A DNA stretch of 64,000 nt. It comes from Nitrospirota bacterium (GTDB lineage: Bacteria; Nitrospirota; Leptospirillia; Leptospirillales; Leptospirillaceae). The notes under the pieces are model-generated. The model did not search any database. It had not been told where the DNA came from and saw only the letters and a list, made by a program, of their open reading frames with translations. Below, one piece after another: positions 1-64,000 of the stretch. Position 1 is the stretch's first letter. Each line of letters starts with the position of its first letter. The stretch covers positions 1 to 64,000 of the forward strand of contig DAHVAL010000005.1 of assembly GCA_027314645.1 (NCBI GenBank). Reading direction: 5' to 3'. Made by a program: the position numbers and the translations under genes.

Positions 1-230
1 ATCTGTGTCTTTTGCCGCTGACCCAGGACCAACGACACGATCTCCTCGAAATCCTCGAAGACCGCTGGGAGACCCGCTCCACCCTGGTCACCAGCCAGTA
101 TCCGGTCGACCTCTGGCACGAACGCCTTGGAGAGCCCACGCTGGCCGACGCCATTCTCGACCGGCTCGTCCACAACGCCTATACGATCACCCTCAAAGGA
201 GATTCCATGCGAAAACGACTCAAAGCTTGA
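1..230 (+). CDS. istB: IstB-like ATP-binding transposition helper, 3' end (partial)
   Basis: The C-terminal ~75 residues of an IS21-family helper ATPase, which assists the IstA transposase. The reading frame is open from base 3 and enters from outside the window, so this is a partial gene rather than a short one starting at the TTG at 12. The recognisable IstB ending is present: RRSTLVTSQ-like segment (here [17 protein letters not shown]), then [15 protein letters not shown] and GDSMRKR just before the TGA at 228-230. The Walker motifs would lie upstream of the window. Its neighbours on the right are a degraded sensor gene, which suggests this end of the window has been disturbed by insertion. 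Confidence 0.85.
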
Positions 231-610
231 CTCCTCTCGGGCGGAGGAGTAAAAACCGCTCTAGTATCCCTTAACAGGGAAACGGCCTCTGAGGAATCAA
301 AGGGGGGTCGCCATGGCAAGAATGCCTGTTCGCGATCCGGGAGACTAGGCGTTCGCCATGACGAGACTTTCCGTTCGTTTTTACGAGACTGAGCAATCCG
401 ATTGTAAATTTGCCCGGGAGACCATTGAGTGTCTGAGGGAGGACGAACGGAAAAAATCAATCAACGATAAGGAATGGGATGAGAGGGAGTAAATTCATTT
501 GTATTTATAATTGAAGGTGATTTAAGAAATTCTTTGATCGAACTCCAGCGAATGAAAAATTATTAATTGGAAAGGAGTGAAAGAACCTCTATGATTGTAT
601 TGGATCTTCG
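231..610. other. IS21 right flank and intergenic region
   Basis: No gene seen. The first ~200 bases after istB contain two imperfect copies of a TCGCCATG-containing motif (around 307-315 and 353-361), the sort of repeated end sequence IS21 elements carry. The exact terminal inverted repeat and target duplication cannot be set because the left end is outside the window. A TATAAT hexamer lies at 506-511 without a good -35, and AAAGGAG sits at about 571-577 ahead of the following degraded gene. Confidence 0.4.
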
Positions 611-1626
611 ATGAGGCTTCCGACAGTCCCTGCCGAAAAGGCTCGGCGTATGGCCTCGAGCCTGAAGTTTTCCGAAGAGGAGCTACAAAAACGCAAGAGA
701 TTTTTCGGTTGACCTTTGAAGAAGAAAAGGCGCTCTCTGGTCTTGTCCCATATTTTCAAGAGACTCTCCCTTCCTTTGCGGGACGCCTTCATGAACGGAT
801 CCGATCCTTCCCCGATCCCTCCCACATTCTCGCTAAAGTCCATTCACAGTCCTGGCTTCAGTTGCGTCATGCCGAAACGTTATCGAGCTCGTTTCTGGCC
901 GGTATGACAGCGAATATGTTCTCAGCAGATTTGCGGTTGGCATTTCCCATCATGAGCGTGGGCTCGCTTCTGAATGGGTCCAGGCCTCCTTTGGGTTGTT
1001 TCTTGAATGGGCTTTGCAGATCCTTTCGCAAGATCCGATTTCCCCTCGTTCACAGAATCCCGGCATTCCGGAAAACCTTGCAAAGACCACCCTTTTTGAT
1101 TTCGGCCAGGTCATGGATTCTAACTTCATGGCCGAAAGGGAGCATAAGGAGCTTCATTTTCGCCTTTTTGAAACCAATGCCGAAGCGGTTTGGATCTTCG
1201 ATTCAGGTTGGACCGTCCGCCACCCGAACCGGACTTCTGAAAAAATAACAGGTTGGACGCCTGTCCAAATTCAAGGAAGAGAATTGGGGGATTTCATCTC
1301 AGAGGAGCAAAAAGAGGCTCAGCCCCAGGGACCGGATGGCAGAAGTCGCCACAAAGGAAAGGCACAGGGAAGGAAAGCTTCTCCTTAAGCAGAAAGACGG
1401 AAAGAATTTTTCAAGTTGGGCGACGGTCACTCTTTGGGATGATGTTGCGGGGTCAGGATTCATTCTGGAGTTTCGTAATCCAATGTCCGAAAAGATGATT
1501 GACAATGAACTTCGTCTGCAGTCTCTCTCGGTCGCTCTGGATCAATGTACCAAGGTTGTGCGGGCGGTCGAGAATTTCTGGCTGACGATCGTTCAACTTC
1601 TCTGTACCGAAAAGACGGAGTCTTAA
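611..1626 (+). pseudogene. Globin-coupled PAS sensor, broken by three frameshifts
   Basis: Joining three frames rebuilds one protein: an N-terminal protoglobin (globin-coupled sensor) domain from ATG 611, then a PAS domain, ending at TAA 1624-1626. The first shift is at the T run near 699-703 (KRKRFF continuing as RLTFEEEKALSGL). The second is near 901 (SSSFLAG continuing as YDSEYVLSRFAVG, with a globin-like HHERGLASEW following). The third is in the C/G run near 1323-1330, after which RDRMAEVATKE resumes the PAS domain. Each shift is restored by one added base. The sequence after the PAS looks like the start of a second sensor domain that is cut off. It probably fed the adjacent response regulator. 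Three sequencing errors are an alternative explanation, though neighbouring genes are clean. Confidence 0.7.
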
Positions 1627-1630
1627 TTCT

Positions 1631-3760
1631 GTGATTGAGAGCAGTCTCGAAGTTCTTTTGGTCGAAGACAATCCGGGGGATGTCTTCCTGGTTGAGGAAA
1701 TGCTTCGATCCGCAGGTGAGTTTAGGATCGAACTCCGTTCAACCAACCGGATTTCAGAAGCACGGGGCATTCTAAGCGAAGCCGAGATCGATGCGGTCCT
1801 TCTCGATCTTGATCTCCCCGATGTCAATGGGTTGGAAACCCTCGAAAAAATTCAGAGAGATTTTCCCGAAGTCCCTATTGTGGTCCTCTCCTCGCTCCAG
1901 GATGAGGAAAAAGCGGTTCTAGCCATTCAGAACGGGGCGAAGGATTTTCTTGTCAAAGGGACCATCAACGGGCACCTTCTGAGCCGGTCGCTCTTTTATG
2001 CGATCAAGAGAAAGGAAATAGACTCCCATCTTTTTTACCTTGCCCATCACGACCCGCTTACCGGGGCATTTAACAGGAAATACTTCTATGACCTCCTCGA
2101 TCGTTTTCTCGAAAATCCGGACCGTGCAGAAAAACAAATTGCGGTGATCTTGATCGATCTTGTCAACTTCAGAGCGGTGAACGATACCTATGGTCAATCG
2201 GTGGGGGATGAGTTTCTCCTGTACGTGTCCAGAAAACTGCAGGAAATGACTCATGATGCTGGGATCGTTGCTCGTCTGGGGGGCGATGAATTTGCCATCG
2301 CGTTAGAGGGAATGACGGATACGGAGTCTCTTTCCCGGTTCGGAAATCATATCCTGGAGACCATGAGCCGGAGCCATGTCATTGATTCCAATGAAATTGA
2401 TCTTATGCTGTCTATCGGGGTGAGTCTCTCTCCTCCCGAGGGGACCTCGTCAGGCGAGCTTGTCCGCACAGCCGGAAGAGCGCTCCAATATTCTCGGGAG
2501 TCCGTTTCGGCGCTGCATTTTTTTTCCTCCTCCATGGACCAGGGTCTGAAAAATAGAAATGCCCTGAGGAGGGATTTTGCGCGATCACTTAAAAAGGGAG
2601 ATCTGGTCCTTTATTTTCAGCCCGTCGTCAACATTCGAACATGGTCCCTCGTGGGGACGGAGGCATTGGTTCGGTGGAATCATCCTGAAAAAGGACTCCT
2701 GCTTCCGGGTCGATTTCTTCCGGGGATTCAAGGGACAGAGCTGATTGTTTCGATGGGGGACTGGGTGATTGATACCGCCCTCCGGCATTTATCCCAATGG
2801 CTTGAGCAGGGGCTGCACCTCTCGATGAGCGTTAACGTCGAGCTGCTGCAACTGAGAAAACCCGATTTTGTAGCCCGTCTCGAAACCCTCCTCTCCCGCT
2901 ATCCTTCGGTTCCTCGTCATCTCCTTGAACTGGAGATCGTCGAAACATCCACTGCGGAAGACTTTCCAGGTTTGCCTGAGGTATTGCACCAGCTTCATTC
3001 TCTTGGAGTGCGGTTGGCGATCGATGATTTCGGAACCGGATATTCTTCCCTTTCCTACTTGAAGAATCTTCCAGTCGATATTTTGAAGATTGATCAGGGA
3101 TTTGTCATCGGGATGCGGAATAATCGGGAAAATTTAGCGATCATAGAAAGCATCGTCAGTTTGGCTCGAATTTTCGGTCGAGGAGTCGTCGCGGAAGGGA
3201 TGGAGGAAATGGAATACCTCCCTCTTCTCCGGAAGCTTGGATGCGATTATGCACAAGGAAACGCTCTTGGCCCTGCGATGTCGACGGTCGAATTCCTTCA
3301 TTGGAAAGAGAAATGGATTTCCGGAAGCACCTCTGAAAGTCTCCTTCCTGCTTCAAACCTGATCGAACTCTCCATTCTTTCGACGCAGGTGATGCATTTT
3401 TCCTGGATTCAACGGATCCTTTCGCTTGTCCAGAAATCCACCATTGCTCCTCTGACGTCCTTGGAGGAAGGAATGTTTTACGATCACCCTTTGCAGGGTT
3501 GGTATGCCCATGAAGGACCCGCCCGATACGGGAAAATTCCAGCCTTTCGCGAGCTCGACAATCTTTACAGGGAATTGCAAGATTTGGCGCAAAAGATGCT
3601 CCATAACATTCACGAGAAAAATTTGGTAGAAATGCATTATGATACTCATCGGATGCTGCTCTCGAAGGATTCTCTGCTTTCCCTGTATGGAACACTTCAA
3701 AAGGATGCGATCTTCCGCTCAATCCTTGACAGGAAGCCGGAAGGGAATGAAGGATTGTGA
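1631..3760 (+). CDS. Response regulator with GGDEF and EAL domains and CZB-like C-terminus
   Basis: Bifunctional-type cyclic di-GMP protein of 709 residues. REC domain at 5-120 with acidic pair E12-D13, phosphoacceptor D59 and K109. GGDEF domain at about 137-295 with an intact GGDEF at 217-221, so diguanylate cyclase activity is possible. EAL domain at about 320-565 with EAL at 344-346, ELEIVE and DDFGTG at 465-470, all needed for phosphodiesterase activity. The last ~110 residues resemble a chemoreceptor zinc-binding (CZB) domain seen at the end of some EAL proteins (MHFSW, then GWYAHEGPARYG and PAFREL), but the usual Cys and the HxxxH ligands are not kept. GTG start at 1631 with GGAG 10 bases upstream. 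It starts 4 bases after the degraded globin-PAS gene, which may have been its partner. Confidence 0.9.
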   Translation: MIESSLEVLLVEDNPGDVFLVEEMLRSAGEFRIELRSTNRISEARGILSEAEIDAVLLDLDLPDVNGLETLEKIQRDFPEVPIVVLSSLQDEEKAVLAIQNGAKDFLVKGTINGHLLSRSLFYAIKRKEIDSHLFYLAHHDPLTGAFNRKYFYDLLDRFLENPDRAEKQIAVILIDLVNFRAVNDTYGQSVGDEFLLYVSRKLQEMTHDAGIVARLGGDEFAIALEGMTDTESLSRFGNHILETMSRSHVIDSNEIDLMLSIGVSLSPPEGTSSGELVRTAGRALQYSRESVSALHFFSSSMDQGLKNRNALRRDFARSLKKGDLVLYFQPVVNIRTWSLVGTEALVRWNHPEKGLLLPGRFLPGIQGTELIVSMGDWVIDTALRHLSQWLEQGLHLSMSVNVELLQLRKPDFVARLETLLSRYPSVPRHLLELEIVETSTAEDFPGLPEVLHQLHSLGVRLAIDDFGTGYSSLSYLKNLPVDILKIDQGFVIGMRNNRENLAIIESIVSLARIFGRGVVAEGMEEMEYLPLLRKLGCDYAQGNALGPAMSTVEFLHWKEKWISGSTSESLLPASNLIELSILSTQVMHFSWIQRILSLVQKSTIAPLTSLEEGMFYDHPLQGWYAHEGPARYGKIPAFRELDNLYRELQDLAQKMLHNIHEKNLVEMHYDTHRMLLSKDSLLSLYGTLQKDAIFRSILDRKPEGNEGL

Positions 3761-3828
3761 AGGACTACCGACATCTGTGCCAGACTCTTTAATTACCCAA
3801 TATTCCAAGAAATCAAGGCTGTGATCCA

Positions 3829-5310
3829 ATGAAAAGACCTCTCTCCGTGTTCTTTTTGACCTCAGAGGTCCTTCCCGTCGTCAAGACCGGCGGATTAGCC
3901 GATGTGTCTGCCGCCCTTCCCGCTGCCCTTTCGGAAGAGTTCGGGGATGAGATTGATATTCGCATTGGGACAGTGGGCTTTAAAGGGGTTGAAAGATTGC
4001 CCGGTTTTAGGCTCCTCAAAACCTTTATTACCCGTACCCCCGCAGGAGCCATGACCATTCGGATTCTGGAGGGGCGACTGTCCAAGGGAAATGTTCCTGT
4101 GTATGCTGTGGACCCCGAAGGAATGTTCAATCGGGAAGAGCTGTATGGGGAAAATGGGACGGAATATCCAGATAATCTCGAGCGATTTTCGGCGTGGAAT
4201 CACGCATTGCTCCATTTGCCTGCGGTGGTCGGGTTTTTCCCGGATATTCTGCACGCCAATGACTGGCAGACAGCCCTTTCGATTCCTCTATTGCCCCATG
4301 TGATCCGCCCATCTTTGGCGGTGACGCCTATGAAAACCCTGCTTTCCATCCATAACCTTGCATTTCAGGGGGTGTATCCGCTCGATCAGTGGCATTTGAC
4401 CGGACTTCCTTCGTCCTACAATCGGTTTGACGGGTTGGAATACCACGGCCGACTTTCATTATTGAAAGGGGGGATCCAGTTTGCAGACTGCATCACAACG
4501 GTCAGCCCGTCCTATCGTGAAGAAGTGCTCTCTGAGCCAGGAGGGTTCGGTCTCTCTGGGGCCCTTCGTCACCGCAGGGAGAGTTTTTATGGTCTTTTGA
4601 ACGGGATTGATGCCCATGAATGGAATCCGGAGACGGATCAATACCTTCCAATCCAGTTTTCCCGGGCAAAAATCGGAAAAAAATCCGCCCTTCAGAAAAA
4701 ATTGCGTCAGGAATGGGGACTGAATTCCAGGGCACCGAAGCCATTGTTTGGGGTTGTGTCGAGGATGACCCACCAAAAGGGGGCAGGTTTGCTCGCCGAG
4801 GCCATTTATTCTATGGGGTTGGAGGATGATTTAAGGGAGGATTGGGTGATTTTAGGGTCGGGAGATCCCTCTCTCGAAGATTTATGGGAAAGGATTCAAA
4901 GGATTTTTCCGGGTCGGATCCGGGTTAAAACCGGGTATGATGAACCGCTGGCCCACCGGATTATTGCCGCTTCAGATTTTCTTGTCATCCCCTCCGTTTA
5001 TGAGCCATGCGGACTCACCCAAATGTATGCGATGAGGTATGGCACCATTCCATTGGTCAACCCTACCGGAGGGTTGAGGGACACTGTAGAATCTGAGAAA
5101 ACGGGTTTTTGGTTCGAGGAATTGACCATCGCGGGGATCAAAAAAGGCCTCAAAAAAGCCCGGGCTCTTTATCACGATCAAGAAGGTTTCGATTCGATGA
5201 GACAGCGGGCGATGGCTGTTGAGTCAAGCTGGAAAAACAGAACCCGCGAATACGAGAACCTCTATAGAACGTTACTAAGCTCACCTCATGGAACGAACAC
5301 GGTCCCGTGA
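3829..5310 (+). CDS. glgA: Glycogen synthase (ADP-glucose type)
   Basis: GT5-family starch/glycogen synthase of 493 residues, the normal length. It extends alpha-1,4-glucan chains from ADP-glucose in the cytoplasm. The N-terminal KTGGLADV substrate loop and the C-terminal EPCGLTQMYAMRYGTIPLV segment (catalytic Glu and nucleotide-binding region) are intact, as is HNLAFQG. The ATG at 3829 places the first strand (VFFLTSEVLPVVKTGG) where the family has it. It follows the cyclic di-GMP gene by 68 bases on the same strand, and no other glg gene is nearby. Confidence 0.96.
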   Translation: MKRPLSVFFLTSEVLPVVKTGGLADVSAALPAALSEEFGDEIDIRIGTVGFKGVERLPGFRLLKTFITRTPAGAMTIRILEGRLSKGNVPVYAVDPEGMFNREELYGENGTEYPDNLERFSAWNHALLHLPAVVGFFPDILHANDWQTALSIPLLPHVIRPSLAVTPMKTLLSIHNLAFQGVYPLDQWHLTGLPSSYNRFDGLEYHGRLSLLKGGIQFADCITTVSPSYREEVLSEPGGFGLSGALRHRRESFYGLLNGIDAHEWNPETDQYLPIQFSRAKIGKKSALQKKLRQEWGLNSRAPKPLFGVVSRMTHQKGAGLLAEAIYSMGLEDDLREDWVILGSGDPSLEDLWERIQRIFPGRIRVKTGYDEPLAHRIIAASDFLVIPSVYEPCGLTQMYAMRYGTIPLVNPTGGLRDTVESEKTGFWFEELTIAGIKKGLKKARALYHDQEGFDSMRQRAMAVESSWKNRTREYENLYRTLLSSPHGTNTVP

Positions 5311-5328
5311 GGCGGTCTGGATGGGTGG

Positions 5329-5469
5329 CTATTTCGGATTGATCCGATTTGCGGCCCTGATTGCGCGAATCATGGCAGCCCCGCCGACAATGAAGGCCAC
5401 CAACACCCCTCCGATAACGATGTAATCCATTGCATTCCAGGATCCTGTCGAAGCTCCATAAGCCATCAT
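5329..5469 (-). CDS. Small single-span membrane protein (46 aa)
   Basis: A 46-residue reading frame below usual length cut-offs. AAGGAG at 5473-5478 lies 3 bases before the ATG at 5469 and 6 bases before a second in-frame ATG at 5466, which is the better spaced start. The product has a short polar N-terminus (AYGASTGSWNAMDY), one hydrophobic segment of ~20 residues (IVIGGVLVAFIVGGAAMIRA) and a basic tail ending NRINPK, giving an Nout/Cin single-span topology by the positive-inside rule. It lies 33 bases downstream of the Crp/Fnr gene on the same strand and converges on glgA. Function is unknown; the form resembles accessory subunits of respiratory or transport complexes, but nothing identifies a partner. 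Confidence 0.65.
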   Translation of the reverse strand: MMAYGASTGSWNAMDYIVIGGVLVAFIVGGAAMIRAIRAANRINPK

Positions 5470-5502
5470 GTTCTCCTTGGTTGTTTATTTGAACAATCCC
5501 CC

Positions 5503-6234
5503 TTAGGGGATCCGGCCTTCCTTTTTCAGTCTGTCGATATTTAGGACATGGATCCGGTTGTTCTCGATTTTCAAAATCCCGGCTTGCACGAAGGCTCCAA
5601 GAGATCGTGAAACGGTCTCACGGCTGACCCCTGAAAGAGACGCGAGTTCCTGCCGGGTAAATCGATCGTGGATGAAGGGGATCCCATTTTCGGTTTCTCC
5701 TTCCTTTTCGTAAAGTTCATAAATTGTTCGGGAAACTTTTTCGTAGGCATCTCCATAGGCCATATGCATGAGCTTTTCATCGGTTTCCCGCAACCTCGCT
5801 GACAGCGCCGAAAGCAGTCGGAGGGTAATTTCAGGGTATTCCCGAATGAGACGGAGGAAAGGCTCTTTTTCAATGGCCACCACACGCGTAGGCTCCATCG
5901 CCGACACGTTTGCCGTTCTCGTTCCATTATCCCACAGCGAAATCTCTCCGAAAAAGTCTGGCGGGTAGACCACGGCCAAGATGATTTCCCGCCCTTCCCG
6001 ATCCTCAATGGTCACCTTCACGGACCCGGAGAGAACAAGAAAGAGTTCGGATCCTCGGTCATTGGCCTGGATAATTCGATGCGATGATCGATAGTTTCTG
6101 ATCCGGGAGAATGTGGCGATTTGTTCAAGAATGGAATCGGGCAGCCCATGAAAAAGAGGAATGGAACCCAATGTTCCATTCTTGGGTGGCAATCCGTGCT
6201 GATCGCGAAAATTCAATGGAGATTCCCCTGTCAA
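5503..6234 (-). CDS. Crp/Fnr-family transcriptional regulator
   Basis: Regulator of 243 residues with an N-terminal cyclic-nucleotide-binding-type beta-barrel (about 25-140; FGEISLWDNGTRTANVSA is the phosphate-binding-cassette region) and a C-terminal winged helix-turn-helix (FTRQELASLSGVSRETVSR, then GAFVQAGIL). No N-terminal cysteine cluster is present, so it is not an FNR-type iron-sulfur sensor. The effector cannot be named. The start is uncertain: the frame has only TTG candidates (6234 chosen) because a TAA lies 17 codons upstream. A short perfect inverted repeat (5496-5511) sits on its stop codon, ahead of the small membrane protein gene. Confidence 0.88.
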   Translation of the reverse strand: MTGESPLNFRDQHGLPPKNGTLGSIPLFHGLPDSILEQIATFSRIRNYRSSHRIIQANDRGSELFLVLSGSVKVTIEDREGREIILAVVYPPDFFGEISLWDNGTRTANVSAMEPTRVVAIEKEPFLRLIREYPEITLRLLSALSARLRETDEKLMHMAYGDAYEKVSRTIYELYEKEGETENGIPFIHDRFTRQELASLSGVSRETVSRSLGAFVQAGILKIENNRIHVLNIDRLKKEGRIP

Positions 6235-6635
6235 ATGTGAAAAGACCGCTGGGGTCGATGAAGAGTTCGGCTTCTTCGCATTCTTTTAGCAAGAGATACA
6301 GCGGGCTCGAAAGAAAAGTATAGTTGGATTTTTTATAAACCGGAAGATCCCTGATGGATCGCAAAATTGGAGGAAGTTAGAAAATATTTGAATTTTCCGA
6401 TTCCAATCGTGTAAACTTCCCATCGATACTATAAAGACTCTCGATGATCAAAAAAGTTGGGGCTCAAACTGGTCTTTCCCTACGAGTGAGGCTTCGAGAA
6501 ACGCACCAATGAGGACTGAAGGCAGAGGGAAGTCAAAGCTACCTCGATTATTCCAGGTTTTTACGCTGATTTTTGGTTGAGCCGGGCCTCAGTGGCGGGT
6601 CATCTGAATATAGAGGTCTATGTTGAGGAGGGGTG
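6235..6635. other. Intergenic region between divergent genes
   Basis: About 400 bases without a supported gene, between the Crp/Fnr gene (leftward) and the lytic transglycosylase gene (rightward). It must hold both promoters, but no near-consensus -35/-10 pair stands out. An AT-rich block lies at about 6310-6440. The last 150 bases, upstream of a strong GAGGAGG site at 6625-6631, are long enough for a structured leader, but I could not match them to a known riboswitch. Confidence 0.5.
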
Positions 6636-8048
6636 ATGAAGAGATTCCGATGGAGTGAATCAATCCTCTTTGCAGGAGCCAGTCTGTCGCTTCTTTTTGT
6701 CACGGGATGTGCGTCGTCTTCTTCGGCGATTTCCCCCCACTCGGCGGATTTAACGAATAAGGCTCCCCTCAACCTTGCACGAAAATTTCCTCCTGATCAA
6801 TCTCCTCAACCACTCAAAAAAGCAATCCCGGCCGTTGAGGCTCCTCAATCGCCTTTCCCCATCACCCAGGAGAACCAATCTCTCCCGGTTCTCTTTGTAA
6901 AAGTTCCGGATGATCCAAGCATCCAGCTTTATCTTGACTATTTTCAGTACGCTGATCACCTTCGGTTCAAAAAATGGCTGGAACGTTCTCAGGAATATCT
7001 TCCATATATGCAGAAAACCTTCCACGAAATGGGACTTCCGGAAGACTTGGCGTATCTCTCCATGATTGAAAGCGGGTTCAATACACATGCCTATTCCCGA
7101 ACGGGTGCCGCCGGATTGTGGCAGTTCATGAGGGGAACGGGGAAAAAATATGGTCTCATGATTAATTGGTGGATCGACCAAAGACGGGATCCAGTATTGG
7201 CAACTCGATCGGCCGCCCAATATTTGAAGGATCTTCATGACGAATTCAATTCATGGGAGCTGGCTCTGGCCGCATACAATGCCGGAGAAGGCCGAGTTGC
7301 AAATGCTGTCGCCCGTGTGGGGACCAAGGATTATTGGAAAATCCGGCAAACACGCGCATTTTCATCGGAAACAAGAAATTACATTCCCAAGATGATTGCA
7401 GCGATGATGATCGCCAAGGATCCCGTCAAATACGGTTTTACGGATCTTGAATATCGCCCTCAATTGATTGTCCGCCAGGAATCGATTCATCAGTCTTTTG
7501 AGGTTCACTCTCTGGCAAGGGCGATGAATATGCCGGTTTCCGAATTTCTCGCATTGAACCCCCAGTTCATTCGCTGGGCGACCCCTCCGAGAGCGTCCTC
7601 GATTTCGATTAATGTCCCGGTTGCCCTTGGAGAAAGCTTTACCAAAAATCTTTCGTCGCTCCCGGTGACCAAGCTTAATTCGGATGCACCGACCTATCGG
7701 GTGCACTCCGGAGATTCCCTCTGGTCGCTTTCACGTAGATTCCATGTTCCGGTCACGAGATTGGTTGCCGCCAATCAACTTTCCTCCCATCGGCTCAGCC
7801 TTCATCAAAAACTTATCATTCCCCATGGAAATTCATCAAATTATTCGTTGACAGGCAAGCCTCGCTATTCGAGACATCACTCACTTCACACGGCGGGTTG
7901 GATTGACCACCGCATTCGCCGCGGGGATTCGTTATATTTTTTAGCCCATCACTACAGAACTTCGGTGAAGGAAATTTTAGCGAGAAATCATCTTCACTCC
8001 TCCAAGATCTTGCGAGTGGGCGATCATATTATGATTCCCTCCAGATGA
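6636..8048 (+). CDS. mltD: Membrane-bound lytic murein transglycosylase, MltD type
   Basis: Lipoprotein of 470 residues that cleaves peptidoglycan glycan strands non-hydrolytically in the periplasm. It has a type II signal (LSLLFVTGC, lipid on C25 or so), a family 1 SLT domain at about 120-240 with catalytic Glu in SMIESGFN and the typical SRTGAAGLWQFM and ALAAYNAGEGRV, and two C-terminal LysM repeats (YRVHSGDSLWSLSRRF at ~350 and HRIRRGDSLYFLAHHY at ~425) for peptidoglycan binding. ATG 6636 is chosen over the adjoining GTG 6633 because GGAG at 6627-6630 is correctly spaced for it. Monocistronic. Confidence 0.93.
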   Translation: MKRFRWSESILFAGASLSLLFVTGCASSSSAISPHSADLTNKAPLNLARKFPPDQSPQPLKKAIPAVEAPQSPFPITQENQSLPVLFVKVPDDPSIQLYLDYFQYADHLRFKKWLERSQEYLPYMQKTFHEMGLPEDLAYLSMIESGFNTHAYSRTGAAGLWQFMRGTGKKYGLMINWWIDQRRDPVLATRSAAQYLKDLHDEFNSWELALAAYNAGEGRVANAVARVGTKDYWKIRQTRAFSSETRNYIPKMIAAMMIAKDPVKYGFTDLEYRPQLIVRQESIHQSFEVHSLARAMNMPVSEFLALNPQFIRWATPPRASSISINVPVALGESFTKNLSSLPVTKLNSDAPTYRVHSGDSLWSLSRRFHVPVTRLVAANQLSSHRLSLHQKLIIPHGNSSNYSLTGKPRYSRHHSLHTAGWIDHRIRRGDSLYFLAHHYRTSVKEILARNHLHSSKILRVGDHIMIPSR

Positions 8049-8119
8049 GTCGGATTCCCTCTCCCAGTACCCTCTCCTTGGAGAGCTTCTCCTAACGTTC
8101 TGCCTCGACGCGATTCTCC

Positions 8120-8148
8120 TTGACAAGGGTGAAGGGGATAGATATAAT
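8120..8148 (+). promoter_or_regulatory. Perfect consensus sigma-70-type promoter of the cold-shock gene
   Basis: TTGACA at 8120-8125 and TATAAT at 8143-8148 with exactly 17 bases between them. Predicted start of transcription at about 8155, which leaves a leader of ~134 bases before the csp ATG. Long leaders are characteristic of cspA-type mRNAs, where they act as RNA thermosensors. Confidence 0.85.
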
Positions 8149-8288
8149 CACAGAGCATGGGGCTCTATATAGGAAGCCTATCCGAAGAGGATTTAGGGGA
8201 TTCATAAGGGATTCGCCGCAAATATATCTTCTGACGGGCATTAACCCCATCATTTGTATCGACCATTGTTTCAACCGGAGGTATTCGC

Positions 8289-8489
8289 ATGGCAAAAGGT
8301 AAAGTCAAGTGGTTTAACGCTAACAAGGGTTACGGGTTCATCTCCCAGGAAAACGGAGAGGACATCTTTGTTCATTATTCCGCGATCCAAACCCAGGGAT
8401 TCAAGACCCTTGACGAGGGACAGTCTGTGGAGTTTGAGATTACTCAGGGACCGAAAGGACCGCAGGCAGCCAACGTCACCAAAGATTAA
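8289..8489 (+). CDS. Cold-shock domain protein (CspA family)
   Basis: Single cold-shock domain of 66 residues, the family's usual length, an RNA/ssDNA-binding chaperone. RNP1 (KGYGFI) and RNP2 (DIFVHY) motifs are intact after the canonical KGKVKWFN start. The ATG at 8289 has GGAGG 8 bases upstream. It forms a stand-alone unit with a perfect promoter, a long leader and a strong terminator, which implies high expression; whether it is induced by cold or is constitutive cannot be read from the sequence. Confidence 0.97.
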
Positions 8490-8620
8490 GGCTGTCTAGG
8501 GGGATGTAAGACTGATGCTCCGCGGCGTCTTTGACATGAAGGGAACATAAACCTTAATTGTAAAAAAGAACGGCTAGGATCAAAAGTCATAATACATACT
8601 CTTATGATCAAATAATCCAG

Positions 8621-8653
8621 AGGAGAGCCCCGAAAGGGGTTCTCCTTTTTTTT
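8621..8653 (+). terminator. Strong intrinsic terminator after csp
   Basis: A stem of about ten pairs (GGAGAGCCCC against GGGGTTCTCC) with a GAAA tetraloop at 8622-8645, followed directly by eight T. It lies 130 bases after the csp stop codon and 30 bases before the pseudopilin operon, insulating the two. Confidence 0.9.
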
Positions 8654-8683
8654 CGCCCCCTCCTCGTAAGGCTTGGGTTGACC

Positions 8684-9265
8684 ATGGCTCAAAAAAGAGT
8701 TTTATCGGCAAAAGGATTCACACTCCTTGAAATCATGGTGGTCCTTTTTTTGATCTCCCTCGTCGCCATCATCATCGGTCCAAAGCTTTCCTTAAAACAT
8801 GCCAGCGGCCTTCAAAAAACGACAAGAATACTCGTCAGAGAAATCAGAGAACTTCAATGGGAAGCGATTTCGTCTCAAAGAATGGTTCGTCTTGACTATA
8901 ACCTCAATCGAGGAAGAATTTCCGCAAGCATTATAGCCCCTTCGGGGAATTTATCTTCTTTGATCGCTCCCGGGATCCGGGACTTTAAGGTTTCAAAAGG
9001 GGTGAGGATCGATGAAATCCGTGTCCTTCATCAAGGAAAAGTCCATGATGGAAAAACGTTTACCCAATTTTTTGCTAGCGGTGCGGTCGAACCGACAACT
9101 ATTTTGCTGACAGATCTTCGGGGAAAGCAAATCACCATTGTGATTCGCTCATTAACCGGCCGTGTGCGCGTCGTGAAAGGAGCGTTTCAGGAGACGCCGC
9201 CCCCTCCATTTTATGGAATTCCCAGCGGTGAAATTCCATCCATGGAAAGGTCTGGTGATGAGTAG
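8684..9265 (+). CDS. gspH: Type II secretion minor pseudopilin, GspH-like
   Basis: Prepilin-like protein of 193 residues. The N-terminus carries a short basic leader and the prepilin peptidase site KG/FTLLEIMVVLFLISLVA, with Glu at +5 and a hydrophobic helix, followed by a globular domain with the WEAISSQR region seen in GspH. ATG 8684 is preferred to the TTG six bases earlier. First gene of a three-gene set with overlapping ends (8 bases into gspI). No other secretion machinery genes are in the window, so it must work with components encoded elsewhere. Confidence 0.85.
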   Translation: MAQKRVLSAKGFTLLEIMVVLFLISLVAIIIGPKLSLKHASGLQKTTRILVREIRELQWEAISSQRMVRLDYNLNRGRISASIIAPSGNLSSLIAPGIRDFKVSKGVRIDEIRVLHQGKVHDGKTFTQFFASGAVEPTTILLTDLRGKQITIVIRSLTGRVRVVKGAFQETPPPPFYGIPSGEIPSMERSGDE

Positions 9266-9641
9266 GGACTCTGATCGGAAGAGGGATGCGGGATTCACCT
9301 TGATCGAGGTAATGGTCGCCCTTTTCATTTTCTCTGTCGCAGTCTTGACCCTTCTCGCGGCACGTTCTCAGGACGTGAAATTAAACGATGAAATCCGACA
9401 GAGATTATTGTTGGTGAATCTTGCGAACATGAAACTCGCCGAGATTGTGGCCCGCGGGTTCGTTCCGCCTGGAACGATGACAGGGCGGTTCAATAATCCT
9501 TATCATGAATATAGATGGGTTGAGGAAGTTTCTCCTTCCCCCATTCCGATTGTAAGACAGGTCCGCCTGACTGTTGTGCATGGGAAGGTTGCCCACACAC
9601 ACTCTTTTTCGCTTGTGACTTATGTTTCGAATATTCCCTAA
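9258..9641 (+). CDS. gspI: Type II secretion minor pseudopilin, GspI-like
   Basis: Pseudopilin of 127 residues with the cleavage site AG/FTLIEVMVALFIFSVAV and Glu +5, and the compact size typical of GspI. GspI, J and K form the tip of the pseudopilus. ATG 9258 is chosen because GGAAAGG at 9244-9250 is well placed and it gives an 8-residue leader extension typical of the family; the open frame extends further upstream without a matching site. Overlaps both neighbours. Confidence 0.87.
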   Translation: MSRDSDRKRDAGFTLIEVMVALFIFSVAVLTLLAARSQDVKLNDEIRQRLLLVNLANMKLAEIVARGFVPPGTMTGRFNNPYHEYRWVEEVSPSPIPIVRQVRLTVVHGKVAHTHSFSLVTYVSNIP

Positions 9642-10353
9642 ACGAATTTTCCCCTTCAATAGGCGTCGCGATCTTCCCGATACGGGATTTACCCTCTTGG
9701 AGGTTCTCGTCGCTTTTGGGATCCTTTCGGTTATTCTCGGACTCCTTTTTATTTCGATTCATCAAACCGAACGGACGGTGAATTCAGTAGAGGCGGGGAG
9801 TCATTTTGAAAAAAAGATGGAAATCATTCGCTATCTTTTGAGAGAGGAACTGCTTGGAGCCTATTTAAATCAGAATGATCCCCTGACCGTTTTTATCGGG
9901 TTGCCCAATAAATATCGAAACCGGGAAACCGATTCTCTGATTTTTACGACCCTTGCCCAAACCCGCTTAAGTCAAACCGCTCCTGTGTCCCACTTGGAAG
10001 GCGTTCAATATCTTTTATTCAAGAAAACGGGAACGTCTCTTTTTACCTTAGTCCATGAACAAAATACCAATCTTCTTTCCTACGGGACCCAGGCAGTGAC
10101 CCCAGAAACACTGCTTACTCGCGTGTGGTCCTTTCGTATCCGCTATTTTGATGGAATGCTTTGGACGGATCGGTGGAACTCGGTTCAAAGTCATGCCTTG
10201 CCGCTTCTTGCACGGATCGATATCGTTGTGAAAGACGAGAAAGGGAAAAAGGAGAAATTTTTTGAGGAGATTCAAATTCCACAGTCGACTTTGAATCAGA
10301 ATCAGGGAGGAGGAAATGAGATACCCGAGGGGGCCGGGTCCACCGAGAACTAA
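9622..10353 (+). CDS. gspJ: Type II secretion minor pseudopilin, GspJ-like
   Basis: Pseudopilin of 243 residues with a basic leader, cleavage site TG/FTLLEVLVAFGILSVIL and the FRIRYFDGMLW-type segment characteristic of GspJ, which sits between GspI and GspK in the pseudopilus tip. ATG 9622 overlaps the gspI end by 20 bases, so translation is probably coupled. A very strong ribosome-binding site for a further gene lies inside its 3' end, where gspK would be expected. Confidence 0.86.
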   Translation: MFRIFPKRIFPFNRRRDLPDTGFTLLEVLVAFGILSVILGLLFISIHQTERTVNSVEAGSHFEKKMEIIRYLLREELLGAYLNQNDPLTVFIGLPNKYRNRETDSLIFTTLAQTRLSQTAPVSHLEGVQYLLFKKTGTSLFTLVHEQNTNLLSYGTQAVTPETLLTRVWSFRIRYFDGMLWTDRWNSVQSHALPLLARIDIVVKDEKGKKEKFFEEIQIPQSTLNQNQGGGNEIPEGAGSTEN

Positions 10354-10417
10354 GAACGTTCGGGGTGGCCGGATTGTGAATTTTGATCCTTGTGAGGGTG
10401 GATCGCAAGATCTTTGA
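10316..10417 (+). pseudogene. Possible relic of gspK after gspJ
   Basis: GGGAGGAGG at about 10304-10313 precedes an ATG at 10316, one of the best ribosome-binding sites in the window, yet the frame ends after 33 codons. Its start (MRYPRGPGPPRTKNVRGG) is a basic, Pro-rich leader like those of GspK. Downstream, another frame reads ILILVRVDRKIFEVV from about 10383, as if the hydrophobic segment had been shifted out of frame. The large periplasmic part expected of GspK is missing altogether. This is an inference from position and leader only. Confidence 0.3.
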
Positions 10418-10688
10418 AGTCGTTCCAGCAGGAGGAACATATAAAAAGACCTGCTTCACGACTTGATGTGATGACAGATGCACGATCACAAATTTCACAC
10501 TCCACAAGGAACGTTTTTGCTTGTAGCATAAACGCCTCGCTTTCTTTGGTACAATCTTCATTCTAAGGGGTGACAGCATCGCCTGTCAACAAGGCTTTAC
10601 CCAAAATGGCTCTCCGGGAAGGATTCTGGTTCAATGGAGACACCTTGATTGCGAATGATCGATCCCGAGGATTCCCTCTGAGCCGGCA
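10418..10688. other. Intergenic region between convergent genes
   Basis: About 270 bases between the gspJ/gspK-relic end and the stop of a leftward outer-membrane-type gene. No supported gene and no clear terminator. It may be what remains of the deleted gspK body. Confidence 0.4.
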
Positions 10689-11216
10689 TCAGAGATGGAC
10701 GCCCAATGTGAGGGGAAAATACAGGAAGGTCCCGTTCCCATAGTTGGTACCGGGAATAATGGCTATTTTGAATTCGGCAAAGACATGGGTAAAGGAATAA
10801 CCCATTCCAATATCGTAGTAGGATTGGAGGGACGATCCCCCTGGGTAGAATGCCGGAGCGAGTCCGATGTCCGCAACCCCGTAAAAATCTCCCGGGGAGC
10901 CACGGGTGAACCGGTATCCTCCTCCGACAGAGATTGGAAGGATGATAAGGCCGGGAGAGACGAAGTTCACGACCTGAACGCCCCCGCGAACAAAGAGCGA
11001 CCCTGTGACAAAGGCGTTCCAATCCACTCCTCCTCCCCATCCCTGGCCAAAATTATAGGATGGGTTGGAACCTGCCACAACCCCAGGTATATACTCTCCA
11101 AAGAAGTCTGGAAGGACATCAGCAGATGCGGTCTTTGAATGATCGGCTGATATCGCGAGAAAGGAGACGAAAAAAACGATGGCGAGACGGTTTAAAGGAC
11201 CAAGAGATCTATTGAT
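10689..11216 (-). CDS. Exported outer-membrane-type protein, start codon apparently ATC
   Basis: Reading the frame upstream of the first GTG (11078) reveals a signal peptide (NRLAIVFFVSFLAISAD, with a cleavage site after TASA) and a mature domain rich in Gly and aromatic residues in short alternating strands (NFGQGWGGGVDWNAF, GGGYRFTRGS, YYDIGMGYSF, ending FPLTLGVHL), as in small beta-barrels or lipid A deacylase-like outer membrane proteins. AAGGAG at 11224-11229 has ideal spacing to ATC at 11214-11216; no ATG, GTG or TTG exists in this frame between the TGA at 11244-11246 and the signal peptide. Either ATC is used or an ATG has mutated. Family not identified; about 175 residues. Confidence 0.5.
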   Translation of the reverse strand: MNRSLGPLNRLAIVFFVSFLAISADHSKTASADVLPDFFGEYIPGVVAGSNPSYNFGQGWGGGVDWNAFVTGSLFVRGGVQVVNFVSPGLIILPISVGGGYRFTRGSPGDFYGVADIGLAPAFYPGGSSLQSYYDIGMGYSFTHVFAEFKIAIIPGTNYGNGTFLYFPLTLGVHL

Positions 11217-11910
11217 ATCGCACTCCTTTTGGTTAAATTGTGTTCACCTCACGATTTCTCGGAAGGGATGCCGCAGGGGGGAAGGCCGTGGCCATTCCTT
11301 CTTGTTCTTATTCCTACCTCTTCTTTTTCTTTTTTTCAATAGCCCCGCGCCATTGTTGGCTGACAGTTCCAACGGGGTGAACCCAGGGGGAACGCCGTTC
11401 ATGCCAGGGATGTTCGGGGCGTTCGGAGGAGGGAGCAATCATCCTTTCACGCCGATGAAATCCGGAATTCTGAAATATCCGGACCAAGGGCACCAAATGA
11501 CAACCGATTCGGGAAAATGTGCGGGCTTCCGATACAATTCAAATCCGCCCACATCAGGCCTCATGACAGATTCCTACCTTCGGAAAAACGATTTGGAGGA
11601 TGCGACCCTTTCTCCTTGTACCATCGTCAATGTTCTTCATCGTGGAAACATCATACTCTTTTATGATCCTTCCAGAATTTCCCCCGCCGCTTTTCAGACA
11701 ATCCACGGGATTGCGAGCGAAGACACTTCTCCAGAGGGCTTTGTACAGCAACAGAAAATTGGGTATGCCGTGACGCTTGTCAAATCTCATTTTAAAGATC
11801 CCATCGTCTTGCTGGCGTGGCGCCGCCTCCTGCCCATGGCCTTTTTGGACCAAATGAAGATGAACATGTTCTTGAGCCGCTACAGGGGGCAAATTGCGCG
11901 GAGACAATAG
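11179..11910 (+). CDS. Putative exported protein, unknown function
   Basis: Not recognised. The frame is open from ATG 11179, but that start overlaps the divergent gene and its ribosome-binding site, so the real start is probably later. The first convincing segment is a long hydrophobic stretch (FLFLFLPLLFLFF at ~11302) and a possible cleavage after PLLA, followed by a Gly/Pro-rich section (GGTPFMPGMFGAFGGGSN) and a domain with two cysteines (SGKCAGF, LSPCTIV) that could pair in the periplasm. Better placed start codons (GTG 11288 with GGGGAAGG, ATG 11268) are in other frames and would join only through an indel in the T-rich run at 11327-11337. The gene may therefore be damaged. Confidence 0.5.
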   Translation: MARRFKGPRDLLISHSFWLNCVHLTISRKGCRRGEGRGHSFLFLFLPLLFLFFNSPAPLLADSSNGVNPGGTPFMPGMFGAFGGGSNHPFTPMKSGILKYPDQGHQMTTDSGKCAGFRYNSNPPTSGLMTDSYLRKNDLEDATLSPCTIVNVLHRGNIILFYDPSRISPAAFQTIHGIASEDTSPEGFVQQQKIGYAVTLVKSHFKDPIVLLAWRRLLPMAFLDQMKMNMFLSRYRGQIARRQ

Positions 11911-12071
11911 GAAAAGGTCCCTATATTCAAGGGATTTCGTCTCCTAGGGTGATAGACCTCTCTGCAGAGCTCCAATTAAGAAAGTTGGGGAGTGGGGGAG
12001 CATTGTGATAGAATGATTCAAAGGAGCTGTGGTGGCAAATTTCACGAAAAGCCTCAAAAATTGGCGGGAAC

Positions 12072-12695
12072 GTGAACCAGAATGCCTTTCTCCTACTTTA
12101 TCTTCTTCCTGTTGAAGGATGCCGACAACGACTGGGCCTGAGACAGGGAAAGGTCCTCTCTGTTCCTGGCAATTCCTCACGTTCTTTGGGAGGGGTGCAT
12201 ATTCTGCTTCAGGACAGTAAGAAGGCCCTTCTGACGCTTTTACCCGGGTATGGGGAATGGAATGGGGTAAGGGGATTTTGGACCTCCTCGATCGAACCTC
12301 CACTTCCGTTGCGGTATCGCCTTAACCGCAATGGGCATCGGAACGAATATCGTTTTGAACAGAACTCCCGCGATGGAGTGTTCCTGACACTCACCCCGGG
12401 ATTTAAGTTCCCGGTAAGAAAATCGATTTCGTTCCTTGATATGAGGGGTGGGGTTGTCACATCGAGAATCGATTTGGGGTCCAATTTTTCCGTCCTGTCG
12501 ATTCAGTCTTGTTGGCCTGGGGTTCTGGCCGGGCTTCTCAATTCCTCTCCAAGGGTTTTTGGCGTTGGCTATGCCTCCTCAACGGTGACCATCCGTCCGG
12601 TTGTGAGTGAAAAGGTTTACGACTATGTGCCAGGGGCGGTTCTGGGGGGGGACATGAGGGAAGTGCAGACCCGCCCGGTCACTCATATGCGGTAA
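12072..12695 (+). CDS. Putative lipoprotein or exported protein, unknown function
   Basis: Not recognised; 207 residues from GTG 12072. The N-terminus is hydrophobic and ends in a lipobox-like VEGC (NAFLLLYLLPVEGC), but it lacks the usual basic residues. A good AAAGGAG site lies at about 12019-12025 before a GTG in a different frame whose product begins ANFTKSLKNWRERE, exactly the basic segment missing here, so a one-base frameshift near 12069 is possible. The rest contains beta-rich stretches (RYRLNRNGHRNEYRF, GVFLTLTPGFKFPV) and ends near a repeated VYDYVPGAVLGGD. It follows the preceding exported-protein gene on the same strand. Confidence 0.45.
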   Translation: MNQNAFLLLYLLPVEGCRQRLGLRQGKVLSVPGNSSRSLGGVHILLQDSKKALLTLLPGYGEWNGVRGFWTSSIEPPLPLRYRLNRNGHRNEYRFEQNSRDGVFLTLTPGFKFPVRKSISFLDMRGGVVTSRIDLGSNFSVLSIQSCWPGVLAGLLNSSPRVFGVGYASSTVTIRPVVSEKVYDYVPGAVLGGDMREVQTRPVTHMR

Positions 12696-12777
12696 CGTAT
12701 CCGATTTCCAGACACCCCAAGGGCAAGCATAGGTCATTGCCAGGGAATCTCTGGCTTTAAAAACAAGAGGATTTCTC

Positions 12778-15066
12778 ATGTTCCGGCGCTATATTTTTCG
12801 TGGACTTTTTCTTTTGACTGCCTGCGTTTTCCTTGCAGCCTGCCAGACCTTCGGGTCCACTTTTCCGGAAAGATCAGCCCACCCCCCCGCGTCTACCTCC
12901 CAAGTCCGCCAGGAAACAAGGATTGGAATCCATCAAATTGGGAGGACAGATCCTCCTTATCCATGGCAGGCCTACTATCATGAAATCCAGGCCAATATCG
13001 ATATGACGCTCGATAACCCTTTTTTGGCCCTGGATGAAATTCGGAAGGCTCTTCGTTACAAACCCGGCTCCGTTTATCTGCGTCTGTATGAAGCACAAAT
13101 TCTGGCCAAAACCGGAAACCTCCAGGAGGCTGTAACCGTAACGGAAAAGGTGACGAATGATCACCCGAACCGTTTAAAGCCATGGGTACAGTTGGGAACT
13201 CTTCTTCAACTGGCGGCACTCAAGGAAACGGACGACTCCCGCCAAAAGGACATTCTCCGTCAGGTCGTTTCCGTATACAGAAATCATGTTCTCGACTTGG
13301 ATCCCTTGAAGGATGAGGCCTATATCGCCCTCTCGGATATCTATTCAAAGCTCGGAGACCCTCGAAGATCATTGGCGATACTGAAGGAGGGGGTTCAAAA
13401 CAGTCCTCATTCGGCCTATCTTCCTTTTTATCTCGGCTACCATTACGAACGCTCCGGGGATGACCCGACTGCGCTCTCTTTCTATCGGCTTGCAAACTCA
13501 CGCGATCCGCGTTTTGAACCCGCCTTGGATGCCATGGGGGACCTTTATACCCGGATGGGTGATTTGGAAAAGGCGAGGGAAAGCTATGAGTCGCTTCTGG
13601 CGATTGAGAGCGTCGGACGGATTAAATTAGAGGTCAAGTTGCTCAAGACCTATTTTTTATTAAAAAAGTATCCCGAAGCCGTTCGGCTCCTCAAAAAAAC
13701 GATCAGTGAACATCCCCAAAACAACAGATTGCCCTTGATCCTTTCTTCCATCTTGGTCAAAGAGAATCGGTATGACGAAGCCGTCCGGCAAATTGTCGAA
13801 ATTCTAAAAACTCACCCGGAAAATCCGAGACTTCTTTCATTTTTGGGCTCGGTTTATGAACGGTCCCTTCATTTTACCCGCGCTATCGACACCTATCATT
13901 TAATGATTCGTCGATTCCCGAACCTTTATGAAGGGGCCTATAACCTTGGAGATCTCTATCGACGGTTAGATAATCCCAAAAAAGCGATTCTCTATCTTAA
14001 GGATGCCGAAAGCCTGTCTCCTGAACGATGGGAGATTCCATTGTCGATTTCGCTGGCGTACATGGATCAAAAAAAATTCTCTCTCGCTTTAAACGCCCTT
14101 CAGCGCGCTGAACGGATCTCCCCCAATAATCCCATTCTTATTTTCAACAAAGCGATCCTGTACGACCAATTGGACCATAAGCGGTATCTCCCGAAAGTGA
14201 TTTCCTTCCTTAAGGAAACCCTCAAATTGGATAAAAGCTTTGCGGATGCCTTGAACTACCTGGGATATACCCAGGTTCTCGAAAATGGGGATCTCGTGGG
14301 AGCGCGTTACATGATCCTTCATGCGCTGACGGTCGATCCTGCAAACGGAGCATACCGTGACAGTTTGGGATGGCTTTATGATCGCCAGGGCCATTACCTC
14401 AAGGCCATTCGCGAAGAAACGAAGGCCTTGGAATCCATGCCGCATGATCCGACCGTTCTTGACCATCAGGGGCGGATTGAGCGCCACTTGGCCCTGAAAA
14501 TTCAGAAAGACCCTCTGTCGCCAGCACAGGACCTCCTTTTACGATCCATTCTTTTCCCAAACAGGCAGCAGGAATCCTCCCAAAATCTCGTGGATATTCT
14601 CCTGGCCCGTTCAATGTCCCATATGCGTGAATCCGTCATGATTCATCCGCTAAAGAGCAAACGTGTTCTGCGATATTTGACATGGTACCTCTCGAAGGAT
14701 CCCCGCTTCATCCCGGACCTTCGGGACGCTGTGCGTCTGTGGGTTCGACTCCATCCCCCTTCGGGTCCTCTTCGGTATTATCGCGTTGAAGCCGGGGACA
14801 CGCTGCAGACAATCGCCGCAAAAGGATCCGTGTATGGCTCTCCTCGATATTGGAAAATCCTTAAAAAAGCCAATCAATCGATCGTAAGGAATCCCAATGA
14901 TTTGCCATGGGGGACGGTCCTTTCGATACCACCCTTTACTCCCTCTCAAAAGACCGTCCGCAAGGCAAACAAGGGGGCTTCGGCGGCCATATTTCCGAAA
15001 GGAGCATCAACCGCGGAAACCCTAAGGTCCATTCCACCTTCACATATGGATGCAATCCACTTATGA
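12778..15066 (+). CDS. TPR-repeat lipoprotein with C-terminal LysM-like domain
   Basis: Lipoprotein of 762 residues. Type II signal (LTACVFLAAC, lipidated Cys near 22), then at least ten tetratricopeptide-type helical repeats from ~50 to ~600 (for example VYLRLYEAQILAKTGNLQEA, AYIALSDIYSKLGDPRRS, AYNLGDLYRRLDNPKKAI), and a LysM-like module near 665-720 (YYRVEAGDTLQTIAAKGSVYG). Such proteins scaffold envelope assemblies at the outer membrane and peptidoglycan. It is translationally coupled (ATGA overlap) to a DegT-type aminotransferase, which hints at a role in export or assembly of a surface polysaccharide, though no glycosyltransferase is nearby. Confidence 0.85.
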   Translation: MFRRYIFRGLFLLTACVFLAACQTFGSTFPERSAHPPASTSQVRQETRIGIHQIGRTDPPYPWQAYYHEIQANIDMTLDNPFLALDEIRKALRYKPGSVYLRLYEAQILAKTGNLQEAVTVTEKVTNDHPNRLKPWVQLGTLLQLAALKETDDSRQKDILRQVVSVYRNHVLDLDPLKDEAYIALSDIYSKLGDPRRSLAILKEGVQNSPHSAYLPFYLGYHYERSGDDPTALSFYRLANSRDPRFEPALDAMGDLYTRMGDLEKARESYESLLAIESVGRIKLEVKLLKTYFLLKKYPEAVRLLKKTISEHPQNNRLPLILSSILVKENRYDEAVRQIVEILKTHPENPRLLSFLGSVYERSLHFTRAIDTYHLMIRRFPNLYEGAYNLGDLYRRLDNPKKAILYLKDAESLSPERWEIPLSISLAYMDQKKFSLALNALQRAERISPNNPILIFNKAILYDQLDHKRYLPKVISFLKETLKLDKSFADALNYLGYTQVLENGDLVGARYMILHALTVDPANGAYRDSLGWLYDRQGHYLKAIREETKALESMPHDPTVLDHQGRIERHLALKIQKDPLSPAQDLLLRSILFPNRQQESSQNLVDILLARSMSHMRESVMIHPLKSKRVLRYLTWYLSKDPRFIPDLRDAVRLWVRLHPPSGPLRYYRVEAGDTLQTIAAKGSVYGSPRYWKILKKANQSIVRNPNDLPWGTVLSIPPFTPSQKTVRKANKGASAAIFPKGASTAETLRSIPPSHMDAIHL

Positions 15067-16232
15067 CACCCATCCCTTTTTTTGATCTGACCCGTCAATT
15101 TGCGTCGATGGAAAATGAAATTTTAGAAGCCATTCTCCCGCTTTTCAAAAGTCAGCAATTTATCTTAGGGCCCGCCGTTTCGGATTTTGAATCCCAATTT
15201 GCCAAAACCTTCGGGGCAGGAAATGCCGTTGGTGTGTCCTCCGGAACCGATGCCCTTATTTTGTCGTTGATTGTCTCAGGCCTTTTGAAAGGCCAAGGGG
15301 TGGTGGTCCCGTCCTTTACATTTTTTGCCTCCGCAAGTTCCATTTCTCTGGCGGGAGGCGTTCCTGTTTTTATTGATGTGGACCCCTTGTCTTTTCTTCT
15401 GACCCCTGAAATTCTTGATCGCTTCTTGCGGGAGGAGACCCGCCCAGGTCCCGACGGAAGGCCGGTCACGCGGCGGGGGCACCGGACTGTCTCGGGGGTG
15501 ATGGCCGTTCATCTTTACGGGCAGATGATGGATATGGAAGGACTCTATGGTGTCGCCAAGTCCCATGGGCTTTGGATCATCGAGGATGCTTGCCAGTCTG
15601 TCGGAGCAAGACACTCCGGCCATTCTCCAGGGGCTTTTTCGAATGCTGCGGCCTATTCCTTCTTTCCGACCAAAAATCTTGGAGGGGCCGGGGACGGCGG
15701 AATGATCACAACCGAAAACTCCGAATTGGCAGACCATCTTCGTCGCCTTCGTGTTCATGGGAGCAGGAAACGTTACGAGCACGAAGAGCTGGGAACCAAT
15801 GCCCGCCTTGATGCGCTCCAGGCGAAAATTCTATCAGTCAAGCTCGACCATCTTTTCGCATGGACCGAACGTCGGCGCCAGATAGCCGATCGCTATAACG
15901 AATCCTTTCAATCCCTCCCAGGCGTTCAGTGTCCCAAAGCCCATAAAGAATCCTTTCATGTCTATCATCAGTACACCCTAAAGGTTGAAGGAAAAGGGCG
16001 GCGGGATGAACTACGGGATATTCTTTCGGAACGCGGCATCGGTTCGGAAGTGTATTATCCGATCCCTCTTCACCGTCAAAAGGCGTTTTCGGCCTATATT
16101 CCCGAAACAATTCCGCTTCCAGCCTCCGAAAGCCTGAGCGAAAAGGTACTTTCCCTTCCGGTCTTTCCTGAATTATCGGATGACGAACAGACCCGTGTTG
16201 TCGAAGCCGTCTGCACCTTTTTGGGCCGATAG
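15063..16232 (+). CDS. DegT/DnrJ/EryC1/StrS-family sugar aminotransferase
   Basis: PLP-dependent aminotransferase of 389 residues acting on nucleotide-linked keto-sugars. Starts IPFFDLTRQF as the family does, with GVSSGTDAL binding the PLP phosphate, IEDACQSVGA with the PLP-ring Asp, and FFPTKNLGGAGDGG with the Schiff-base Lys. C-terminal FHVYHQYTLKV and YYPIPLHRQKAF are typical. The ATG at 15063 gives the 4-base overlap with the upstream lipoprotein gene; the longer frame upstream has no ribosome-binding site. The exact sugar is unknown; no cognate dehydratase or acyltransferase is adjacent. Confidence 0.9.
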   Translation: MTPIPFFDLTRQFASMENEILEAILPLFKSQQFILGPAVSDFESQFAKTFGAGNAVGVSSGTDALILSLIVSGLLKGQGVVVPSFTFFASASSISLAGGVPVFIDVDPLSFLLTPEILDRFLREETRPGPDGRPVTRRGHRTVSGVMAVHLYGQMMDMEGLYGVAKSHGLWIIEDACQSVGARHSGHSPGAFSNAAAYSFFPTKNLGGAGDGGMITTENSELADHLRRLRVHGSRKRYEHEELGTNARLDALQAKILSVKLDHLFAWTERRRQIADRYNESFQSLPGVQCPKAHKESFHVYHQYTLKVEGKGRRDELRDILSERGIGSEVYYPIPLHRQKAFSAYIPETIPLPASESLSEKVLSLPVFPELSDDEQTRVVEAVCTFLGR

Positions 16233-16848
16233 CATTTTTCCCCCGAACTCCGTTCTTTTTATTCTGGGAACGGATACGGCGATAGGAAAAACACGCCTGA
16301 CGGAGACCATGATCCGGACGTCCGACGATCCCGATCATCTCTTCGTGATCAAGGCGGTGCAGACCGGGGCAGGGGAGGAACGGGACCTGGACCGATATCT
16401 TGATGCCGGTCTTCCCCCCCTTCAGGCGTGGGAAGGCGAGTCCTTTCTCCACCCGCTTGACCCGATGACGGCGGCTTCCCTCGAAAAACGGTCCGTCGAT
16501 CTTGACGGTCAAATCCGTAAGATCGAAGCCATGCACCGTAAGGGCTTTCGGGTTATTGTGGAAGGGTCGGGCGGGATTCTGAGCCCGTTCTTTCCGGATG
16601 GCTCGGGAATCTTACTCCTTATCAAGAGGCTTTCCTGTCCCGTAACCATCTTCCTCGTTTCCCACCCCCACCTTGGCACCCTCTCTGCCACTCTTTCCGC
16701 TGTCAGGATCCTAAAAGACGAGAACCTCCCCCTTTCTGCCGTCATCCTCTGTCCACGTGACGGCGTCAATGATGAGGCGACACGCTTCAACCCACAGACC
16801 CTGGGAAGATTGCTGTCCCCCTTGCCGGTGCTCTCATTTTCCGATTGA
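16180..16848 (+). CDS. bioD: Dethiobiotin synthetase
   Basis: ATP-dependent dethiobiotin synthetase of 222 residues, penultimate step of biotin synthesis. P-loop FILGTDTAIGKTRL (GTDTxIGKT) near 28-41, substrate Lys in FVIKAVQTG, and VEGSGGILSP in place of the usual VEGAGG. The ATG at 16180 overlaps the aminotransferase gene by 53 bases; GTG 16192 and TTG 16195 are in-frame alternatives closer to the family's N-terminus. No other bio gene is present in the window. Last gene of the lipoprotein-degT-bioD group. Confidence 0.85.
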   Translation: MTNRPVLSKPSAPFWADSIFPPNSVLFILGTDTAIGKTRLTETMIRTSDDPDHLFVIKAVQTGAGEERDLDRYLDAGLPPLQAWEGESFLHPLDPMTAASLEKRSVDLDGQIRKIEAMHRKGFRVIVEGSGGILSPFFPDGSGILLLIKRLSCPVTIFLVSHPHLGTLSATLSAVRILKDENLPLSAVILCPRDGVNDEATRFNPQTLGRLLSPLPVLSFSD

Positions 16849-17104
16849 ATTGACCTTTGCCATGATTCATCATCGAACCGGTCAGGCTCGAGGATGCTTC
16901 AGCAAAGAGACGCTCCTGACCATGATGTTTAAAATGGGACTCTGCGCTGAAAAACGATGGAGAAAAATCAAGGGATTCAACCACCTGACTCTGATTCTGG
17001 GAGGATAAACCTTCAAAGATGGAGTTCTAGTGGGAACTTCAAAGCAGGACGGTGCCTGATGTCCTGGGACACCAAAATTGATGATAACTCGAAAAAGAAG
17101 GACA

Positions 17105-17140
17105 TTGACCAATCCCATTATTTCCAATATTCTGGAAATA
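17105..17140 (+). promoter_or_regulatory. arsR promoter with overlapping operator
   Basis: TTGACC at 17105-17110 and TATTCT at 17128-17133 (17-base spacer). An 8-bp perfect inverted repeat, TATTTCCA and TGGAAATA with a 6-base gap, spans 17119-17140 and covers the -10, ending on the A of the arsR start codon. Transcription would begin at about 17140, so the mRNA would be leaderless. A repeat in this place is what an autorepressing ArsR/SmtB dimer needs. Confidence 0.6.
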
Positions 17141-17517
17141 TGGATATAAATGATGCCGTCCTTGCCTTTGATGCCCTCTCTCAAGAAACACGCCTCAAGG
17201 TGTTCCGCCTCCTGGTCGATCACGGCCTCGAGGGGGTTTCCGCGGGAATAGTGAGCGAGAAATTGGGAATTCCCCCCAATACCTTATCGTTCCATCTCTC
17301 TCACATGAGCAATGCAGGACTGGTGAGTTCCCGCCGGGAAGGGCGCTCCATCATTTACCGGGCTAACTTAGATTTTTTTACAGATTTGATCCGTTACATG
17401 ATCGAAGACTGCTGCAGTGCCGAAGTTGCCAGCATCAGGTCAGACAAGAAAAAGGGGTGCCGCGTCATCGAGCTCTCGAACCGCTGCGCCCCTTTAAAAA
17501 AGGAGGAAAAATCATGA
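17140..17517 (+). CDS. arsR: ArsR-family arsenic-responsive repressor
   Basis: Winged-helix metalloregulator of 125 residues that leaves DNA when As(III) binds. The HTH is GIVSEKLGIPPNTLSFHLSH (about 37-56), followed by the wing SSRREGRSIIYRA. Metal ligands are not in the classical ELCVCDL helix: instead there is a C-terminal C91-C92 pair with C107 and C116 beyond, like the C-terminal site described for Acidithiobacillus ferrooxidans ArsR. ATG 17140 matches the domain start; the open frame extends upstream but crosses the promoter. Stop overlaps arsI by 4 bases. Confidence 0.92.
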   Translation: MDINDAVLAFDALSQETRLKVFRLLVDHGLEGVSAGIVSEKLGIPPNTLSFHLSHMSNAGLVSSRREGRSIIYRANLDFFTDLIRYMIEDCCSAEVASIRSDKKKGCRVIELSNRCAPLKKEEKS

Positions 17518-17981
17518 AACGCTTGCATATCCACATGGGTGTCGAGAACCTGGAGAACGCAATTCATTTTTACAATGCGTTATTCGGCAAAAGACCCTCC
17601 AAAATCAAGCCGGATTATGCGAAATGGATGCTCGAAAACCCCCATGTGAACTTCGCCATTTCCACGCGGACGGGAAAAATGGGGGTCGACCACCTTGGAA
17701 TTCAAGTGGATGAGGAACATGAACTTTCCGAAATTCGGGACCGGCTGAATAGTGCGAATATGGCGGTGACCAAGGAGGGAGAAGCCGTCTGCTGCTATGC
17801 CCGCTCGGAAAAATCGTGGGTCCACGATCCCGCAGGGATTCCGTGGGAAGCCTACCGCACCATGGAGGATGCGGAGACCTTCAACGGGGAGAAGGGTCTC
17901 GAGAGCGCCTGTTGCACCCCTCAGGAACCTATGTCTTCCTGCGGCGGCCCTCACCCCACCACGGAAGCCTGCTGTTCATGA
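17514..17981 (+). CDS. arsI: ArsI/CadI-family vicinal-oxygen-chelate enzyme (organoarsenical C-As lyase type)
   Basis: Protein of 155 residues of the ArsI/CadI heavy-metal resistance family. ArsI is an Fe(II) dioxygenase that breaks the carbon-arsenic bond of trivalent methyl- and aryl-arsenicals. Metal ligands H5 or H7, H60 (VDHLGIQV) and E112 (WEAY) and the substrate-binding vicinal pair C93-C94 (AVCCYARS) are all present. An extra Cys-rich tail (CC at 133-134, C143, CC at 153-154) follows the catalytic domain. ATG 17514 with AAGGAGG upstream, overlapping arsR by 4 bases. Family membership is firm; the exact substrate is inferred. Confidence 0.88.
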   Translation: MKRLHIHMGVENLENAIHFYNALFGKRPSKIKPDYAKWMLENPHVNFAISTRTGKMGVDHLGIQVDEEHELSEIRDRLNSANMAVTKEGEAVCCYARSEKSWVHDPAGIPWEAYRTMEDAETFNGEKGLESACCTPQEPMSSCGGPHPTTEACCS

Positions 17982-18469
17982 CCTTCGTTCCCTTGAAAGT
18001 CCTCATTCTCTGCACGGGAAATTCCTGCCGGTCGATTCTGGGGGAGGCCTTATTCAATCACCTTGGGAAAGGGCGCGTGACGGCCTTTAGTGCGGGCAGC
18101 AAGCCAAAAATGGAGGTTCATCCCAAAACACTTTCCTTGCTCCAATCCCGGGGAATTTCCACGGCCCGCCTTCGCAGCAAATCCTGGAATGAATTTGCCG
18201 GCATCTCCTTCGATGCTGTCATTACCGTCTGCGACGCCGCAGCCGGAGAATCCTGCCCGATTTTTCCGGGGTCTCCCGTCAAGGTGCATTGGGGAATCCC
18301 TGACCCCGACCAGGCGACAGGCTCGGAAGAAGAAATATCGGCGGCATTTGAGCGCGCGTACAACACGCTTGAAGCGCGAGTCAAAGCTTTCTTGGATCTT
18401 CCGCATGAGCTCACGGGGAATGATCTTGAAATCTGTCTTCGATCAATGGCAAGAATCGTGGCCGAATAA
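17978..18469 (+). CDS. arsC: Arsenate reductase, low-molecular-weight phosphatase (thioredoxin-linked) type
   Basis: Reduces As(V) to As(III) in the cytoplasm; 163 residues. The phosphatase loop C-T-G-N-S-C-R (C12 to R18), the resolving cysteines C85 and C93 (TVCDAAAGESCP) and the acid D109 (IPDPD) correspond to C10, C82, C89 and D105 of plasmid pI258 ArsC, indicating the thioredoxin-coupled mechanism. ATG 17978 overlaps the arsI stop by 4 bases; a longer frame upstream is antisense-free but has no role. No arsB or acr3 efflux gene follows: the next gene is on the opposite strand. Confidence 0.93.
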   Translation: MTFVPLKVLILCTGNSCRSILGEALFNHLGKGRVTAFSAGSKPKMEVHPKTLSLLQSRGISTARLRSKSWNEFAGISFDAVITVCDAAAGESCPIFPGSPVKVHWGIPDPDQATGSEEEISAAFERAYNTLEARVKAFLDLPHELTGNDLEICLRSMARIVAE

Positions 18470-18643
18470 AGGGCGGCTCACTCTCAAGCATGCTTCTTGC
18501 ACGATCGTACTTTCACCTTGTGATGAGGGAATCCGCGTTCATGACCTACGTGGAGGGCCCTTCCATGATGGATCAGCCCGAGGACGTCCGATGGGATTTT
18601 GATGCGGGCATCTTCAATTGTCAGAAGGGTTGCTGGGAAGGGG

Positions 18644-19405
18644 TCAGGAGAGATCAACCCAGACCGGGGCATGATCGGAAGGACGTTCGTTTTTTCGAAT
18701 GTGCCGGTCGATTCCTGCATCCTTCAGGACGGGTCGGAGGGTTTGGGAGGTCAGGATAAGATCAATCCTGAGCCCCATATTTCTCCGAAACATCCCCTGG
18801 CGGTAATCCCACCAACTGTAATGTCCATTCTCGGGATGAAAGAGTCGGAAGGCATCATCGAAATGCCCGTCCATCATCTCGTTTAGCGCCGTTCGTTCCT
18901 CAGGAGAGAGGAAAATTTGACCTGCAAGCGCCGGATCCCATGCATCCCGGTCTTCAGGGGCGATATTAAAGTCTCCTGTCAGGATGACACGGGGGTGGTC
19001 CTCCCGCTCCTCCTTTAAAAGCTGCGATAAATGGGAAAGCCAGTCGAGTTTGTACTGATATTTTGCCGATCCCAGTTCCTGTCCGTTGGGAACATAGACA
19101 TTGATGATGCGAAGATTGTGTGCCGAAGCGGCAATAAGGCGGCATTCTGAATCATCCCAGCCAGGAAAGCCAAACCGGGGCTCGGAAAGCGGAATTCGGG
19201 AGACAATGGCAACCCCGTTGTAGGTCGGTTGCCCGTGAAAGAGCGTGTGAAAGCCCGCCTTGAGGAATTCTTCTTGGGGAAAGCGGTCATTGATGACCTT
19301 CGTCTCCTGAAGGCAGAGAATATCAGGATTTCTTTGGGCGATCCACTCCAACACCTGCGGGAGGCGGACGGGGAGCGAGTTGACGTTCCAGGTTGCAACT
19401 TTCAC
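18644..19405 (-). CDS. xthA: Exodeoxyribonuclease III
   Basis: AP endonuclease/3'-5' exonuclease of base excision repair, 253 residues. Catalytic motifs ATWNVNSL, LQETKV, YVPNGQ, TGDFNIAPED, RIDLILTS and SDHAPVWVDL are complete. GTG start at 19405 with GAGGAGG upstream. Last gene of the minus-strand operon that begins with folD; 27 bases after the ChaC-like gene. Confidence 0.95.
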   Translation of the reverse strand: MKVATWNVNSLPVRLPQVLEWIAQRNPDILCLQETKVINDRFPQEEFLKAGFHTLFHGQPTYNGVAIVSRIPLSEPRFGFPGWDDSECRLIAASAHNLRIINVYVPNGQELGSAKYQYKLDWLSHLSQLLKEEREDHPRVILTGDFNIAPEDRDAWDPALAGQIFLSPEERTALNEMMDGHFDDAFRLFHPENGHYSWWDYRQGMFRRNMGLRIDLILTSQTLRPVLKDAGIDRHIRKNERPSDHAPVWVDLS

Positions 19406-19432
19406 CCGACTGCGCCTCCTCGATCCAGAGGG

Positions 19433-19978
19433 TTAAAAATGGGTGCGATGAGTTTGCTGATTTCCAAACCCATGCCATTTGAGGAGACTCGTCGCGGCAT
19501 CCACGGCAAGGTCCATGATTCCAAGCTCGGTCATTTTTTCGGAGAAAAGCAACACATACTCGATTCCCGTCCCCATCGGCCCTTTCCCGTTCTTCGCGAT
19601 CTTCACAACCTCCTGGGGGACAATCTTTCCGATGTAATCGGGATGATTCCGGTCTGAGATGAAGAAATAGGCCTCTTCCGCAGATTGTCCATTCACAATG
19701 ATTTGACTTTCCCGGAGGACAAAATTGGGTCCATGTCGCCGTGTCAGGGATTCGAGAATATCCTCTTCCTCGTCTTCGGGAACAAGGTAGGCAATTCCTG
19801 TGCAATCCCCGGCGGTTTCAAGTCCCAATCCAGGGGAAGGGGTTTCAGAAGTTCCGTACTGTTCCGTCAGGAAATAATTAAATGCCCTATGATGCTCTTC
19901 CAAGAGGGCTTTCTGCCGCGATTGGAAATGGTACGGGAAATCCCACATGAGCTGATCATAGGTAAATATCCACGCCAT
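19433..19978 (-). CDS. ChaC-like gamma-glutamylcyclotransferase
   Basis: Protein of 181 residues resembling glutathione-specific gamma-glutamylcyclotransferases of the ChaC family, which release 5-oxoproline and Cys-Gly. The family start (W-F-x-YGSLMW) appears as WIFTYDQLMWDFPY, so the glycine-rich YGSL loop is changed. Next comes HHRAFNYFLTEQYGTSETPSPGLGLETAGDCTGIAY-like sequence (the AFNYF, GLGL and CTGIAY blocks) and the C-terminal HPDYIGK and TGIEYVL. ATG 19978 has GGAGG upstream; the frame continues further but without a site. Activity is uncertain because of the altered loop. Confidence 0.78.
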   Translation of the reverse strand: MAWIFTYDQLMWDFPYHFQSRQKALLEEHHRAFNYFLTEQYGTSETPSPGLGLETAGDCTGIAYLVPEDEEEDILESLTRRHGPNFVLRESQIIVNGQSAEEAYFFISDRNHPDYIGKIVPQEVVKIAKNGKGPMGTGIEYVLLFSEKMTELGIMDLAVDAATSLLKWHGFGNQQTHRTHF

Positions 19979-20039
19979 CGTTCCTCCGTACGCCGTAACG
20001 GTCGAAAAAGGGTTATCAGGAGTTGAATCCTCGGAACTC

Positions 20040-20858
20040 CTAGTCGGAATAGCTTTCTGTCTCTTTTGGAAATCCTCGGGTTTCGACTTCGCGGCGAAAA
20101 TCGGTGAGCGCCCGGACCGCATCTTCCCGCCCACGGGAAAATGGTCGCACGAACCGGGGGATCCGTTCAGATTCCGTCCATCCCATGAGATCATGAATGA
20201 CCAGAACCTGACCGTCCGTGTAAGGACCGGCACCGATGCCGATCACCGGCACAGGGACTTCGTGGGTAATCCGCCGGGCAAGATCGAACGGAACGCCTTC
20301 CACCAGCAGGGCAAAGACGCCCGCATCGACAAGAGCCCTCGCGTCCTCGAGGATGACCTTCGCCTCTGCGTCTCCCCGGCCCTGGACTCGAAATCCTCCC
20401 ATGCTATGGACCTTCTGGGGGAGGAGACCGATATGTCCCATGACGGGAATCATGGACGACACGATCCTTTTCATCGTTTCTGCATAGTCCCGCCCGCCTT
20501 CGATCTTAACCCCTTGAGCGCCTCCCTCCTTCACAATGCGGCCCGCTTCCCGAATTGCGGTTTCGGGGGAGGGCTGGTAGGACAGAAAAGGCATATCGGC
20601 GAGCAGAAGGGCGCTTCCTTTGAGACCCCGTGCGACCATGCGCGTATGATAGACCATCTCGTCGACAGTCACGGGAAGGGTGGACTCGTGTCCCTGGACC
20701 ACCATTCCGAGAGTGTCCCCGACAAGGGCGATATCGATGCCGGCCTCCCGCAGGAGGGATCCGTGAAAGGCGTCATAGGCCGTCACCATAGAGATCGGAC
20801 GCCGTTCCAATTTTCTTCGAAGAAGATCAGGAATGGTGGGAGCAGGCAGGCGGTTCAC
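20040..20858 (-). CDS. panB: 3-methyl-2-oxobutanoate hydroxymethyltransferase
   Basis: Ketopantoate hydroxymethyltransferase of 272 residues, first step of pantothenate synthesis, consuming 5,10-methylene-THF. Conserved VTAYDAFHGSLL, VGDTLGMVVQGHESTLPV, ADMPFLSYQ, VKIEGG, PVMGHIGLLPQ and LVEGVPFDLA are intact. GTG start at 20858, 10 bases after metF. Its partners metF and folD work on the same one-carbon donor. Confidence 0.96.
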   Translation of the reverse strand: MNRLPAPTIPDLLRRKLERRPISMVTAYDAFHGSLLREAGIDIALVGDTLGMVVQGHESTLPVTVDEMVYHTRMVARGLKGSALLLADMPFLSYQPSPETAIREAGRIVKEGGAQGVKIEGGRDYAETMKRIVSSMIPVMGHIGLLPQKVHSMGGFRVQGRGDAEAKVILEDARALVDAGVFALLVEGVPFDLARRITHEVPVPVIGIGAGPYTDGQVLVIHDLMGWTESERIPRFVRPFSRGREDAVRALTDFRREVETRGFPKETESYSD

Positions 20859-20868
20859 GAATAATCCG

Positions 20869-21738
20869 TCAGACCCCGGCCAGGTCGAGAATGGCCGGAA
20901 TTCGTTCTTCGGCTCCCACGGTCATGATATGAACTCCATTGACCATCGGAGAGACCGAGCGAATGGTTTCTGCCGCAATCCGAATCCCCTCCTCGATCCA
21001 TTCCTCGCTCCGGCAGGATTCCATGCGAGCGATCAGGGACGGGGGGACCCTGATCCCAGGGACTTTCTCATTGAGATACCGAGCCATGGCGGGGGATTTC
21101 AACAGGATGATCCCGCAAATGACAGGAACTCCAAAGGGGCGGGCAAAGTCCATGAATTCATCCAGCCGGTCCGCATCAAAGACGACCTGGGTTTGAAAGA
21201 ACCTGGCTCCTGCATCGAACTTTTCTTCGAAGCGTTTTTTTTCCGTTGCCAAGTCTCCTTCGGGAGAACTTGCGGCCCCTGGAAGAATATCAGTGGGTCC
21301 TGAAAGATCTTTTCCGGCGAGGTCGCTCCCTCCATTGAGGAGAGTGATCGCGCGAATCAGTTCCGGAGAGGAGATATCGAAGACCGGTTTTGAATCCGGG
21401 TGATCCCCGATTCCTGCGGGGTCACCGGAAAGGCAGAGAACCTGCTTAATGCCCAGAGAGGACATTCCGATGATGTCCGATTGAAGGGCCAGCCTGTTTC
21501 GATCCCTCAGGGTCAGCTGAACGATGGGATCGATGCCGATTCCCTTGAGATGGAGGCCCATGGCGAACGGGCACATCCTCATGACGGCCGTCTGATTGTC
21601 CGTCACATTCATTCCATGGATTCGTCCCTTAAGAGGGAGGATTTTTCTGAGAAGCCCCTCCACATCCGTTCCCTTTGGTGGGGAGCATTCGGCGGTAATC
21701 AGAAATTGTCTCTCAGAGAGGGCCTGGCGAAAGGTCAA
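20869..21738 (-). CDS. metF: Methylenetetrahydrofolate reductase
   Basis: Flavoprotein of 289 residues reducing 5,10-methylene-THF to 5-methyl-THF for methionine synthesis. TIM-barrel protein with ITAECSPPKGTD, HGMNVTDNQTA, LTLRDRNR (FAD/folate region), LCLSGDP and FFQTQVVFD. TTG start at 21738 with GAGGAG 8 bases upstream. 15 bases downstream of folD and 10 upstream of panB. Confidence 0.93.
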   Translation of the reverse strand: MTFRQALSERQFLITAECSPPKGTDVEGLLRKILPLKGRIHGMNVTDNQTAVMRMCPFAMGLHLKGIGIDPIVQLTLRDRNRLALQSDIIGMSSLGIKQVLCLSGDPAGIGDHPDSKPVFDISSPELIRAITLLNGGSDLAGKDLSGPTDILPGAASSPEGDLATEKKRFEEKFDAGARFFQTQVVFDADRLDEFMDFARPFGVPVICGIILLKSPAMARYLNEKVPGIRVPPSLIARMESCRSEEWIEEGIRIAAETIRSVSPMVNGVHIMTVGAEERIPAILDLAGV

Positions 21739-21753
21739 CGGATACTCCTCGAT

Positions 21754-22614
21754 CTATTTGATCAACCCGGTGTGATTTCTATAGGCATCGATCGTATTGT
21801 CCAGCAAAGTGGCGATTGTCATGGGGCCGATTCCGCCGGGAACAGGGGTGATTGCCCCGGCAACCTGGAGCGCATCCTCAAAGAGAACGTCGCCCTTTAG
21901 TTTTCCATCCAAACCTCTCGAAATTCCAACATCGATGACGGTGGCCCCTTGTTTGATAAATTCGCGTGTGATTGATTCCGGACGCCCCAGGGCGGCGACA
22001 AGGATGTCGGCCTGTCGGGTGATGTGAGGCAAATCGTGGGTCTTGCTGTGACAGATAGTGACGGTGGCGTCCCTGTTCAACAGGAGGAGTGCCATGGGTT
22101 TTCCGACAATCAAGCTGCGTCCGACGATGACCGCGTGTGTTCCTGAAATGGGGATATGGGAACGGTCGAGAAGTGTGATGATCCCACGCGGGGTACAGGC
22201 GACGAGGCCGGGTTCTCCTGCGACCAGTCGTCCCAGATTTGCGGGATGAAACCCGTCAACATCCTTGTCAGGGGAGATTTTTAAGAGCACCTGTTCTTTG
22301 GATACCTGCGGAGGAAGAGGCAACTGGACAAGAATGCCATCGATTGCCGGGTCCCGGTTGAACCCGTCGATCGTTTCAAGAACCGCTTCGGTGGACGAGG
22401 AGGCGGGAAGGTTGATGTCTGGCGCGTAGATTCCAACGCGGTGGCAAGCCTTCCGCTTATTGGACACATAGGTATGGCTCGCCGGGTCTTCTCCGACGAG
22501 AATGACCGCCAACCCTGGAGGCCGACCGGCCTTTGGCGAAAGGGATTGAACTTTCTCTGCCTGCTCCTCATGAATCAGGGAAGCAAGGGATTTCCCGTCC
22601 AGAATCTCTGCCAT
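21754..22614 (-). CDS. folD: Methylenetetrahydrofolate dehydrogenase / cyclohydrolase
   Basis: Bifunctional enzyme of 286 residues interconverting methylene-, methenyl- and 10-formyl-THF. YVSNKRKACHRVGI carries the catalytic Lys, then DGILVQLPLP, SPDKDVDGFHP, the NADP-binding VIVGRSLIVGKPMALLLL and TPVPGGIGPMTIA. ATG 22614 fits the family start (AEILDGK); a TTG nine codons earlier is less likely. Leads the operon folD-metF-panB-chaC-xthA, in which the first three share methylene-THF. Confidence 0.96.
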   Translation of the reverse strand: MAEILDGKSLASLIHEEQAEKVQSLSPKAGRPPGLAVILVGEDPASHTYVSNKRKACHRVGIYAPDINLPASSSTEAVLETIDGFNRDPAIDGILVQLPLPPQVSKEQVLLKISPDKDVDGFHPANLGRLVAGEPGLVACTPRGIITLLDRSHIPISGTHAVIVGRSLIVGKPMALLLLNRDATVTICHSKTHDLPHITRQADILVAALGRPESITREFIKQGATVIDVGISRGLDGKLKGDVLFEDALQVAGAITPVPGGIGPMTIATLLDNTIDAYRNHTGLIK

Positions 22615-22829
22615 TGATTCCAATCCTTTCAAAATGTCCAACCTTCAAATGATTTCCTCGCTCAGAATAGCCCATCGCCCTCCGATTATTCAAGGTTGCG
22701 ACGCTTGAATTCTTTCGGAAATCTTGATTTTCACGGAGAGCAAATCATAAAAAAGAACTTTGAATTTTTATCAAGATTAAAATGAAGAACGGATATTTTT
22801 CCCCGGAATAGGGAGGGCGGAGTCACATC

Positions 22830-23777
22830 ATGTCGCATGACATCAACGTCAACCGATGGACCTCGTTCCCTCGTTCCGGTCCTTCGCGTCTACGCTTCGG
22901 AATGTTGTTGGTTGTGGCTTCCGCCATCGGCTTTGCCGCCAAGGGAATCTTGGCGAAGCTCGCCTATCAGCTGGGGCTCAACGCCTCCACAGTCCTTTCA
23001 CTGCGGATGATATCCGTTCTTCCGATCTATTGTGCGGGGCTCTTTTTTTTCGGCCGCTCTCTTCCCGAATCCAGGCCGGGGCCAACCAATCTGGATTTTT
23101 GGAAGGTTGTCGTTTTAGGGCTCCTTGGATTTGATATTTCAGCGCTCCTTGATTTTGAGGGGCTCGAATATATCGGAGCCGGACTCGAACGGCTTGTCCT
23201 TTTTCTGTATCCGACGTTCGTGGTGTTATTGTCTGCGCTTCTTGCCAGACGCCGCATTGCCTTAAGGGAAATTTTGGCGACCCTTTTGGCCTATGCGGGA
23301 TTGGCGACGATGACGTTTGCCGGGGGTAAAATCGCCCCCGATGCCAGAGTAGGAATCCTCTTGGTCTTGGGGAGCGGGGTATTTTATGCGGTGTATCTTG
23401 TGGGTGTGGAACAGGTTTTGAGAAGGGTCAATCCCCTGTACCTGACCTCCCTTGTGATGGTCGTAGCCACGGGGGCCATTCTTCTCCAGGCACTGGTTTC
23501 AGGGAGATTTCGCCTGGATCATTTCGATGGAAAGGCGCTCCTCATCCTTCTTGCGATGGGAATCTTTTCGACGGCCCTTCCCACGTTTTTCATGACCGTG
23601 GGGATTTCCATGATCGGAGCGAACCGGGCCGCACTCGTCTCATTCATGGGACCGGTCGTGACCTTGATAATGGCCGCTCTGTTCCTGGGTGAGACAATGA
23701 GTGTCAAGGAAGGATTGGGAGGTTTATTGGTTTTCCTGGGAGTCGGGTTCGTCGCGTTCAGGGGGCGGGGCGAATAG
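22830..23777 (+). CDS. EamA/DMT-family transporter
   Basis: Inner-membrane drug/metabolite transporter of 315 residues with about ten hydrophobic spans and two EamA halves (first from GMLLVVASAIGFAAKGILAK, second from VGILLVLGSGVFYAVYL). The substrate is unknown. ATG 22830 has GGAG 8 bases upstream. Divergent from folD; a plausible promoter (TTGATT, 16-base gap, CATAAA) lies at about 22720-22750. Its stop is one base from the folE stop, which converges. Confidence 0.88.
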   Translation: MSHDINVNRWTSFPRSGPSRLRFGMLLVVASAIGFAAKGILAKLAYQLGLNASTVLSLRMISVLPIYCAGLFFFGRSLPESRPGPTNLDFWKVVVLGLLGFDISALLDFEGLEYIGAGLERLVLFLYPTFVVLLSALLARRRIALREILATLLAYAGLATMTFAGGKIAPDARVGILLVLGSGVFYAVYLVGVEQVLRRVNPLYLTSLVMVVATGAILLQALVSGRFRLDHFDGKALLILLAMGIFSTALPTFFMTVGISMIGANRAALVSFMGPVVTLIMAALFLGETMSVKEGLGGLLVFLGVGFVAFRGRGE

Positions 23778-23778
23778 G

Positions 23779-24387
23779 TCAGGAAGACCGGATAAGAGAA
23801 AGCATTTCCTGCCGGGTCTTCGCGTTTTTCCGAAAGATCCCGCGCACGGCGCTCGTCACCACCGGAACTCCAGGCTTCTTGAGCCCTCGCATGGAAAGGC
23901 ATAAATGTTCAGCCTCAAGAATGACCATGGCCCCTTGGGGAATCAGCGTTTCCATGATGCAGTCAGCAATCTGGCTCGTCATTCTTTCCTGGATTTGAGC
24001 TCTGCGGGCGAAAATTTCGACGACGCGTCCAAGATCGGACAATCCCGTCATTCGGCCGTTGTCGGGAATATAGCCGATGCTCGCATGTCCAAAAAATGGA
24101 AGAAAATGATGCTCACACATCGAATAGAAGGGAAGGTGTTTAAGAACGATCATTTCATCGAAATTCTCCCCTTTGATCAAGGAGAGGGTTTCCGCCGGAT
24201 TTTGGAACAGTCCCGCGAAGAGATCGGCATAAAGAGTTGCAATTCTTTTCGGTGTCTCCTTCAATCCAGGCCGCTCAAGGTCTTCCCCCAGCCCTTCCAG
24301 AATAAGGCGAAATCCTTCCAGGATCTTGCTCTGGTCAACCACAGCTTCTCCAGCCGTTTTCGGTGACAAGGTAGTGAATCGGGACAT
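23779..24387 (-). CDS. folE: GTP cyclohydrolase I
   Basis: First enzyme of tetrahydrofolate synthesis, about 202 residues. Zn ligands and active site are intact: FYSMCEHHFLPF, the GLSDLGRVVEIFARRAQIQERMTSQIA helix region, and LEAEHLCLSMRG. ATG 24387 is used here; GTG 24342, with GGAG five bases upstream, is a shorter alternative that reduces the overlap with the cyclo-ligase gene from 53 to 8 bases and still leaves the whole domain. Third gene of a minus-strand group with fthC and the amidase. Confidence 0.94.
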   Translation of the reverse strand: MSRFTTLSPKTAGEAVVDQSKILEGFRLILEGLGEDLERPGLKETPKRIATLYADLFAGLFQNPAETLSLIKGENFDEMIVLKHLPFYSMCEHHFLPFFGHASIGYIPDNGRMTGLSDLGRVVEIFARRAQIQERMTSQIADCIMETLIPQGAMVILEAEHLCLSMRGLKKPGVPVVTSAVRGIFRKNAKTRQEMLSLIRSS

Positions 24388-24964
24388 CCTTTTGGGCAAA
24401 TGGAATACTTGGGACGACCTGCTCCTCGAAGGCCATTCCGACTCGTGTGCCCCGGAGATTCCGACGGGAGAGAAGGCGGTCGTAGTATCCTTTTCCATAT
24501 CCGAGCCGGTGTCCCGCTGGATCGAAGCCGACCCCCGGGACTATGAATAGATCCACATCCTGAGGGGAGAAGGAGTGTTTGGTCTCGGGTTCAAGAATTC
24601 CAAACGGACTGGGAACGAGCGGATCCTCCTTTTTCCAGGGGCGGAGAACGATATCCCTTGAATCCCGGATCGAAGGCAGGAGAAGAAGAATATTGGGTTC
24701 TGGGCCCTTGAAGAGGCCGGCAATGACGGGACGCGTATCGATCTCGCTGCCGAAGGAGAGGAAGATGGTCAGGACAAAGAGGCCTTCTTTGTCCTTTCGA
24801 AGTTGATTGATCAGGGAGAGGGCATGGTGGGACGCCAAGAGGGAATTGCGTCTCCGAACCTCTCTGGGGAGGGCGTCACGCCGAGAGACCAATTCCCGCC
24901 GCATTTCTTTCTTTTCGCGAATGATCCTGGAGTCCTCTGAGTGCTGAAATTCCTCAGGGTTCAC
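24335..24964 (-). CDS. 5-formyltetrahydrofolate cyclo-ligase
   Basis: Converts 5-formyl-THF to 5,10-methenyl-THF using ATP; 209 residues. Basic N-terminal REKKEMRRELVSRRDAL, and the signature GVGFDPAGHRLGYGKGYYDRLL (ATP and folate site). GTG start at 24964, overlapping the amidase stop by 11 bases, so probably coupled. Placed beside folE, it makes a second small folate group close to folD-metF-panB. Confidence 0.93.
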   Translation of the reverse strand: MNPEEFQHSEDSRIIREKKEMRRELVSRRDALPREVRRRNSLLASHHALSLINQLRKDKEGLFVLTIFLSFGSEIDTRPVIAGLFKGPEPNILLLLPSIRDSRDIVLRPWKKEDPLVPSPFGILEPETKHSFSPQDVDLFIVPGVGFDPAGHRLGYGKGYYDRLLSRRNLRGTRVGMAFEEQVVPSIPFAQKDVPIHYLVTENGWRSCG

Positions 24965-26354
24965 GAGCTGTCATCTCCTGGTGTACAAGCCGGGGGGTCA
25001 CATGCGGATAGAGGGTTTCTGGGTGGACATTCCGATAGTACGCAACGATACCCCGGTACAGGGCCAGAGCAGTTTTCTCTCTGAAACGGGCAGAATCCAT
25101 CAACCGGGCATCGGTTCTGTTTGAAAGAAAATTCACTTCAGTCAAAACGGCTGGCATTGTGGTCCCCATGATGACATAAAAGGGGGCTTGCCGGACACCG
25201 AGGTTTCGGACAGGAAAGTCGGAGTTCAGAGAGGTATAAAGATTCTCGCTGATTTCCTGAGCCAATTCCCATGACCGCTTTTTTTTGTGGTTGATCTTGA
25301 GCGTAAGCAGAATGGCCGAAAGATCTCCTTGGGACACTCCCAGGGCGCTGTTTTCCCGTTGAGCGATCTGTTGGGCGCGGGGATCGCTCGAATGAAGATT
25401 GAGCAAAAAAGTTTCAAGCCCTCTGACGGCGTCATCCGGATCGGCGTTGGCATGGACCGAAAGAAACAGATCCCCATGGTTTTCATTGGCGATTTTGGTT
25501 CTTTCGGGGAGGGGGACAAACCGGTCATCGACTCTTGTCAGAATGACCTGAAATCTCAAATCATGCCGGAGGCGTCTCTTGAGACGTTTCACGATATCGA
25601 GAACCAGGACTTTCTCACAAATTCCGCTAAGCGACCTCGTCCCGCAATCCTTCCCCCCATGTCCGGCATCAAGAATGACTCTGAATGGCCGATTTGGGGA
25701 GGAAAGGTCGGAAGATAGGACCTGGGGACGTGGTATTTGGTCCGAAGGAACCTTCCCAGAGGGCGTTGGGTGAGAAGATTGCAGATTCCCTGGCGGAGTG
25801 TGGGGCGAGGGAAGGGCCTTCCCAGGAATGACGATTCGTTTCGGTTGATGGGGACGGGGGGTCGGATTTTCTGCCGATCGGGTTTCTGGACCCGAAGGTC
25901 GGGTGAGAAAATCCAGGACGAGACGGTCAGGATTTCTGAGAATCATGACCTTGGGGGGGGCGACCGGACGGACGAACCGAACGGATAATATCGTCATCCT
26001 GGAATCGGGATTATAGGAGACATTGATCTGCGTCAGGAATTTTTTGAAGGAGGGGGTTTTCACGACCAATGATCTATGAACCCCCGTCCCGGGCATGACG
26101 CCTCGCAGAGCCACGGTAGGATTGGCCGAGATCATTTCTGTGATTTGAGGCCGTGCCGGCTTCTGATCCAAGACCAGGACGACCCTGACCGTGTTCTGAT
26201 GGAGACCCACACGGACTTTTTGAATGAATGAAGGAGAATCTGCCAAGACAGGATGGGGCGAGATAAGACAAAAAGCCAGGCCCATCAGAAAACTTTTGGC
26301 TGACATCGGGAGATTCCAATCGGCGACTTGGGGTTTTCCAGGTATGTCCGACAT
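24954..26354 (-). CDS. amiC: N-acetylmuramoyl-L-alanine amidase, AmiC type
   Basis: Periplasmic cell-separation amidase of 466 residues. Signal peptide near 17-39 (FLMGLAFCLISPHPVLA), AMIN domain at about 40-150 that targets the septal ring, a Pro-rich linker (150-220) and an Amidase_3 catalytic domain with Zn ligands in ILDAGHGGKDCG and FLSVHANADP and the catalytic Glu in LTEVNFLSN. ATG 26354 has AGAAGG 8 bases upstream; ATG 26306, directly before the signal sequence, is the alternative. Confidence 0.93.
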   Translation of the reverse strand: MSDIPGKPQVADWNLPMSAKSFLMGLAFCLISPHPVLADSPSFIQKVRVGLHQNTVRVVLVLDQKPARPQITEMISANPTVALRGVMPGTGVHRSLVVKTPSFKKFLTQINVSYNPDSRMTILSVRFVRPVAPPKVMILRNPDRLVLDFLTRPSGPETRSAENPTPRPHQPKRIVIPGKALPSPHTPPGNLQSSHPTPSGKVPSDQIPRPQVLSSDLSSPNRPFRVILDAGHGGKDCGTRSLSGICEKVLVLDIVKRLKRRLRHDLRFQVILTRVDDRFVPLPERTKIANENHGDLFLSVHANADPDDAVRGLETFLLNLHSSDPRAQQIAQRENSALGVSQGDLSAILLTLKINHKKKRSWELAQEISENLYTSLNSDFPVRNLGVRQAPFYVIMGTTMPAVLTEVNFLSNRTDARLMDSARFREKTALALYRGIVAYYRNVHPETLYPHVTPRLVHQEMTAREP

Positions 26355-26416
26355 ATCAGGAACCTTCTTTCTTAAACGATATTGTGGATAGAGGACTCCT
26401 TAAGTTTACATTCTAA

Positions 26417-26435
26417 GAACTTTTCATGAAAGTTC
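26417..26435. repeat. 7-bp perfect inverted repeat upstream of amiC
   Basis: GAACTTT and AAAGTTC separated by 5 bases, about 65 bases before the amidase start in the 218-base divergent intergenic region. Could be an operator for either gene. A T run follows on the plus strand, but no plus-strand gene ends here, so a terminator role is unlikely. Confidence 0.4.
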
Positions 26436-26572
26436 AACTATTTTTTTCAAACAAAAAAAGACTCGCAAATTTAGGCGATATTGTGTATTGTGGAGCGTCA
26501 GGACTTTTGATTTTGCTTCATTTTTGAGTGCTTGGGTCCTTCAGGGTTCGAATCGAAAATGGGTGGTGAATA

Positions 26573-28744
26573 ATGGCACGGGGTTGTCCTGGGAGCAGGA
26601 GGTTCCCGAGACCTGATCTTAAAACTGCGATCATTTTTATCGCGAGCAGTCTATTATTGTTCGTTGCCGTTCTCTGGCCGTTGAGGACGGTTTTTGCCGA
26701 TTCCCCACCCCCGGTTTCCCCCGCGCCTCCTCCCGCCACCACGCCTCCAAATTCTCTTCCGACCCCGGCCCCTCCGGTCAATCTTCCCTCGGAGACCCCC
26801 TCTTCCCTGTCGCAGACATCGATCATATCCGAGGGGCAGGCGGCTTACCGTTCCGGCAATTTTAAGCGGGCGCACGACCTTCTTGAGGAAGCCCTCCTCT
26901 CTGCCGGTCCATCCGGCATTCCCCCGGAGGCGCAAATCACCTTGGCCTCGGCCAGCAGGAAAATCGGCCATTCAGGGAGGGCGATCGCCTTATTGCTCCC
27001 TTTGCTCAATAAAAACACCCCCGCGCTTTCCTCTCCGGCCCTCCAACGACGCGTCCATTATGAATTGGCCATGTCAAATAAGGACAGAGGGAATCTTGAC
27101 GGGGCTGTTCATCAGCTTTTGCCTATCTTCCCGAACCTCTCCAACTCCCGGAGAATAAGAAACGCTTCGGAGATGCTGCTCGAATACTGGCGAACCAAGG
27201 ATCCCGTCAACGGGGCGATCCTTATGGGACAGTCCTTAATCCGCCTCGATCCGTCAGACCAAAAGGTCGTCATGACCCGGACCATCGATCTCATCTTCAG
27301 CACTGTCAAAGACGAGGAAGGGCTCCTCAAGATCTTATCCGCCTTTCCAAGGGAGTTCCCTGGCGATTACGCCGCCTATCGCTTGGCGTTGCTTGACGTT
27401 CGAACTCAGCATCCGGAAAAAGCTGAAAGAGTCCTTCTTCGAATGATCCTCTATTATTCCGAATCCTTGTATATCTCGGAGGCCGAAAATCTTTTGAATA
27501 AGATTTCCATGACAGAGACCCGTCTCCACGTCGGCCTGATCCTTCCGGACCTTTCCAGAGGACCCCTCCGTCCTTATATGCGCTCCATTTTGACGGGGGC
27601 GGTCTTCGGGTTCGAGGACCTGTCAGGGGACGGGCCATCCCTGATCGTCCGATTTGTCACTCGTCACGAATCTTATGGTTATTGGTACGGCAACCTTCTA
27701 AACCATGAAAATATCGTCGCATTGATCGGCCCATTTCTCGTCAGTGATCTCTCCGCGGTCCGATTTCGACTGATCCATGACCAGATCCTTGCAGTGTCAC
27801 CGACCCTTCCAGCGGACCCAAGAATGCCCTTCATGGTCAGCATGGCCAGTCTTCCACCCATGGTTGCTTCGGCCATCGCTAAGTTCTCCCTCACCTTGGC
27901 CTCGAACCCGAAGGCGGTCATTCTCTATCCAACAGATTTTTACGGAAGGGCCTTCAAATCCGCCTTCGAAAAATCCCTTACCTCTTCGGGGGGGGTCTTG
28001 AAGGCGGCAATTCCCATTTCAAGGGGGGAGGGGAAGAGGCAGGAAGCGGTATTAAAGCTCCGTAGGTTTGGATCGAACATCCAGGTCCCTCCCAAGGGAC
28101 CCTTTCCGGAGGGGGTCAGCGGCCGATCGGGGGATTTTGTCTCGCTTGAGGGAAAGTCTTACTATCTGGCCTATCCCCCCCGAAGTGCCGAGACGACCCA
28201 TCCCAATCCGTTTTTTTTTAAACCCGATTTCGATATTATTGTGTTCCCCAACGATTCCATTCATCCCTTCAAGGTTTTGGACGAGCTTGTCTATAAAAAC
28301 ATTCAGAATGTGGACGTGGTGGCGAATGAATCCTTGATGATGGCAAGGCGGCGATGGGACATGGTGTCGGATATCCACAATCCCCTTTACAGCGTCGCAC
28401 CGGTGAATCTCTTTCACATTGCCCGTGGACGCTCCTCCAATCCCATTCACCGTTTGGCCTACACCCGCTTGATACAGGTCAATGGACGCAGCCCGGACCT
28501 TTTAAAACTTGAGTCTTACGACTGTGCGGCATTTCTCTACACTCTCTTGAAAGGCGGATTTCGGACCCGCTACCATCTGGGCATAACCGCATTGGCAGCA
28601 AAATCCTATGACGGACTTTCAGGTCCAGTTTCTTGGAACGGGGAGGGGACGATGGGACGGACCTACACTCTCTTCCGATTTTCTGGAGGGGACTGGAAGC
28701 CAATTTCAACCCAATCGATCTCTTTCAGGATCGATCAGCCATAA
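26573..28744 (+). CDS. LpoA-like periplasmic protein: TPR domain plus periplasmic-binding fold
   Basis: Exported protein of 723 residues. Signal or anchor helix at about 17-42 (TAIIFIASSLLLFVAVLWPL), a Pro-rich linker (44-80), helical TPR-like repeats to ~320 (AAYRSGNFKRAHDLLEEAL) and a type I periplasmic-binding domain from ~325 (LHVGLILPDLSRGPLRPY, IVALIGPFLVSDLSAV, KAVILYPTDFYGRAFKSAFE). This order matches LpoA-type activators of penicillin-binding proteins, but there is no lipobox, so anchoring differs. Downstream by 24 bases is a site-2-type protease. Function as a PBP activator is an inference from architecture. Confidence 0.75.
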   Translation: MARGCPGSRRFPRPDLKTAIIFIASSLLLFVAVLWPLRTVFADSPPPVSPAPPPATTPPNSLPTPAPPVNLPSETPSSLSQTSIISEGQAAYRSGNFKRAHDLLEEALLSAGPSGIPPEAQITLASASRKIGHSGRAIALLLPLLNKNTPALSSPALQRRVHYELAMSNKDRGNLDGAVHQLLPIFPNLSNSRRIRNASEMLLEYWRTKDPVNGAILMGQSLIRLDPSDQKVVMTRTIDLIFSTVKDEEGLLKILSAFPREFPGDYAAYRLALLDVRTQHPEKAERVLLRMILYYSESLYISEAENLLNKISMTETRLHVGLILPDLSRGPLRPYMRSILTGAVFGFEDLSGDGPSLIVRFVTRHESYGYWYGNLLNHENIVALIGPFLVSDLSAVRFRLIHDQILAVSPTLPADPRMPFMVSMASLPPMVASAIAKFSLTLASNPKAVILYPTDFYGRAFKSAFEKSLTSSGGVLKAAIPISRGEGKRQEAVLKLRRFGSNIQVPPKGPFPEGVSGRSGDFVSLEGKSYYLAYPPRSAETTHPNPFFFKPDFDIIVFPNDSIHPFKVLDELVYKNIQNVDVVANESLMMARRRWDMVSDIHNPLYSVAPVNLFHIARGRSSNPIHRLAYTRLIQVNGRSPDLLKLESYDCAAFLYTLLKGGFRTRYHLGITALAAKSYDGLSGPVSWNGEGTMGRTYTLFRFSGGDWKPISTQSISFRIDQP

Positions 28745-28768
28745 GCATTTTCCTGGGAGATCAAAAAA

Positions 28769-29476
28769 TTGGATCATTTTCATTTCAATGCAGGGATGGG
28801 TTGGTTACGCCAAGTGGGGTCCCAGATCCTGATTATCGGCCTTCCGTTGCTTCTGGCCGTGACTCTTCATGAAGTGGCTCATGGGATAGTGGCCGACAAA
28901 CTTGGGGATCAGACCGCCCGCTTTATGGGAAGACTGACCCTGAACCCATTGGCCCATGTAGATCCATTCGGAACCATCCTCCTTCCCCTGATCCTCATTC
29001 TTCTCCACACAGGATTTTTGTTTGGGTACGCGAAGCCGGTTCCGATCATTGAAAAAAACCTTGGGAGCCCCAGAAGGGATATGATGCTGGTCGCAGCGGC
29101 CGGCCCCCTCTCCAATTTACTCCAGGCCTTCGTATACATGTCGCTTCTCCACACCCTATTGTCCCGACCTGTCTCCGTATCCGCGGCAGGAGGGATCATG
29201 GCCCTTTTGGCACAAATTTTCCGAATGGGAATAGATATCAACATCGTTCTGTTCGTCTTCAACCTTTTGCCTCTCCCACCCCTTGACGGAGGAAGGGTCG
29301 TTTCCGGCCTCTTGCCCGTGGAATGGGCCAAAAAATTTTCATATATCGAACCTTATGGAGTTCTCATCGTCATGGGATTGATCATCCTTGATCCGTATCT
29401 TGGAGTCATGTCTCGGTTCGTGTGGCCTGTCATGGGGGGGCTTTCCTCATGGATCTTATCCCTTGCAACATCCTGA
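28769..29476 (+). CDS. Site-2 protease-family (M50) membrane metalloprotease
   Basis: Integral membrane protein of 235 residues with HEVAHG (HExxH zinc site, about 35-40) in the first spans and LPLPPLDGGRVV (the Asp ligand, NPDG-like) near 170-181. No PDZ domain, so it belongs to the compact rhomboid-independent S2P group often next to trpS or scpA rather than RseP. TTG 28769 with GGGAGA upstream is used; ATG 28796 is an alternative. Substrate unknown. 25 bases before trpS. Confidence 0.9.
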   Translation: MDHFHFNAGMGWLRQVGSQILIIGLPLLLAVTLHEVAHGIVADKLGDQTARFMGRLTLNPLAHVDPFGTILLPLILILLHTGFLFGYAKPVPIIEKNLGSPRRDMMLVAAAGPLSNLLQAFVYMSLLHTLLSRPVSVSAAGGIMALLAQIFRMGIDINIVLFVFNLLPLPPLDGGRVVSGLLPVEWAKKFSYIEPYGVLIVMGLIILDPYLGVMSRFVWPVMGGLSSWILSLATS

Positions 29477-29501
29477 ACAGTCCAACCTTCAAGGAGGGTA
29501 A

Positions 29502-30506
29502 GTGGACCCGACGTCAGAGCCGATCATCCGACGCATCGTAAGTGGCATTCAGCCTTCCGGACGGCTTCATTTGGGAAACTACATGGGGGCGGTCAGAAAT
29601 TGGATCACTCTTCAGGAAGAGCATGAGTGTTTCTTTTTCATTGCGGACTGGCATGCGCTTTCGACGAACTATGAAAATACGGCCATGTTGAGAGGATACG
29701 CCAAGGAGATGCTCCTGGATTGGCTTTCCCTGGGTCTCGATCCAAAGAAATGCACGCTGTTTCAGCAGTCCCATGTTGTAGAACATGCGGAGCTTTATCT
29801 CCTCCTGGGAATGATGACGCCGGTTGCCTGGCTCCTGAGAAATCCGTCCTACAAGGACCAGATGGTGCAAATCGAACATCGGGATTTGGCAATGTATGGA
29901 TTTTTAGGATATCCGGTTCTCCAGACTGCGGACATCGTTCTTTATCGTCCGAGCCATGTTCCGGTGGGACAGGACCAGGTTCCCCATTTGGAGTTGGCCC
30001 GGGAGATCGTCCGGCGCTTCAATTCCCTTTATGGGGAGGTCTTTCCTGAACCCCTGCCTCTTTTGACGGAGACTCCGAAGCTTGCGGGTCTTGATGGGCG
30101 CAAAATGAGCAAGAGTTACGACAACTGTATTTTTGTCTCCGATCCCCCTGACGCCGTTTGGGAAAAGCTTCGGACAATGAAGACAGACGAGCGTCGAAAG
30201 CGAAGGAATGATCCTGGGAATCCCGAGGACTGCCCGGTCTTCTCCTTGCATGAGGTGTTTACGGCGCTTCCGGTCAGGCAACAAATTGATAGAGACTGCC
30301 GGACCGCATCCATTGGTTGTATCGATTGCAAGAAGATCCTGCTGGAAGGAGTCGAGGCTCTTCTCTCTCCTGCGCGGGAAAAACGGAAGGAGCTTGAGAG
30401 CAAGCCGGGAATTCTGAGGGAAATTATCGGGAAGGGATGCGTTAAGGCGGCCGCTGAAGCCGACAAGACGATGGAGCTGGTTCGTGAGGCGATGAAAATT
30501 TCCTGA
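29502..30506 (+). CDS. trpS: Tryptophanyl-tRNA synthetase
   Basis: Class I aminoacyl-tRNA synthetase of 334 residues, the short bacterial form. HIGH equivalent PSGRLHLGNYMG near 17-28 and KMSKS at GRKMSKSYDN near 200, with the Trp-binding DWHALST and VGQDQVPHLELAR. GTG start at 29502 with AAGGAGGG 3-10 bases upstream. Ends a three-gene group with the LpoA-like and protease genes. Confidence 0.97.
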   Translation: MDPTSEPIIRRIVSGIQPSGRLHLGNYMGAVRNWITLQEEHECFFFIADWHALSTNYENTAMLRGYAKEMLLDWLSLGLDPKKCTLFQQSHVVEHAELYLLLGMMTPVAWLLRNPSYKDQMVQIEHRDLAMYGFLGYPVLQTADIVLYRPSHVPVGQDQVPHLELAREIVRRFNSLYGEVFPEPLPLLTETPKLAGLDGRKMSKSYDNCIFVSDPPDAVWEKLRTMKTDERRKRRNDPGNPEDCPVFSLHEVFTALPVRQQIDRDCRTASIGCIDCKKILLEGVEALLSPAREKRKELESKPGILREIIGKGCVKAAAEADKTMELVREAMKIS

Positions 30507-30547
30507 TACAGACACTCCGGAACGCTTCATCCTCCGGGTCGACAGAC

Positions 30548-31537
30548 TTAACGACCGACGGTTTTCATCATTTCTTCAGAATATCGCTCTCCTGCGGCAA
30601 CGCCCGGAGGAAACGCCTGGGCAAGCCTGACCACATCGAAGAAGGGAATGGTGCGCTTGAGAGTTTCTGCATTTTCCTCTAGATGGCTGATGGTTTTGGC
30701 TCCCGGAATGGGAACAATATCGGGTCCTTGAGCATAGATCCAGGCCAGGGCGACCTGTGCCGGGGTCATTTTTTGTTTTGTCGCCACTTCCTCGAGCACT
30801 TCCAGCAGAGCACGATTTTTTTCAAAATTCTCTTTTTGAAAGCGGGGCGTCCGAGGCCGGTAATCCCCTGGAGGAAGATCCTCGAGGGATCGGATACGCG
30901 AGGTCAGGAATCCGCGTCCGAGAGGGCTGTAAGGGACAAACCCGATACCAAGCTGGCGGCATGCCGGTAGGATTTCGATCTCAGGATCCCGGGTCCAAAG
31001 GGAATACTCGCTTTGAACAGCTGCGATTGGATGGACCCGATGCGCTCTGCGGAGGGTTTCAGGCCCGGGCTCGGAAAGTCCGACAAAGCGGACCTTTCCT
31101 TCTTGGACGAGATCGGCCATCGCTCCAACCGTCTCTTCGATCGGGACCGTGGGATCAACACGGTGCTGGTAATATAAGTCGATCGTCTCGATTCCAAGAC
31201 GTCGAAGGGAGGCTTCACAGGATTTGCGAACATAATCCGGATGTCCATTCACGCCCCGTTTTGACGGATCCGAGGAATCGCGGACAATCCCGAACTTCGT
31301 GGCAAGGATGACTTGTGGCCTTTTATCCGCAATGGCCTTGCCCAAAAGCTCTTCGTTCACGCCGTGCCCGTAGATATCGGCCGTGTCGAAGAATGTGATT
31401 CCCAATTCGATGGCGCGATGGATGGTGGCGATCGATTCGTTTTGGTCTGCCGTTCCGTAAAACTCCGACATTCCCATGCAACCCAGACCCATAGCGGAAA
31501 CCTTGAGGCCGCTTCGCCCCAGATAGCGCTCTTCCAT
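30548..31537 (-). CDS. Aldo/keto reductase
   Basis: NADPH-dependent reductase of 329 residues, AKR13-like. The tetrad is visible: Asp in [11 protein letters not shown], Tyr in the same segment, Lys in VILATKFG, His in YYQHRVDP. The cofactor region [11 protein letters not shown] and [15 protein letters not shown] is intact. ATG 31537. Substrate unknown. Convergent with trpS and divergent from the cobalamin group. Confidence 0.92.
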
Positions 31538-31582
31538 GCTTCGAGTCCACCCCGCCTTTCGGCGTTGAAAGGTCGTTAATGT

Positions 31583-31611
31583 TTGAATGAGGCACCGAAT
31601 GGCATTATGCT
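31583..31611 (+). promoter_or_regulatory. Putative promoter of the cobalamin genes
   Basis: TTGAAT at 31583-31588 and TATGCT at 31606-31611 with a 17-base spacer. A GGCGG...CCGCC hairpin with a T-rich loop lies in the predicted leader (about 31643-31664). No cobalamin riboswitch (B12 box) could be recognised in the leader. Confidence 0.5.
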
Positions 31612-31682
31612 AACACAGGTGATAATTCGGGACAAACAGGCGGTGTTTTTGTTTCCGCCCAAAAATTGAGGGAGATTCTTGA

Positions 31683-32327
31683 ATGTTTCCCGACCCTCCA
31701 ATTCCGGGGCGCTTTAGACTTTTCCTCATGCGGCACGGGCACCTTGAGAACTCTGACAACGGGTCCATCAATGGACAATTTGATGTTTCGCTCTCGCCTG
31801 TTGGCCAGCGTCAAATGGAACTTCGTGCAAAACAGTTGGCCGGGATTCAAGCGACGCTCTTGATTTCAAGCACTCTTTTGCGAACCAAACAAAGCCTGGA
31901 GCCATTTGCGAGAACCCGTCCCGATATTGCCCCGCTCTCCCTGGAGGGGTTCAAGGAACGTTCCTTTGGGTCCTGGGAGGGGAAGACAAGGCGTGAAATC
32001 TCGGAGGAAGATCCGAAGGGATTCGTGCGCTGGCAGGAGCTCGATTTATCCTTTGCTCCCGACGGGGGGGAAAGTCTTCTCAATTTTAAAGATCGGATCA
32101 ATCGGGCCATGGAAGATCTCATTCTGGAAAAAGGCTACGGCCATAATGCCATTCTGATCGCACATTCGGGGGTCAACCGAATTCTTTTGCTCGATGCGCT
32201 TGGGGCGGATCTTTCCCGCTACTTTCGGCTGACACAGGCCTACGGCGCCTTGAACGTCATAGATTATACCGAGGGAGGAGAGCCGACCGTTCTTCTCATG
32301 AACCATCCTCCCGAAGATGTTTTATGA
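31683..32327 (+). CDS. Histidine phosphatase, probably alpha-ribazole phosphatase
   Basis: Branch 1 histidine phosphatase of 214 residues with the RHG catalytic motif (LFLMRHGHLE near 14-23), LISSTLLRTKQSL, the acid loop EGFKERSFGSWEGKTRREI and the second His in LIAHSGVNRI. Alpha-ribazole phosphatase (CobC) dephosphorylates a lower-ligand intermediate of cobalamin. That function is inferred because its stop overlaps the cbiA start by 4 bases; by sequence alone it could be a general phosphatase. Confidence 0.8.
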   Translation: MFPDPPIPGRFRLFLMRHGHLENSDNGSINGQFDVSLSPVGQRQMELRAKQLAGIQATLLISSTLLRTKQSLEPFARTRPDIAPLSLEGFKERSFGSWEGKTRREISEEDPKGFVRWQELDLSFAPDGGESLLNFKDRINRAMEDLILEKGYGHNAILIAHSGVNRILLLDALGADLSRYFRLTQAYGALNVIDYTEGGEPTVLLMNHPPEDVL

Positions 32328-33745
32328 ATCACCGAGGGTTGGTCGTGGCCGGATTGGGATCCGGCTCAGGAAAGACGATCACCACCATGGCCCTTCTTGC
32401 AGGGTTGCTGGAAAAAAATTATCGCGTTCACCCGTTCAAGTGTGGCCCTGATTTTATTGATCCCCGCCATCACGAATGGATTACGGGGACGCCAGCGGGC
32501 AATCTTGACCTTTTTTTTACAGACCCCCAAGCGCTTCGCGAGCGCTTTGACCGTATGATCGAGGGTTCCCCAGGAGGAGTCGTCGAGGGCGTCATGGGGA
32601 TTTTTGATGGATCAGAACGCGGAACATCCACGTACGATATCGCCCGATCCCTCGAACTTCCGGTCATCTTGGTTCTTTCTGCCCAAGGCATGGCTGAGAC
32701 TGTGGCCGCGGTGGTTAAAGGGATTCTTTCCCATCGGCAGCCCATGAATGTTCTGGGCATCATCGCGACCCGGACGGGTTCAGAGCGACATCGCTCCCTC
32801 ATTTCCGACGCATTGGAGGCGGAGTCGCTGCCCCCCCTTTTAGGGGTGCTTCCCAGAAATGACTCATTGTCTCTTCCTGAAAGATATCTGGGACTCGCAT
32901 ATCCAGGTGAGCAGGGGGATGAGAAAACCCGGCTTTTCCGGGAATCCCTCTTTGCCGCAACCAAAGGGTTTGACTGGGACCGGATTCTGACGGCCTTCGG
33001 GGACCCCTCTCGGGACGAATCCGGACGAGAGGATCGCCCGGAGGACACGCAAGGTTTTTATCACTCCACGCGTCAAAGGGTCCAGGCATTTTATTCGAAT
33101 GCGCCCACACGCCGTTCCCGGAGAACCTTGCGTGTCGGCGTCGCGCTGGACGAGGCCTTCTGGTTTTATTACCCTGAAAATTGGGAATCCTTTTCCCGTG
33201 CAGGAATTCAGATAGAGTTTTATTCTCCTCTTCGGGATCGCTCCCTTCCGAAGGGGTGCCACGGTCTCTACCTGGGCGGGGGGTATCCCGAACGGTACTT
33301 TGCGGAACTCGCCGAAAATATTCCTTTTCTGAAGGAAATGCGGTCGTTTTGTCTTTCCGGAGGCCCTGTCTATGCCGAGTGCGGCGGGATGCTTTACCTG
33401 ACCGAGGGTCCATTGCAACAGGACAATGATCCGTCCTCCCTCGTCGGGTTCTTTCCATTCCGGTACTCCCTCGGAGAACGCCTCAAGCGTTTGGGATATG
33501 CCGAACTTGAAGCCTCGTCAGGATTTTTCACCGGATCCCGCGGGTCCATTCGAGGTCATCTGTTCCATTACAGCCGGCTGACGGGGGAGGGGACGGTTAT
33601 TGATTCAGCCTTTCGACACACGGCGGACAACCGTCCGGAGGGTTTTACCAGGAACGGGGTCGTCGCCTCTTATGCACATTTGTATTTTCCCTCCAATGAT
33701 TCATGGATGGAGGCCTGGGCGGAGGCCCTCAAACAAAATAGCTGA
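32324..33745 (+). CDS. cbiA: Cobyrinate a,c-diamide synthase
   Basis: Glutamine-dependent amidase of 473 residues that amidates the a and c side chains of the corrin ring. N-terminal P-loop GLGSGSGKTITTMALL near 10-25, FKCGPDFIDPRHH, and a C-terminal class I glutamine amidotransferase domain with YLGGGYPERY and nucleophile Cys in YAECGGMLYLTEG. Overlaps the phosphatase gene by ATGA; cbiC follows after 30 bases. Confidence 0.95.
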   Translation: MNHRGLVVAGLGSGSGKTITTMALLAGLLEKNYRVHPFKCGPDFIDPRHHEWITGTPAGNLDLFFTDPQALRERFDRMIEGSPGGVVEGVMGIFDGSERGTSTYDIARSLELPVILVLSAQGMAETVAAVVKGILSHRQPMNVLGIIATRTGSERHRSLISDALEAESLPPLLGVLPRNDSLSLPERYLGLAYPGEQGDEKTRLFRESLFAATKGFDWDRILTAFGDPSRDESGREDRPEDTQGFYHSTRQRVQAFYSNAPTRRSRRTLRVGVALDEAFWFYYPENWESFSRAGIQIEFYSPLRDRSLPKGCHGLYLGGGYPERYFAELAENIPFLKEMRSFCLSGGPVYAECGGMLYLTEGPLQQDNDPSSLVGFFPFRYSLGERLKRLGYAELEASSGFFTGSRGSIRGHLFHYSRLTGEGTVIDSAFRHTADNRPEGFTRNGVVASYAHLYFPSNDSWMEAWAEALKQNS

Positions 33746-33775
33746 TGCCTGCTGAATCTGAAAGGACGTGAATAA

Positions 33776-34753
33776 ATGGGAATCAATGTCCTGTTGATTT
33801 CGAAAAAGCCCGACAAATCCCTGGAGGGAATTCGTTCCATGCTTGGGGGACGGGGCGGATTTGATCGAGTGTGTCTGTTCCCCCTGAACAGGGGGGTGGC
33901 AGGACTTTCTGACCTCTGGAAGGAAGAGGCCCTGGAGGAGGGGGAGATTGCCGTTGTCGTCGTCGATCCCGACCCGGCCTCTCTCATGGAAGAGTTCGAA
34001 CAGCTCCGCTCGCGCGCCTCTTTGGACGCGGCCAACCTCCGGTTCATGTTCGGGTATCAGACACATTCCTCCTTCATTCGGGTCTTGGCCGATAGGATCC
34101 ATGATCTTTTTCTTCCTCCTGACTCAGAGGTCCGCCAAGTCAGGCGCCTTCCGGAGGAAATCGAAGAGGAAAGCTTCAGAATCATTGATCAGCGCTTGTC
34201 GGGGATGTCCTTTGATTCCGGGTGGCATCAGGTTGTCCGAAGGGCCGTCCACGCTGTTGCGGATTTTGAGATGATCGATCTGATGGACCGTCATCCGGCG
34301 GCTTTGGAACGGGGGGTTGCCGCCATTCGGACGGGGGCCCCGCTGATCGTCGACGTCCAGATGGTTGAGTCCGGAATCAGTAAGCCCTTTCGGGAAAAGT
34401 TCAAAAACGACCTCGTGTGTCACATCGGCGATGAGGATGTTGCGGAGGAGGCCCGACGGATAGGGGAAACACGTTCGACCGTTGCCATGAAAAAAGCCCG
34501 GGCAAGAATGAATGGGGCCATTATCGCTGTTGGGAACGCCCCGACTGCCCTGTTTGAGGTTGACCGACTGATTCGCGAGGAAGGGATGCGCCCCGCCCTC
34601 GTGGTAGGGGTTCCCGTCGGATTCGTGGGAGCGCGGGAATCGAAGATCATCATTGCGCGACAGGACCAAGTTCCTTGGATCGTGACACGCGGCCCGAAGG
34701 GAGGCTCGACAGTGGCTGTGGCCATTGTCAACGCCCTTTTCCGCTTGGCCTGA
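33776..34753 (+). CDS. cbiC: Precorrin-8X methylmutase with extra N-terminal domain
   Basis: Protein of 325 residues. The C-terminal ~205 residues (about 120-325) are CbiC/CobH, which shifts a methyl group from C11 to C12 in the corrin ring: FRIIDQRL, catalytic His at VRRAVHAVADFEM (H159), VDVQMVESGI, GNAPTALFEV, and VGVPVGFVGARESK. Residues 1-118 are not part of CbiC. They read as an alpha/beta domain (INVLLISKKPD, GEIAVVVVDPDPASLMEEFEQL, RFMFGYQTHSSFIRVLADRI) that I cannot assign; it lacks the clear histidines of CbiX chelatases. The remaining corrin-ring genes are not in the window. Confidence 0.9.
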   Translation: MGINVLLISKKPDKSLEGIRSMLGGRGGFDRVCLFPLNRGVAGLSDLWKEEALEEGEIAVVVVDPDPASLMEEFEQLRSRASLDAANLRFMFGYQTHSSFIRVLADRIHDLFLPPDSEVRQVRRLPEEIEEESFRIIDQRLSGMSFDSGWHQVVRRAVHAVADFEMIDLMDRHPAALERGVAAIRTGAPLIVDVQMVESGISKPFREKFKNDLVCHIGDEDVAEEARRIGETRSTVAMKKARARMNGAIIAVGNAPTALFEVDRLIREEGMRPALVVGVPVGFVGARESKIIIARQDQVPWIVTRGPKGGSTVAVAIVNALFRLA

Positions 34754-34900
34754 GTCTTTCGGATCCGGTTGGACGCATGAAGCCCAGACCCCATAAATTC
34801 CTCGGGGATCCGTTGGGATTTCGTAGTGCCTTCGCCCCATGATCAGAACGGGCGCGATCGGGAATTCAGATAAGCGGAAGGGCTTCAAGCGCGTGTCGGA

Positions 34901-34929
34901 TTGAAAAACGGGTCGATTTTTCATAAGAT
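34901..34929 (+). promoter_or_regulatory. Putative promoter of the yebC-pheA-aroF operon
   Basis: TTGAAA at 34901-34906 and TAAGAT at 34924-34929 with a 17-base spacer, about 45 bases before the yebC start and preceding GGAAGG at 34961-34966. The next genes to 41.5 kb are tightly spaced, so this may drive the whole cluster. Confidence 0.55.
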
Positions 34930-34973
34930 GTCGAGACACACAGAATTTCCAATCAAAAGAGGAAGGGCGAGCG

Positions 34974-35729
34974 TTGTCGGGTCATTCGAAGTGGGCCACA
35001 ACCAAACACAAAAAAGCTCTCATAGATTCCAAGAGAGGCAAAGTCTTTACGCGGCTTTCAAAGGAAATATCGATCGCTGCACGTCTTGGGGGGGGTGATC
35101 CTGATGGCAACCCCCGTCTTCGGACCGCCATTTCAAAGGCGAGAGAAGAAAACATGCCGATGGACAACATCAAAAAAGCCATTCAAAAGGGAACCGGGGA
35201 AATCCCTGGGGCGGTCTATGAAGAATTGCAGTACGAAGGGCATGGGCCAAAAGGTGTCGCCATCCTCCTGAAGGTCACCACCGACAACAAAAACCGAACT
35301 CTTCCGGAGATCCGTTCCATTCTATCGAAAAATGGAGGCGCCCTGGGGGAAAACGGTTGCGTGTCCTGGATGTTTGATCAGAAAGGGCTGATCACCACAC
35401 CCGTTTCCGGAGTCTCGGAAGACCGTCTTATGGAAATCGTCCTGAACGCGGGCGGGGAAGATGTGCGCCAGGAGGACGACTCCTTTGAGGTGGTCACTCA
35501 GCCCAAGGACTTTCACGCCGTTCTGGAGGCCATCCATAACGCGGGATTGTCGACCCCCTTTGCCGAGGTGACGATGATTCCTCAAGTGACCGTCCCTCTG
35601 GAAGGGAAAGATGCACAGACCATGGTCCGCCTCATGGAGGCCCTCGAGGACCATGATGATGTCCAGCATGCCTACGCGAACTTCGACATTCCCTCCGAGG
35701 TGCTCGAATCCCTCTCCCAGGAACCATAA
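34974..35729 (+). CDS. yebC: YebC/PmpR-family regulator / translation factor
   Basis: YebC-type protein of 251 residues, normal length. Starts SGHSKWATTKHKKALID, then KVFTRLSKEI, GGDPDGNPRLRTAISKARE, MPMDNIKKAIQKG and YEGHGPKGVA. Family members act as DNA-binding regulators and some relieve ribosome stalling. TTG start at 34974 is fixed by the invariant N-terminus and GGAAGG upstream. Usually next to ruvC; here it heads the aromatic amino acid genes. Confidence 0.96.
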   Translation: MSGHSKWATTKHKKALIDSKRGKVFTRLSKEISIAARLGGGDPDGNPRLRTAISKAREENMPMDNIKKAIQKGTGEIPGAVYEELQYEGHGPKGVAILLKVTTDNKNRTLPEIRSILSKNGGALGENGCVSWMFDQKGLITTPVSGVSEDRLMEIVLNAGGEDVRQEDDSFEVVTQPKDFHAVLEAIHNAGLSTPFAEVTMIPQVTVPLEGKDAQTMVRLMEALEDHDDVQHAYANFDIPSEVLESLSQEP

Positions 35730-35737
35730 GCCACCCG

Positions 35738-36880
35738 ATGACTCCTCCTGATAAACCCCACGACATTTCAAGCTTGCGCGAAGCAATCGATGGCATCGAC
35801 CAAAAGATCGTCTCCCTTCTCCGCGACCGGGCGAAAATCGCCCATCAGGTTGGAGCCTTCAAGAAGGAACGGGGACTCCCGTTTCACGTCATCTCTCGGG
35901 AACAGGAGATTTTTGATCGTCTGGAAAATGTGGACATCGCCCCTTTCCCGCGTCCGGTCCTGAAGCATATTTTCCGGGAGATCCTCTCCGCCTGTCTTTC
36001 CTTGGAAGAGCCGCTTGTCGTCGCATATCTCGGTCCTCCGGCCTCCTATACCCATCAAGCCTCCCTCAAATACTTCGGGACCTCCTCCAGACATTTGTCG
36101 ATGTCCACGGTTCGGGAAGTCTTTCGATGCGTGGAACGCAAGGAAGCGACCTATGGGGTCGTTCCCATCGAAAATTCCACGGAAGGAATGGTGAATTACA
36201 CGTTGGACACACTTGTGGAAACGGATCTCAAGATCAACGGTGAGGTGGTTCTTCCGATCCATCACTGCCTCCTGAGCCGAGCGGAGGAGATCAGCCATAT
36301 CCGGACCGTGTTCGCCCATCCACAATCATTGGCCCAATGCCGCGGGTTCCTTTCCCACTATTTGCCCAATGTGCCGACGGTCGAGACCACAAGCAATACC
36401 CGCGCGGTCGAATTGGCTCTTCAGGACGAACTGCAATCCGCCGCGATTGCCGGGGAAATGGCCGCTGAAGTCTACAATATGCCGATCATGAGACGTCATA
36501 TCGAAGACCAGCAGGACAACCAGACACGCTTTCTTGTCATCGGGGAAGGCATTCCCGATCCCACCTCTCATGACCAGACCTCGCTCATGGTGTCCATCAT
36601 AGATCGCGTCGGCGCCCTCTCCTCCATTCTGGAGCTTATCGCGGTTCACAACGTGAACTTGACCCGTCTTGAAAGTCGGCCCTCCAAGAAAAAGGCCTGG
36701 GACTATATCTTTTTCATGGATCTGGAGGGGCACCAGAAAGATCCGCACATTCAGACGTTGCTGGGAAAATTACAAGCCCTTTGTCCTTATGTTAAGATTT
36801 TAGGATCTTATCCGGTTTCAGAACAAAAAAGACGGTCTGGACATGGACAGGGGACCCCTCCCGCCGGAGACCGGGGCTAA
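35738..36880 (+). CDS. pheA: Bifunctional chorismate mutase / prephenate dehydratase
   Basis: P-protein of 380 residues for phenylalanine synthesis. N-terminal AroQ chorismate mutase (about 10-90, LREAIDGIDQKIVSLLRDR), prephenate dehydratase (about 95-275, AYLGPPASYTHQAS, VPIENSTEGMVNYTLD, NQTRFLVIG with the catalytic Thr) and a C-terminal ACT regulatory domain (SLMVSIIDRVGALSSIL, LTRLESRPSKK), the site of phenylalanine feedback. Eight bases after yebC. Confidence 0.97.
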   Translation: MTPPDKPHDISSLREAIDGIDQKIVSLLRDRAKIAHQVGAFKKERGLPFHVISREQEIFDRLENVDIAPFPRPVLKHIFREILSACLSLEEPLVVAYLGPPASYTHQASLKYFGTSSRHLSMSTVREVFRCVERKEATYGVVPIENSTEGMVNYTLDTLVETDLKINGEVVLPIHHCLLSRAEEISHIRTVFAHPQSLAQCRGFLSHYLPNVPTVETTSNTRAVELALQDELQSAAIAGEMAAEVYNMPIMRRHIEDQQDNQTRFLVIGEGIPDPTSHDQTSLMVSIIDRVGALSSILELIAVHNVNLTRLESRPSKKKAWDYIFFMDLEGHQKDPHIQTLLGKLQALCPYVKILGSYPVSEQKRRSGHGQGTPPAGDRG

Positions 36881-36911
36881 TATTTAGTTGGGAATTCTTG
36901 AAGGAGAAGCC

Positions 36912-37931
36912 ATGATCATCGTAATGAAGCCCGATGCGACACCTCAGGATCTTGAACGCGTTTCTGACGCCATCAAGGCAAAGGGGTTGGGCGTCAATAT
37001 ATCAAGGGGCAAGGAGCGCACTGTCGTCGGGGCGATCGGGGATGAGCGAATTTTAACGGAAATTCCTTTGGGCGCTTTTCAGGGAGTGGAATCGGTGCAT
37101 AAAATTTTACAACCCTTCAAGCTCGTAAGCCGGGAATTCCGAAAGCAGGACACGGTGATCACGTTTCCCAACGGCGTGGTCCTCGGTGGACCGGAAATTC
37201 AGGTCATGGCCGGTCCATGCGCGGTGGAGTCCGAGGATCAGTTACTCTATGTGGCGGAACGCGTGAAAAAAGCCGGCGCCAAGATTCTTCGCGGAGGGGC
37301 CTTCAAACCCCGCACGAGCCCCTATACATTTCAGGGACTCGGTGAGGAGGGATTACTCCATCTCGCCAAAGCCCGCGAAAAAACCGGGCTTCTCATCATC
37401 ACCGAACTCATGGATCCACGAGATCTTCCTGCAATGATGAAATACACCGACATCATTCAGATAGGGGCGCGGAATATGCAGAATTTTCGTCTCCTGTCGG
37501 ATGTCGGCGAGGTGAGCAAACCCGTTCTGCTGAAGCGGGGACTCTCCGCGACGATCAAGGAATTTCTCATGGCTGCCGAATACATCGCCTCGCGCGGCAA
37601 TCAGGAAATTATTCTTTGTGAACGGGGGATCAGAACCTTTGAAACGATGACGAGAAACACCCTCGACTTGAATGCCGTTCCGGTCCTCAAGAGTTTGACC
37701 CATCTGCCGGTGCTTGTTGATCCGAGCCATGGAACCGGGCGTTGGGATCTCGTGATTCCGATGGCTAGGGCTGGCGTCGCTGCAGGGTGTGATGCCCTGA
37801 TGATCGAAGTCCATAATAATCCCGAACAGGCCTTTTCTGACGGAGAAGAATCGCTCATCCCAGACAAGTTCGACAACCTTATGTCCGAAGTGCGAAAAGT
37901 TGCATCCGCCGTCGGACGGTTTGTGGCCTGA
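36912..37931 (+). CDS. aroF: 3-deoxy-7-phosphoheptulonate synthase (DAHP synthase, AroF type)
   Basis: First enzyme of the shikimate pathway, 339 residues, type I-beta form with an N-terminal ferredoxin-like regulatory domain (1-70, [16 protein letters not shown]) before the barrel. [47 protein letters not shown] and [11 protein letters not shown] are intact. ATG 36912 has AAGGAG; the frame open from 36888 has no site. The N-terminal domain is the usual place for tyrosine inhibition. Confidence 0.96.
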
Positions 37932-38821
37932 TGCCCCCTGGGGACTTTCCCTTCAGGAAGGTCGCCATCCTTGGTACAGGGTTGATGGGAGGATCGTTCG
38001 CCGGAGCCCTGAAGGGCCTTCCTTCCCCACCGGAAATTCTCGGGACCTCCCGTGATCCAGAAGATGCTTCCGGGGCCCTTTCCCGAGGATGGGTCGATCA
38101 TGTATTCGCCCGGAACGACCTGGCGGTCGTCGAGGCCGACCTTGTTGTTCTCGCGGTCCCTCCCAAAACCGTACCGGACGTCTGGGAAGAAATTGCAGGG
38201 GCCATCTCTCCGTCCGCCATCCTCACCGATCTTTCATCGGTAAAGGCTCATCTTTTCGAACAATATCAAATGCGATTTCAAACTCTTCTTCCAAGATACA
38301 CGAGTTCCCATCCGATGGCGGGAAGCGAGCGTTCTGGAATTTCCGCCGCCAGGCCGGATCTTTTTTCAGGCCGTACCGTTTTTTTGACTCCCTTCGGGTC
38401 GGACAGGGCATCGACGGAGTCCCTCGAAGTCTTATGGACCTCCCTGGGGGCGAAAACATTCACCGTGACCCCAAAGGACCATGACGGAATTGTTGCTCAT
38501 ATCAGTCATCTTCCGCATGTCATTTCCTACTGTCTTCTGAATCTTGCCGAAAAGGTCCGGGTAGAAAACCGGTATCCGGGGTTTGACTGGAAGCTCCAAA
38601 AAGGGGGAAGCTTTTCCGATATTCTGAGGATTGCCCGGAGTTCCCCGGAATTGTGGGCGGATATATTTTCGCAAAACGAAGGGGCAATATTAGAGGCGAT
38701 GGATCAGTTCGAACGAGAAATTGCCGAGTTTCGAACCGTCCTTCGTCATCAAGGTGCCCCGGGGATGGCGCGTCTTCTTTCTTCATGGACCTTACCCCTC
38801 TCAGACCTGAAATCGCCATGA
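37931..38821 (+). CDS. tyrA: Prephenate (arogenate) dehydrogenase
   Basis: TyrA-type dehydrogenase of 296 residues making the tyrosine precursor. Rossmann motif VAILGTGLMGGSFAGAL at 11-27, VVLAVPP, TDLSSVKAH, SHPMAGSERSG with the catalytic His, and HDGIVAHISHLPHV. No ACT domain. TGATG overlap with aroF and ATGA overlap with aroA, so all three are translationally coupled. Prephenate versus arogenate use cannot be decided. Confidence 0.95.
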   Translation: MPPGDFPFRKVAILGTGLMGGSFAGALKGLPSPPEILGTSRDPEDASGALSRGWVDHVFARNDLAVVEADLVVLAVPPKTVPDVWEEIAGAISPSAILTDLSSVKAHLFEQYQMRFQTLLPRYTSSHPMAGSERSGISAARPDLFSGRTVFLTPFGSDRASTESLEVLWTSLGAKTFTVTPKDHDGIVAHISHLPHVISYCLLNLAEKVRVENRYPGFDWKLQKGGSFSDILRIARSSPELWADIFSQNEGAILEAMDQFEREIAEFRTVLRHQGAPGMARLLSSWTLPLSDLKSP

Positions 38822-40155
38822 TCCTAGAGGAAAATAAGGGCGGGGCCCTTCATGGAACCTATCGGGTGATTCGCGGACACTCCGTTTCCGGGGTTGTTCG
38901 GCCACCGGGAGACAAATCGATTTCCCATCGGGCCGTGATTTTTGGAAGTATTGCCGAAGGGAGAACGGAGATTTCGGGGTTTCTCAATTCAGCCGACTGT
39001 GAGGGGACCCTTCGAGCGTTTGAATCGATGGGCGTCAGGGTGGATCGACAATCGCCGCATCAAATGGTGCTTGAAAGTCCCGGGAGGTTGAATCTCCTCG
39101 AACCGAATGATGTCCTCGATTTCGGAAATTCAGGGACCGCCGTTCGACTTATGACGGGACTTTTTGCCGGAATTCCGGGATTTCGGGTGGTGACCGGAGA
39201 CGAAAGCCTGAGGTCACGGCCGATGCGTCGGATCACCGAACCATTGAAACGGATGGGAGCCGATCTCGATGGGCGTGAGGATGGAAGTCTTCTTCCCCTT
39301 GCGGTTCGCGGGGGAACACTCAACCCAATCGTCTATGAGAACCTTCATCGGTCCGCACAGGTCAAGTCGGCCCTTTTATTGGCGGGGCTGGGAGCGGACG
39401 GCCCGACCACAGTGATCGAACCTGATCCCTCCAGAGATCACACGGAACGTCTTCTTCCCAGATTCGGAGGCCGCCTTGAAAAGGTTGGATCTCATGTGAC
39501 CGTGTGGCCTTCCCATCTGACCGGAACGGACATTTCTGTTCCGGGAGACATTTCGTCCGCGTCCTTTTTTGTGGCTCTCTCGCTCCTTATTCCAGACTCC
39601 CATTTAGTTCTCGAAAACGTTGGCCTTAACCCCACTCGGACAGCATTCATCGAACTCCTCTTACGGATGGGTGCGAAAATTGAGGTTGTTTCAAATCCGG
39701 AGGGGGAAAATGGGGAGCCGTTCGGAAATCTTGATATCCGTTTCTCGGAGTTGAAAGGATGCACCGTTCCGCTTGAAATCATCCCTTCATTGATCGATGA
39801 AATTCCGATCTTGGCCGCATTGGCTGCCTTTGCATGGGGAACCACCGAAATTCGGGGAGCAGCGGAACTTCGCGTCAAGGAATCGGACCGGATTTCGGCG
39901 ATGGTTTCTGCCCTTCGGGCCGTGGGCATCGAAGTGGAAGAATTTCCAGACGGCTTGGCCATCATGGGGGAAGGCCCCGACCGGGCCCTTCGCGGAGGAC
40001 GGATCGACAGCCGGCACGATCATCGCATTGCAATGGCGATGGCGGTGCTCGGAACCAGACTTCCTCCCGGAGAATCTCTTCTTATCACCGGGACGGACTT
40101 TGTCGATACCTCTTTCCCGGATTTTTCAGCCCTCTTTAACGGTGTTGTCCGCTGA
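38818..40155 (+). CDS. aroA: 3-phosphoshikimate 1-carboxyvinyltransferase (EPSP synthase)
   Basis: Sixth step of the shikimate pathway, 445 residues. PPGDKSISHRA with the PEP-binding Lys, LDFGNSGTAVRLMTG, SLRSRPMRRI, SAQVKSALLLAGL, IDEIPILAALAAF and RVKESDRI, and SRHDHRIAMAMAV are intact. ATG 38818 is chosen for the 4-base overlap with tyrA; the frame is open further upstream inside tyrA. The first motif reads GDKSISHRA rather than GNKSxSxRA, usual for many Gram-negative and Gram-positive enzymes. Confidence 0.96.
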   Translation: MILEENKGGALHGTYRVIRGHSVSGVVRPPGDKSISHRAVIFGSIAEGRTEISGFLNSADCEGTLRAFESMGVRVDRQSPHQMVLESPGRLNLLEPNDVLDFGNSGTAVRLMTGLFAGIPGFRVVTGDESLRSRPMRRITEPLKRMGADLDGREDGSLLPLAVRGGTLNPIVYENLHRSAQVKSALLLAGLGADGPTTVIEPDPSRDHTERLLPRFGGRLEKVGSHVTVWPSHLTGTDISVPGDISSASFFVALSLLIPDSHLVLENVGLNPTRTAFIELLLRMGAKIEVVSNPEGENGEPFGNLDIRFSELKGCTVPLEIIPSLIDEIPILAALAAFAWGTTEIRGAAELRVKESDRISAMVSALRAVGIEVEEFPDGLAIMGEGPDRALRGGRIDSRHDHRIAMAMAVLGTRLPPGESLLITGTDFVDTSFPDFSALFNGVVR

Positions 40156-40823
40156 TGTCCCACCGGATTGAATCGGTCGCCATCGATGGTCCGGCAAGTT
40201 CTGGAAAATCCACGTTGGCCCGTGAAGTTGCGCACCATCTGGGGTTTGTGTTCGTCGATACGGGGTCCCTTTACAGAACCGTGGCCTTGGCTCTTTTATC
40301 GGATCAAAACTCCCCCTTCAACGAAGAAAATCCTAAGATCCAGAAAACTCTGTCGAATTTGAATATTTCTGTCATTCCCAGCCCCTCAGGAGCCCGAATC
40401 ACCATGAGCGGGCTTGATGTGACCACCCATCTCCGAACCGAAGAAGTCGGGGCAGTGGCCTCGAGGATATCGGCGTGGCCGTCTGTGCGGAAGGCGCTTT
40501 TTGATCTTCAGAGGTCGATGGCGCTAAAAGGAAAAATCGTGATGGACGGAAGGGATATCGGAACCGTCATCATGCCGGAAGCGCGTTTAAAGATCTTTCT
40601 GGAGGCTGACCCCACGGTACGGGCCAGAAGACGCGTGGATGACCTGAGGCAGCGGGGAATACATGCGTCCTACGAGACTGTTTTGGCAGACATTCTTGAG
40701 CGGGACCGCCGCGATCGAGAGCGTCCGATCGCTCCGCTTGTGGCCGCCAAGGATGCCCTCCACCTTGACACCACCCACCTTACCATTGATGAGGCTGTTC
40801 GTTGGATCGTCGATCGGTACTGA
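40155..40823 (+). CDS. cmk: Cytidylate kinase
   Basis: CMP/dCMP kinase of 222 residues. P-loop AIDGPASSGKSTLAREVA near 9-26, FVDTGSLYRTVAL, MDGRDIGTVIMPEA and ERDRRDRERPIAPL (lid). Starts with a TGATG overlap of the aroA stop. The aroA-cmk pair is common in bacteria. Confidence 0.96.
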   Translation: MSHRIESVAIDGPASSGKSTLAREVAHHLGFVFVDTGSLYRTVALALLSDQNSPFNEENPKIQKTLSNLNISVIPSPSGARITMSGLDVTTHLRTEEVGAVASRISAWPSVRKALFDLQRSMALKGKIVMDGRDIGTVIMPEARLKIFLEADPTVRARRRVDDLRQRGIHASYETVLADILERDRRDRERPIAPLVAAKDALHLDTTHLTIDEAVRWIVDRY

Positions 40824-41476
40824 ATATTCCTCCTCCGGGATCCATTTCCGGGAAATGGTTTTACCAAAGTGCCAGAGCTTTGCTCGGATGCATCCTTCGG
40901 ATATGGCTTCCGACCACCATCCGTGGAGAGGAAAACATTCCTGGAACCGGGGGGGCGATTGTGGCGTCAAACCATCTGTCCCTTCTCGATGTCCCATTAT
41001 TGGGATACGCCATAGGCAGAGAATCAAGATTTCCCGCAAAACCGGAGCTTTTTTCCCATCCATTGTTGGCCAATGTTCTTATGTCCCTTGGAGGGTTCCC
41101 GATCACCCGGGGAGAAGCCGACCGCAAAGCGCTGACCTTTTCCGAGAAAGTCTTGCGAGAGGGGGGAATTCTCGCGATTTTCCCCGAGGGATCTCGTTCG
41201 CGCGATGGGTCCCTTCAGCCCTTCCACAGGGGAGTGGCCATGTTGGCAATGGGATTGGGAGTTCCCATCATTCCGGCCGCAATCACCGGTAGCGACCGGA
41301 GTCTTCCGGTCGGACATTTTTTTCCTAAGGCGTCCAGAATCGAAATCGCTTTTGGTGCCCCCGAATGGCCGCTGCCCGTTCCTTCAGACCCCCAATCGCG
41401 AAAAGAGGAAAGCCTCCGTTTGACCCAGTGTGTCTTTCAACGGATCGAGTCTCTCCGGGCACCTTCCGACGGCTAG
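40802..41476 (+). CDS. plsC: 1-acyl-sn-glycerol-3-phosphate acyltransferase
   Basis: Membrane-associated acyltransferase of 224 residues that acylates lysophosphatidic acid. NHLSLLD is the HxxxxD catalytic motif (about 58-63) and FPEGSRSRDG the phosphate-binding motif, with ITGSDRSLP near the end. TTG 40802 overlaps cmk by 22 bases; CTG 40820 would be the next in-frame candidate. Commonly follows cmk, as here. Confidence 0.92.
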   Translation: MDRRSVLNIPPPGSISGKWFYQSARALLGCILRIWLPTTIRGEENIPGTGGAIVASNHLSLLDVPLLGYAIGRESRFPAKPELFSHPLLANVLMSLGGFPITRGEADRKALTFSEKVLREGGILAIFPEGSRSRDGSLQPFHRGVAMLAMGLGVPIIPAAITGSDRSLPVGHFFPKASRIEIAFGAPEWPLPVPSDPQSRKEESLRLTQCVFQRIESLRAPSDG

Positions 41477-41628
41477 GCTTTAAAGGATCGGCGCTTCTTG
41501 CAGGGGACAACCGGGTGGGAGAGAAGGGTGTATGACAGCTCTCCCTTAAGATCTTTGCGGGATTTTCTTCTGAAGGTATCCATGGCGCATAACGGAATTT
41601 CAGCTCCATCTCTCCGGGTTCCACAACA

Positions 41629-42225
41629 TTGACACCCAGCGCATCCCGGAAACCCGACGTCCTTTCAGCCTTCCCCATCCTCTTTAAGGAATTGCTGAGA
41701 ATCGAAGGAATGACACGGGAAAAAATCGGGATTTCGATGACCTTCTCCGATGGAAAAGATGGGTCGATCCAGTGGAACGTTCGAGGGATGCGCGCGGGGA
41801 TTTTTTCGGTGCGGATCGTCCCGGGAAAGAAACCCGAAATTGCGCTGCGTTTCAATGTTGGAATTCTCAGGATGGTCGGAGAAGAGGCCTTTCGGTCCAC
41901 CCTTGCCCACGAATACGCCCATGCCATTGTCTATCGAATGGTCGGGAGAAAAAAGAAATCCGGGTCTTCTTCAGAAGAGACCCGTCCGCACGGAAGCATA
42001 TGGCGAAATCTCATGATCCTTTATGGGCATCCTCCAATCCGTTGCCATGATTATCCCGCACTTCCCGTTCATGCGAGAAGGACCTTCAACTATCGGTGTG
42101 GAGATTGTCGGCAAGAATTCCGGCTTGGAGTTGTCCGCCATGAACGGCTCAAAAAAAAACCCGGGTATCTTGTGTGTGGAAAATGCCGTGGAAATTTGCG
42201 TCACGAGCCAAACGGCACTTCGTGA
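41629..42225 (+). CDS. SprT-like zinc metalloprotease-fold protein
   Basis: SprT-family protein of 198 residues. Zn site LAHEYAHAIVYRM (HExxH at about 90-94) with a later HGSIWRNLM supplying the third His, and a C-terminal zinc ribbon (YRCGDCRQEF and LVCGKCRG). SprT homologues include DNA-protein crosslink proteases, but the bacterial role is unsettled. TTG 41629 has only a poor site; ATG 41710 is an alternative. Converges with and overlaps the next gene by 25 bases. The ~150 bases before it show no gene. Confidence 0.8.
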   Translation: MTPSASRKPDVLSAFPILFKELLRIEGMTREKIGISMTFSDGKDGSIQWNVRGMRAGIFSVRIVPGKKPEIALRFNVGILRMVGEEAFRSTLAHEYAHAIVYRMVGRKKKSGSSSEETRPHGSIWRNLMILYGHPPIRCHDYPALPVHARRTFNYRCGDCRQEFRLGVVRHERLKKKPGYLVCGKCRGNLRHEPNGTS

Positions 42226-43376
42226 TCCCCTCCATCGTATTCCCGGGGTTTGGCATGCCAAAGAAGGGTGGCAATGCAGGCGGAGAGAAAACGTGAACGC
42301 GGCGGATCGCTTCTCGATGTCAGGATCACCGGAACACTCGCCCCCAATATGATGCCGGCCAAGGTGGCCCCCGCCAAATATTCCAAGTCCTTGGCTAAGA
42401 TGTTTCCGGAAACCAGATCGGGAAGCAGTAAAATATCTGCAGACCCTGACACGGGACTGGAAATCCCTTTTGTTTTGGCGGCCTCTTGAGAGATGGCATT
42501 ATCGAAGGCAAGGGGCCCGTCCACGATCGCCCCTTTGATTTGACCGCGATCGGCCATTTTGGCCAGGCATGCGGCATCAATGGTGGAGGATATTCGCGGA
42601 TTGACCGTTTCTACGGCAGAAAGGGCGGCCACCTTAGGTTCCTGAATTCCGAGACAATGGGCCATGTCGATGGCATTTTGAAGAATTTGGGCTTTGGCTT
42701 CAAGGTCGGGAGCGATATTCATGGCGGCATCCGTTATGAACAGGAATCGCCCATAGGTTGACAACTCTGCCATATAAACATGGGAAAGCCTTTTTTTTCT
42801 CCGGAGCCCTTCAAGAATCGGATGCAGGAATGTGTCGCTATGGGAGTGCCCTTTCATTAATATCTGAATCCCTCCCTCTTTAACCAATCCCACCCCCATT
42901 CGCGCGGCGTCTTCGTCCGAATGCGCAGGAACGACAGGAATCTCCTGGGAAAGGCCGATCTCCGAAGAGATCTTTTGAATTTGGGAAGGATTTCCAATAA
43001 GGATGGGAGAAACGATTTTTTCCATTGCGAGAAGAGCAACGCCCTCCAAAACTGAACGTTCTCCGGCATCGACGACAGCCATGGTGAGAGGGGGGAACCG
43101 GCGGGCTCTATCGGCCAGAGAGTCAAATAAGGGAGTGCTCACATCGGCCTCCAGGAGGTATCGGGCGAGTGGAAACGCATTTTTTCGGCCCCAGGAACAA
43201 TAATTCCGGTACAAATTATGCCATATGGAGCCCTTATGGTGGAAATGGTCCGGCCATCTTTCTGGAGATAAAATAACGGGGGGTTTTGAGAAAAATCTCT
43301 CTAAATCCTCAGGCTTTCTGGGGGCCGCCCGAAGGTAAGGATGGCGATTGATCTTCTTGTCATCCCATCCCTTCAT
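42201..43376 (-). CDS. Phosphate acetyl/butyryltransferase-family protein with N-terminal extension
   Basis: Protein of 391 residues. From ~85 on it is a Pta/Ptb domain (TMAVVDAGERSVLEGVALL, SPILIGNP, GQILMKGHSHSDTFLHPIL-type GIQILMKG, ITDAAMNIAPDL, DGPLAFDNAISQEA, LLPDLVSGNILAKDLEYLAG), which moves acyl groups between CoA and phosphate. Length of the enzyme core (~300) suggests phosphate butyryltransferase or the phosphate acetyltransferase of the PtaB type. The first ~80 residues (for example RKPEDLERFFSKPPVIL, GSIWHNLYRNYCSWGRKN) are not part of the family and are unassigned. No acetate or butyrate kinase is adjacent. Confidence 0.82.
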   Translation of the reverse strand: MKGWDDKKINRHPYLRAAPRKPEDLERFFSKPPVILSPERWPDHFHHKGSIWHNLYRNYCSWGRKNAFPLARYLLEADVSTPLFDSLADRARRFPPLTMAVVDAGERSVLEGVALLAMEKIVSPILIGNPSQIQKISSEIGLSQEIPVVPAHSDEDAARMGVGLVKEGGIQILMKGHSHSDTFLHPILEGLRRKKRLSHVYMAELSTYGRFLFITDAAMNIAPDLEAKAQILQNAIDMAHCLGIQEPKVAALSAVETVNPRISSTIDAACLAKMADRGQIKGAIVDGPLAFDNAISQEAAKTKGISSPVSGSADILLLPDLVSGNILAKDLEYLAGATLAGIILGASVPVILTSRSDPPRSRFLSACIATLLWHAKPREYDGGDHEVPFGS

Positions 43377-43572
43377 GGTGTAAAGTTTAACGGTTTGGAT
43401 GTGGAAAACCTGGTCCCGTTCGAATTTGGGGACGCTATGGAAACAAATTCCTGGCCCCTCTGATTCCGGCGGTCTGATCTTCGCCTGTCATGCGTCTGCT
43501 CTCCTTATCGGGGGAAGGATCTGACAGGATCGGCATTGGCATGGTCTGGTTGACCCATGCACGTCATTTTTC

Positions 43573-43590
43573 CCAAACCTTCCAGTTTGG
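43573..43590. repeat. 6-bp inverted repeat upstream of the class V aminotransferase
   Basis: CCAAAC and GTTTGG separated by 6 bases, 30 bases before the aminotransferase ATG and just after a TTGACC at about 43548. It would lie in or near the promoter and could be an operator, but no regulator is identifiable. Confidence 0.3.
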
Positions 43591-43620
43591 AATCACCCTG
43601 ATTCAAGGAGAAAGTTTTAG

Positions 43621-44766
43621 ATGAAGAAACAATACCTCTTGGCTCCCGGTCCCACTCCCGTTCCTCCGGAGGTTCTTCTGGCGATGTCCGCGCCAATGAT
43701 TCACCATCGTTCCCCCGATTTTATTCCTGTCATCCAGAAGGTGCGGTCCGGACTCAAGTGGCTTTTCCAAACGAAACAGGAAGTGATTACCGTCGCTGGA
43801 AGCGGGACGGCAGGCATGGAAGCCTCCATGACGAATTTTTTGAGTCCTGGAGATAAGGTCATCGCGGTCAATGGAGGAAAATTTGGGGAGCGCTGGCTCA
43901 AGATCGCCAAAGCCTACGGAATTACGGCGATTGAAGTCTCGGTCCCTTGGGGTGATTCGGTCGATGTGTCTCACGTCGAGAGGATTTTATCGGAAGACCC
44001 TTCCATCAAGGCTGTGTATGTTCAGGCGAGCGAAACCTCGACGGGGGTCTGGCATGATATCGAGTCATTGGCGCGCATCACCGCCGGCCGTGAGAAGACA
44101 ATCCTTGTGGTCGATGCCATCACCGCCCTTGGAGTGGTCAATATTCCGATGGATCAGTGGGGGATCGATGTCCTGATCACCGGATCTCAAAAAGCCCTCA
44201 TGCTACCTCCGGGCCTTGCCTGCATCGGGGTGTCGGAAAAAGCATGGAGCTTGAACCAAGCCTCGAAATGCCCAAAATTCTACCTCGACCTTAAGCGCGA
44301 AAAAGACAATATTCTTAAAGATTCAAATGCCTGGACACCTGCAGTTTCTCTATGGATCGGGCTGGAAAAGGCTCTCGAATTGATGCAAAAGGAGGGGCTC
44401 GAGAACGTGTTCGCGCGCCATCGGCTCTTGGCTCGGGCGACCAGGGAAGGGGTCAAGGGATTCGGTCTCTCCATTTTTGCCCGCCAAACTCCTTCAGATG
44501 CTCTGACAGCGATAGTTGCTCCGGAAGGGTTCGATGGGGAGGCGATCTATAAGAACCTTCGAAGCCAGTATGGGATCACTGGCGCCGGAGGACAGGACCA
44601 ACTCAAGGGGAAGGTGTTCCGTGTCTCCCACATGGGGTACGCCGACACTTTTGATGTGATCACTGCAATCAGCGGGATTGAAATGGTCCTGGCCCGCATG
44701 GGCTATAAAAGCGCTCCATTGGGTGCCGGTGTCGCAAGGGCTCAGGAAGTTTTGATTCAAGGATAA
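43621..44766 (+). CDS. Class V aminotransferase (serine-pyruvate / serine-glyoxylate type)
   Basis: PLP enzyme of 381 residues of the alanine-glyoxylate/serine-pyruvate aminotransferase family. LAPGPTPVPPEVL, VAGSGTAGMEA, VQASETSTGVWHD, VVDAITALGV (PLP Asp) and TGSQKALMLPPGLA (Schiff-base Lys) are intact. ATG 43621 with AAGGAG upstream. It lies directly before serA on the same strand, which suggests it supplies the transamination step of serine synthesis or serine-glyoxylate exchange; serC and serB are not in the window. Confidence 0.9.
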   Translation: MKKQYLLAPGPTPVPPEVLLAMSAPMIHHRSPDFIPVIQKVRSGLKWLFQTKQEVITVAGSGTAGMEASMTNFLSPGDKVIAVNGGKFGERWLKIAKAYGITAIEVSVPWGDSVDVSHVERILSEDPSIKAVYVQASETSTGVWHDIESLARITAGREKTILVVDAITALGVVNIPMDQWGIDVLITGSQKALMLPPGLACIGVSEKAWSLNQASKCPKFYLDLKREKDNILKDSNAWTPAVSLWIGLEKALELMQKEGLENVFARHRLLARATREGVKGFGLSIFARQTPSDALTAIVAPEGFDGEAIYKNLRSQYGITGAGGQDQLKGKVFRVSHMGYADTFDVITAISGIEMVLARMGYKSAPLGAGVARAQEVLIQG

Positions 44767-44834
44767 TAGGTTTCGGTGCAGGGGCCTTTTTGCCGAATCA
44801 ACCAAAAATTGACATGTCGACTGCGGAGGGTGTG

Positions 44835-46445
44835 TTGAGTACAGGGCCAGTCCGGATTCTTGTAAGCGACCCAATTTCAGAGGAAGGTCTGGATATCTTC
44901 AGGAATGCGGGCTTTGAAGTCACGGTAAAGACGAAGTTGTCCCCTGAAGAGCTTAAAAAAGAGCTGGCCTCTTATGATGGGTTGGTAATCCGTAGCGGGA
45001 CAAAGGTCACTGCTGATGTCCTCGAGGGGGCGACCCGACTTAAAGTGATAGGCCGTGCCGGTGCCGGCTTGGACAACGTGGATCTGACCGCTGCGACAAA
45101 CCGGGGGATCGTCGTGATGAATACCCCCGGGGGCAATACCATTACAACGGCAGAGCATACGGTGTCGATGATGATGTCCATGGTTCGGAAGATTCCCCAG
45201 GCCAATGCGTCGAACCGGGCCGGGAAATGGGAAAAGTCAAAATTCATGGGGATGGAGTTGTCCCACAAGACCCTTGGAATTCTCGGAATGGGAAAGATCG
45301 GATCCCATGTCGCGCATGTCGCTCAAGGGTTATTGATGAACGTGGTGGCGTACGATCCCTTCCTGACTCCGGAAATGGCTGAAAAACAGGGGGTGACCCC
45401 TGTGTCTTTGGAAGAGCTTTTCACCCGCTCGGACGTGATTACCGTTCATACTCCCCTGACGCCTGAAACCACCAACCTCATTTCCCGTTCCACCATTGAA
45501 AAAATGAAGAAGGGGGTTTATATCGTCAACTGCGCTCGTGGGGGTGTGGTCAATGAAGAGGACCTTGCCGAAGCACTGAAAAGCGGTCAGGTGGCGGGTG
45601 CGGCCTTCGATGTTTTTACCCAGGAACCTCCTTCACCGGACCATCCGCTTCTGAAAATCGATTCCTTCATTTCCACCCCCCATATCGGTGCGGCGACCAA
45701 GGAAGCCCAGGAAAACGTCGCCTTGGCAGTGGCGGATCAGATGGTCGACTACCTTGCCAGGGGCATCATTCGATACGCGGCCAATCTTCCCTCCATCCCG
45801 CCTGAGGATGCTGGTCGGGTTGCTCCGTACCAACACCTGGCCGAAGTGATGGGGTCCATCCTTTCCCAGATCGCAAAGGAGCCGATTTCAAAAATTTCGG
45901 TCGAATTCAGTGGAGAGGCCGCCTCACTTCCGACATCCATCATCACAATTTCCGCACTCAAGGGCATTCTTTCCCCCATTCTTGATACAAGAGTGAACGA
46001 AGTAAACGCTCCGATGCTTGCGAAGGAGAGGGGACTTGAGGTGGTCGAGTCGAAGTCCACCCAGCAAGGCGATTACGTGGGCCTTTTAACGCTGCGCGCG
46101 ACGACGGCCCATGGAGTTCACCACATCGCCGGGTCAATTTTCCAGAAGAAGGATTTTCGAATCGTGTCCTTGGACAATCTTCCGGTCGAGGTGATTCCTG
46201 ATCCGGTCATGCTCTATTTAACCAATCAGGATCAGCCTGGCGTCGTCGGACTTGTTGGGACCCTTCTCGGATCTCATGGAGTCAATATCTCGAGAATGCA
46301 ATTCGGGAGGGATCATCCAGGCGGAAAGGCCCTTTCCATGATCGGACTCGATACCGAACCGGCGATGTCTGTCATCGAGGAAATTCGTAAAAATTCGAAG
46401 GTGATCTCCCTTAAGCTTCTTCGAATCCCGTCTCTCATGAGATAG
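44835..46445 (+). CDS. serA: D-3-phosphoglycerate dehydrogenase
   Basis: First enzyme of serine synthesis, about 536 residues, long form. Begins VRILVSDPISEEGLDIF, NAD site LGILGMGKIGSHVAHVAQGL, catalytic Arg in NCARGGVVNEEDL, Glu in FTQEPPSPDHPLL and His in STPHIGAATKEA, then an ASB domain and a C-terminal ACT domain (LTNQDQPGVVGLVGTLLG), the serine-binding site in feedback-regulated forms. TTG 44835 is chosen because GGAGG lies 5 bases upstream and the product then starts where relatives do; ATG 44814 and TTG 44790 are alternatives. Confidence 0.95.
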   Translation: MSTGPVRILVSDPISEEGLDIFRNAGFEVTVKTKLSPEELKKELASYDGLVIRSGTKVTADVLEGATRLKVIGRAGAGLDNVDLTAATNRGIVVMNTPGGNTITTAEHTVSMMMSMVRKIPQANASNRAGKWEKSKFMGMELSHKTLGILGMGKIGSHVAHVAQGLLMNVVAYDPFLTPEMAEKQGVTPVSLEELFTRSDVITVHTPLTPETTNLISRSTIEKMKKGVYIVNCARGGVVNEEDLAEALKSGQVAGAAFDVFTQEPPSPDHPLLKIDSFISTPHIGAATKEAQENVALAVADQMVDYLARGIIRYAANLPSIPPEDAGRVAPYQHLAEVMGSILSQIAKEPISKISVEFSGEAASLPTSIITISALKGILSPILDTRVNEVNAPMLAKERGLEVVESKSTQQGDYVGLLTLRATTAHGVHHIAGSIFQKKDFRIVSLDNLPVEVIPDPVMLYLTNQDQPGVVGLVGTLLGSHGVNISRMQFGRDHPGGKALSMIGLDTEPAMSVIEEIRKNSKVISLKLLRIPSLMR

Positions 46446-46461
46446 CAGGTCTCCGAGGTCG

Positions 46462-47793
46462 ATGGACAAGAGAAAAAAAGGGTCCGAAGCATCCCTTCGG
46501 ACCCCATCGAAGACGACTCCAACAGGTGTTGCGCCCGTGTTTTCCCAGGCCGCCCGGTTTCGGCGCGACACGACCGATCGGTTGCTCAATCTCTTCTCCC
46601 TTTGGGGATATCGGGAAATTATTCTCCCTTCCTTTGAGTATCTGGACGCAATTTCTCCAGGGATTGATCCAGGTCTCTTGACGAAGCTTTATTTGATGCA
46701 GGATCGTGGCTCGGGACAAGTCCTGGTGCTTCGGCCCGATGCAACGGCCCAGATTGCTCGATTGACCACCCAGTCCTTTAGGGATCATCAGCTTCCTCTG
46801 AGATTTTGCTATAGCACCTCGGTCTTTCGTGACGAAAACCATCCGGCATCCCTTCACCGGGAACTCCAGCAGACGGGGTTGGAGCTTCTTGGGGATTCCT
46901 CTGTCGCCGCAGATGCAGAAATTTTGGAGCTTTGCCTGTCCGGAACGAAAATATTTCCCTTAAAAAACCCGCTCCTTGTTCTTTCCCATGCGGGATTTCA
47001 GGAAGCCATTCTGCGGTTATGGACAACCGATCCCTCAGCATTGAGGGAGCTGCGCCCTGTTTTTCATTCCCGAAACCCGGATCGCATGCTTTCAATGCTT
47101 CCAATGCCAAGAAAAAATTCTGCCAAATTTATTTCGAGAATGATGGAAGGGACATATTCGGTCCGCGACGCAAGGTCGGAGTTAAATTCGCTTCGATCCG
47201 AGGAAGGCTCCGCATTGTCGGAGGATTTAAATCGCTTCCTTTCCCTTCTGGAGTCGATCGATCAGTCTCCCCATGGAAAATCGATTCGCGTTGACTTTGC
47301 CTTAACCCCACCCGGACCTTATTATTCCGGGATGTTTTTTCAGGTGTATGGGGAAGAGTCTCCCACGCATCTGGCCTCCGGAGGGCGTTATGATCGCTTG
47401 GGCAAATCGTTTGGGCACGAGATCCCTGCCGTGGGGTTTGCCTACCATATCACGCATATCGAGGAAGCAATCAGAAAGCGTGAAATGCCGCAAGAAAAAC
47501 CGGTCCTCGTTTTGGCCTGCTACAGACCAGACGAGTATGTGGCGGTTGAGAAGTTTGCACAGGCTCTTCGCCTGGAAGAATGCCCCGTCATGACCGCTCC
47601 GGATCCCTCCACGATGAGCGGAGCCTCCCTTTCGCCTTCCGAAATTCTTTCGGAACATCGAGAGATTGCGGCGATCGTTTTTTTTGACCCGCTCAAGAAA
47701 CAGTGGGCTCTTATCGGGCGAAAGAAGACCATTCGAACCGCTTCGACGCTTTCCGAGATCTCTGCGGCGATCCTCTCCGGCGAAATCCGGTGA
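46462..47793 (+). CDS. hisZ: ATP phosphoribosyltransferase regulatory subunit
   Basis: HisRS paralogue of 443 residues that partners the short form of HisG in histidine synthesis. Class II synthetase-like core: motif 2 region FCYSTSVFRDENHPASLHRELQQ and motif 3-like LASGGRYDRLGKSFGHEIPAVGFAY. The canonical HisRS histidine-binding blocks and anticodon domain are not clear, which favours HisZ. hisG is not in the window. Starts 16 bases after serA. Confidence 0.85.
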   Translation: MDKRKKGSEASLRTPSKTTPTGVAPVFSQAARFRRDTTDRLLNLFSLWGYREIILPSFEYLDAISPGIDPGLLTKLYLMQDRGSGQVLVLRPDATAQIARLTTQSFRDHQLPLRFCYSTSVFRDENHPASLHRELQQTGLELLGDSSVAADAEILELCLSGTKIFPLKNPLLVLSHAGFQEAILRLWTTDPSALRELRPVFHSRNPDRMLSMLPMPRKNSAKFISRMMEGTYSVRDARSELNSLRSEEGSALSEDLNRFLSLLESIDQSPHGKSIRVDFALTPPGPYYSGMFFQVYGEESPTHLASGGRYDRLGKSFGHEIPAVGFAYHITHIEEAIRKREMPQEKPVLVLACYRPDEYVAVEKFAQALRLEECPVMTAPDPSTMSGASLSPSEILSEHREIAAIVFFDPLKKQWALIGRKKTIRTASTLSEISAAILSGEIR

Positions 47794-47800
47794 TGTGTCC

Positions 47801-49192
47801 ATGAAACCCCGTTCGCAAAACGCTTCCCGTAAGAATCTTCCTCAAACCATCGAGGCGGAAAAATCCCTCCTTGGATCGATTCTTCTCAACAATGAAGTTC
47901 TGATCACCATCGGAGACATGGTTCAGGACGAGGATTTCCTCCTCGAGTCCAATCGCCGGATCTATATGGCGATGAAAGAGATGGCCGATCTCCACATTCC
48001 GATAGACAGCCTCACCCTTTCGGATTTTCTGGTAAAGAAAGAGTGGGCAGGCATCACTGGAGCCCCGGAAAACATCTATGAACTCTCCGAGATTGTACCG
48101 ACTGCGGCCAATGCGATTCACTACGCCCGCTTGATTGTTGAAAAAGGGATATTCAGGAAGCTTATCCTGGTTTCGGAGGAAATCGCTCAAAAAGGGTACG
48201 ATTCAACCCTCGACCCCGACGAAATCCTGGACTATGCGGAAAGAAAGATCATGGATGTGGGCGCTCGCCGCTCTCGTTCAGAATTTGTCCAGATCGGCGA
48301 TCTTTCTTACCTGGATTCTCAGTTCAAACGGTTGGAAGATTTGAAAAACCGGGAAGTCAAGGATATTGTGACCGGGCTTCCAAGCGGATTTGTCGATCTC
48401 GATCATCTGACGACAGGATTCAATCCTTCCGAATTGATTATTGTGGCGGGCCGGCCTGCGATGGGAAAGACGGCGTTTGTCCTTTCGATCGCCCAGCATA
48501 TTGCCTTCGACCTTCGAAAGCCTGTAGGGATCTTCAGTCTGGAAATGCCGAAAGAGCAACTGTTTTTACGACTCATCAGCTCGCAGGCCCGAGTCAATTC
48601 AAAAAATCTTCGGACCGGCCACCTGAATTCGGAAGAATGGGACAGCGTCATGCAGGCCTTTGGAGACGCCAGCGAGGTTCCAATTTTTATTGACGACTCC
48701 GGGGATCTGACGATCTTCGAACTTCGGACACGTGCTCGGCGGCTCAAAAAGCAAAAAAAAGACCTGGCCCTCATAGCCGTCGATTATCTCCAGCTTGTGA
48801 AGGGCTCTCAACGGACCGATAATCGTGAACAGGAAATTTCAGAAATCTCGCGATCCCTCAAGGCATTAGCCAAGGAACTCAACATTCCTATCATCGCGCT
48901 CGCCCAGCTTTCCCGTGCGGTTGAAAATCGTCCCGGTCTCAAAAAACCAACCTTGTCGGATTTAAGGGAATCGGGGGCGATCGAGCAGGATGCCGATATT
49001 GTCATTTTCATTTACAGAGACGAAGTTTATCATCCGGACAATCTGGACTCTAAAGGAAAGGCCGAGGTTATCATCGGAAAACAGCGAAACGGACCCATCG
49101 GCTCGATCATGCTGTCCTTTCAGGGGTACTGCACCCGTTTTGAGAATCTTGCGGTCGGATACGATGACATCGGCCCGGAGGGATTTGGATGA
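47801..49192 (+). CDS. dnaB: Replicative DNA helicase
   Basis: Hexameric DnaB helicase of 463 residues. N-terminal primase-binding domain (about 15-115, LPQTIEAEKSLLGSILL), then the RecA-like motor with Walker A GRPAMGKTAF near 219-228, FSLEMPKEQL, Walker B LIAVDYLQLVKG, the IPIIALAQLSRAVENR and LRESGAIEQDADIV motifs. ATG 47801, 8 bases after hisZ; the frame open from 47666 overlaps hisZ and is not used. No rplI upstream, unlike many bacteria. Confidence 0.97.
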   Translation: MKPRSQNASRKNLPQTIEAEKSLLGSILLNNEVLITIGDMVQDEDFLLESNRRIYMAMKEMADLHIPIDSLTLSDFLVKKEWAGITGAPENIYELSEIVPTAANAIHYARLIVEKGIFRKLILVSEEIAQKGYDSTLDPDEILDYAERKIMDVGARRSRSEFVQIGDLSYLDSQFKRLEDLKNREVKDIVTGLPSGFVDLDHLTTGFNPSELIIVAGRPAMGKTAFVLSIAQHIAFDLRKPVGIFSLEMPKEQLFLRLISSQARVNSKNLRTGHLNSEEWDSVMQAFGDASEVPIFIDDSGDLTIFELRTRARRLKKQKKDLALIAVDYLQLVKGSQRTDNREQEISEISRSLKALAKELNIPIIALAQLSRAVENRPGLKKPTLSDLRESGAIEQDADIVIFIYRDEVYHPDNLDSKGKAEVIIGKQRNGPIGSIMLSFQGYCTRFENLAVGYDDIGPEGFG

Positions 49193-49680
49193 ACATATTG
49201 CTCGTCCGACACGCCGAAGCGGAGGATGATCCATTTCCGGAGGTGCTTCGGCCGCTGACCCAAAGGGGAAGGAAATCGGCACGGGGCCTGGCAAAGAAAA
49301 TTCTTTCGATGGATCTTCAAATCGACAACATTGTTTCCAGCCCCCTGACCCGGGCTGTTCAAACGTCGGAAATCCTGCTTCAAGCATTTCGAAAACATCA
49401 TTCGGTCCGTCATGTGGAATGTCGGATGGAATTGGCCTCGGACTTTCTTCCGGATTCCTTTGCACGCGAAACGTTTTTTTCTTTTTTGTCAGACTATTTT
49501 CCCGGCACGCTACTCCTTGTCGGCCACGAACCCGAACTCTTGACTCTGGCCCATTGGATCTCACCTGAAAAATTCCCTAAAAACAATGGATCAGGGCTCA
49601 GAAAAGCCAATGCCCTTTTTTTTGAATGGGACCCGGGGAGTGGGGGACATTTTCATGGACGGATCTCCCCGATCAACTAA
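49189..49680 (+). CDS. sixA: SixA-type phosphohistidine phosphatase
   Basis: Small histidine phosphatase of 163 residues. RHG-like RHAEAED (H8) with VSSPLTRAVQTSEIL and the second His in LLVGHEPEL. SixA removes phosphate from histidine-phosphotransfer proteins in E. coli. Overlaps the dnaB stop by 4 bases, an unusual pairing. Confidence 0.88.
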   Translation: MNILLVRHAEAEDDPFPEVLRPLTQRGRKSARGLAKKILSMDLQIDNIVSSPLTRAVQTSEILLQAFRKHHSVRHVECRMELASDFLPDSFARETFFSFLSDYFPGTLLLVGHEPELLTLAHWISPEKFPKNNGSGLRKANALFFEWDPGSGGHFHGRISPIN

Positions 49681-49794
49681 TCTGGTCAGCCCTTTAAACA
49701 CGCCGAAAAAACCCGATTCCCCATCTTGCAATTTGACGATTTTAGGTGTATACATTGATCGATCAAGACAATGGGTGCGGGGACCATGTGCCAT
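49591..49794 (-). CDS. Possible small protein (67 aa), antisense to the sixA end
   Basis: Unrecognised. AAGGAG (49801-49806 on the minus strand) is 6 bases before ATG 49794. The first ~40 residues (THCLDRSMYTPKIVKLQDGESGFFGVF with preceding residues) lie in the intergenic region, and the last ~30 are antisense to sixA. The good site argues for translation; the antisense overlap and lack of homology argue against. Treat as speculative. Confidence 0.25.
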   Translation of the reverse strand: MAHGPRTHCLDRSMYTPKIVKLQDGESGFFGVFKGLTRLVDRGDPSMKMSPTPRVPFKKKGIGFSEP

Positions 49795-49921
49795 AATTAA
49801 CTCCTTCATGCTTTTTGTGTAGAAGGTTCCCTTGCGCTGCCCGTTAGTCGATGTGTAGGTATCGATCTGTTCCGTGGGTATCCTAGGACCCTGGGCAGAC
49901 CTTCCGAAGGAGGACACTTTG

Positions 49922-51070
49922 TTGCACAAAGGACAGCAGGGCAAAAAGATGACAGAAATGACGTCTCCGAAAAAAGCATTGGTGGCTCTTGGAGTCACGG
50001 CAGGTCTGCTTGTCGGAATGGCTGGTCATGCGGGGGCGGCAAGCGTTTCAACCATCGCTGGCGCCTTCCATGAGCGCGGCGCGGTGGACGGAACCGGAAA
50101 CCAGGTCCGTTTCGCATTTATCCAGGGCATAGTTGCCGCTCCGGATGGAACGCTCTATGTGGCCGACTCAGGAAACGACATGATCCGGAAGGTGAATCTG
50201 ACCGGGGGATCTGCCAAAGTCGTCACCATCGCTGGCGCCGATCATCATGCGCGGTGGCGTGATGGGGTCGGAACGGCGGCTCGTTTCAACAATCCAGAAG
50301 GGCTCGCCATTTCTCCGGATGGGAAAACCCTTTACGTTGCCGATTCCAGAAACAACAGAATCCGAAAGATGGACCTTGCGTCAAATGCCGTGGGGACCAT
50401 TGCCGGCCGGGCATTTCCGGGATCGAACGATGGAGTGGGAACTTCAGCTGGGTTTAACAGCCCAAAGGGGCTTGCTATTTCGCCAGATGGAAAGACCCTT
50501 TATGTCTCGGATACCGGCAACAACATGATCCGGAAGCTTGATGTCGCAACTGGAACCGTGTCAACCGTTGCCGGCAAGGGCGCCTTGTCCTGGGGATCCG
50601 ATGACGGCATCGGAATTGCCGCCAGCTTTAGAGAGCCCCGTGGCTTGGCCATTACTCCGGACGGATCGATTCTTTACGTTGCCGATACGACCAACAACTT
50701 GATCCGGAAGATTATTCTTGCCACAAATGCTGTTTCAACGCTTGCCGGTCACCCCGGTTTTCCTGGGACGGAAGATGGGGCAGGAAGTTCCGCCTTTTTC
50801 AATCAGCCTGTTTCCATCGCGCTAAGCGGAAACACCCTTTTCGTGGGTGACTCCTCCAATGCCGCAATTCGGGCGATTGATCTTTCCAGCAATGCCGTTA
50901 CAACCGTCGCTGGTGCGATGAAATATACCGGTGGTATTCCCGTTTCCGGAAAGACCGACGGAGATATCTCGGAAGCCCAATTCCAGTATACAGGAGCGAT
51001 GGTATTTGCGAATGGAGTCCTTTACATTTCGGATACCTCGGCGCAAACAATCCGGATGCTCAAATTGTAA
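49922..51070 (+). CDS. Exported NHL-repeat beta-propeller protein
   Basis: About 382 residues: signal peptide (KKALVALGVTAGLLVGMAGHAGA) and then five or six NHL repeats that fill the protein. The repeat unit is ~55 residues with recurring blocks: DGVGTAARFNNPEGLAISPD, GKTLYVADSRNNRIRKMDL and a TIAG linker, seen at about 60, 115, 170, 225 and 280. NHL propellers bind proteins, RNA or ligands; in the periplasm or outside the cell the partner is unknown. TTG 49922 has AAGGAGG 8 bases upstream; ATG 49949 is an alternative. Single gene with its own terminator. Confidence 0.88.
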   Translation: MHKGQQGKKMTEMTSPKKALVALGVTAGLLVGMAGHAGAASVSTIAGAFHERGAVDGTGNQVRFAFIQGIVAAPDGTLYVADSGNDMIRKVNLTGGSAKVVTIAGADHHARWRDGVGTAARFNNPEGLAISPDGKTLYVADSRNNRIRKMDLASNAVGTIAGRAFPGSNDGVGTSAGFNSPKGLAISPDGKTLYVSDTGNNMIRKLDVATGTVSTVAGKGALSWGSDDGIGIAASFREPRGLAITPDGSILYVADTTNNLIRKIILATNAVSTLAGHPGFPGTEDGAGSSAFFNQPVSIALSGNTLFVGDSSNAAIRAIDLSSNAVTTVAGAMKYTGGIPVSGKTDGDISEAQFQYTGAMVFANGVLYISDTSAQTIRMLKL

Positions 51071-51100
51071 AAAAGGCACTCCGCACTCAAAGATCTTAAA

Positions 51101-51127
51101 AGGGAGCCGAAAGGCTCCCTTTTTTTT
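51101..51127 (+). terminator. Intrinsic terminator after the NHL-repeat gene
   Basis: GGGAGCC-GAAA-GGCTCCC stem-loop at 51102-51119 followed by eight T and preceded by AAAA. It uses the same GAAA tetraloop as the csp terminator. Confidence 0.92.
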
Positions 51128-51216
51128 ATGCGGCGTTTTCTGGGTAACTGAATTTCATGATTGATTTTCTGTTTTCTGATTATCCCTGTCTTCTATTGTA
51201 AATACTTCTTTTATGG

Positions 51217-51243
51217 TTGACTTCTCGAAAATGGCTCTATAAT
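51217..51243 (+). promoter_or_regulatory. Putative promoter of the ORF6N gene
   Basis: TTGACT at 51217-51222 and a perfect TATAAT at 51238-51243. The spacer is 15 bases, shorter than optimal. Located about 48 bases before the ORF6N start. Confidence 0.45.
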
Positions 51244-51290
51244 CTTAACCCATACTTCCTGATTGAAATACTTTTAAACAAGAGAAGTTC

Positions 51291-51632
51291 ATGGCCGAAT
51301 CCCATCCTCCCATTCCGGTCGAATCCATCGCCTCCCGAATCTTCCTCATCCGCGGTCAGAAAGTCATGCTGGATTCCGACCTAGCTGAACTGTACGGGGT
51401 TTCCACCAGTCGTTTGAATGAGCAGGTTCGCAGAAACATCGACCGTTTCCCGAACGATTTCATGTTTCAGATGACAGACTTGGAATTTTCGAACTTGAAA
51501 TCGCAAATTGCGACATCAAGTTGGGGCGGCCGCCGGAAACTCCCGCTGGTGTTCAACGAATGGGACGGGGTTACAGCTTTGACGTGCTCCGGTCCCGGAT
51601 CCTCTTCGTACGGCATGGAGCTCATAAGATGA
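51291..51632 (+). pseudogene. Truncated ORF6N-domain protein (phage/mobile-element type)
   Basis: The N-terminal ~95 residues are a good ORF6N DNA-binding domain: IRGQKVMLDSDLAELYGVS, LNEQVRRNIDRFPNDFMFQM, FSNLKSQIATSSWGGRRKLP. Relatives continue VFTEQGVAMLSSVLNS and carry a further 80 or more residues. Here the frame reads VFNEWDGVTAL and then an unrelated tail to a stop at 51632. One frame over, DVLRSRIL partly resembles the missing SSVLRS block, suggesting an indel near 51560. ORF6N proteins occur in prophages and as orphan genes linked to toxin-antitoxin-like loci. Confidence 0.6.
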
Positions 51633-51802
51633 ACCCATTCAGGAGGCCAGGCTTTCCAAAAAAGCCTGTTCTTGAGGACGATGGAATGGATTACAGGTTA
51701 ACATCCTACGGGATGTCATCAACAGAATTCGAACCGGAGGAAATCAGTCTTGGAGTGGATACATCAACACTCCTGGACCTGATCGAGAAAGGGGAAGTCT
51801 GA
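51629..51802 (+). CDS. Possible small protein (57 aa)
   Basis: Unrecognised. ATG 51629 with GGAG 8 bases upstream overlaps the end of the truncated ORF6N gene by 4 bases. The product is acidic toward the end (DYRLTSYGMSSTEFEPEEIS, LLDLIEKGEV) with no membrane segment. It could be an independent gene or the displaced tail of the broken ORF6N gene. Confidence 0.3.
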   Translation: MNPFRRPGFPKKPVLEDDGMDYRLTSYGMSSTEFEPEEISLGVDTSTLLDLIEKGEV

Positions 51803-51840
51803 TTCGAAATCAATCACAGAATTCAGATACCCCTTTTTCT

Positions 51841-52905
51841 TTAATGGGGGCAAATTCCGCAATTGCAGGAACAGGAAGAACCATCGACACGACCGCCCTT
51901 CAAGGACTCCCGGGTGAGCGTTGCCAAAGCCTCGATAAATGAATCCTGGGTATTCAAGGCAGAGGCGCGCTCAAAGTGCAGGATGTGGGACGCCCGGGCA
52001 AGATCCCTGTAGGTGATATCCATTTCAAACAGGGTTTCCTGATGATCTGACACAAAACTTACGGGAACGAGCACGAGGTTCACGCAACGATGTCTCACCG
52101 CAAGCTCTTTGATCGTCTGTTTCGTTTCTGGTCCGAGCCATTTGAGCGGTCCCACCCGGCTTTGATAGGCCAAATGAATGTGAAACTGGCGATCAGGCCG
52201 TTCATTTTTAAGAAATTTTGTGACCTGCTGAACGGTCGATTCTGTATCCTTCTGATACGGATCTCCCTGGGTGATTCGATTTTTGGGAATGCCATGGGCC
52301 GAAAATACTATGTTCACCGGGTGACCGTTGTCCGGAATTTTGTCCATGGCATTGATGACCGTTTCCCCAAGAGCTTTGATGTATGGGAGAAAATTGGGCC
52401 AGGACGGGATGACATGAATGTTTTCGGTGGGAAGGTCGAGTGTCCCGGTCAGGTGGGCTTTGTATTCTCTGAAGGACGATCGGGTGGTCGTGGTGGATCT
52501 TTGGGGGTAGAGGGGCAATAACACAACATGATCCGGCTGGAAGGATAAAAGGTCGGGTATGGCCTCGGAGAGTCTCGGAGGGGCGTAACGCATGGCGATC
52601 CAGACACGAAAGACAAATTCGGGCGAATTTGCATTAAGGCTTTTTTCGAGCAGCCGGGCTTGATCTTCTGTGATCGATCTTAAAGGAGAGCCGCCGCCGA
52701 TCGCCTGATAATAGCCCCTGCTCTTGGGGGCTCTTTTCCTGGCGATGAAACCGGGCAGAAACTTCCCCAAGATCGGAGGAAGCTTCATGATGTCCGGATC
52801 TGAAAAGAGATTGATCAGAAATGGCTCGACATCATTGAGGGTTTCCGGTCCCCCCATGTTAAAAAGCAGCACTCCGACTTTCTTTTTGACCTCGTCCAAC
52901 TGCAT
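51841..52905 (-). CDS. hemH: Ferrochelatase with C-terminal cysteine cluster
   Basis: Inserts Fe(II) into protoporphyrin IX, last step of protoheme synthesis. 354 residues; LLFNMGGPETLNDVEPFL, YQAIGGGSPLR, the metal-binding His in IVFSAHGIPKNR, LAYQSRVGPLKWLGP and PVSFVSDHQETLFEMD are intact. The last 10 residues hold four cysteines (C345, C347, C349, C352). [2Fe-2S] clusters bound partly by C-terminal cysteines are known in some bacterial and animal ferrochelatases, so a cluster is possible here. Downstream of lptG on the same strand, 264 bases away. Confidence 0.95.
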   Translation of the reverse strand: MQLDEVKKKVGVLLFNMGGPETLNDVEPFLINLFSDPDIMKLPPILGKFLPGFIARKRAPKSRGYYQAIGGGSPLRSITEDQARLLEKSLNANSPEFVFRVWIAMRYAPPRLSEAIPDLLSFQPDHVVLLPLYPQRSTTTTRSSFREYKAHLTGTLDLPTENIHVIPSWPNFLPYIKALGETVINAMDKIPDNGHPVNIVFSAHGIPKNRITQGDPYQKDTESTVQQVTKFLKNERPDRQFHIHLAYQSRVGPLKWLGPETKQTIKELAVRHRCVNLVLVPVSFVSDHQETLFEMDITYRDLARASHILHFERASALNTQDSFIEALATLTRESLKGGRVDGSSCSCNCGICPH

Positions 52906-53169
52906 TCCTCGTGTTGCAGGTGTTCTTCTTCCCTAAGTGGGGCCTTCCGTTTCAATCCTCTCACTCCTTCGAATCGGGGTCAATCCGCTCCGTCCATCCA
53001 AAGGACTCTCCGCCTTGGTTTTCGTTCGCTTCCTTTGCATGGACCGAAGATCGGGGAGAATCACAGCCGGAAGGGGTTGTTCGGAGGGACTGGAAAAGAA
53101 AGAGGTGTCCTTCGGAAATAGGGGGGCTCGACCGCTCCGATCGAATCACCCTTTTCCACGATTCCTCCT

Positions 53170-54255
53170 CTAAACGCGGTTCATGGAGGAGATCAGCCCG
53201 ACTCCCACCAGAAAAACGGCAATATTCGCCAACCAGGCGGCAAGGAGAGGAGGGATCACCTCCCCGCGACCCAAAGCCAGTCCCATAGAATAAAGGGTCC
53301 AATAGGCAAGTGAGAGGAGGAGGGCGACTCCGAATCCGCGCGCAATACCCACCTGTCGTCCTTCCCTGATCCCAAACGGAATGGCAAATAGCACCATCAA
53401 GAATGAAGCGGCCGAAAAGGCGATGATGCCGTCCCGGATCACCGTGAAGTTGGTGTGCGGAAGTCCGTTGGCTTTCATCAGGCTGATATAGCGTCCCAAC
53501 TGGAAATAAGTCAGGTGGGAAAGGTGCGTCTTACGAATGAAGAAGTCGTCGGGGCGGCGGTCTAAGGGAAATGAAAGTGTGTTAAAGGGGGAGCTTGAAA
53601 GAGTCCCGTCAGAATTGAAAACAGTCCGCTCTCCTTGATGAAATGTCCACGTTCCATTCTCGTAGAGGAGCAATGAGGCCGTAATGGACCAATGAAGTTC
53701 GGAGTGTCTGTTTCGATGGAAAATTGTGACCCCAGACAGGGTCCGCCCGCCGTCACGAATCTTGGCTATTCTGAAAATCTCCCGGGATCCGTGCCGGAAC
53801 CATACGTTCTTCCGGACGGTACTGGACCAGTCTTTCCCCTGATTGATTCGTTCGCTCAAAATGATATCGGTCATCTGATAAGAGTGGGGCACCACCCAAA
53901 GATTCAAGGCAAGTTCCACTCCGGAAAGGAGAAGGCCGACTAAAATGATTGGAAAGGTGGCTTTTCTCAGGCTGATCCCTGCGGCCTTGATGGCGGTGAT
54001 TTCATGATTTTTTGACGCGATTCCCAAGGTGAGAATTGTGGCGAGAAGGGCCGACATCGGAATGACTCTGAATCCGACTTCGATGCTTCGCCAGGCAAAG
54101 AATTCTCCCATCAGGCTCCACGGGGCGTGATGGGAGAGAAAATTCTTAATTTTTTCCACGGAATCAATCACAAGATAAATCGCTTCCAGGGAGGCCAGGG
54201 AGAGAAAATAAATCTTCAGGTATTCCCTTAAAATATGGCGGGTGAGGATTTTCAT
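53170..54255 (-). CDS. lptG: LPS export permease LptG
   Basis: Inner-membrane permease of the LptB2FG transporter that extracts lipopolysaccharide, 361 residues with six predicted spans and a periplasmic beta-jellyroll in the middle (about 125-255). Starts KILTRHILREYLKIYFLSL and includes ITAIKAAGISLRKAT, the coupling region to LptB. Overlaps lptF by 4 bases. LptG and LptF are told apart by order and N-terminus; the assignment could be swapped. Confidence 0.9.
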   Translation of the reverse strand: MKILTRHILREYLKIYFLSLASLEAIYLVIDSVEKIKNFLSHHAPWSLMGEFFAWRSIEVGFRVIPMSALLATILTLGIASKNHEITAIKAAGISLRKATFPIILVGLLLSGVELALNLWVVPHSYQMTDIILSERINQGKDWSSTVRKNVWFRHGSREIFRIAKIRDGGRTLSGVTIFHRNRHSELHWSITASLLLYENGTWTFHQGERTVFNSDGTLSSSPFNTLSFPLDRRPDDFFIRKTHLSHLTYFQLGRYISLMKANGLPHTNFTVIRDGIIAFSAASFLMVLFAIPFGIREGRQVGIARGFGVALLLSLAYWTLYSMGLALGRGEVIPPLLAAWLANIAVFLVGVGLISSMNRV

Positions 54256-55385
54256 CCCTTTCCCCTCCGGAAGATGGTTCGAAATGAGATCCGTGGAAGA
54301 TGGGATCGGATATCCACCTCTCGGAAGACCATCACGAGCAGGACGGTCATGAGGATTGCAAGGACGATGTCCGGGGCGACCGCCGCGATGGAAGGAGAAA
54401 ATATTCCTTTCGCCACCATTAGATCGTCTATTGTGTTCATCATGTAGAAGAGGATGATCGTAATGGTCGCGAAAACAAATCCCGCCAGACGGCCTGAACG
54501 CATGGTGTAAATCCCGTAAGGGATTCCGAGGAATGCGAAGAAAAAGCAGGAAAAAGGATACGTATAATTTTTGTACTGGTCTTCGAGGGACCGAAAGAGG
54601 GCCGGGTCAGGGTTGGGAGATCTTCGGATTTCCCTTTTTATCTCTGGAATGCTTTTGACCTGGACATGGTCGTCCGAATGGCGACCAAGAATTGTCAGAT
54701 CGTAGGATTCGAATCGAATATATTGGAGGGCGTCCCCCCGTTGAAGAAGGGTCCCCTGCGACAGCTTGAGCCGGAGTCCCGAGGGATGGCGTTCGTTTAG
54801 CAGATCTCCTGACCGCGAAAAAATGACCGTGTTCTGGCTGGGATTTTTCCCTTTCTGATAGATGAATACGCCTTCCAGATGGGAAAGCGTCGGCATCCGC
54901 TCGACGTAAATGATGAATTGTCCCATGAAATCGTTAAACGATTGGGGCTTGATGGCTAAGGAAAGCTTTTTCTGGAACACTCGGACCAGGAGGTCCTGAA
55001 GCGATAGCCCCTGCGTTTCCATCGCTTTCAGAGAGAGGTAGAAGTTCGATCCGAACCCGATGGCGGCAAAGAGGAAGAGGGGCAAAAGGAGACGGGAAAG
55101 AGATATCCCAGAAGCTTTGAAGGCGATGATTTCCCCGTCCGAAGCGAGACGGTGAAAGGTGGCTGTTGACGCGGTGAGGACAGAGACGGGGATGACCATA
55201 CTGAGAAACTGGGGGAAAATCATTGAAAGCAGCCGAAACACCGTTTCAATGGATAAGCCCTTGTTGACAAGGAGATTCATGATCGTCAGGGCTTGTTGGG
55301 TCAATAACAGAATAACGAGGACGAACAGACTCAGGAAGAACGGGGTCAGGAGTTCAAAAAATACGTATCGATGGATGATTTTCAT
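54252..55385 (-). CDS. lptF: LPS export permease LptF
   Basis: Partner permease of LptG, 377 residues, same topology: IIHRYVFFELLTPFFLSLFV at the start, LASDGEIIAFKASGISLSRLL as the LptB-coupling helix, a central periplasmic domain, and three C-terminal spans (PFSCFFFAFLGIPYGIY onward). First gene of the lptF-lptG pair; divergent from the methyltransferase gene. Confidence 0.91.
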   Translation of the reverse strand: MKIIHRYVFFELLTPFFLSLFVLVILLLTQQALTIMNLLVNKGLSIETVFRLLSMIFPQFLSMVIPVSVLTASTATFHRLASDGEIIAFKASGISLSRLLLPLFLFAAIGFGSNFYLSLKAMETQGLSLQDLLVRVFQKKLSLAIKPQSFNDFMGQFIIYVERMPTLSHLEGVFIYQKGKNPSQNTVIFSRSGDLLNERHPSGLRLKLSQGTLLQRGDALQYIRFESYDLTILGRHSDDHVQVKSIPEIKREIRRSPNPDPALFRSLEDQYKNYTYPFSCFFFAFLGIPYGIYTMRSGRLAGFVFATITIILFYMMNTIDDLMVAKGIFSPSIAAVAPDIVLAILMTVLLVMVFREVDIRSHLPRISFRTIFRRGKG

Positions 55386-55603
55386 AAATGACCCCTGGTG
55401 GAAGACCTTGTCCTCAAACCTGAAATTTTATCACAAGAACTTTCCTTTTTTCCTGAACGGTCGAATTTTTGAGGAAAGGTTCGGGGAAAGTTCCCTTGAA
55501 TCCCCTGGGACATTGATGGGGATTGTCCCGTCTTATGCTGATTACATGGCCCTCTTGTAGTAAAATGAACCTCAAGGTCATCCATTTTTGACAGGAGGAA
55601 GTT

Positions 55604-56182
55604 TTGGCGCACCTTTTTGATCATCGGCATGTATCCAAGCTCCATGATCCGGAGCGTGTCACATTCCAAGACCCATCCAAACTTTTTCCCTTGGTTCGCC
55701 CATTTGCAAAGGGGGATTCGGCGGAGATCGGTTCCGGATCAGGCTATTTCTTTTTTCCGCTCTGCGAATTTCTGGCGGGGCGAGGCACATGTTATGCCAT
55801 CGAACTCCAGCCTGAAATGCTCGCTCATTTTGAGGATCAACGAAAACGACTGGAAAAGGCTCTTCCGATAAAAACCCTCCTCGGACCGGCGGACCATATC
55901 GACCGTCCCGATCATTCGCTCGAGCTCGTCTGGATGGTCAATGTCTTCCATGAACTCTCCCATCCGAAGGAGATCCTGCAAGACATTTACCGGGTGCTGG
56001 TCCCCTCCGGGCAAATGCTCGTCGTCGACTGGAAAAAAGAAGACACTCCCGTCGGGCCTCCTGTCGATGAGCGTGCGTCGGAGGTTTCTCTGTACGATCA
56101 CCTGATATCCGCAGGGTTTACGAGAATTCGTTCCCATGATATCTATCCCTACCATTATGTGGTCGAAGCGTTGAAAGACTGA
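55604..56182 (+). CDS. Class I SAM-dependent methyltransferase
   Basis: Methyltransferase of 192 residues. SAM-binding motif I AEIGSGSGYFFFPL near 40-53, AIELQPEML (motif II acid) and VWMVNVFHELSHPKEIL, then MLVVDWKK. The UbiE-like layout suggests a small-molecule substrate, not identified. TTG 55604 with AGGAGGA upstream. A dyad GGGACA...TGTCCC lies upstream at about 55508-55530. Confidence 0.85.
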   Translation: MAHLFDHRHVSKLHDPERVTFQDPSKLFPLVRPFAKGDSAEIGSGSGYFFFPLCEFLAGRGTCYAIELQPEMLAHFEDQRKRLEKALPIKTLLGPADHIDRPDHSLELVWMVNVFHELSHPKEILQDIYRVLVPSGQMLVVDWKKEDTPVGPPVDERASEVSLYDHLISAGFTRIRSHDIYPYHYVVEALKD

Positions 56183-56550
56183 TGGAGAAAAAAGGGGCTG
56201 CCGCTCCCCCGCGGAGCGGTCGAGAAATCCTGGTGGGTATTCCTTGGCTTGCAAGGGCCATCGACAAAGGGAGGATGCTGCTCGAAGACCGGATCGGGGA
56301 CTATGTGTTTCCCTGTGCCATTGACGAGGAAATTTTGAGAATCCTGGGACTCACGGACGGCGAGTTCCTGGAGATTCTGAAAGGGTCCCGGGACGATGCG
56401 GAGGTGCTTCGAGCCCTTTCATGGCGGGTCTCCTCTCTCGGAGCCGGGGAATGGATTCGCCTGGATGCATTTCTTGTTCGCTATAGCCGGCTCCTGGATG
56501 AACAGGACCGTGAAGAGGGACGATCCAAGCGGGTGACCGAAATTTCTTGA
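56182..56550 (+). CDS. DUF5069-family protein
   Basis: Protein of 122 residues with the family signature: PRSGREILVGIPWLARAIDKGRMLL, then GDYVFPCAIDEEILRILGL and GEFLEIL. No function is established for the family. No signal peptide or membrane span; predicted cytosolic and helical. TGATG overlap with the methyltransferase stop, 21 bases before miaB. Confidence 0.75.
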   Translation: MEKKGAAAPPRSGREILVGIPWLARAIDKGRMLLEDRIGDYVFPCAIDEEILRILGLTDGEFLEILKGSRDDAEVLRALSWRVSSLGAGEWIRLDAFLVRYSRLLDEQDREEGRSKRVTEIS

Positions 56551-56571
56551 AGATGAAGAGAAAGGGATCAA

Positions 56572-57930
56572 TTGAGCGACGATCTTGAACCTACGACCCA
56601 TACATATTTTATCAGGACCTTTGGGTGCCAGATGAATGTCCATGATTCCGAGAGAATGGCGGGACTTATGGCGGAAGCGGGATACAAGGCGGTCGATAAC
56701 CCGGCCCACGCCTCTGTGATTCTGGTCAATACATGCACCGTCCGGGACAAAGCGGATCAGAAGGCCCTTTCCGATTTGGGGCGGCTCAGGCAGCACAAAA
56801 AAGAAAACGACGGGGTGATCCTTGCCGTCACCGGATGCATGGCCGAACGCGAGCAGGAGAATCTTCACCGTCTCATGCCGGAGATCGATTTGATCGCGGG
56901 GCCATCACAGGTCAGAAATATTGTTCCCATGCTCAAGGATGTGACTCCGGGGAAGGGGGTCCGCCTTGGAAAGCTCTATTCCCTCCCGGAGATGACGACG
57001 CCTCCTGCGGTGCGGCCGGAAGGGGTCTGCGCCCTCGTGACCGTTCAGGAAGGATGCGACAAATCCTGTGCCTATTGTGTTGTTCCCCGGACACGGGGAC
57101 CCGAGAGAAGCCGTCCCGTGTCCGCCATCTTTGAAGAAGTTTCGGGCCTGGTGGCGGCCGGATATCGGGAGGTCACGTTATTAGGTCAGAATGTGAACGC
57201 CTTTGGAAAAAACTCCGGACACGGGGACTCGTTTGGGGATCTGCTTCGGGCGTTAAACGGGATTGACGGCCTTCTCAGGATCCGATTTACGACCTCTCAT
57301 CCCAACGACGTCGATGAGGGAATGATCAAAGCGATGGCGGAGTGTCCCAAGGTCATGCCCCATCTTCATCTTCCGATTCAATCAGGATCGGACGCGATGC
57401 TTGCGCGCATGGAAAGGGGGTATACGGTTGCCGAATACCGCATGTGGATCACCCGGCTTCGGGCGGCGCTTCCCCATGTCGCGGTGACCACCGACCTCAT
57501 CGTGGGATTTTGTGGGGAAACCGCCCGGGATTTCGAGGAGACTCTGTCGATTGTGGACGAATGCAATTTTGACGGGGCATTTTGCTTCATCTATTCTCCC
57601 CGTCCAGGCACCCCTGCCCACAAATGGGAGGACATTCCCCCAAGAGAGCTCTCCGTCGAACGGTTTCATCGTCTCGACGAACGATTGAATGCTCTGGTTC
57701 TATCGAAAAATCAGGAAAGAGTTGGAAAAATCGAGGAAGTCCTTGTCGAACGATACGATTCTTCCCAAAAGCGAATTTCAGGAAGATCCCCTCAATTTCG
57801 CCACATTCGAGCGGTCATTGACGATCACTCCTTGTCCCCCTCCCCAGGCGACCTGGTTTCCATCAAGATAGAGACCTGCACCAAAGCGGGCCTGGAAGGC
57901 AAGATCATCGAAAAATCTCTCCTTGCTTGA
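56572..57930 (+). CDS. miaB: tRNA-2-methylthio-N6-dimethylallyladenosine synthase
   Basis: Radical-SAM methylthiotransferase of 452 residues acting on i6A37 of tRNA. N-terminal MTTase domain with three cluster cysteines (FGCQMNVHDSE, VNTCTVRDKA, VTGCMAERE), radical-SAM CxxxCxxC as CDKSCAYC near 163-170, LLGQNVNAFG and a C-terminal TRAM domain. TTG 56572 with AAAGGG upstream fits the family start. Confidence 0.96.
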   Translation: MSDDLEPTTHTYFIRTFGCQMNVHDSERMAGLMAEAGYKAVDNPAHASVILVNTCTVRDKADQKALSDLGRLRQHKKENDGVILAVTGCMAEREQENLHRLMPEIDLIAGPSQVRNIVPMLKDVTPGKGVRLGKLYSLPEMTTPPAVRPEGVCALVTVQEGCDKSCAYCVVPRTRGPERSRPVSAIFEEVSGLVAAGYREVTLLGQNVNAFGKNSGHGDSFGDLLRALNGIDGLLRIRFTTSHPNDVDEGMIKAMAECPKVMPHLHLPIQSGSDAMLARMERGYTVAEYRMWITRLRAALPHVAVTTDLIVGFCGETARDFEETLSIVDECNFDGAFCFIYSPRPGTPAHKWEDIPPRELSVERFHRLDERLNALVLSKNQERVGKIEEVLVERYDSSQKRISGRSPQFRHIRAVIDDHSLSPSPGDLVSIKIETCTKAGLEGKIIEKSLLA

Positions 57931-58095
57931 CCATTCTGTCAAGGAGATCCCGATGGTCGCTGACCGTCATTAAAGAGGGAGAAGGGGAAAAAAGCCGGCC
58001 ATTCGCTTTGTCAAGGAATCCCGCCGACCGCTCCTCCGGATTTTTTTTGAAGTGACACGTTGAATCCAGCGTTGGGATTTGTCCAGGTCTCGCGT

Positions 58096-58749
58096 TCAAA
58101 AATCTGATGAGGAATTGGCCCCGGCATCGAGTTTCAGAAGGCCGGCCGATGGCGGCACCTCCCGCAATTTCTTCCAGACCGACAAGAGGACAAGCCGGTC
58201 TCCCGGCATGAGGGGGAGGCGGGGACCGAGTTCCACAGAAAGGTTTCCCCTCAAGGCCGTCAGAGGGATCGACCCTTCGGAGGCGGCCGTTTTTCGTATG
58301 TCGTTGATCGACTGCCCCAGGTAGGGGGAATCATGGGTGATCATGATGGTCTGTGGGAAAACAACCTGCCGGGAAAGATCTTCCTGAAGAAGGGCCAGAA
58401 GGCCGGAGGTTTCTCGGTCTTCAAGGTACTCCATCCAGTCCCTCAAATACGATTCGAGAGATTCGTTCTCCCTGATCTTGTCCATTAAAAGCATCATTTT
58501 CGGATGTTGGGTCTCTGTATTCGGCCAGTAATTCTGAAGGTCGGTTTCGACCGAAAATTCCCCCAAACGCGCCATCAAATAGGCTTTTTGACGGACGACC
58601 CGTCGAACCCTGAGCCACACCCTGAACCATTCGATACGAGGAAAGACCACGGCACGCAATTGCGCCAATGTTTCCTCGATCATGGTCCATGCACTTCTCA
58701 TCGGAGGAGAAACAGGATTCTTTCCTGATCCAGACTGAAGAATCTTCAT
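58096..58749 (-). CDS. TrkA-C-like domain protein, function unknown
   Basis: Protein of 217 residues. The C-terminal ~80 residues resemble an RCK/TrkA-C ligand-binding domain (SPYLGQSINDIRKTAASEGS, then LPLMPGDRLVLLSVWKKL). The first ~130 residues are helical, basic and amphipathic (IEWFRVWLRVRRVVRQKAYL) and match nothing I know; there is no Rossmann fold and no membrane span. It follows purF by 43 bases on the same strand. Confidence 0.6.
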   Translation of the reverse strand: MKILQSGSGKNPVSPPMRSAWTMIEETLAQLRAVVFPRIEWFRVWLRVRRVVRQKAYLMARLGEFSVETDLQNYWPNTETQHPKMMLLMDKIRENESLESYLRDWMEYLEDRETSGLLALLQEDLSRQVVFPQTIMITHDSPYLGQSINDIRKTAASEGSIPLTALRGNLSVELGPRLPLMPGDRLVLLSVWKKLREVPPSAGLLKLDAGANSSSDF

Positions 58750-58792
58750 CAGCGAACCTCGATTGCGTTTTTAGGTTCTTCTGACCGGAGAC

Positions 58793-60265
58793 TCAGGGAA
58801 TTTTTCGGTCGAACAACCCGTGCTGGACACGTTCTTCCTGGGAGAAGGGAATCGGATAGTTTCCATCGAAGCAGGCTTTGCAGAATGTCACGGTTGGCCC
58901 TCCACCCTCTTCCCGGAGTGATTCTCTGAAGGCGACCTCTTCTTCCATCGCTTGGATGGAGAGGTAGGCCAGGGAGTCCGCCTTGATGTAGCGCCGAATT
59001 TCTTCCAGAGAATGAGAGGACGCGATCAGTTCCCCCCTGTTCGGGGTGTCGATTCCATAGAAACATGGAAAAAGGATGGGCGCCGAAGAAATCCTCAGGT
59101 GGACTTCCTTTGCGCCCGCCTCCCTGAGCATGGACACAATTTTCCGGCTGGTTGTTCCTCGCACCAGGGAATCATCGATGACGACCACCCTTTTTCCGGC
59201 AAGAAGTTCCGGAACGGCGTTGAGCTTGATCTTGACTCCGAAATGGCGAATGGATTGCTGTGGTTCGATGAATGTTCGGCCTACATAATGATTTCGGATC
59301 AAGCCCATATCGAGTGGAATCCCGGATTGCTCAGAATATCCGAAGGCAGGAGCCAGTCCGGAATCAGGGACAGGAATGACGAGGTCGGCTTCGACCGGTG
59401 CATCGAGCGCCAAACGCCTTCCAAGCCGTTTTCGCGCCTGGTAGACAGGTGTTCCGAAGACGACGCTGTCTGGACGGGCGAAATAGATGAGTTCGAAGAT
59501 GCATGCGGCGGAGGGAATCCTCGGGAAGAGCCGGAAATGTTCGAGGCCGGACTCGGAGATGACGACCATTTCTCCCGGTTCCACATCCCGTACGTATTTG
59601 GCCCCTATCAGGTCGAAGGCGCAGGATTCCGACGCCAATAGATAGGAATCGCCAAGTTTTCCTATCGAAAGAGGCCGAAAACCGTGGGGGTCCCTGATCC
59701 CGATGAGTGCGTGCGGGAGAAGAGCCAGAAGAGAGTAGGACCCTTTGACCGAGGCAAGGGCCGATTCCATCCGTGCAACAATATTTTCTCCCCGGCTTCG
59801 GGCAATCATGTGGACCAACACTTCGGTATCCACGTCGGTGGTGAAAAGGGCCCCTTCCTCCTCAAGGTTTTTTCTGAGCTCTTGGGCGTTCGTCAAATTT
59901 CCATTATGGACCAGCGCCATCGAGGCTTCACTGAAATAGGCGGAGAGAGGCTGAAGGTTCCGCTGGGAGTCAGATCCCGCCGTTGAATAACGATTGTGGC
60001 CGATCGCCGACCGGCCTTTAAGTTCTGCGATGACGGGTTCCTTAAAATACTCGGAAACGAGGCCTTCACCTTTGCGGATGATCATTCGGCTCTCGTCCAT
60101 AGAAGCAATTCCGCAGCCTTCCTGACCTCTATGTTGGAGTGCGTACAGTCCCAAATACGTCATGTTTCCTGCCTCGGGATGATTGAAGATCCCGAAAACT
60201 GCACAGTGCTCCTTCAATTTGTCAAAGGGGGTATCCGGGGTGTCAGATTCCGGCACCGAGTCCAT
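58793..60265 (-). CDS. purF: Amidophosphoribosyltransferase
   Basis: First committed step of purine synthesis, 490 residues. It has a 20-residue propeptide before the catalytic Cys (KEH/CAVFGIF, C21), the glutaminase motif HNGNLTN, PRPP-binding VVVIDDSLVRGTTSRK and [4Fe-4S] cysteines (SAACIFE, LFPCFYG and CKAC near the end), as in the Bacillus-type enzyme. TGATG overlap with purL. Confidence 0.97.
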   Translation of the reverse strand: MDSVPESDTPDTPFDKLKEHCAVFGIFNHPEAGNMTYLGLYALQHRGQEGCGIASMDESRMIIRKGEGLVSEYFKEPVIAELKGRSAIGHNRYSTAGSDSQRNLQPLSAYFSEASMALVHNGNLTNAQELRKNLEEEGALFTTDVDTEVLVHMIARSRGENIVARMESALASVKGSYSLLALLPHALIGIRDPHGFRPLSIGKLGDSYLLASESCAFDLIGAKYVRDVEPGEMVVISESGLEHFRLFPRIPSAACIFELIYFARPDSVVFGTPVYQARKRLGRRLALDAPVEADLVIPVPDSGLAPAFGYSEQSGIPLDMGLIRNHYVGRTFIEPQQSIRHFGVKIKLNAVPELLAGKRVVVIDDSLVRGTTSRKIVSMLREAGAKEVHLRISSAPILFPCFYGIDTPNRGELIASSHSLEEIRRYIKADSLAYLSIQAMEEEVAFRESLREEGGGPTVTFCKACFDGNYPIPFSQEERVQHGLFDRKIP

Positions 60266-62490
60266 CAGGGAAGGTCCTCCATTTGGTCTGTCAGAGAGCC
60301 AAAGAATCGTCTCTTGAGTTGAACCGGCGAATCCGAAATCTCCTTAGAGCGGCCGTCCTTGTCTTGATAGCGGATATTCCATAGATGCGTGGCCGTTATT
60401 CCGATCCTTTGAAATGGGACGCCGAATTCAAGGGATGTGCGCAGGATGGAATCCGAGTTTTCCGGATCATAGGCCACCAACATCCGACCTGCGGCCTCGG
60501 AAAAAAATGTCTGGAGAGGATCTTCAAGGCGTTGAAGTTTTAATGCCACTCCTAACGTTTCATCGCCCGCCACGAGTTGAAGGAGAGAACGAAGGAACCC
60601 GCCCCTTCCAATCGCCCGCGTCGCCCGGAGGCGTCGATCGGCCAGCAAGGTGCTCATGAACGTCTGAAGGCCTTCAAGTGCCTCCCAATCGATTCCAGGA
60701 ACGGGGGGGGCGGATTGGTCTTGGAGAATCCAGTCGAGATAGGAGCCTCCAAGGGACAGATCTCTCGTCGACCCCGCCAACCCCAAATAGAGGCCAGGGT
60801 GGGAGACTTTTCCGGGAACCACAGTCCTTTTGTCCCGTACCAGACCGCATGTGGCAAGAATAGGGGTGGGAGGAATGGACAGTCCATCGGTCTCATTATA
60901 AAAGCTGACATTTCCCGACACGACAGGGATTCCAAAGCGCTTTGCAGCATCAGAAATGCCAGTCACCGCCAGAATGAAATCCGACATGGTATCGGGACGT
61001 TCAGGGTTCCCGAAGTTAAGGCAGTCCGTCAACCCGATCGGCCATGCCCCAACGGCAGCAAGGTCGGTGACTGTTTTTGCGACCAGAAGCATGGCGCCCC
61101 TAGCCGGGTCCCGTGTGAGAGGATGAGAAAATCCTGACAATGCGATCGCCACGGCGTGTTCTTCCGCTCGAATGTCTATGACCGCGACGTCATGCCCCGG
61201 CGGCAAGAGCGTTCTGGTTCCGACTTCAAAGTCAAATTGACGGAATATCCAGTCAGCAGATCCGCCATTTGGATGGTCGAGAAGAAGATGAAACAACGCC
61301 GCGATCGAGTGACTCCCTCCTTCGGACGGCGGAAAGGCAAGGGATGGCGATAAGAGAGAGGTTCGGGAATCGGAGGGGCGGTCATAGAGAGGGGCATCGT
61401 CTGTGAGGTATTTGACGGGAATCTCGGCAAAAACGTCTTCCTCTTTTTTAACTCTAAAAACAGGCTCGGGAATCACGCGCCCTACAACAGTTCCCGACAC
61501 TTGGCTCTCCTGGGCAATGTCCAGAATTTTGTTGACGCGGGATTCCTCGACAAGAAGAAGCATCCGCTCTTGAGATTCCGATAGGAGAACCTCCCAAGGC
61601 TCCATGGAGTTGTCCCGAAGGGGAACCTTGGCGACGTCGATTTCGATGCCCAGCTCGGCTTTCGAGGCCATTTCAACGGATGAGCTTGTCAAACCGGCGG
61701 CCCCCATGTCTTGAATGGCTTCTGCCAGTCCTTCCCGAATGATCCTGAGCGTTGCCTCCATCACCTTTTTCCCGACAAAAGGATCGGCGACCTGCACCTG
61801 TGGACGAAGATCAGAATCGCTCCCCGAAAAGCTTCGGGACGCCATGGAGGCCCCGGACACACCATCGCGGCCGGTTTTATTCCCTAAGTAAACAGCCAGG
61901 AGGGGTTTTTGAGGAGGAACAGAGCTCATGATCCCGTCTTCGTCGACGACACCCAGGGCAAAGGCGTTGACCAGGATATTTTTGGAATACCGTTCATCAA
62001 ACCAAATCTCCCCCCCCACCGTGGGAACCCCGATCGAGTTTCCATAAGATGCGATTCCCGAGACGACTCGACGAAATAATGTCATCTGGCGGGGTTGACG
62101 AAGCGACCCAAAAACGAGGCTGTTCGTCAACGCAACGGGCCGGGCTCCCATGGCAAAAATATCCCGCAAGATCCCTCCGACACCGGTGGCCGCTCCCTGG
62201 AAAGGTTCGATATAGCTTGGATGATTGTGGCTTTCCATTTTAAACGCAATGCCCTTGCCGGATGTCACCCGGACGACGCCGGCGTTTTCTCCCGGCCCCA
62301 TGAGGACACGCGGACCCTTTGAAGCAAACTTTCTTAAATGGATTCGGCTTGATTTATAGCTGCAGTGCTCACTCCATAAGGCAGAAAAAACCGCCTCTTC
62401 GGTGATGTTGGGGTCCCGGCCCAGGAGGCTCTTGATGCGCTCCATTTCTTGAGCGGGGATTCGAAATCGGGAAGGGGTCGACGTGGTCAT
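60265..62490 (-). CDS. purL: Phosphoribosylformylglycinamidine synthase, large (PurL) subunit
   Basis: Short-form PurL of 741 residues that works with PurQ and PurS to make FGAM. ALWSEHCSYKSSR, KMESHNHPSYIEPFQGAATGVGGILRDI, IQDMGAAGLTSSSVEMA, TDCLNFGNPERP and the repeated second half are intact. ATG 62490, 18 bases after purQ. No purS gene is seen upstream of purQ, where it usually sits. Confidence 0.97.
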   Translation of the reverse strand: MTTSTPSRFRIPAQEMERIKSLLGRDPNITEEAVFSALWSEHCSYKSSRIHLRKFASKGPRVLMGPGENAGVVRVTSGKGIAFKMESHNHPSYIEPFQGAATGVGGILRDIFAMGARPVALTNSLVFGSLRQPRQMTLFRRVVSGIASYGNSIGVPTVGGEIWFDERYSKNILVNAFALGVVDEDGIMSSVPPQKPLLAVYLGNKTGRDGVSGASMASRSFSGSDSDLRPQVQVADPFVGKKVMEATLRIIREGLAEAIQDMGAAGLTSSSVEMASKAELGIEIDVAKVPLRDNSMEPWEVLLSESQERMLLLVEESRVNKILDIAQESQVSGTVVGRVIPEPVFRVKKEEDVFAEIPVKYLTDDAPLYDRPSDSRTSLLSPSLAFPPSEGGSHSIAALFHLLLDHPNGGSADWIFRQFDFEVGTRTLLPPGHDVAVIDIRAEEHAVAIALSGFSHPLTRDPARGAMLLVAKTVTDLAAVGAWPIGLTDCLNFGNPERPDTMSDFILAVTGISDAAKRFGIPVVSGNVSFYNETDGLSIPPTPILATCGLVRDKRTVVPGKVSHPGLYLGLAGSTRDLSLGGSYLDWILQDQSAPPVPGIDWEALEGLQTFMSTLLADRRLRATRAIGRGGFLRSLLQLVAGDETLGVALKLQRLEDPLQTFFSEAAGRMLVAYDPENSDSILRTSLEFGVPFQRIGITATHLWNIRYQDKDGRSKEISDSPVQLKRRFFGSLTDQMEDLP

Positions 62491-62508
62491 CGGTTCTTTC
62501 GTTAAGGG

Positions 62509-63216
62509 TCAAGAAGTCGAAGCGGATGAATGAAGAAGCTGGCGTTCAAGGAATAAGGAAAGAGATTGAAAAAAGAGGAGACCGTCCGGCTTTCCAAAGA
62601 GGGCGCGGACTCTCCTTTCCGGGTGGGGCATCAGGCCTACGACGTTTCCCCGTTTATTGACGACGCCTGCGATCTCCCTTAAGGATCCGTTCGGGTTCCT
62701 GGCATAACGGACGAGGACCTGAGCGTTCTCCTCCAGTTCATGAAGCTGGTCAGGATCAAGAAAATAGCGTCCTTCCTGATGAGCGATCGGAAGGGTCAGG
62801 GGAGTCCCTGGTTCGAAGAGACTCGTAAAAGGGGTATGGCAGTTTTCGATCACAAGGGACTCTTCTCTGCAAAGGAATGTCCGCCCGCTGTTTTGGAGAA
62901 GGGTGCCGGGAAGAAGTCCTGCTTCTGTCAGGATCTGAAATCCATTACAGATCCCAAGGATAGGAACTCCCGCAGCGGCCAAGTCACCAACCAACTCCAT
63001 CACGGGAGATTTCGCGGCGATCGAACCGGTTCGCAGATAGTCTCCATAGGAAAATCCGCCAGGAAGAATCACTGCCTCAAGATCCGGCACCCGTCGGTCC
63101 CGATGGGAGAGGAAAACAGGGGTGAGATTCGGAATCGATTCGACGGCTTCCCAGGTATCGAGGTCGCAATTTGTTCCTGGAAATTGGACGATTCCAACGC
63201 GATGAAGTGGAGGCAT
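62509..63216 (-). CDS. purQ: Phosphoribosylformylglycinamidine synthase, glutaminase (PurQ) subunit
   Basis: Class I glutamine amidotransferase of 235 residues feeding ammonia to PurL. VGIVQFPGTNCDLDT at the start, VILPGGFSYGDYLRTG, the nucleophile Cys in ILGICNGFQIL, and the His-Glu pair in GLMPHPERRV. ATG 63216 with AGGA 6 bases upstream. Leads the purQ-purL-purF operon. Confidence 0.96.
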   Translation of the reverse strand: MPPLHRVGIVQFPGTNCDLDTWEAVESIPNLTPVFLSHRDRRVPDLEAVILPGGFSYGDYLRTGSIAAKSPVMELVGDLAAAGVPILGICNGFQILTEAGLLPGTLLQNSGRTFLCREESLVIENCHTPFTSLFEPGTPLTLPIAHQEGRYFLDPDQLHELEENAQVLVRYARNPNGSLREIAGVVNKRGNVVGLMPHPERRVRALFGKPDGLLFFQSLSLFLERQLLHSSASTS

Positions 63217-63722
63217 CGAGAATCCTGATTGGGGATGATGTGGTCGCCTGCGAAGACAAAGACAGAAACAGGAAAAAGACCCACCAACTCCATTCCTTGA
63301 AAAAACGGACCTGCAACCGGATGGATTTTATGGGTTTTTGTATTCTTTAAACATAACAGATCATCCCCCGTAGATCAATCATCGGCTTAGCTCCCTCAAG
63401 GATATTCGTTTGGAATTTTCTTTGGAGGCACGAATCCATGCTTTTTACAGAAATCCAGGGTAAAAGAGTTTTTGTGGGAACGTGACTCGCGATAAGACCA
63501 TTCAGCCTTCACCAAGTCAGAGCCTCTTTGGGTTATGGCGAATTCACGAATTGACGTAGACGTGGAGAGGGTGATAGATTCATGATTAATTGGTCAATCA
63601 GTCAATGATATCTCCTTAACATATGGACTTGCGGACCTTCGAAGAGGATGAGAGGCTCTGATCTGGTGGAAACACTCAACAATCTTCCCGATGTTCACCA
63701 TGGATCCCTTCGATTGTCGGGC
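63217..63722. other. Intergenic region between divergent genes
   Basis: About 500 bases without a supported gene, between purQ (leftward) and the exported-protein gene (rightward). No purine riboswitch was recognised on the purQ side, and no purS frame was found. The right half carries a promoter-like pair at 63552-63581 and an AT-rich stretch with a repeated GGTCAATCAGTCAATGA at 63591-63610. Confidence 0.5.
63552..63581 (+). promoter_or_regulatory. Putative promoter for the exported-protein gene at the window end
   Basis: TTGACG at 63552-63557 and TAGATT at 63576-63581 with an 18-base spacer. Transcription would start near 63588, about 135 bases before the ATG at 63723. Confidence 0.45.
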
Positions 63723-64000
63723 ATGTCATCCAAAAACAGATTGTTCCGGACTCCCGTTCTTTCTATAAATATCATATATCGGTTGATTGGCTTCGTGATC
63801 GCGTTCTCCCTTTTATACCATGGCAAAGCCTTGGGGGCCTCCGCTCCTCCGGCCTCCTCCCCCCCTTCGACATCTTCAGCTTCTCCTCCGCCTTCTCCCT
63901 CATCTCCTTCGCCCCAGGAGGATACGAACGAGGCAGGGACAGACACCTTTGCTTCACAGACGGGGAAGTTCGGTCTCTCCCTCATGTTTCAATACAATGT
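63723..64000 (+). CDS. Exported protein with Ser/Pro-rich linker (partial, runs off the window)
   Basis: The frame is open to the window end, 92 codons seen. Signal peptide (IYRLIGFVIAFSLLYHGKALGA), then a low-complexity Ser/Pro/Ala linker of ~35 residues (PPASSPPSTSSASPPPSPSS) and the start of a domain, KFGLSLMFQYN, which reads like the first strand of an outer-membrane barrel. ATG 63723 has a weak ribosome site; TTG 63714 is in frame. A strand-opposed open frame here is only its shadow. Identity unknown. Confidence 0.6.
   Translation, partial: MSSKNRLFRTPVLSINIIYRLIGFVIAFSLLYHGKALGASAPPASSPPSTSSASPPPSPSSPSPQEDTNEAGTDTFASQTGKFGLSLMFQYN

Follow-up and report, generated by a model that had tools for sequence, protein, structure and literature searches.

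Sensor globins use bound haem to signal a gas ligand or the redox state, and in sensor kinases the kinase phosphorylates a receiver. A described example is AfGcHK of Anaeromyxobacter sp. Fw109-5, which in the published account is a globin plus a kinase, the globin controlling autophosphorylation and phosphoryl transfer to the cognate response regulator (PMC8697598). The first gene of the locus analyzed here (gene A), where it is intact, resembles AfGcHK in combining an N-terminal sensor globin with a C-terminal histidine kinase, and its globin part weakly matched the AfGcHK chain 5ohe (E 0.011). It differs from AfGcHK in carrying a PAS domain between globin and kinase and in being followed downstream by a gene for a REC-GGDEF-EAL protein (gene C); the copy studied here lacks the kinase altogether. 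A second likeness is to bacteriophytochrome-type kinases with single-domain regulators. The best solved matches of the gene A kinase part include the histidine kinase 8f71 and the bacteriophytochromes 8sgk and 8avv, and a lone receiver (gene B), presumably an Rcp1-like response regulator, lies directly behind the kinase, although the sensor of gene A is a globin-PAS module and not a phytochrome. Gene C itself has the three domains of REC-GGDEF-EAL response regulators over cut-off and in the same order, but the genome studied here has lost its presumed kinase. The decay reported here belongs to an already known type of signalling system.

The locus was compared with stretches from 14 related genomes, in which the gene order is A (globin-PAS-HisKA-HATPase sensor kinase), B (single-domain response regulator), and C. 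As the initial annotation had proposed, intact orthologues were looked for and found: 10 of the 13 other genomes of the same genus carry gene A, and the same ten carry B and C, with A cut by a contig end in G011 and C split over two frames in G006. The split copy in G006 (L094, G006:C52; matches at 21023-22435 and 22441-23154) is possibly an independent break or an error. No orthologues of A, B, or C, only distant paralogues, were detected in the remaining three same-genus drafts (G005, G007, and G008; 71-81% complete), which corresponds either to loss of the whole locus or to missing contigs. Gene A mostly encodes 541-580 aa (658 in G002, 608 in G017, cut short in G011). In the two proteins scanned with Pfam (G009 and G013), Protoglobin (92.7 and 97.8 bits; cut-off 25), PAS, HisKA (42.8 and 40.2 bits), and HATPase_c (104.6 and 100.5 bits) were found. 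The best solved matches of the globin part were the sensor globins 2w31, 8h17, 1or4, and 5ohe, and a conserved histidine (VGI.HQ..GL), which we take to be the proximal haem ligand, aligns to a histidine in these structures. Intact gene A putatively binds haem and would have gas-dependent kinase activity. Gene B encodes a stand-alone receiver of some 150-158 aa; in G017 our script called no separate frame for it, yet its C-terminal motif is present.

The window, i.e. the whole stretch of 64,000 nucleotides analyzed, lies at the start of contig C55, which is 100,418 bases long, window base 1 being contig base 1. The source assembly is a 2.04 Mb draft in 69 contigs with 95% completeness. It is the only genome sampled for its species, so that the lesions described may not be fixed in the species. 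No single frame spans positions 611-1626, and this stretch is the remnant of two genes, the globin sensor kinase A and its small partner regulator B. The features are as follows:

3..230, plus strand: IS21 element, C-terminus of its IstB, with the contig start lying inside (E 6e-22 to Pfam IstB_IS21, covering profile positions 164-235 of 238)
611..709, plus strand: gene A remnant, N-terminus ahead of the globin core, frame 2 (tblastn of intact relatives, alignment)
712..876, plus strand: gene A remnant in frame 1 with the first globin half (tblastn, alignment)
882..1295, plus strand: gene A remnant in frame 3 with the second globin half and the earlier part of PAS (Protoglobin and PAS profiles, tblastn, alignment)
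1348..1515, plus strand: gene A remnant in frame 1 with the later part of PAS and the linker (tblastn to 1524, alignment)
1516..1540, plus strand: deletion junction, about 1.1 kb lost (spacing in 14 relatives, DNA comparison)
1528..1626, plus strand: gene B remnant, last ~33 codons and stop of a single-domain response regulator (frame 1 match to the gene B C-terminus)
1631..3760, plus strand: gene C, intact REC-GGDEF-EAL protein of 709 aa with GTG start (Pfam Response_reg, GGDEF, and EAL over cut-off)

In tblastn searches, gene A of intact relatives matched the window as four colinear pieces in frames 2, 1, 3, and 1 (593-709, 688-876, 882-1337, and 1327-1524, respectively), which rules out chance open frames. 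Three frame changes separate these pieces: (i) lesion 1 is a shift within about 701-711, in or beside a T run; (ii) lesion 2 is a shift within 877-881, bounded by the residues RHAE (ending at 876) and IELVSG (starting at 882), with no long homopolymer at the site; and (iii) lesion 3 is a change from frame 3 to frame 1 within a variable stretch at about 1296-1347, which permits no finer placement. As the latter requires a net gain of one base or a net loss of two, it is not a single-base loss. The initial annotation had read the stretch as three frames disrupted by three single-base losses. The three frame changes are real and the T run is confirmed as the place of the first or its direct neighbor, but the third lesion does not fit one lost base, and the second had been placed at 895-905, some 20 bases from its true site.

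The frame-3 piece passed the Pfam cut-off for Protoglobin (27.5 versus 25 bits), and its best PAS match fell slightly below the cut-off (21.7 versus 22.6 bits). The position of the globin histidine is kept. To this extent the proposed protoglobin-PAS identity holds, although the ancestor was a sensor histidine kinase. Against the intact architecture of globin and kinase in one open frame, the window copy shows three frame changes and lacks HisKA and HATPase_c.

The main lesion, absent from the earlier reading, is a deletion of about 1.1 kb at approximately 1516-1540. It was first suggested by a DNA search with window positions 560-1700 against 41 genomes (the own genome and 40 relatives; 18 of the 41 matched), in which the match in several same-genus genomes fell into two blocks whose separation exceeded that in the window by ~1.1 kb. 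Recognisable gene A sequence ends at ~1515, after PAS, and similarity resumes at 1528-1626 with the end of gene B. Two anchors are 36 bases apart in the window and 1,106-1,184 in the 14 relatives, so that 1,070-1,148 bp are missing by this measure, or 1,109-1,139 bp relative to the ten same-genus genomes. The deletion takes HisKA, HATPase_c, and nearly the whole gene B receiver. At the junction, CCGGTCG is shared in some relatives by gene A (G013, CTCCGGTCG) and gene B (G004, G012, G006, and G014, CCGGTCGA), while the window reads TCGGTCG; this microhomology hints at a deletion between short repeats, though it is no proof of one.

What remains of gene B is 55% identical over 33 residues (residues 123-155), i.e. 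about the last 33 codons without a complete receiver domain. The remnant stop (1624-1626) lies 4 bases before gene C, and since the gap between B and C in G009 is the same, the tail is that of gene B. A sensor ending at 1626 is thereby rejected, and with it the view that 611-1626 is one sensor gene. The 4-base distance to an intact REC-GGDEF-EAL gene had been noted correctly: gene C starts with GTG at 1631, and its three domains, with the motifs LLDLDL, GGDEF, EALVRW, and DDFGTGYSS, lie in one open frame. Gene C in the window is thus an orphan of its presumed kinase. A search of the own genome found no second copy of A or B, and a second intact copy was rejected on this basis.

Taken together, the window locus is very probably a genuine pseudogene pair, in which three frame changes, together with the loss of ~1.1 kb, have inactivated A and B beside a mobile element, with gene C intact. 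The lesions, the deletion, the intact relatives, and the intact gene C are demonstrated. The initial annotation had named a sequencing artefact as the main rival, i.e. that base errors, perhaps with misassembly, break an operon that is in fact intact. Such errors could be expected from the position of lesion 1 in or beside a T run and from a draft genome of 69 contigs known here from the assembly alone. However, lesion 2 lies away from any long homopolymer, and base errors do not remove 1.1 kb, an argument that holds even if all frame shifts were wrong. The rest of the window was also checked for frame breaks and inner stops, using 48 orthologue rows (~46.6 kb) from beyond the broken stretch, among them gene C; it is mostly colinear with relatives, chiefly with contig C40 of G009. 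No frame break was found in 43 of the 48 rows. The five flagged rows comprise an N-terminally partial match (8262-8486), two antisense frames that oppose open frames (20867-21076 and 34962-35744), and two cases in which a 5′ extension runs over the upstream gene (35711 and 37217), and are read as ORF-calling effects rather than lesions. Three frame changes within ~1 kb, as opposed to none established in ~47 kb, together with the deletion, speak for true decay; sequencing error was rejected on the deletion and the clean remainder of the window, and an artefact of assembly or sequencing is largely excluded and very unlikely.

To what extent gene A has evolved under relaxed constraint was assessed with invariant columns and trees, leaving aside G011 (gene A cut), G006, and G017. 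Among columns invariant in 11 relatives, 12 of 75 were changed in the window for gene A and 14 of 191 for gene C (Fisher p 0.04). The A/C ratio of branch lengths was 1.59 for the window and 1.20 for the whole tree, with similar ratios on other branches (G015, 1.67; G014, 1.72); G014 is distant and weighs heavily in both tests. Gene A alone placed the window on a different branch (61% support). These signals are modest and suggest relaxed constraint on gene A. Within the remnant, the coding pattern is kept, with codon positions 1 and 2 differing less than position 3, so that the loss probably postdates the divergence from the relatives. With each of the nine relatives compared, third positions show 55-65% difference, and synonymous sites this diverged leave the loss undatable. 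The earlier description of the loss as recent consequently finds weak support in the coding-like remnant, and no date can be put to it.

An IS21 element had been noted nearby, in agreement with the istB end at 3..230. In G009, a divergent gene that we presume, from its sequence, to be phosphoketolase-like lies upstream of gene A. Its orthologue in the own genome is located on contig C6, ~1.9 kb from the contig end. C6 ends inside a 379-codon open frame, presumably IstA of IS21, and the window begins inside istB. The simplest reading is that one IS21 copy lies between the phosphoketolase-like gene and gene A and that the assembly is broken inside it, although the join itself is inferred. No match was obtained for window positions 1-640 in the intergenic DNA of six relatives. 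We also observed a short repeat, in which window positions 299-377 are 78% alike to G000:C6:44532-44609 (in L131, G000:C6:42000-45824) in opposite orientation; it flanks the inferred IS21 position on both sides, and further partial copies occur on C6. The data give no sign that IS21 caused the loss, and the insertion may have preceded or followed the lesions.

The ancestral locus most probably encoded, in this order, the globin-PAS-histidine kinase A, the single-domain response regulator B, and the REC-GGDEF-EAL protein C. Conserved gene order and the example of AfGcHK suggest that kinase A controlled gene C: it would phosphorylate either B or the receiver of C, or both of them, and C, with putative cyclase or phosphodiesterase activity under receiver phosphorylation, would then alter c-di-GMP. 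Kinase and regulator were abolished by the three frame shifts together with the ~1.1 kb deletion, which starts directly behind PAS and reaches into the final part of gene B. The IS21 copy upstream probably separates gene A from its usual divergent neighbor, and gene C persists intact without its presumed kinase. Phosphotransfer, the sensed ligand, and neutrality of the loss are what we infer beyond the observations. The initial annotation had suggested loss of gas sensing upstream of c-di-GMP signalling. That a globin sensor was lost next to a c-di-GMP gene is indeed supported, but as a general statement the suggestion is too strong, because control of C by A is deduced from gene order and an intact PAS-GGDEF-globin-GAF-EAL protein of 1106 aa, the sole other Protoglobin match in the genome, remains on contig C25 (L128:878-4198). 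Gas sensing for c-di-GMP therefore need not be lost, and globin-linked control may persist in this genome through the C25 protein. Many similar long proteins occur in several relatives, and G002 and G004 have nine Protoglobin matches each.

Whether the loss was itself advantageous is a separate matter. Removal of kinase and regulator could have been selected because it released gene C from control by oxygen or redox state, and gene C is intact with all motifs in the same genome that lost A and B. However, no feature separates this from neutral loss in what is a single lineage, and the three same-genus drafts without A, B, and C fit plain dispensability equally; we give selected loss very little probability. 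A broader version is likewise unlikely: that with the joint loss of A and B this lineage disconnected c-di-GMP output from a conserved oxygen/redox phosphorelay, the REC-GGDEF-EAL enzyme being kept under selection and now unphosphorylated or fed by another kinase. If true, it would be a natural rewiring experiment in which such a phosphorelay was cut from its output. That the remnant still yields a useful product, e.g. a short globin or PAS fragment, is extremely improbable despite the kept coding pattern and globin histidine, as lesion 2 cuts the globin domain mid-way and no single frame covers globin or PAS.

Among titles on globin-coupled sensor pseudogenes and on c-di-GMP and globins in Leptospirillum, none concerned this locus. 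The decay of A and B is in itself ordinary, because decay of signalling genes is common. What changes is the reading of the locus: a globin-PAS-kinase, response regulator, and REC-GGDEF-EAL set is conserved in the group, and the window genome has lost the first two. The intact gene set of the relatives is the more useful part of the finding. It offers a testable route from a globin sensor through phosphotransfer to c-di-GMP, for which the window organism would serve as a natural kinase-less comparison.
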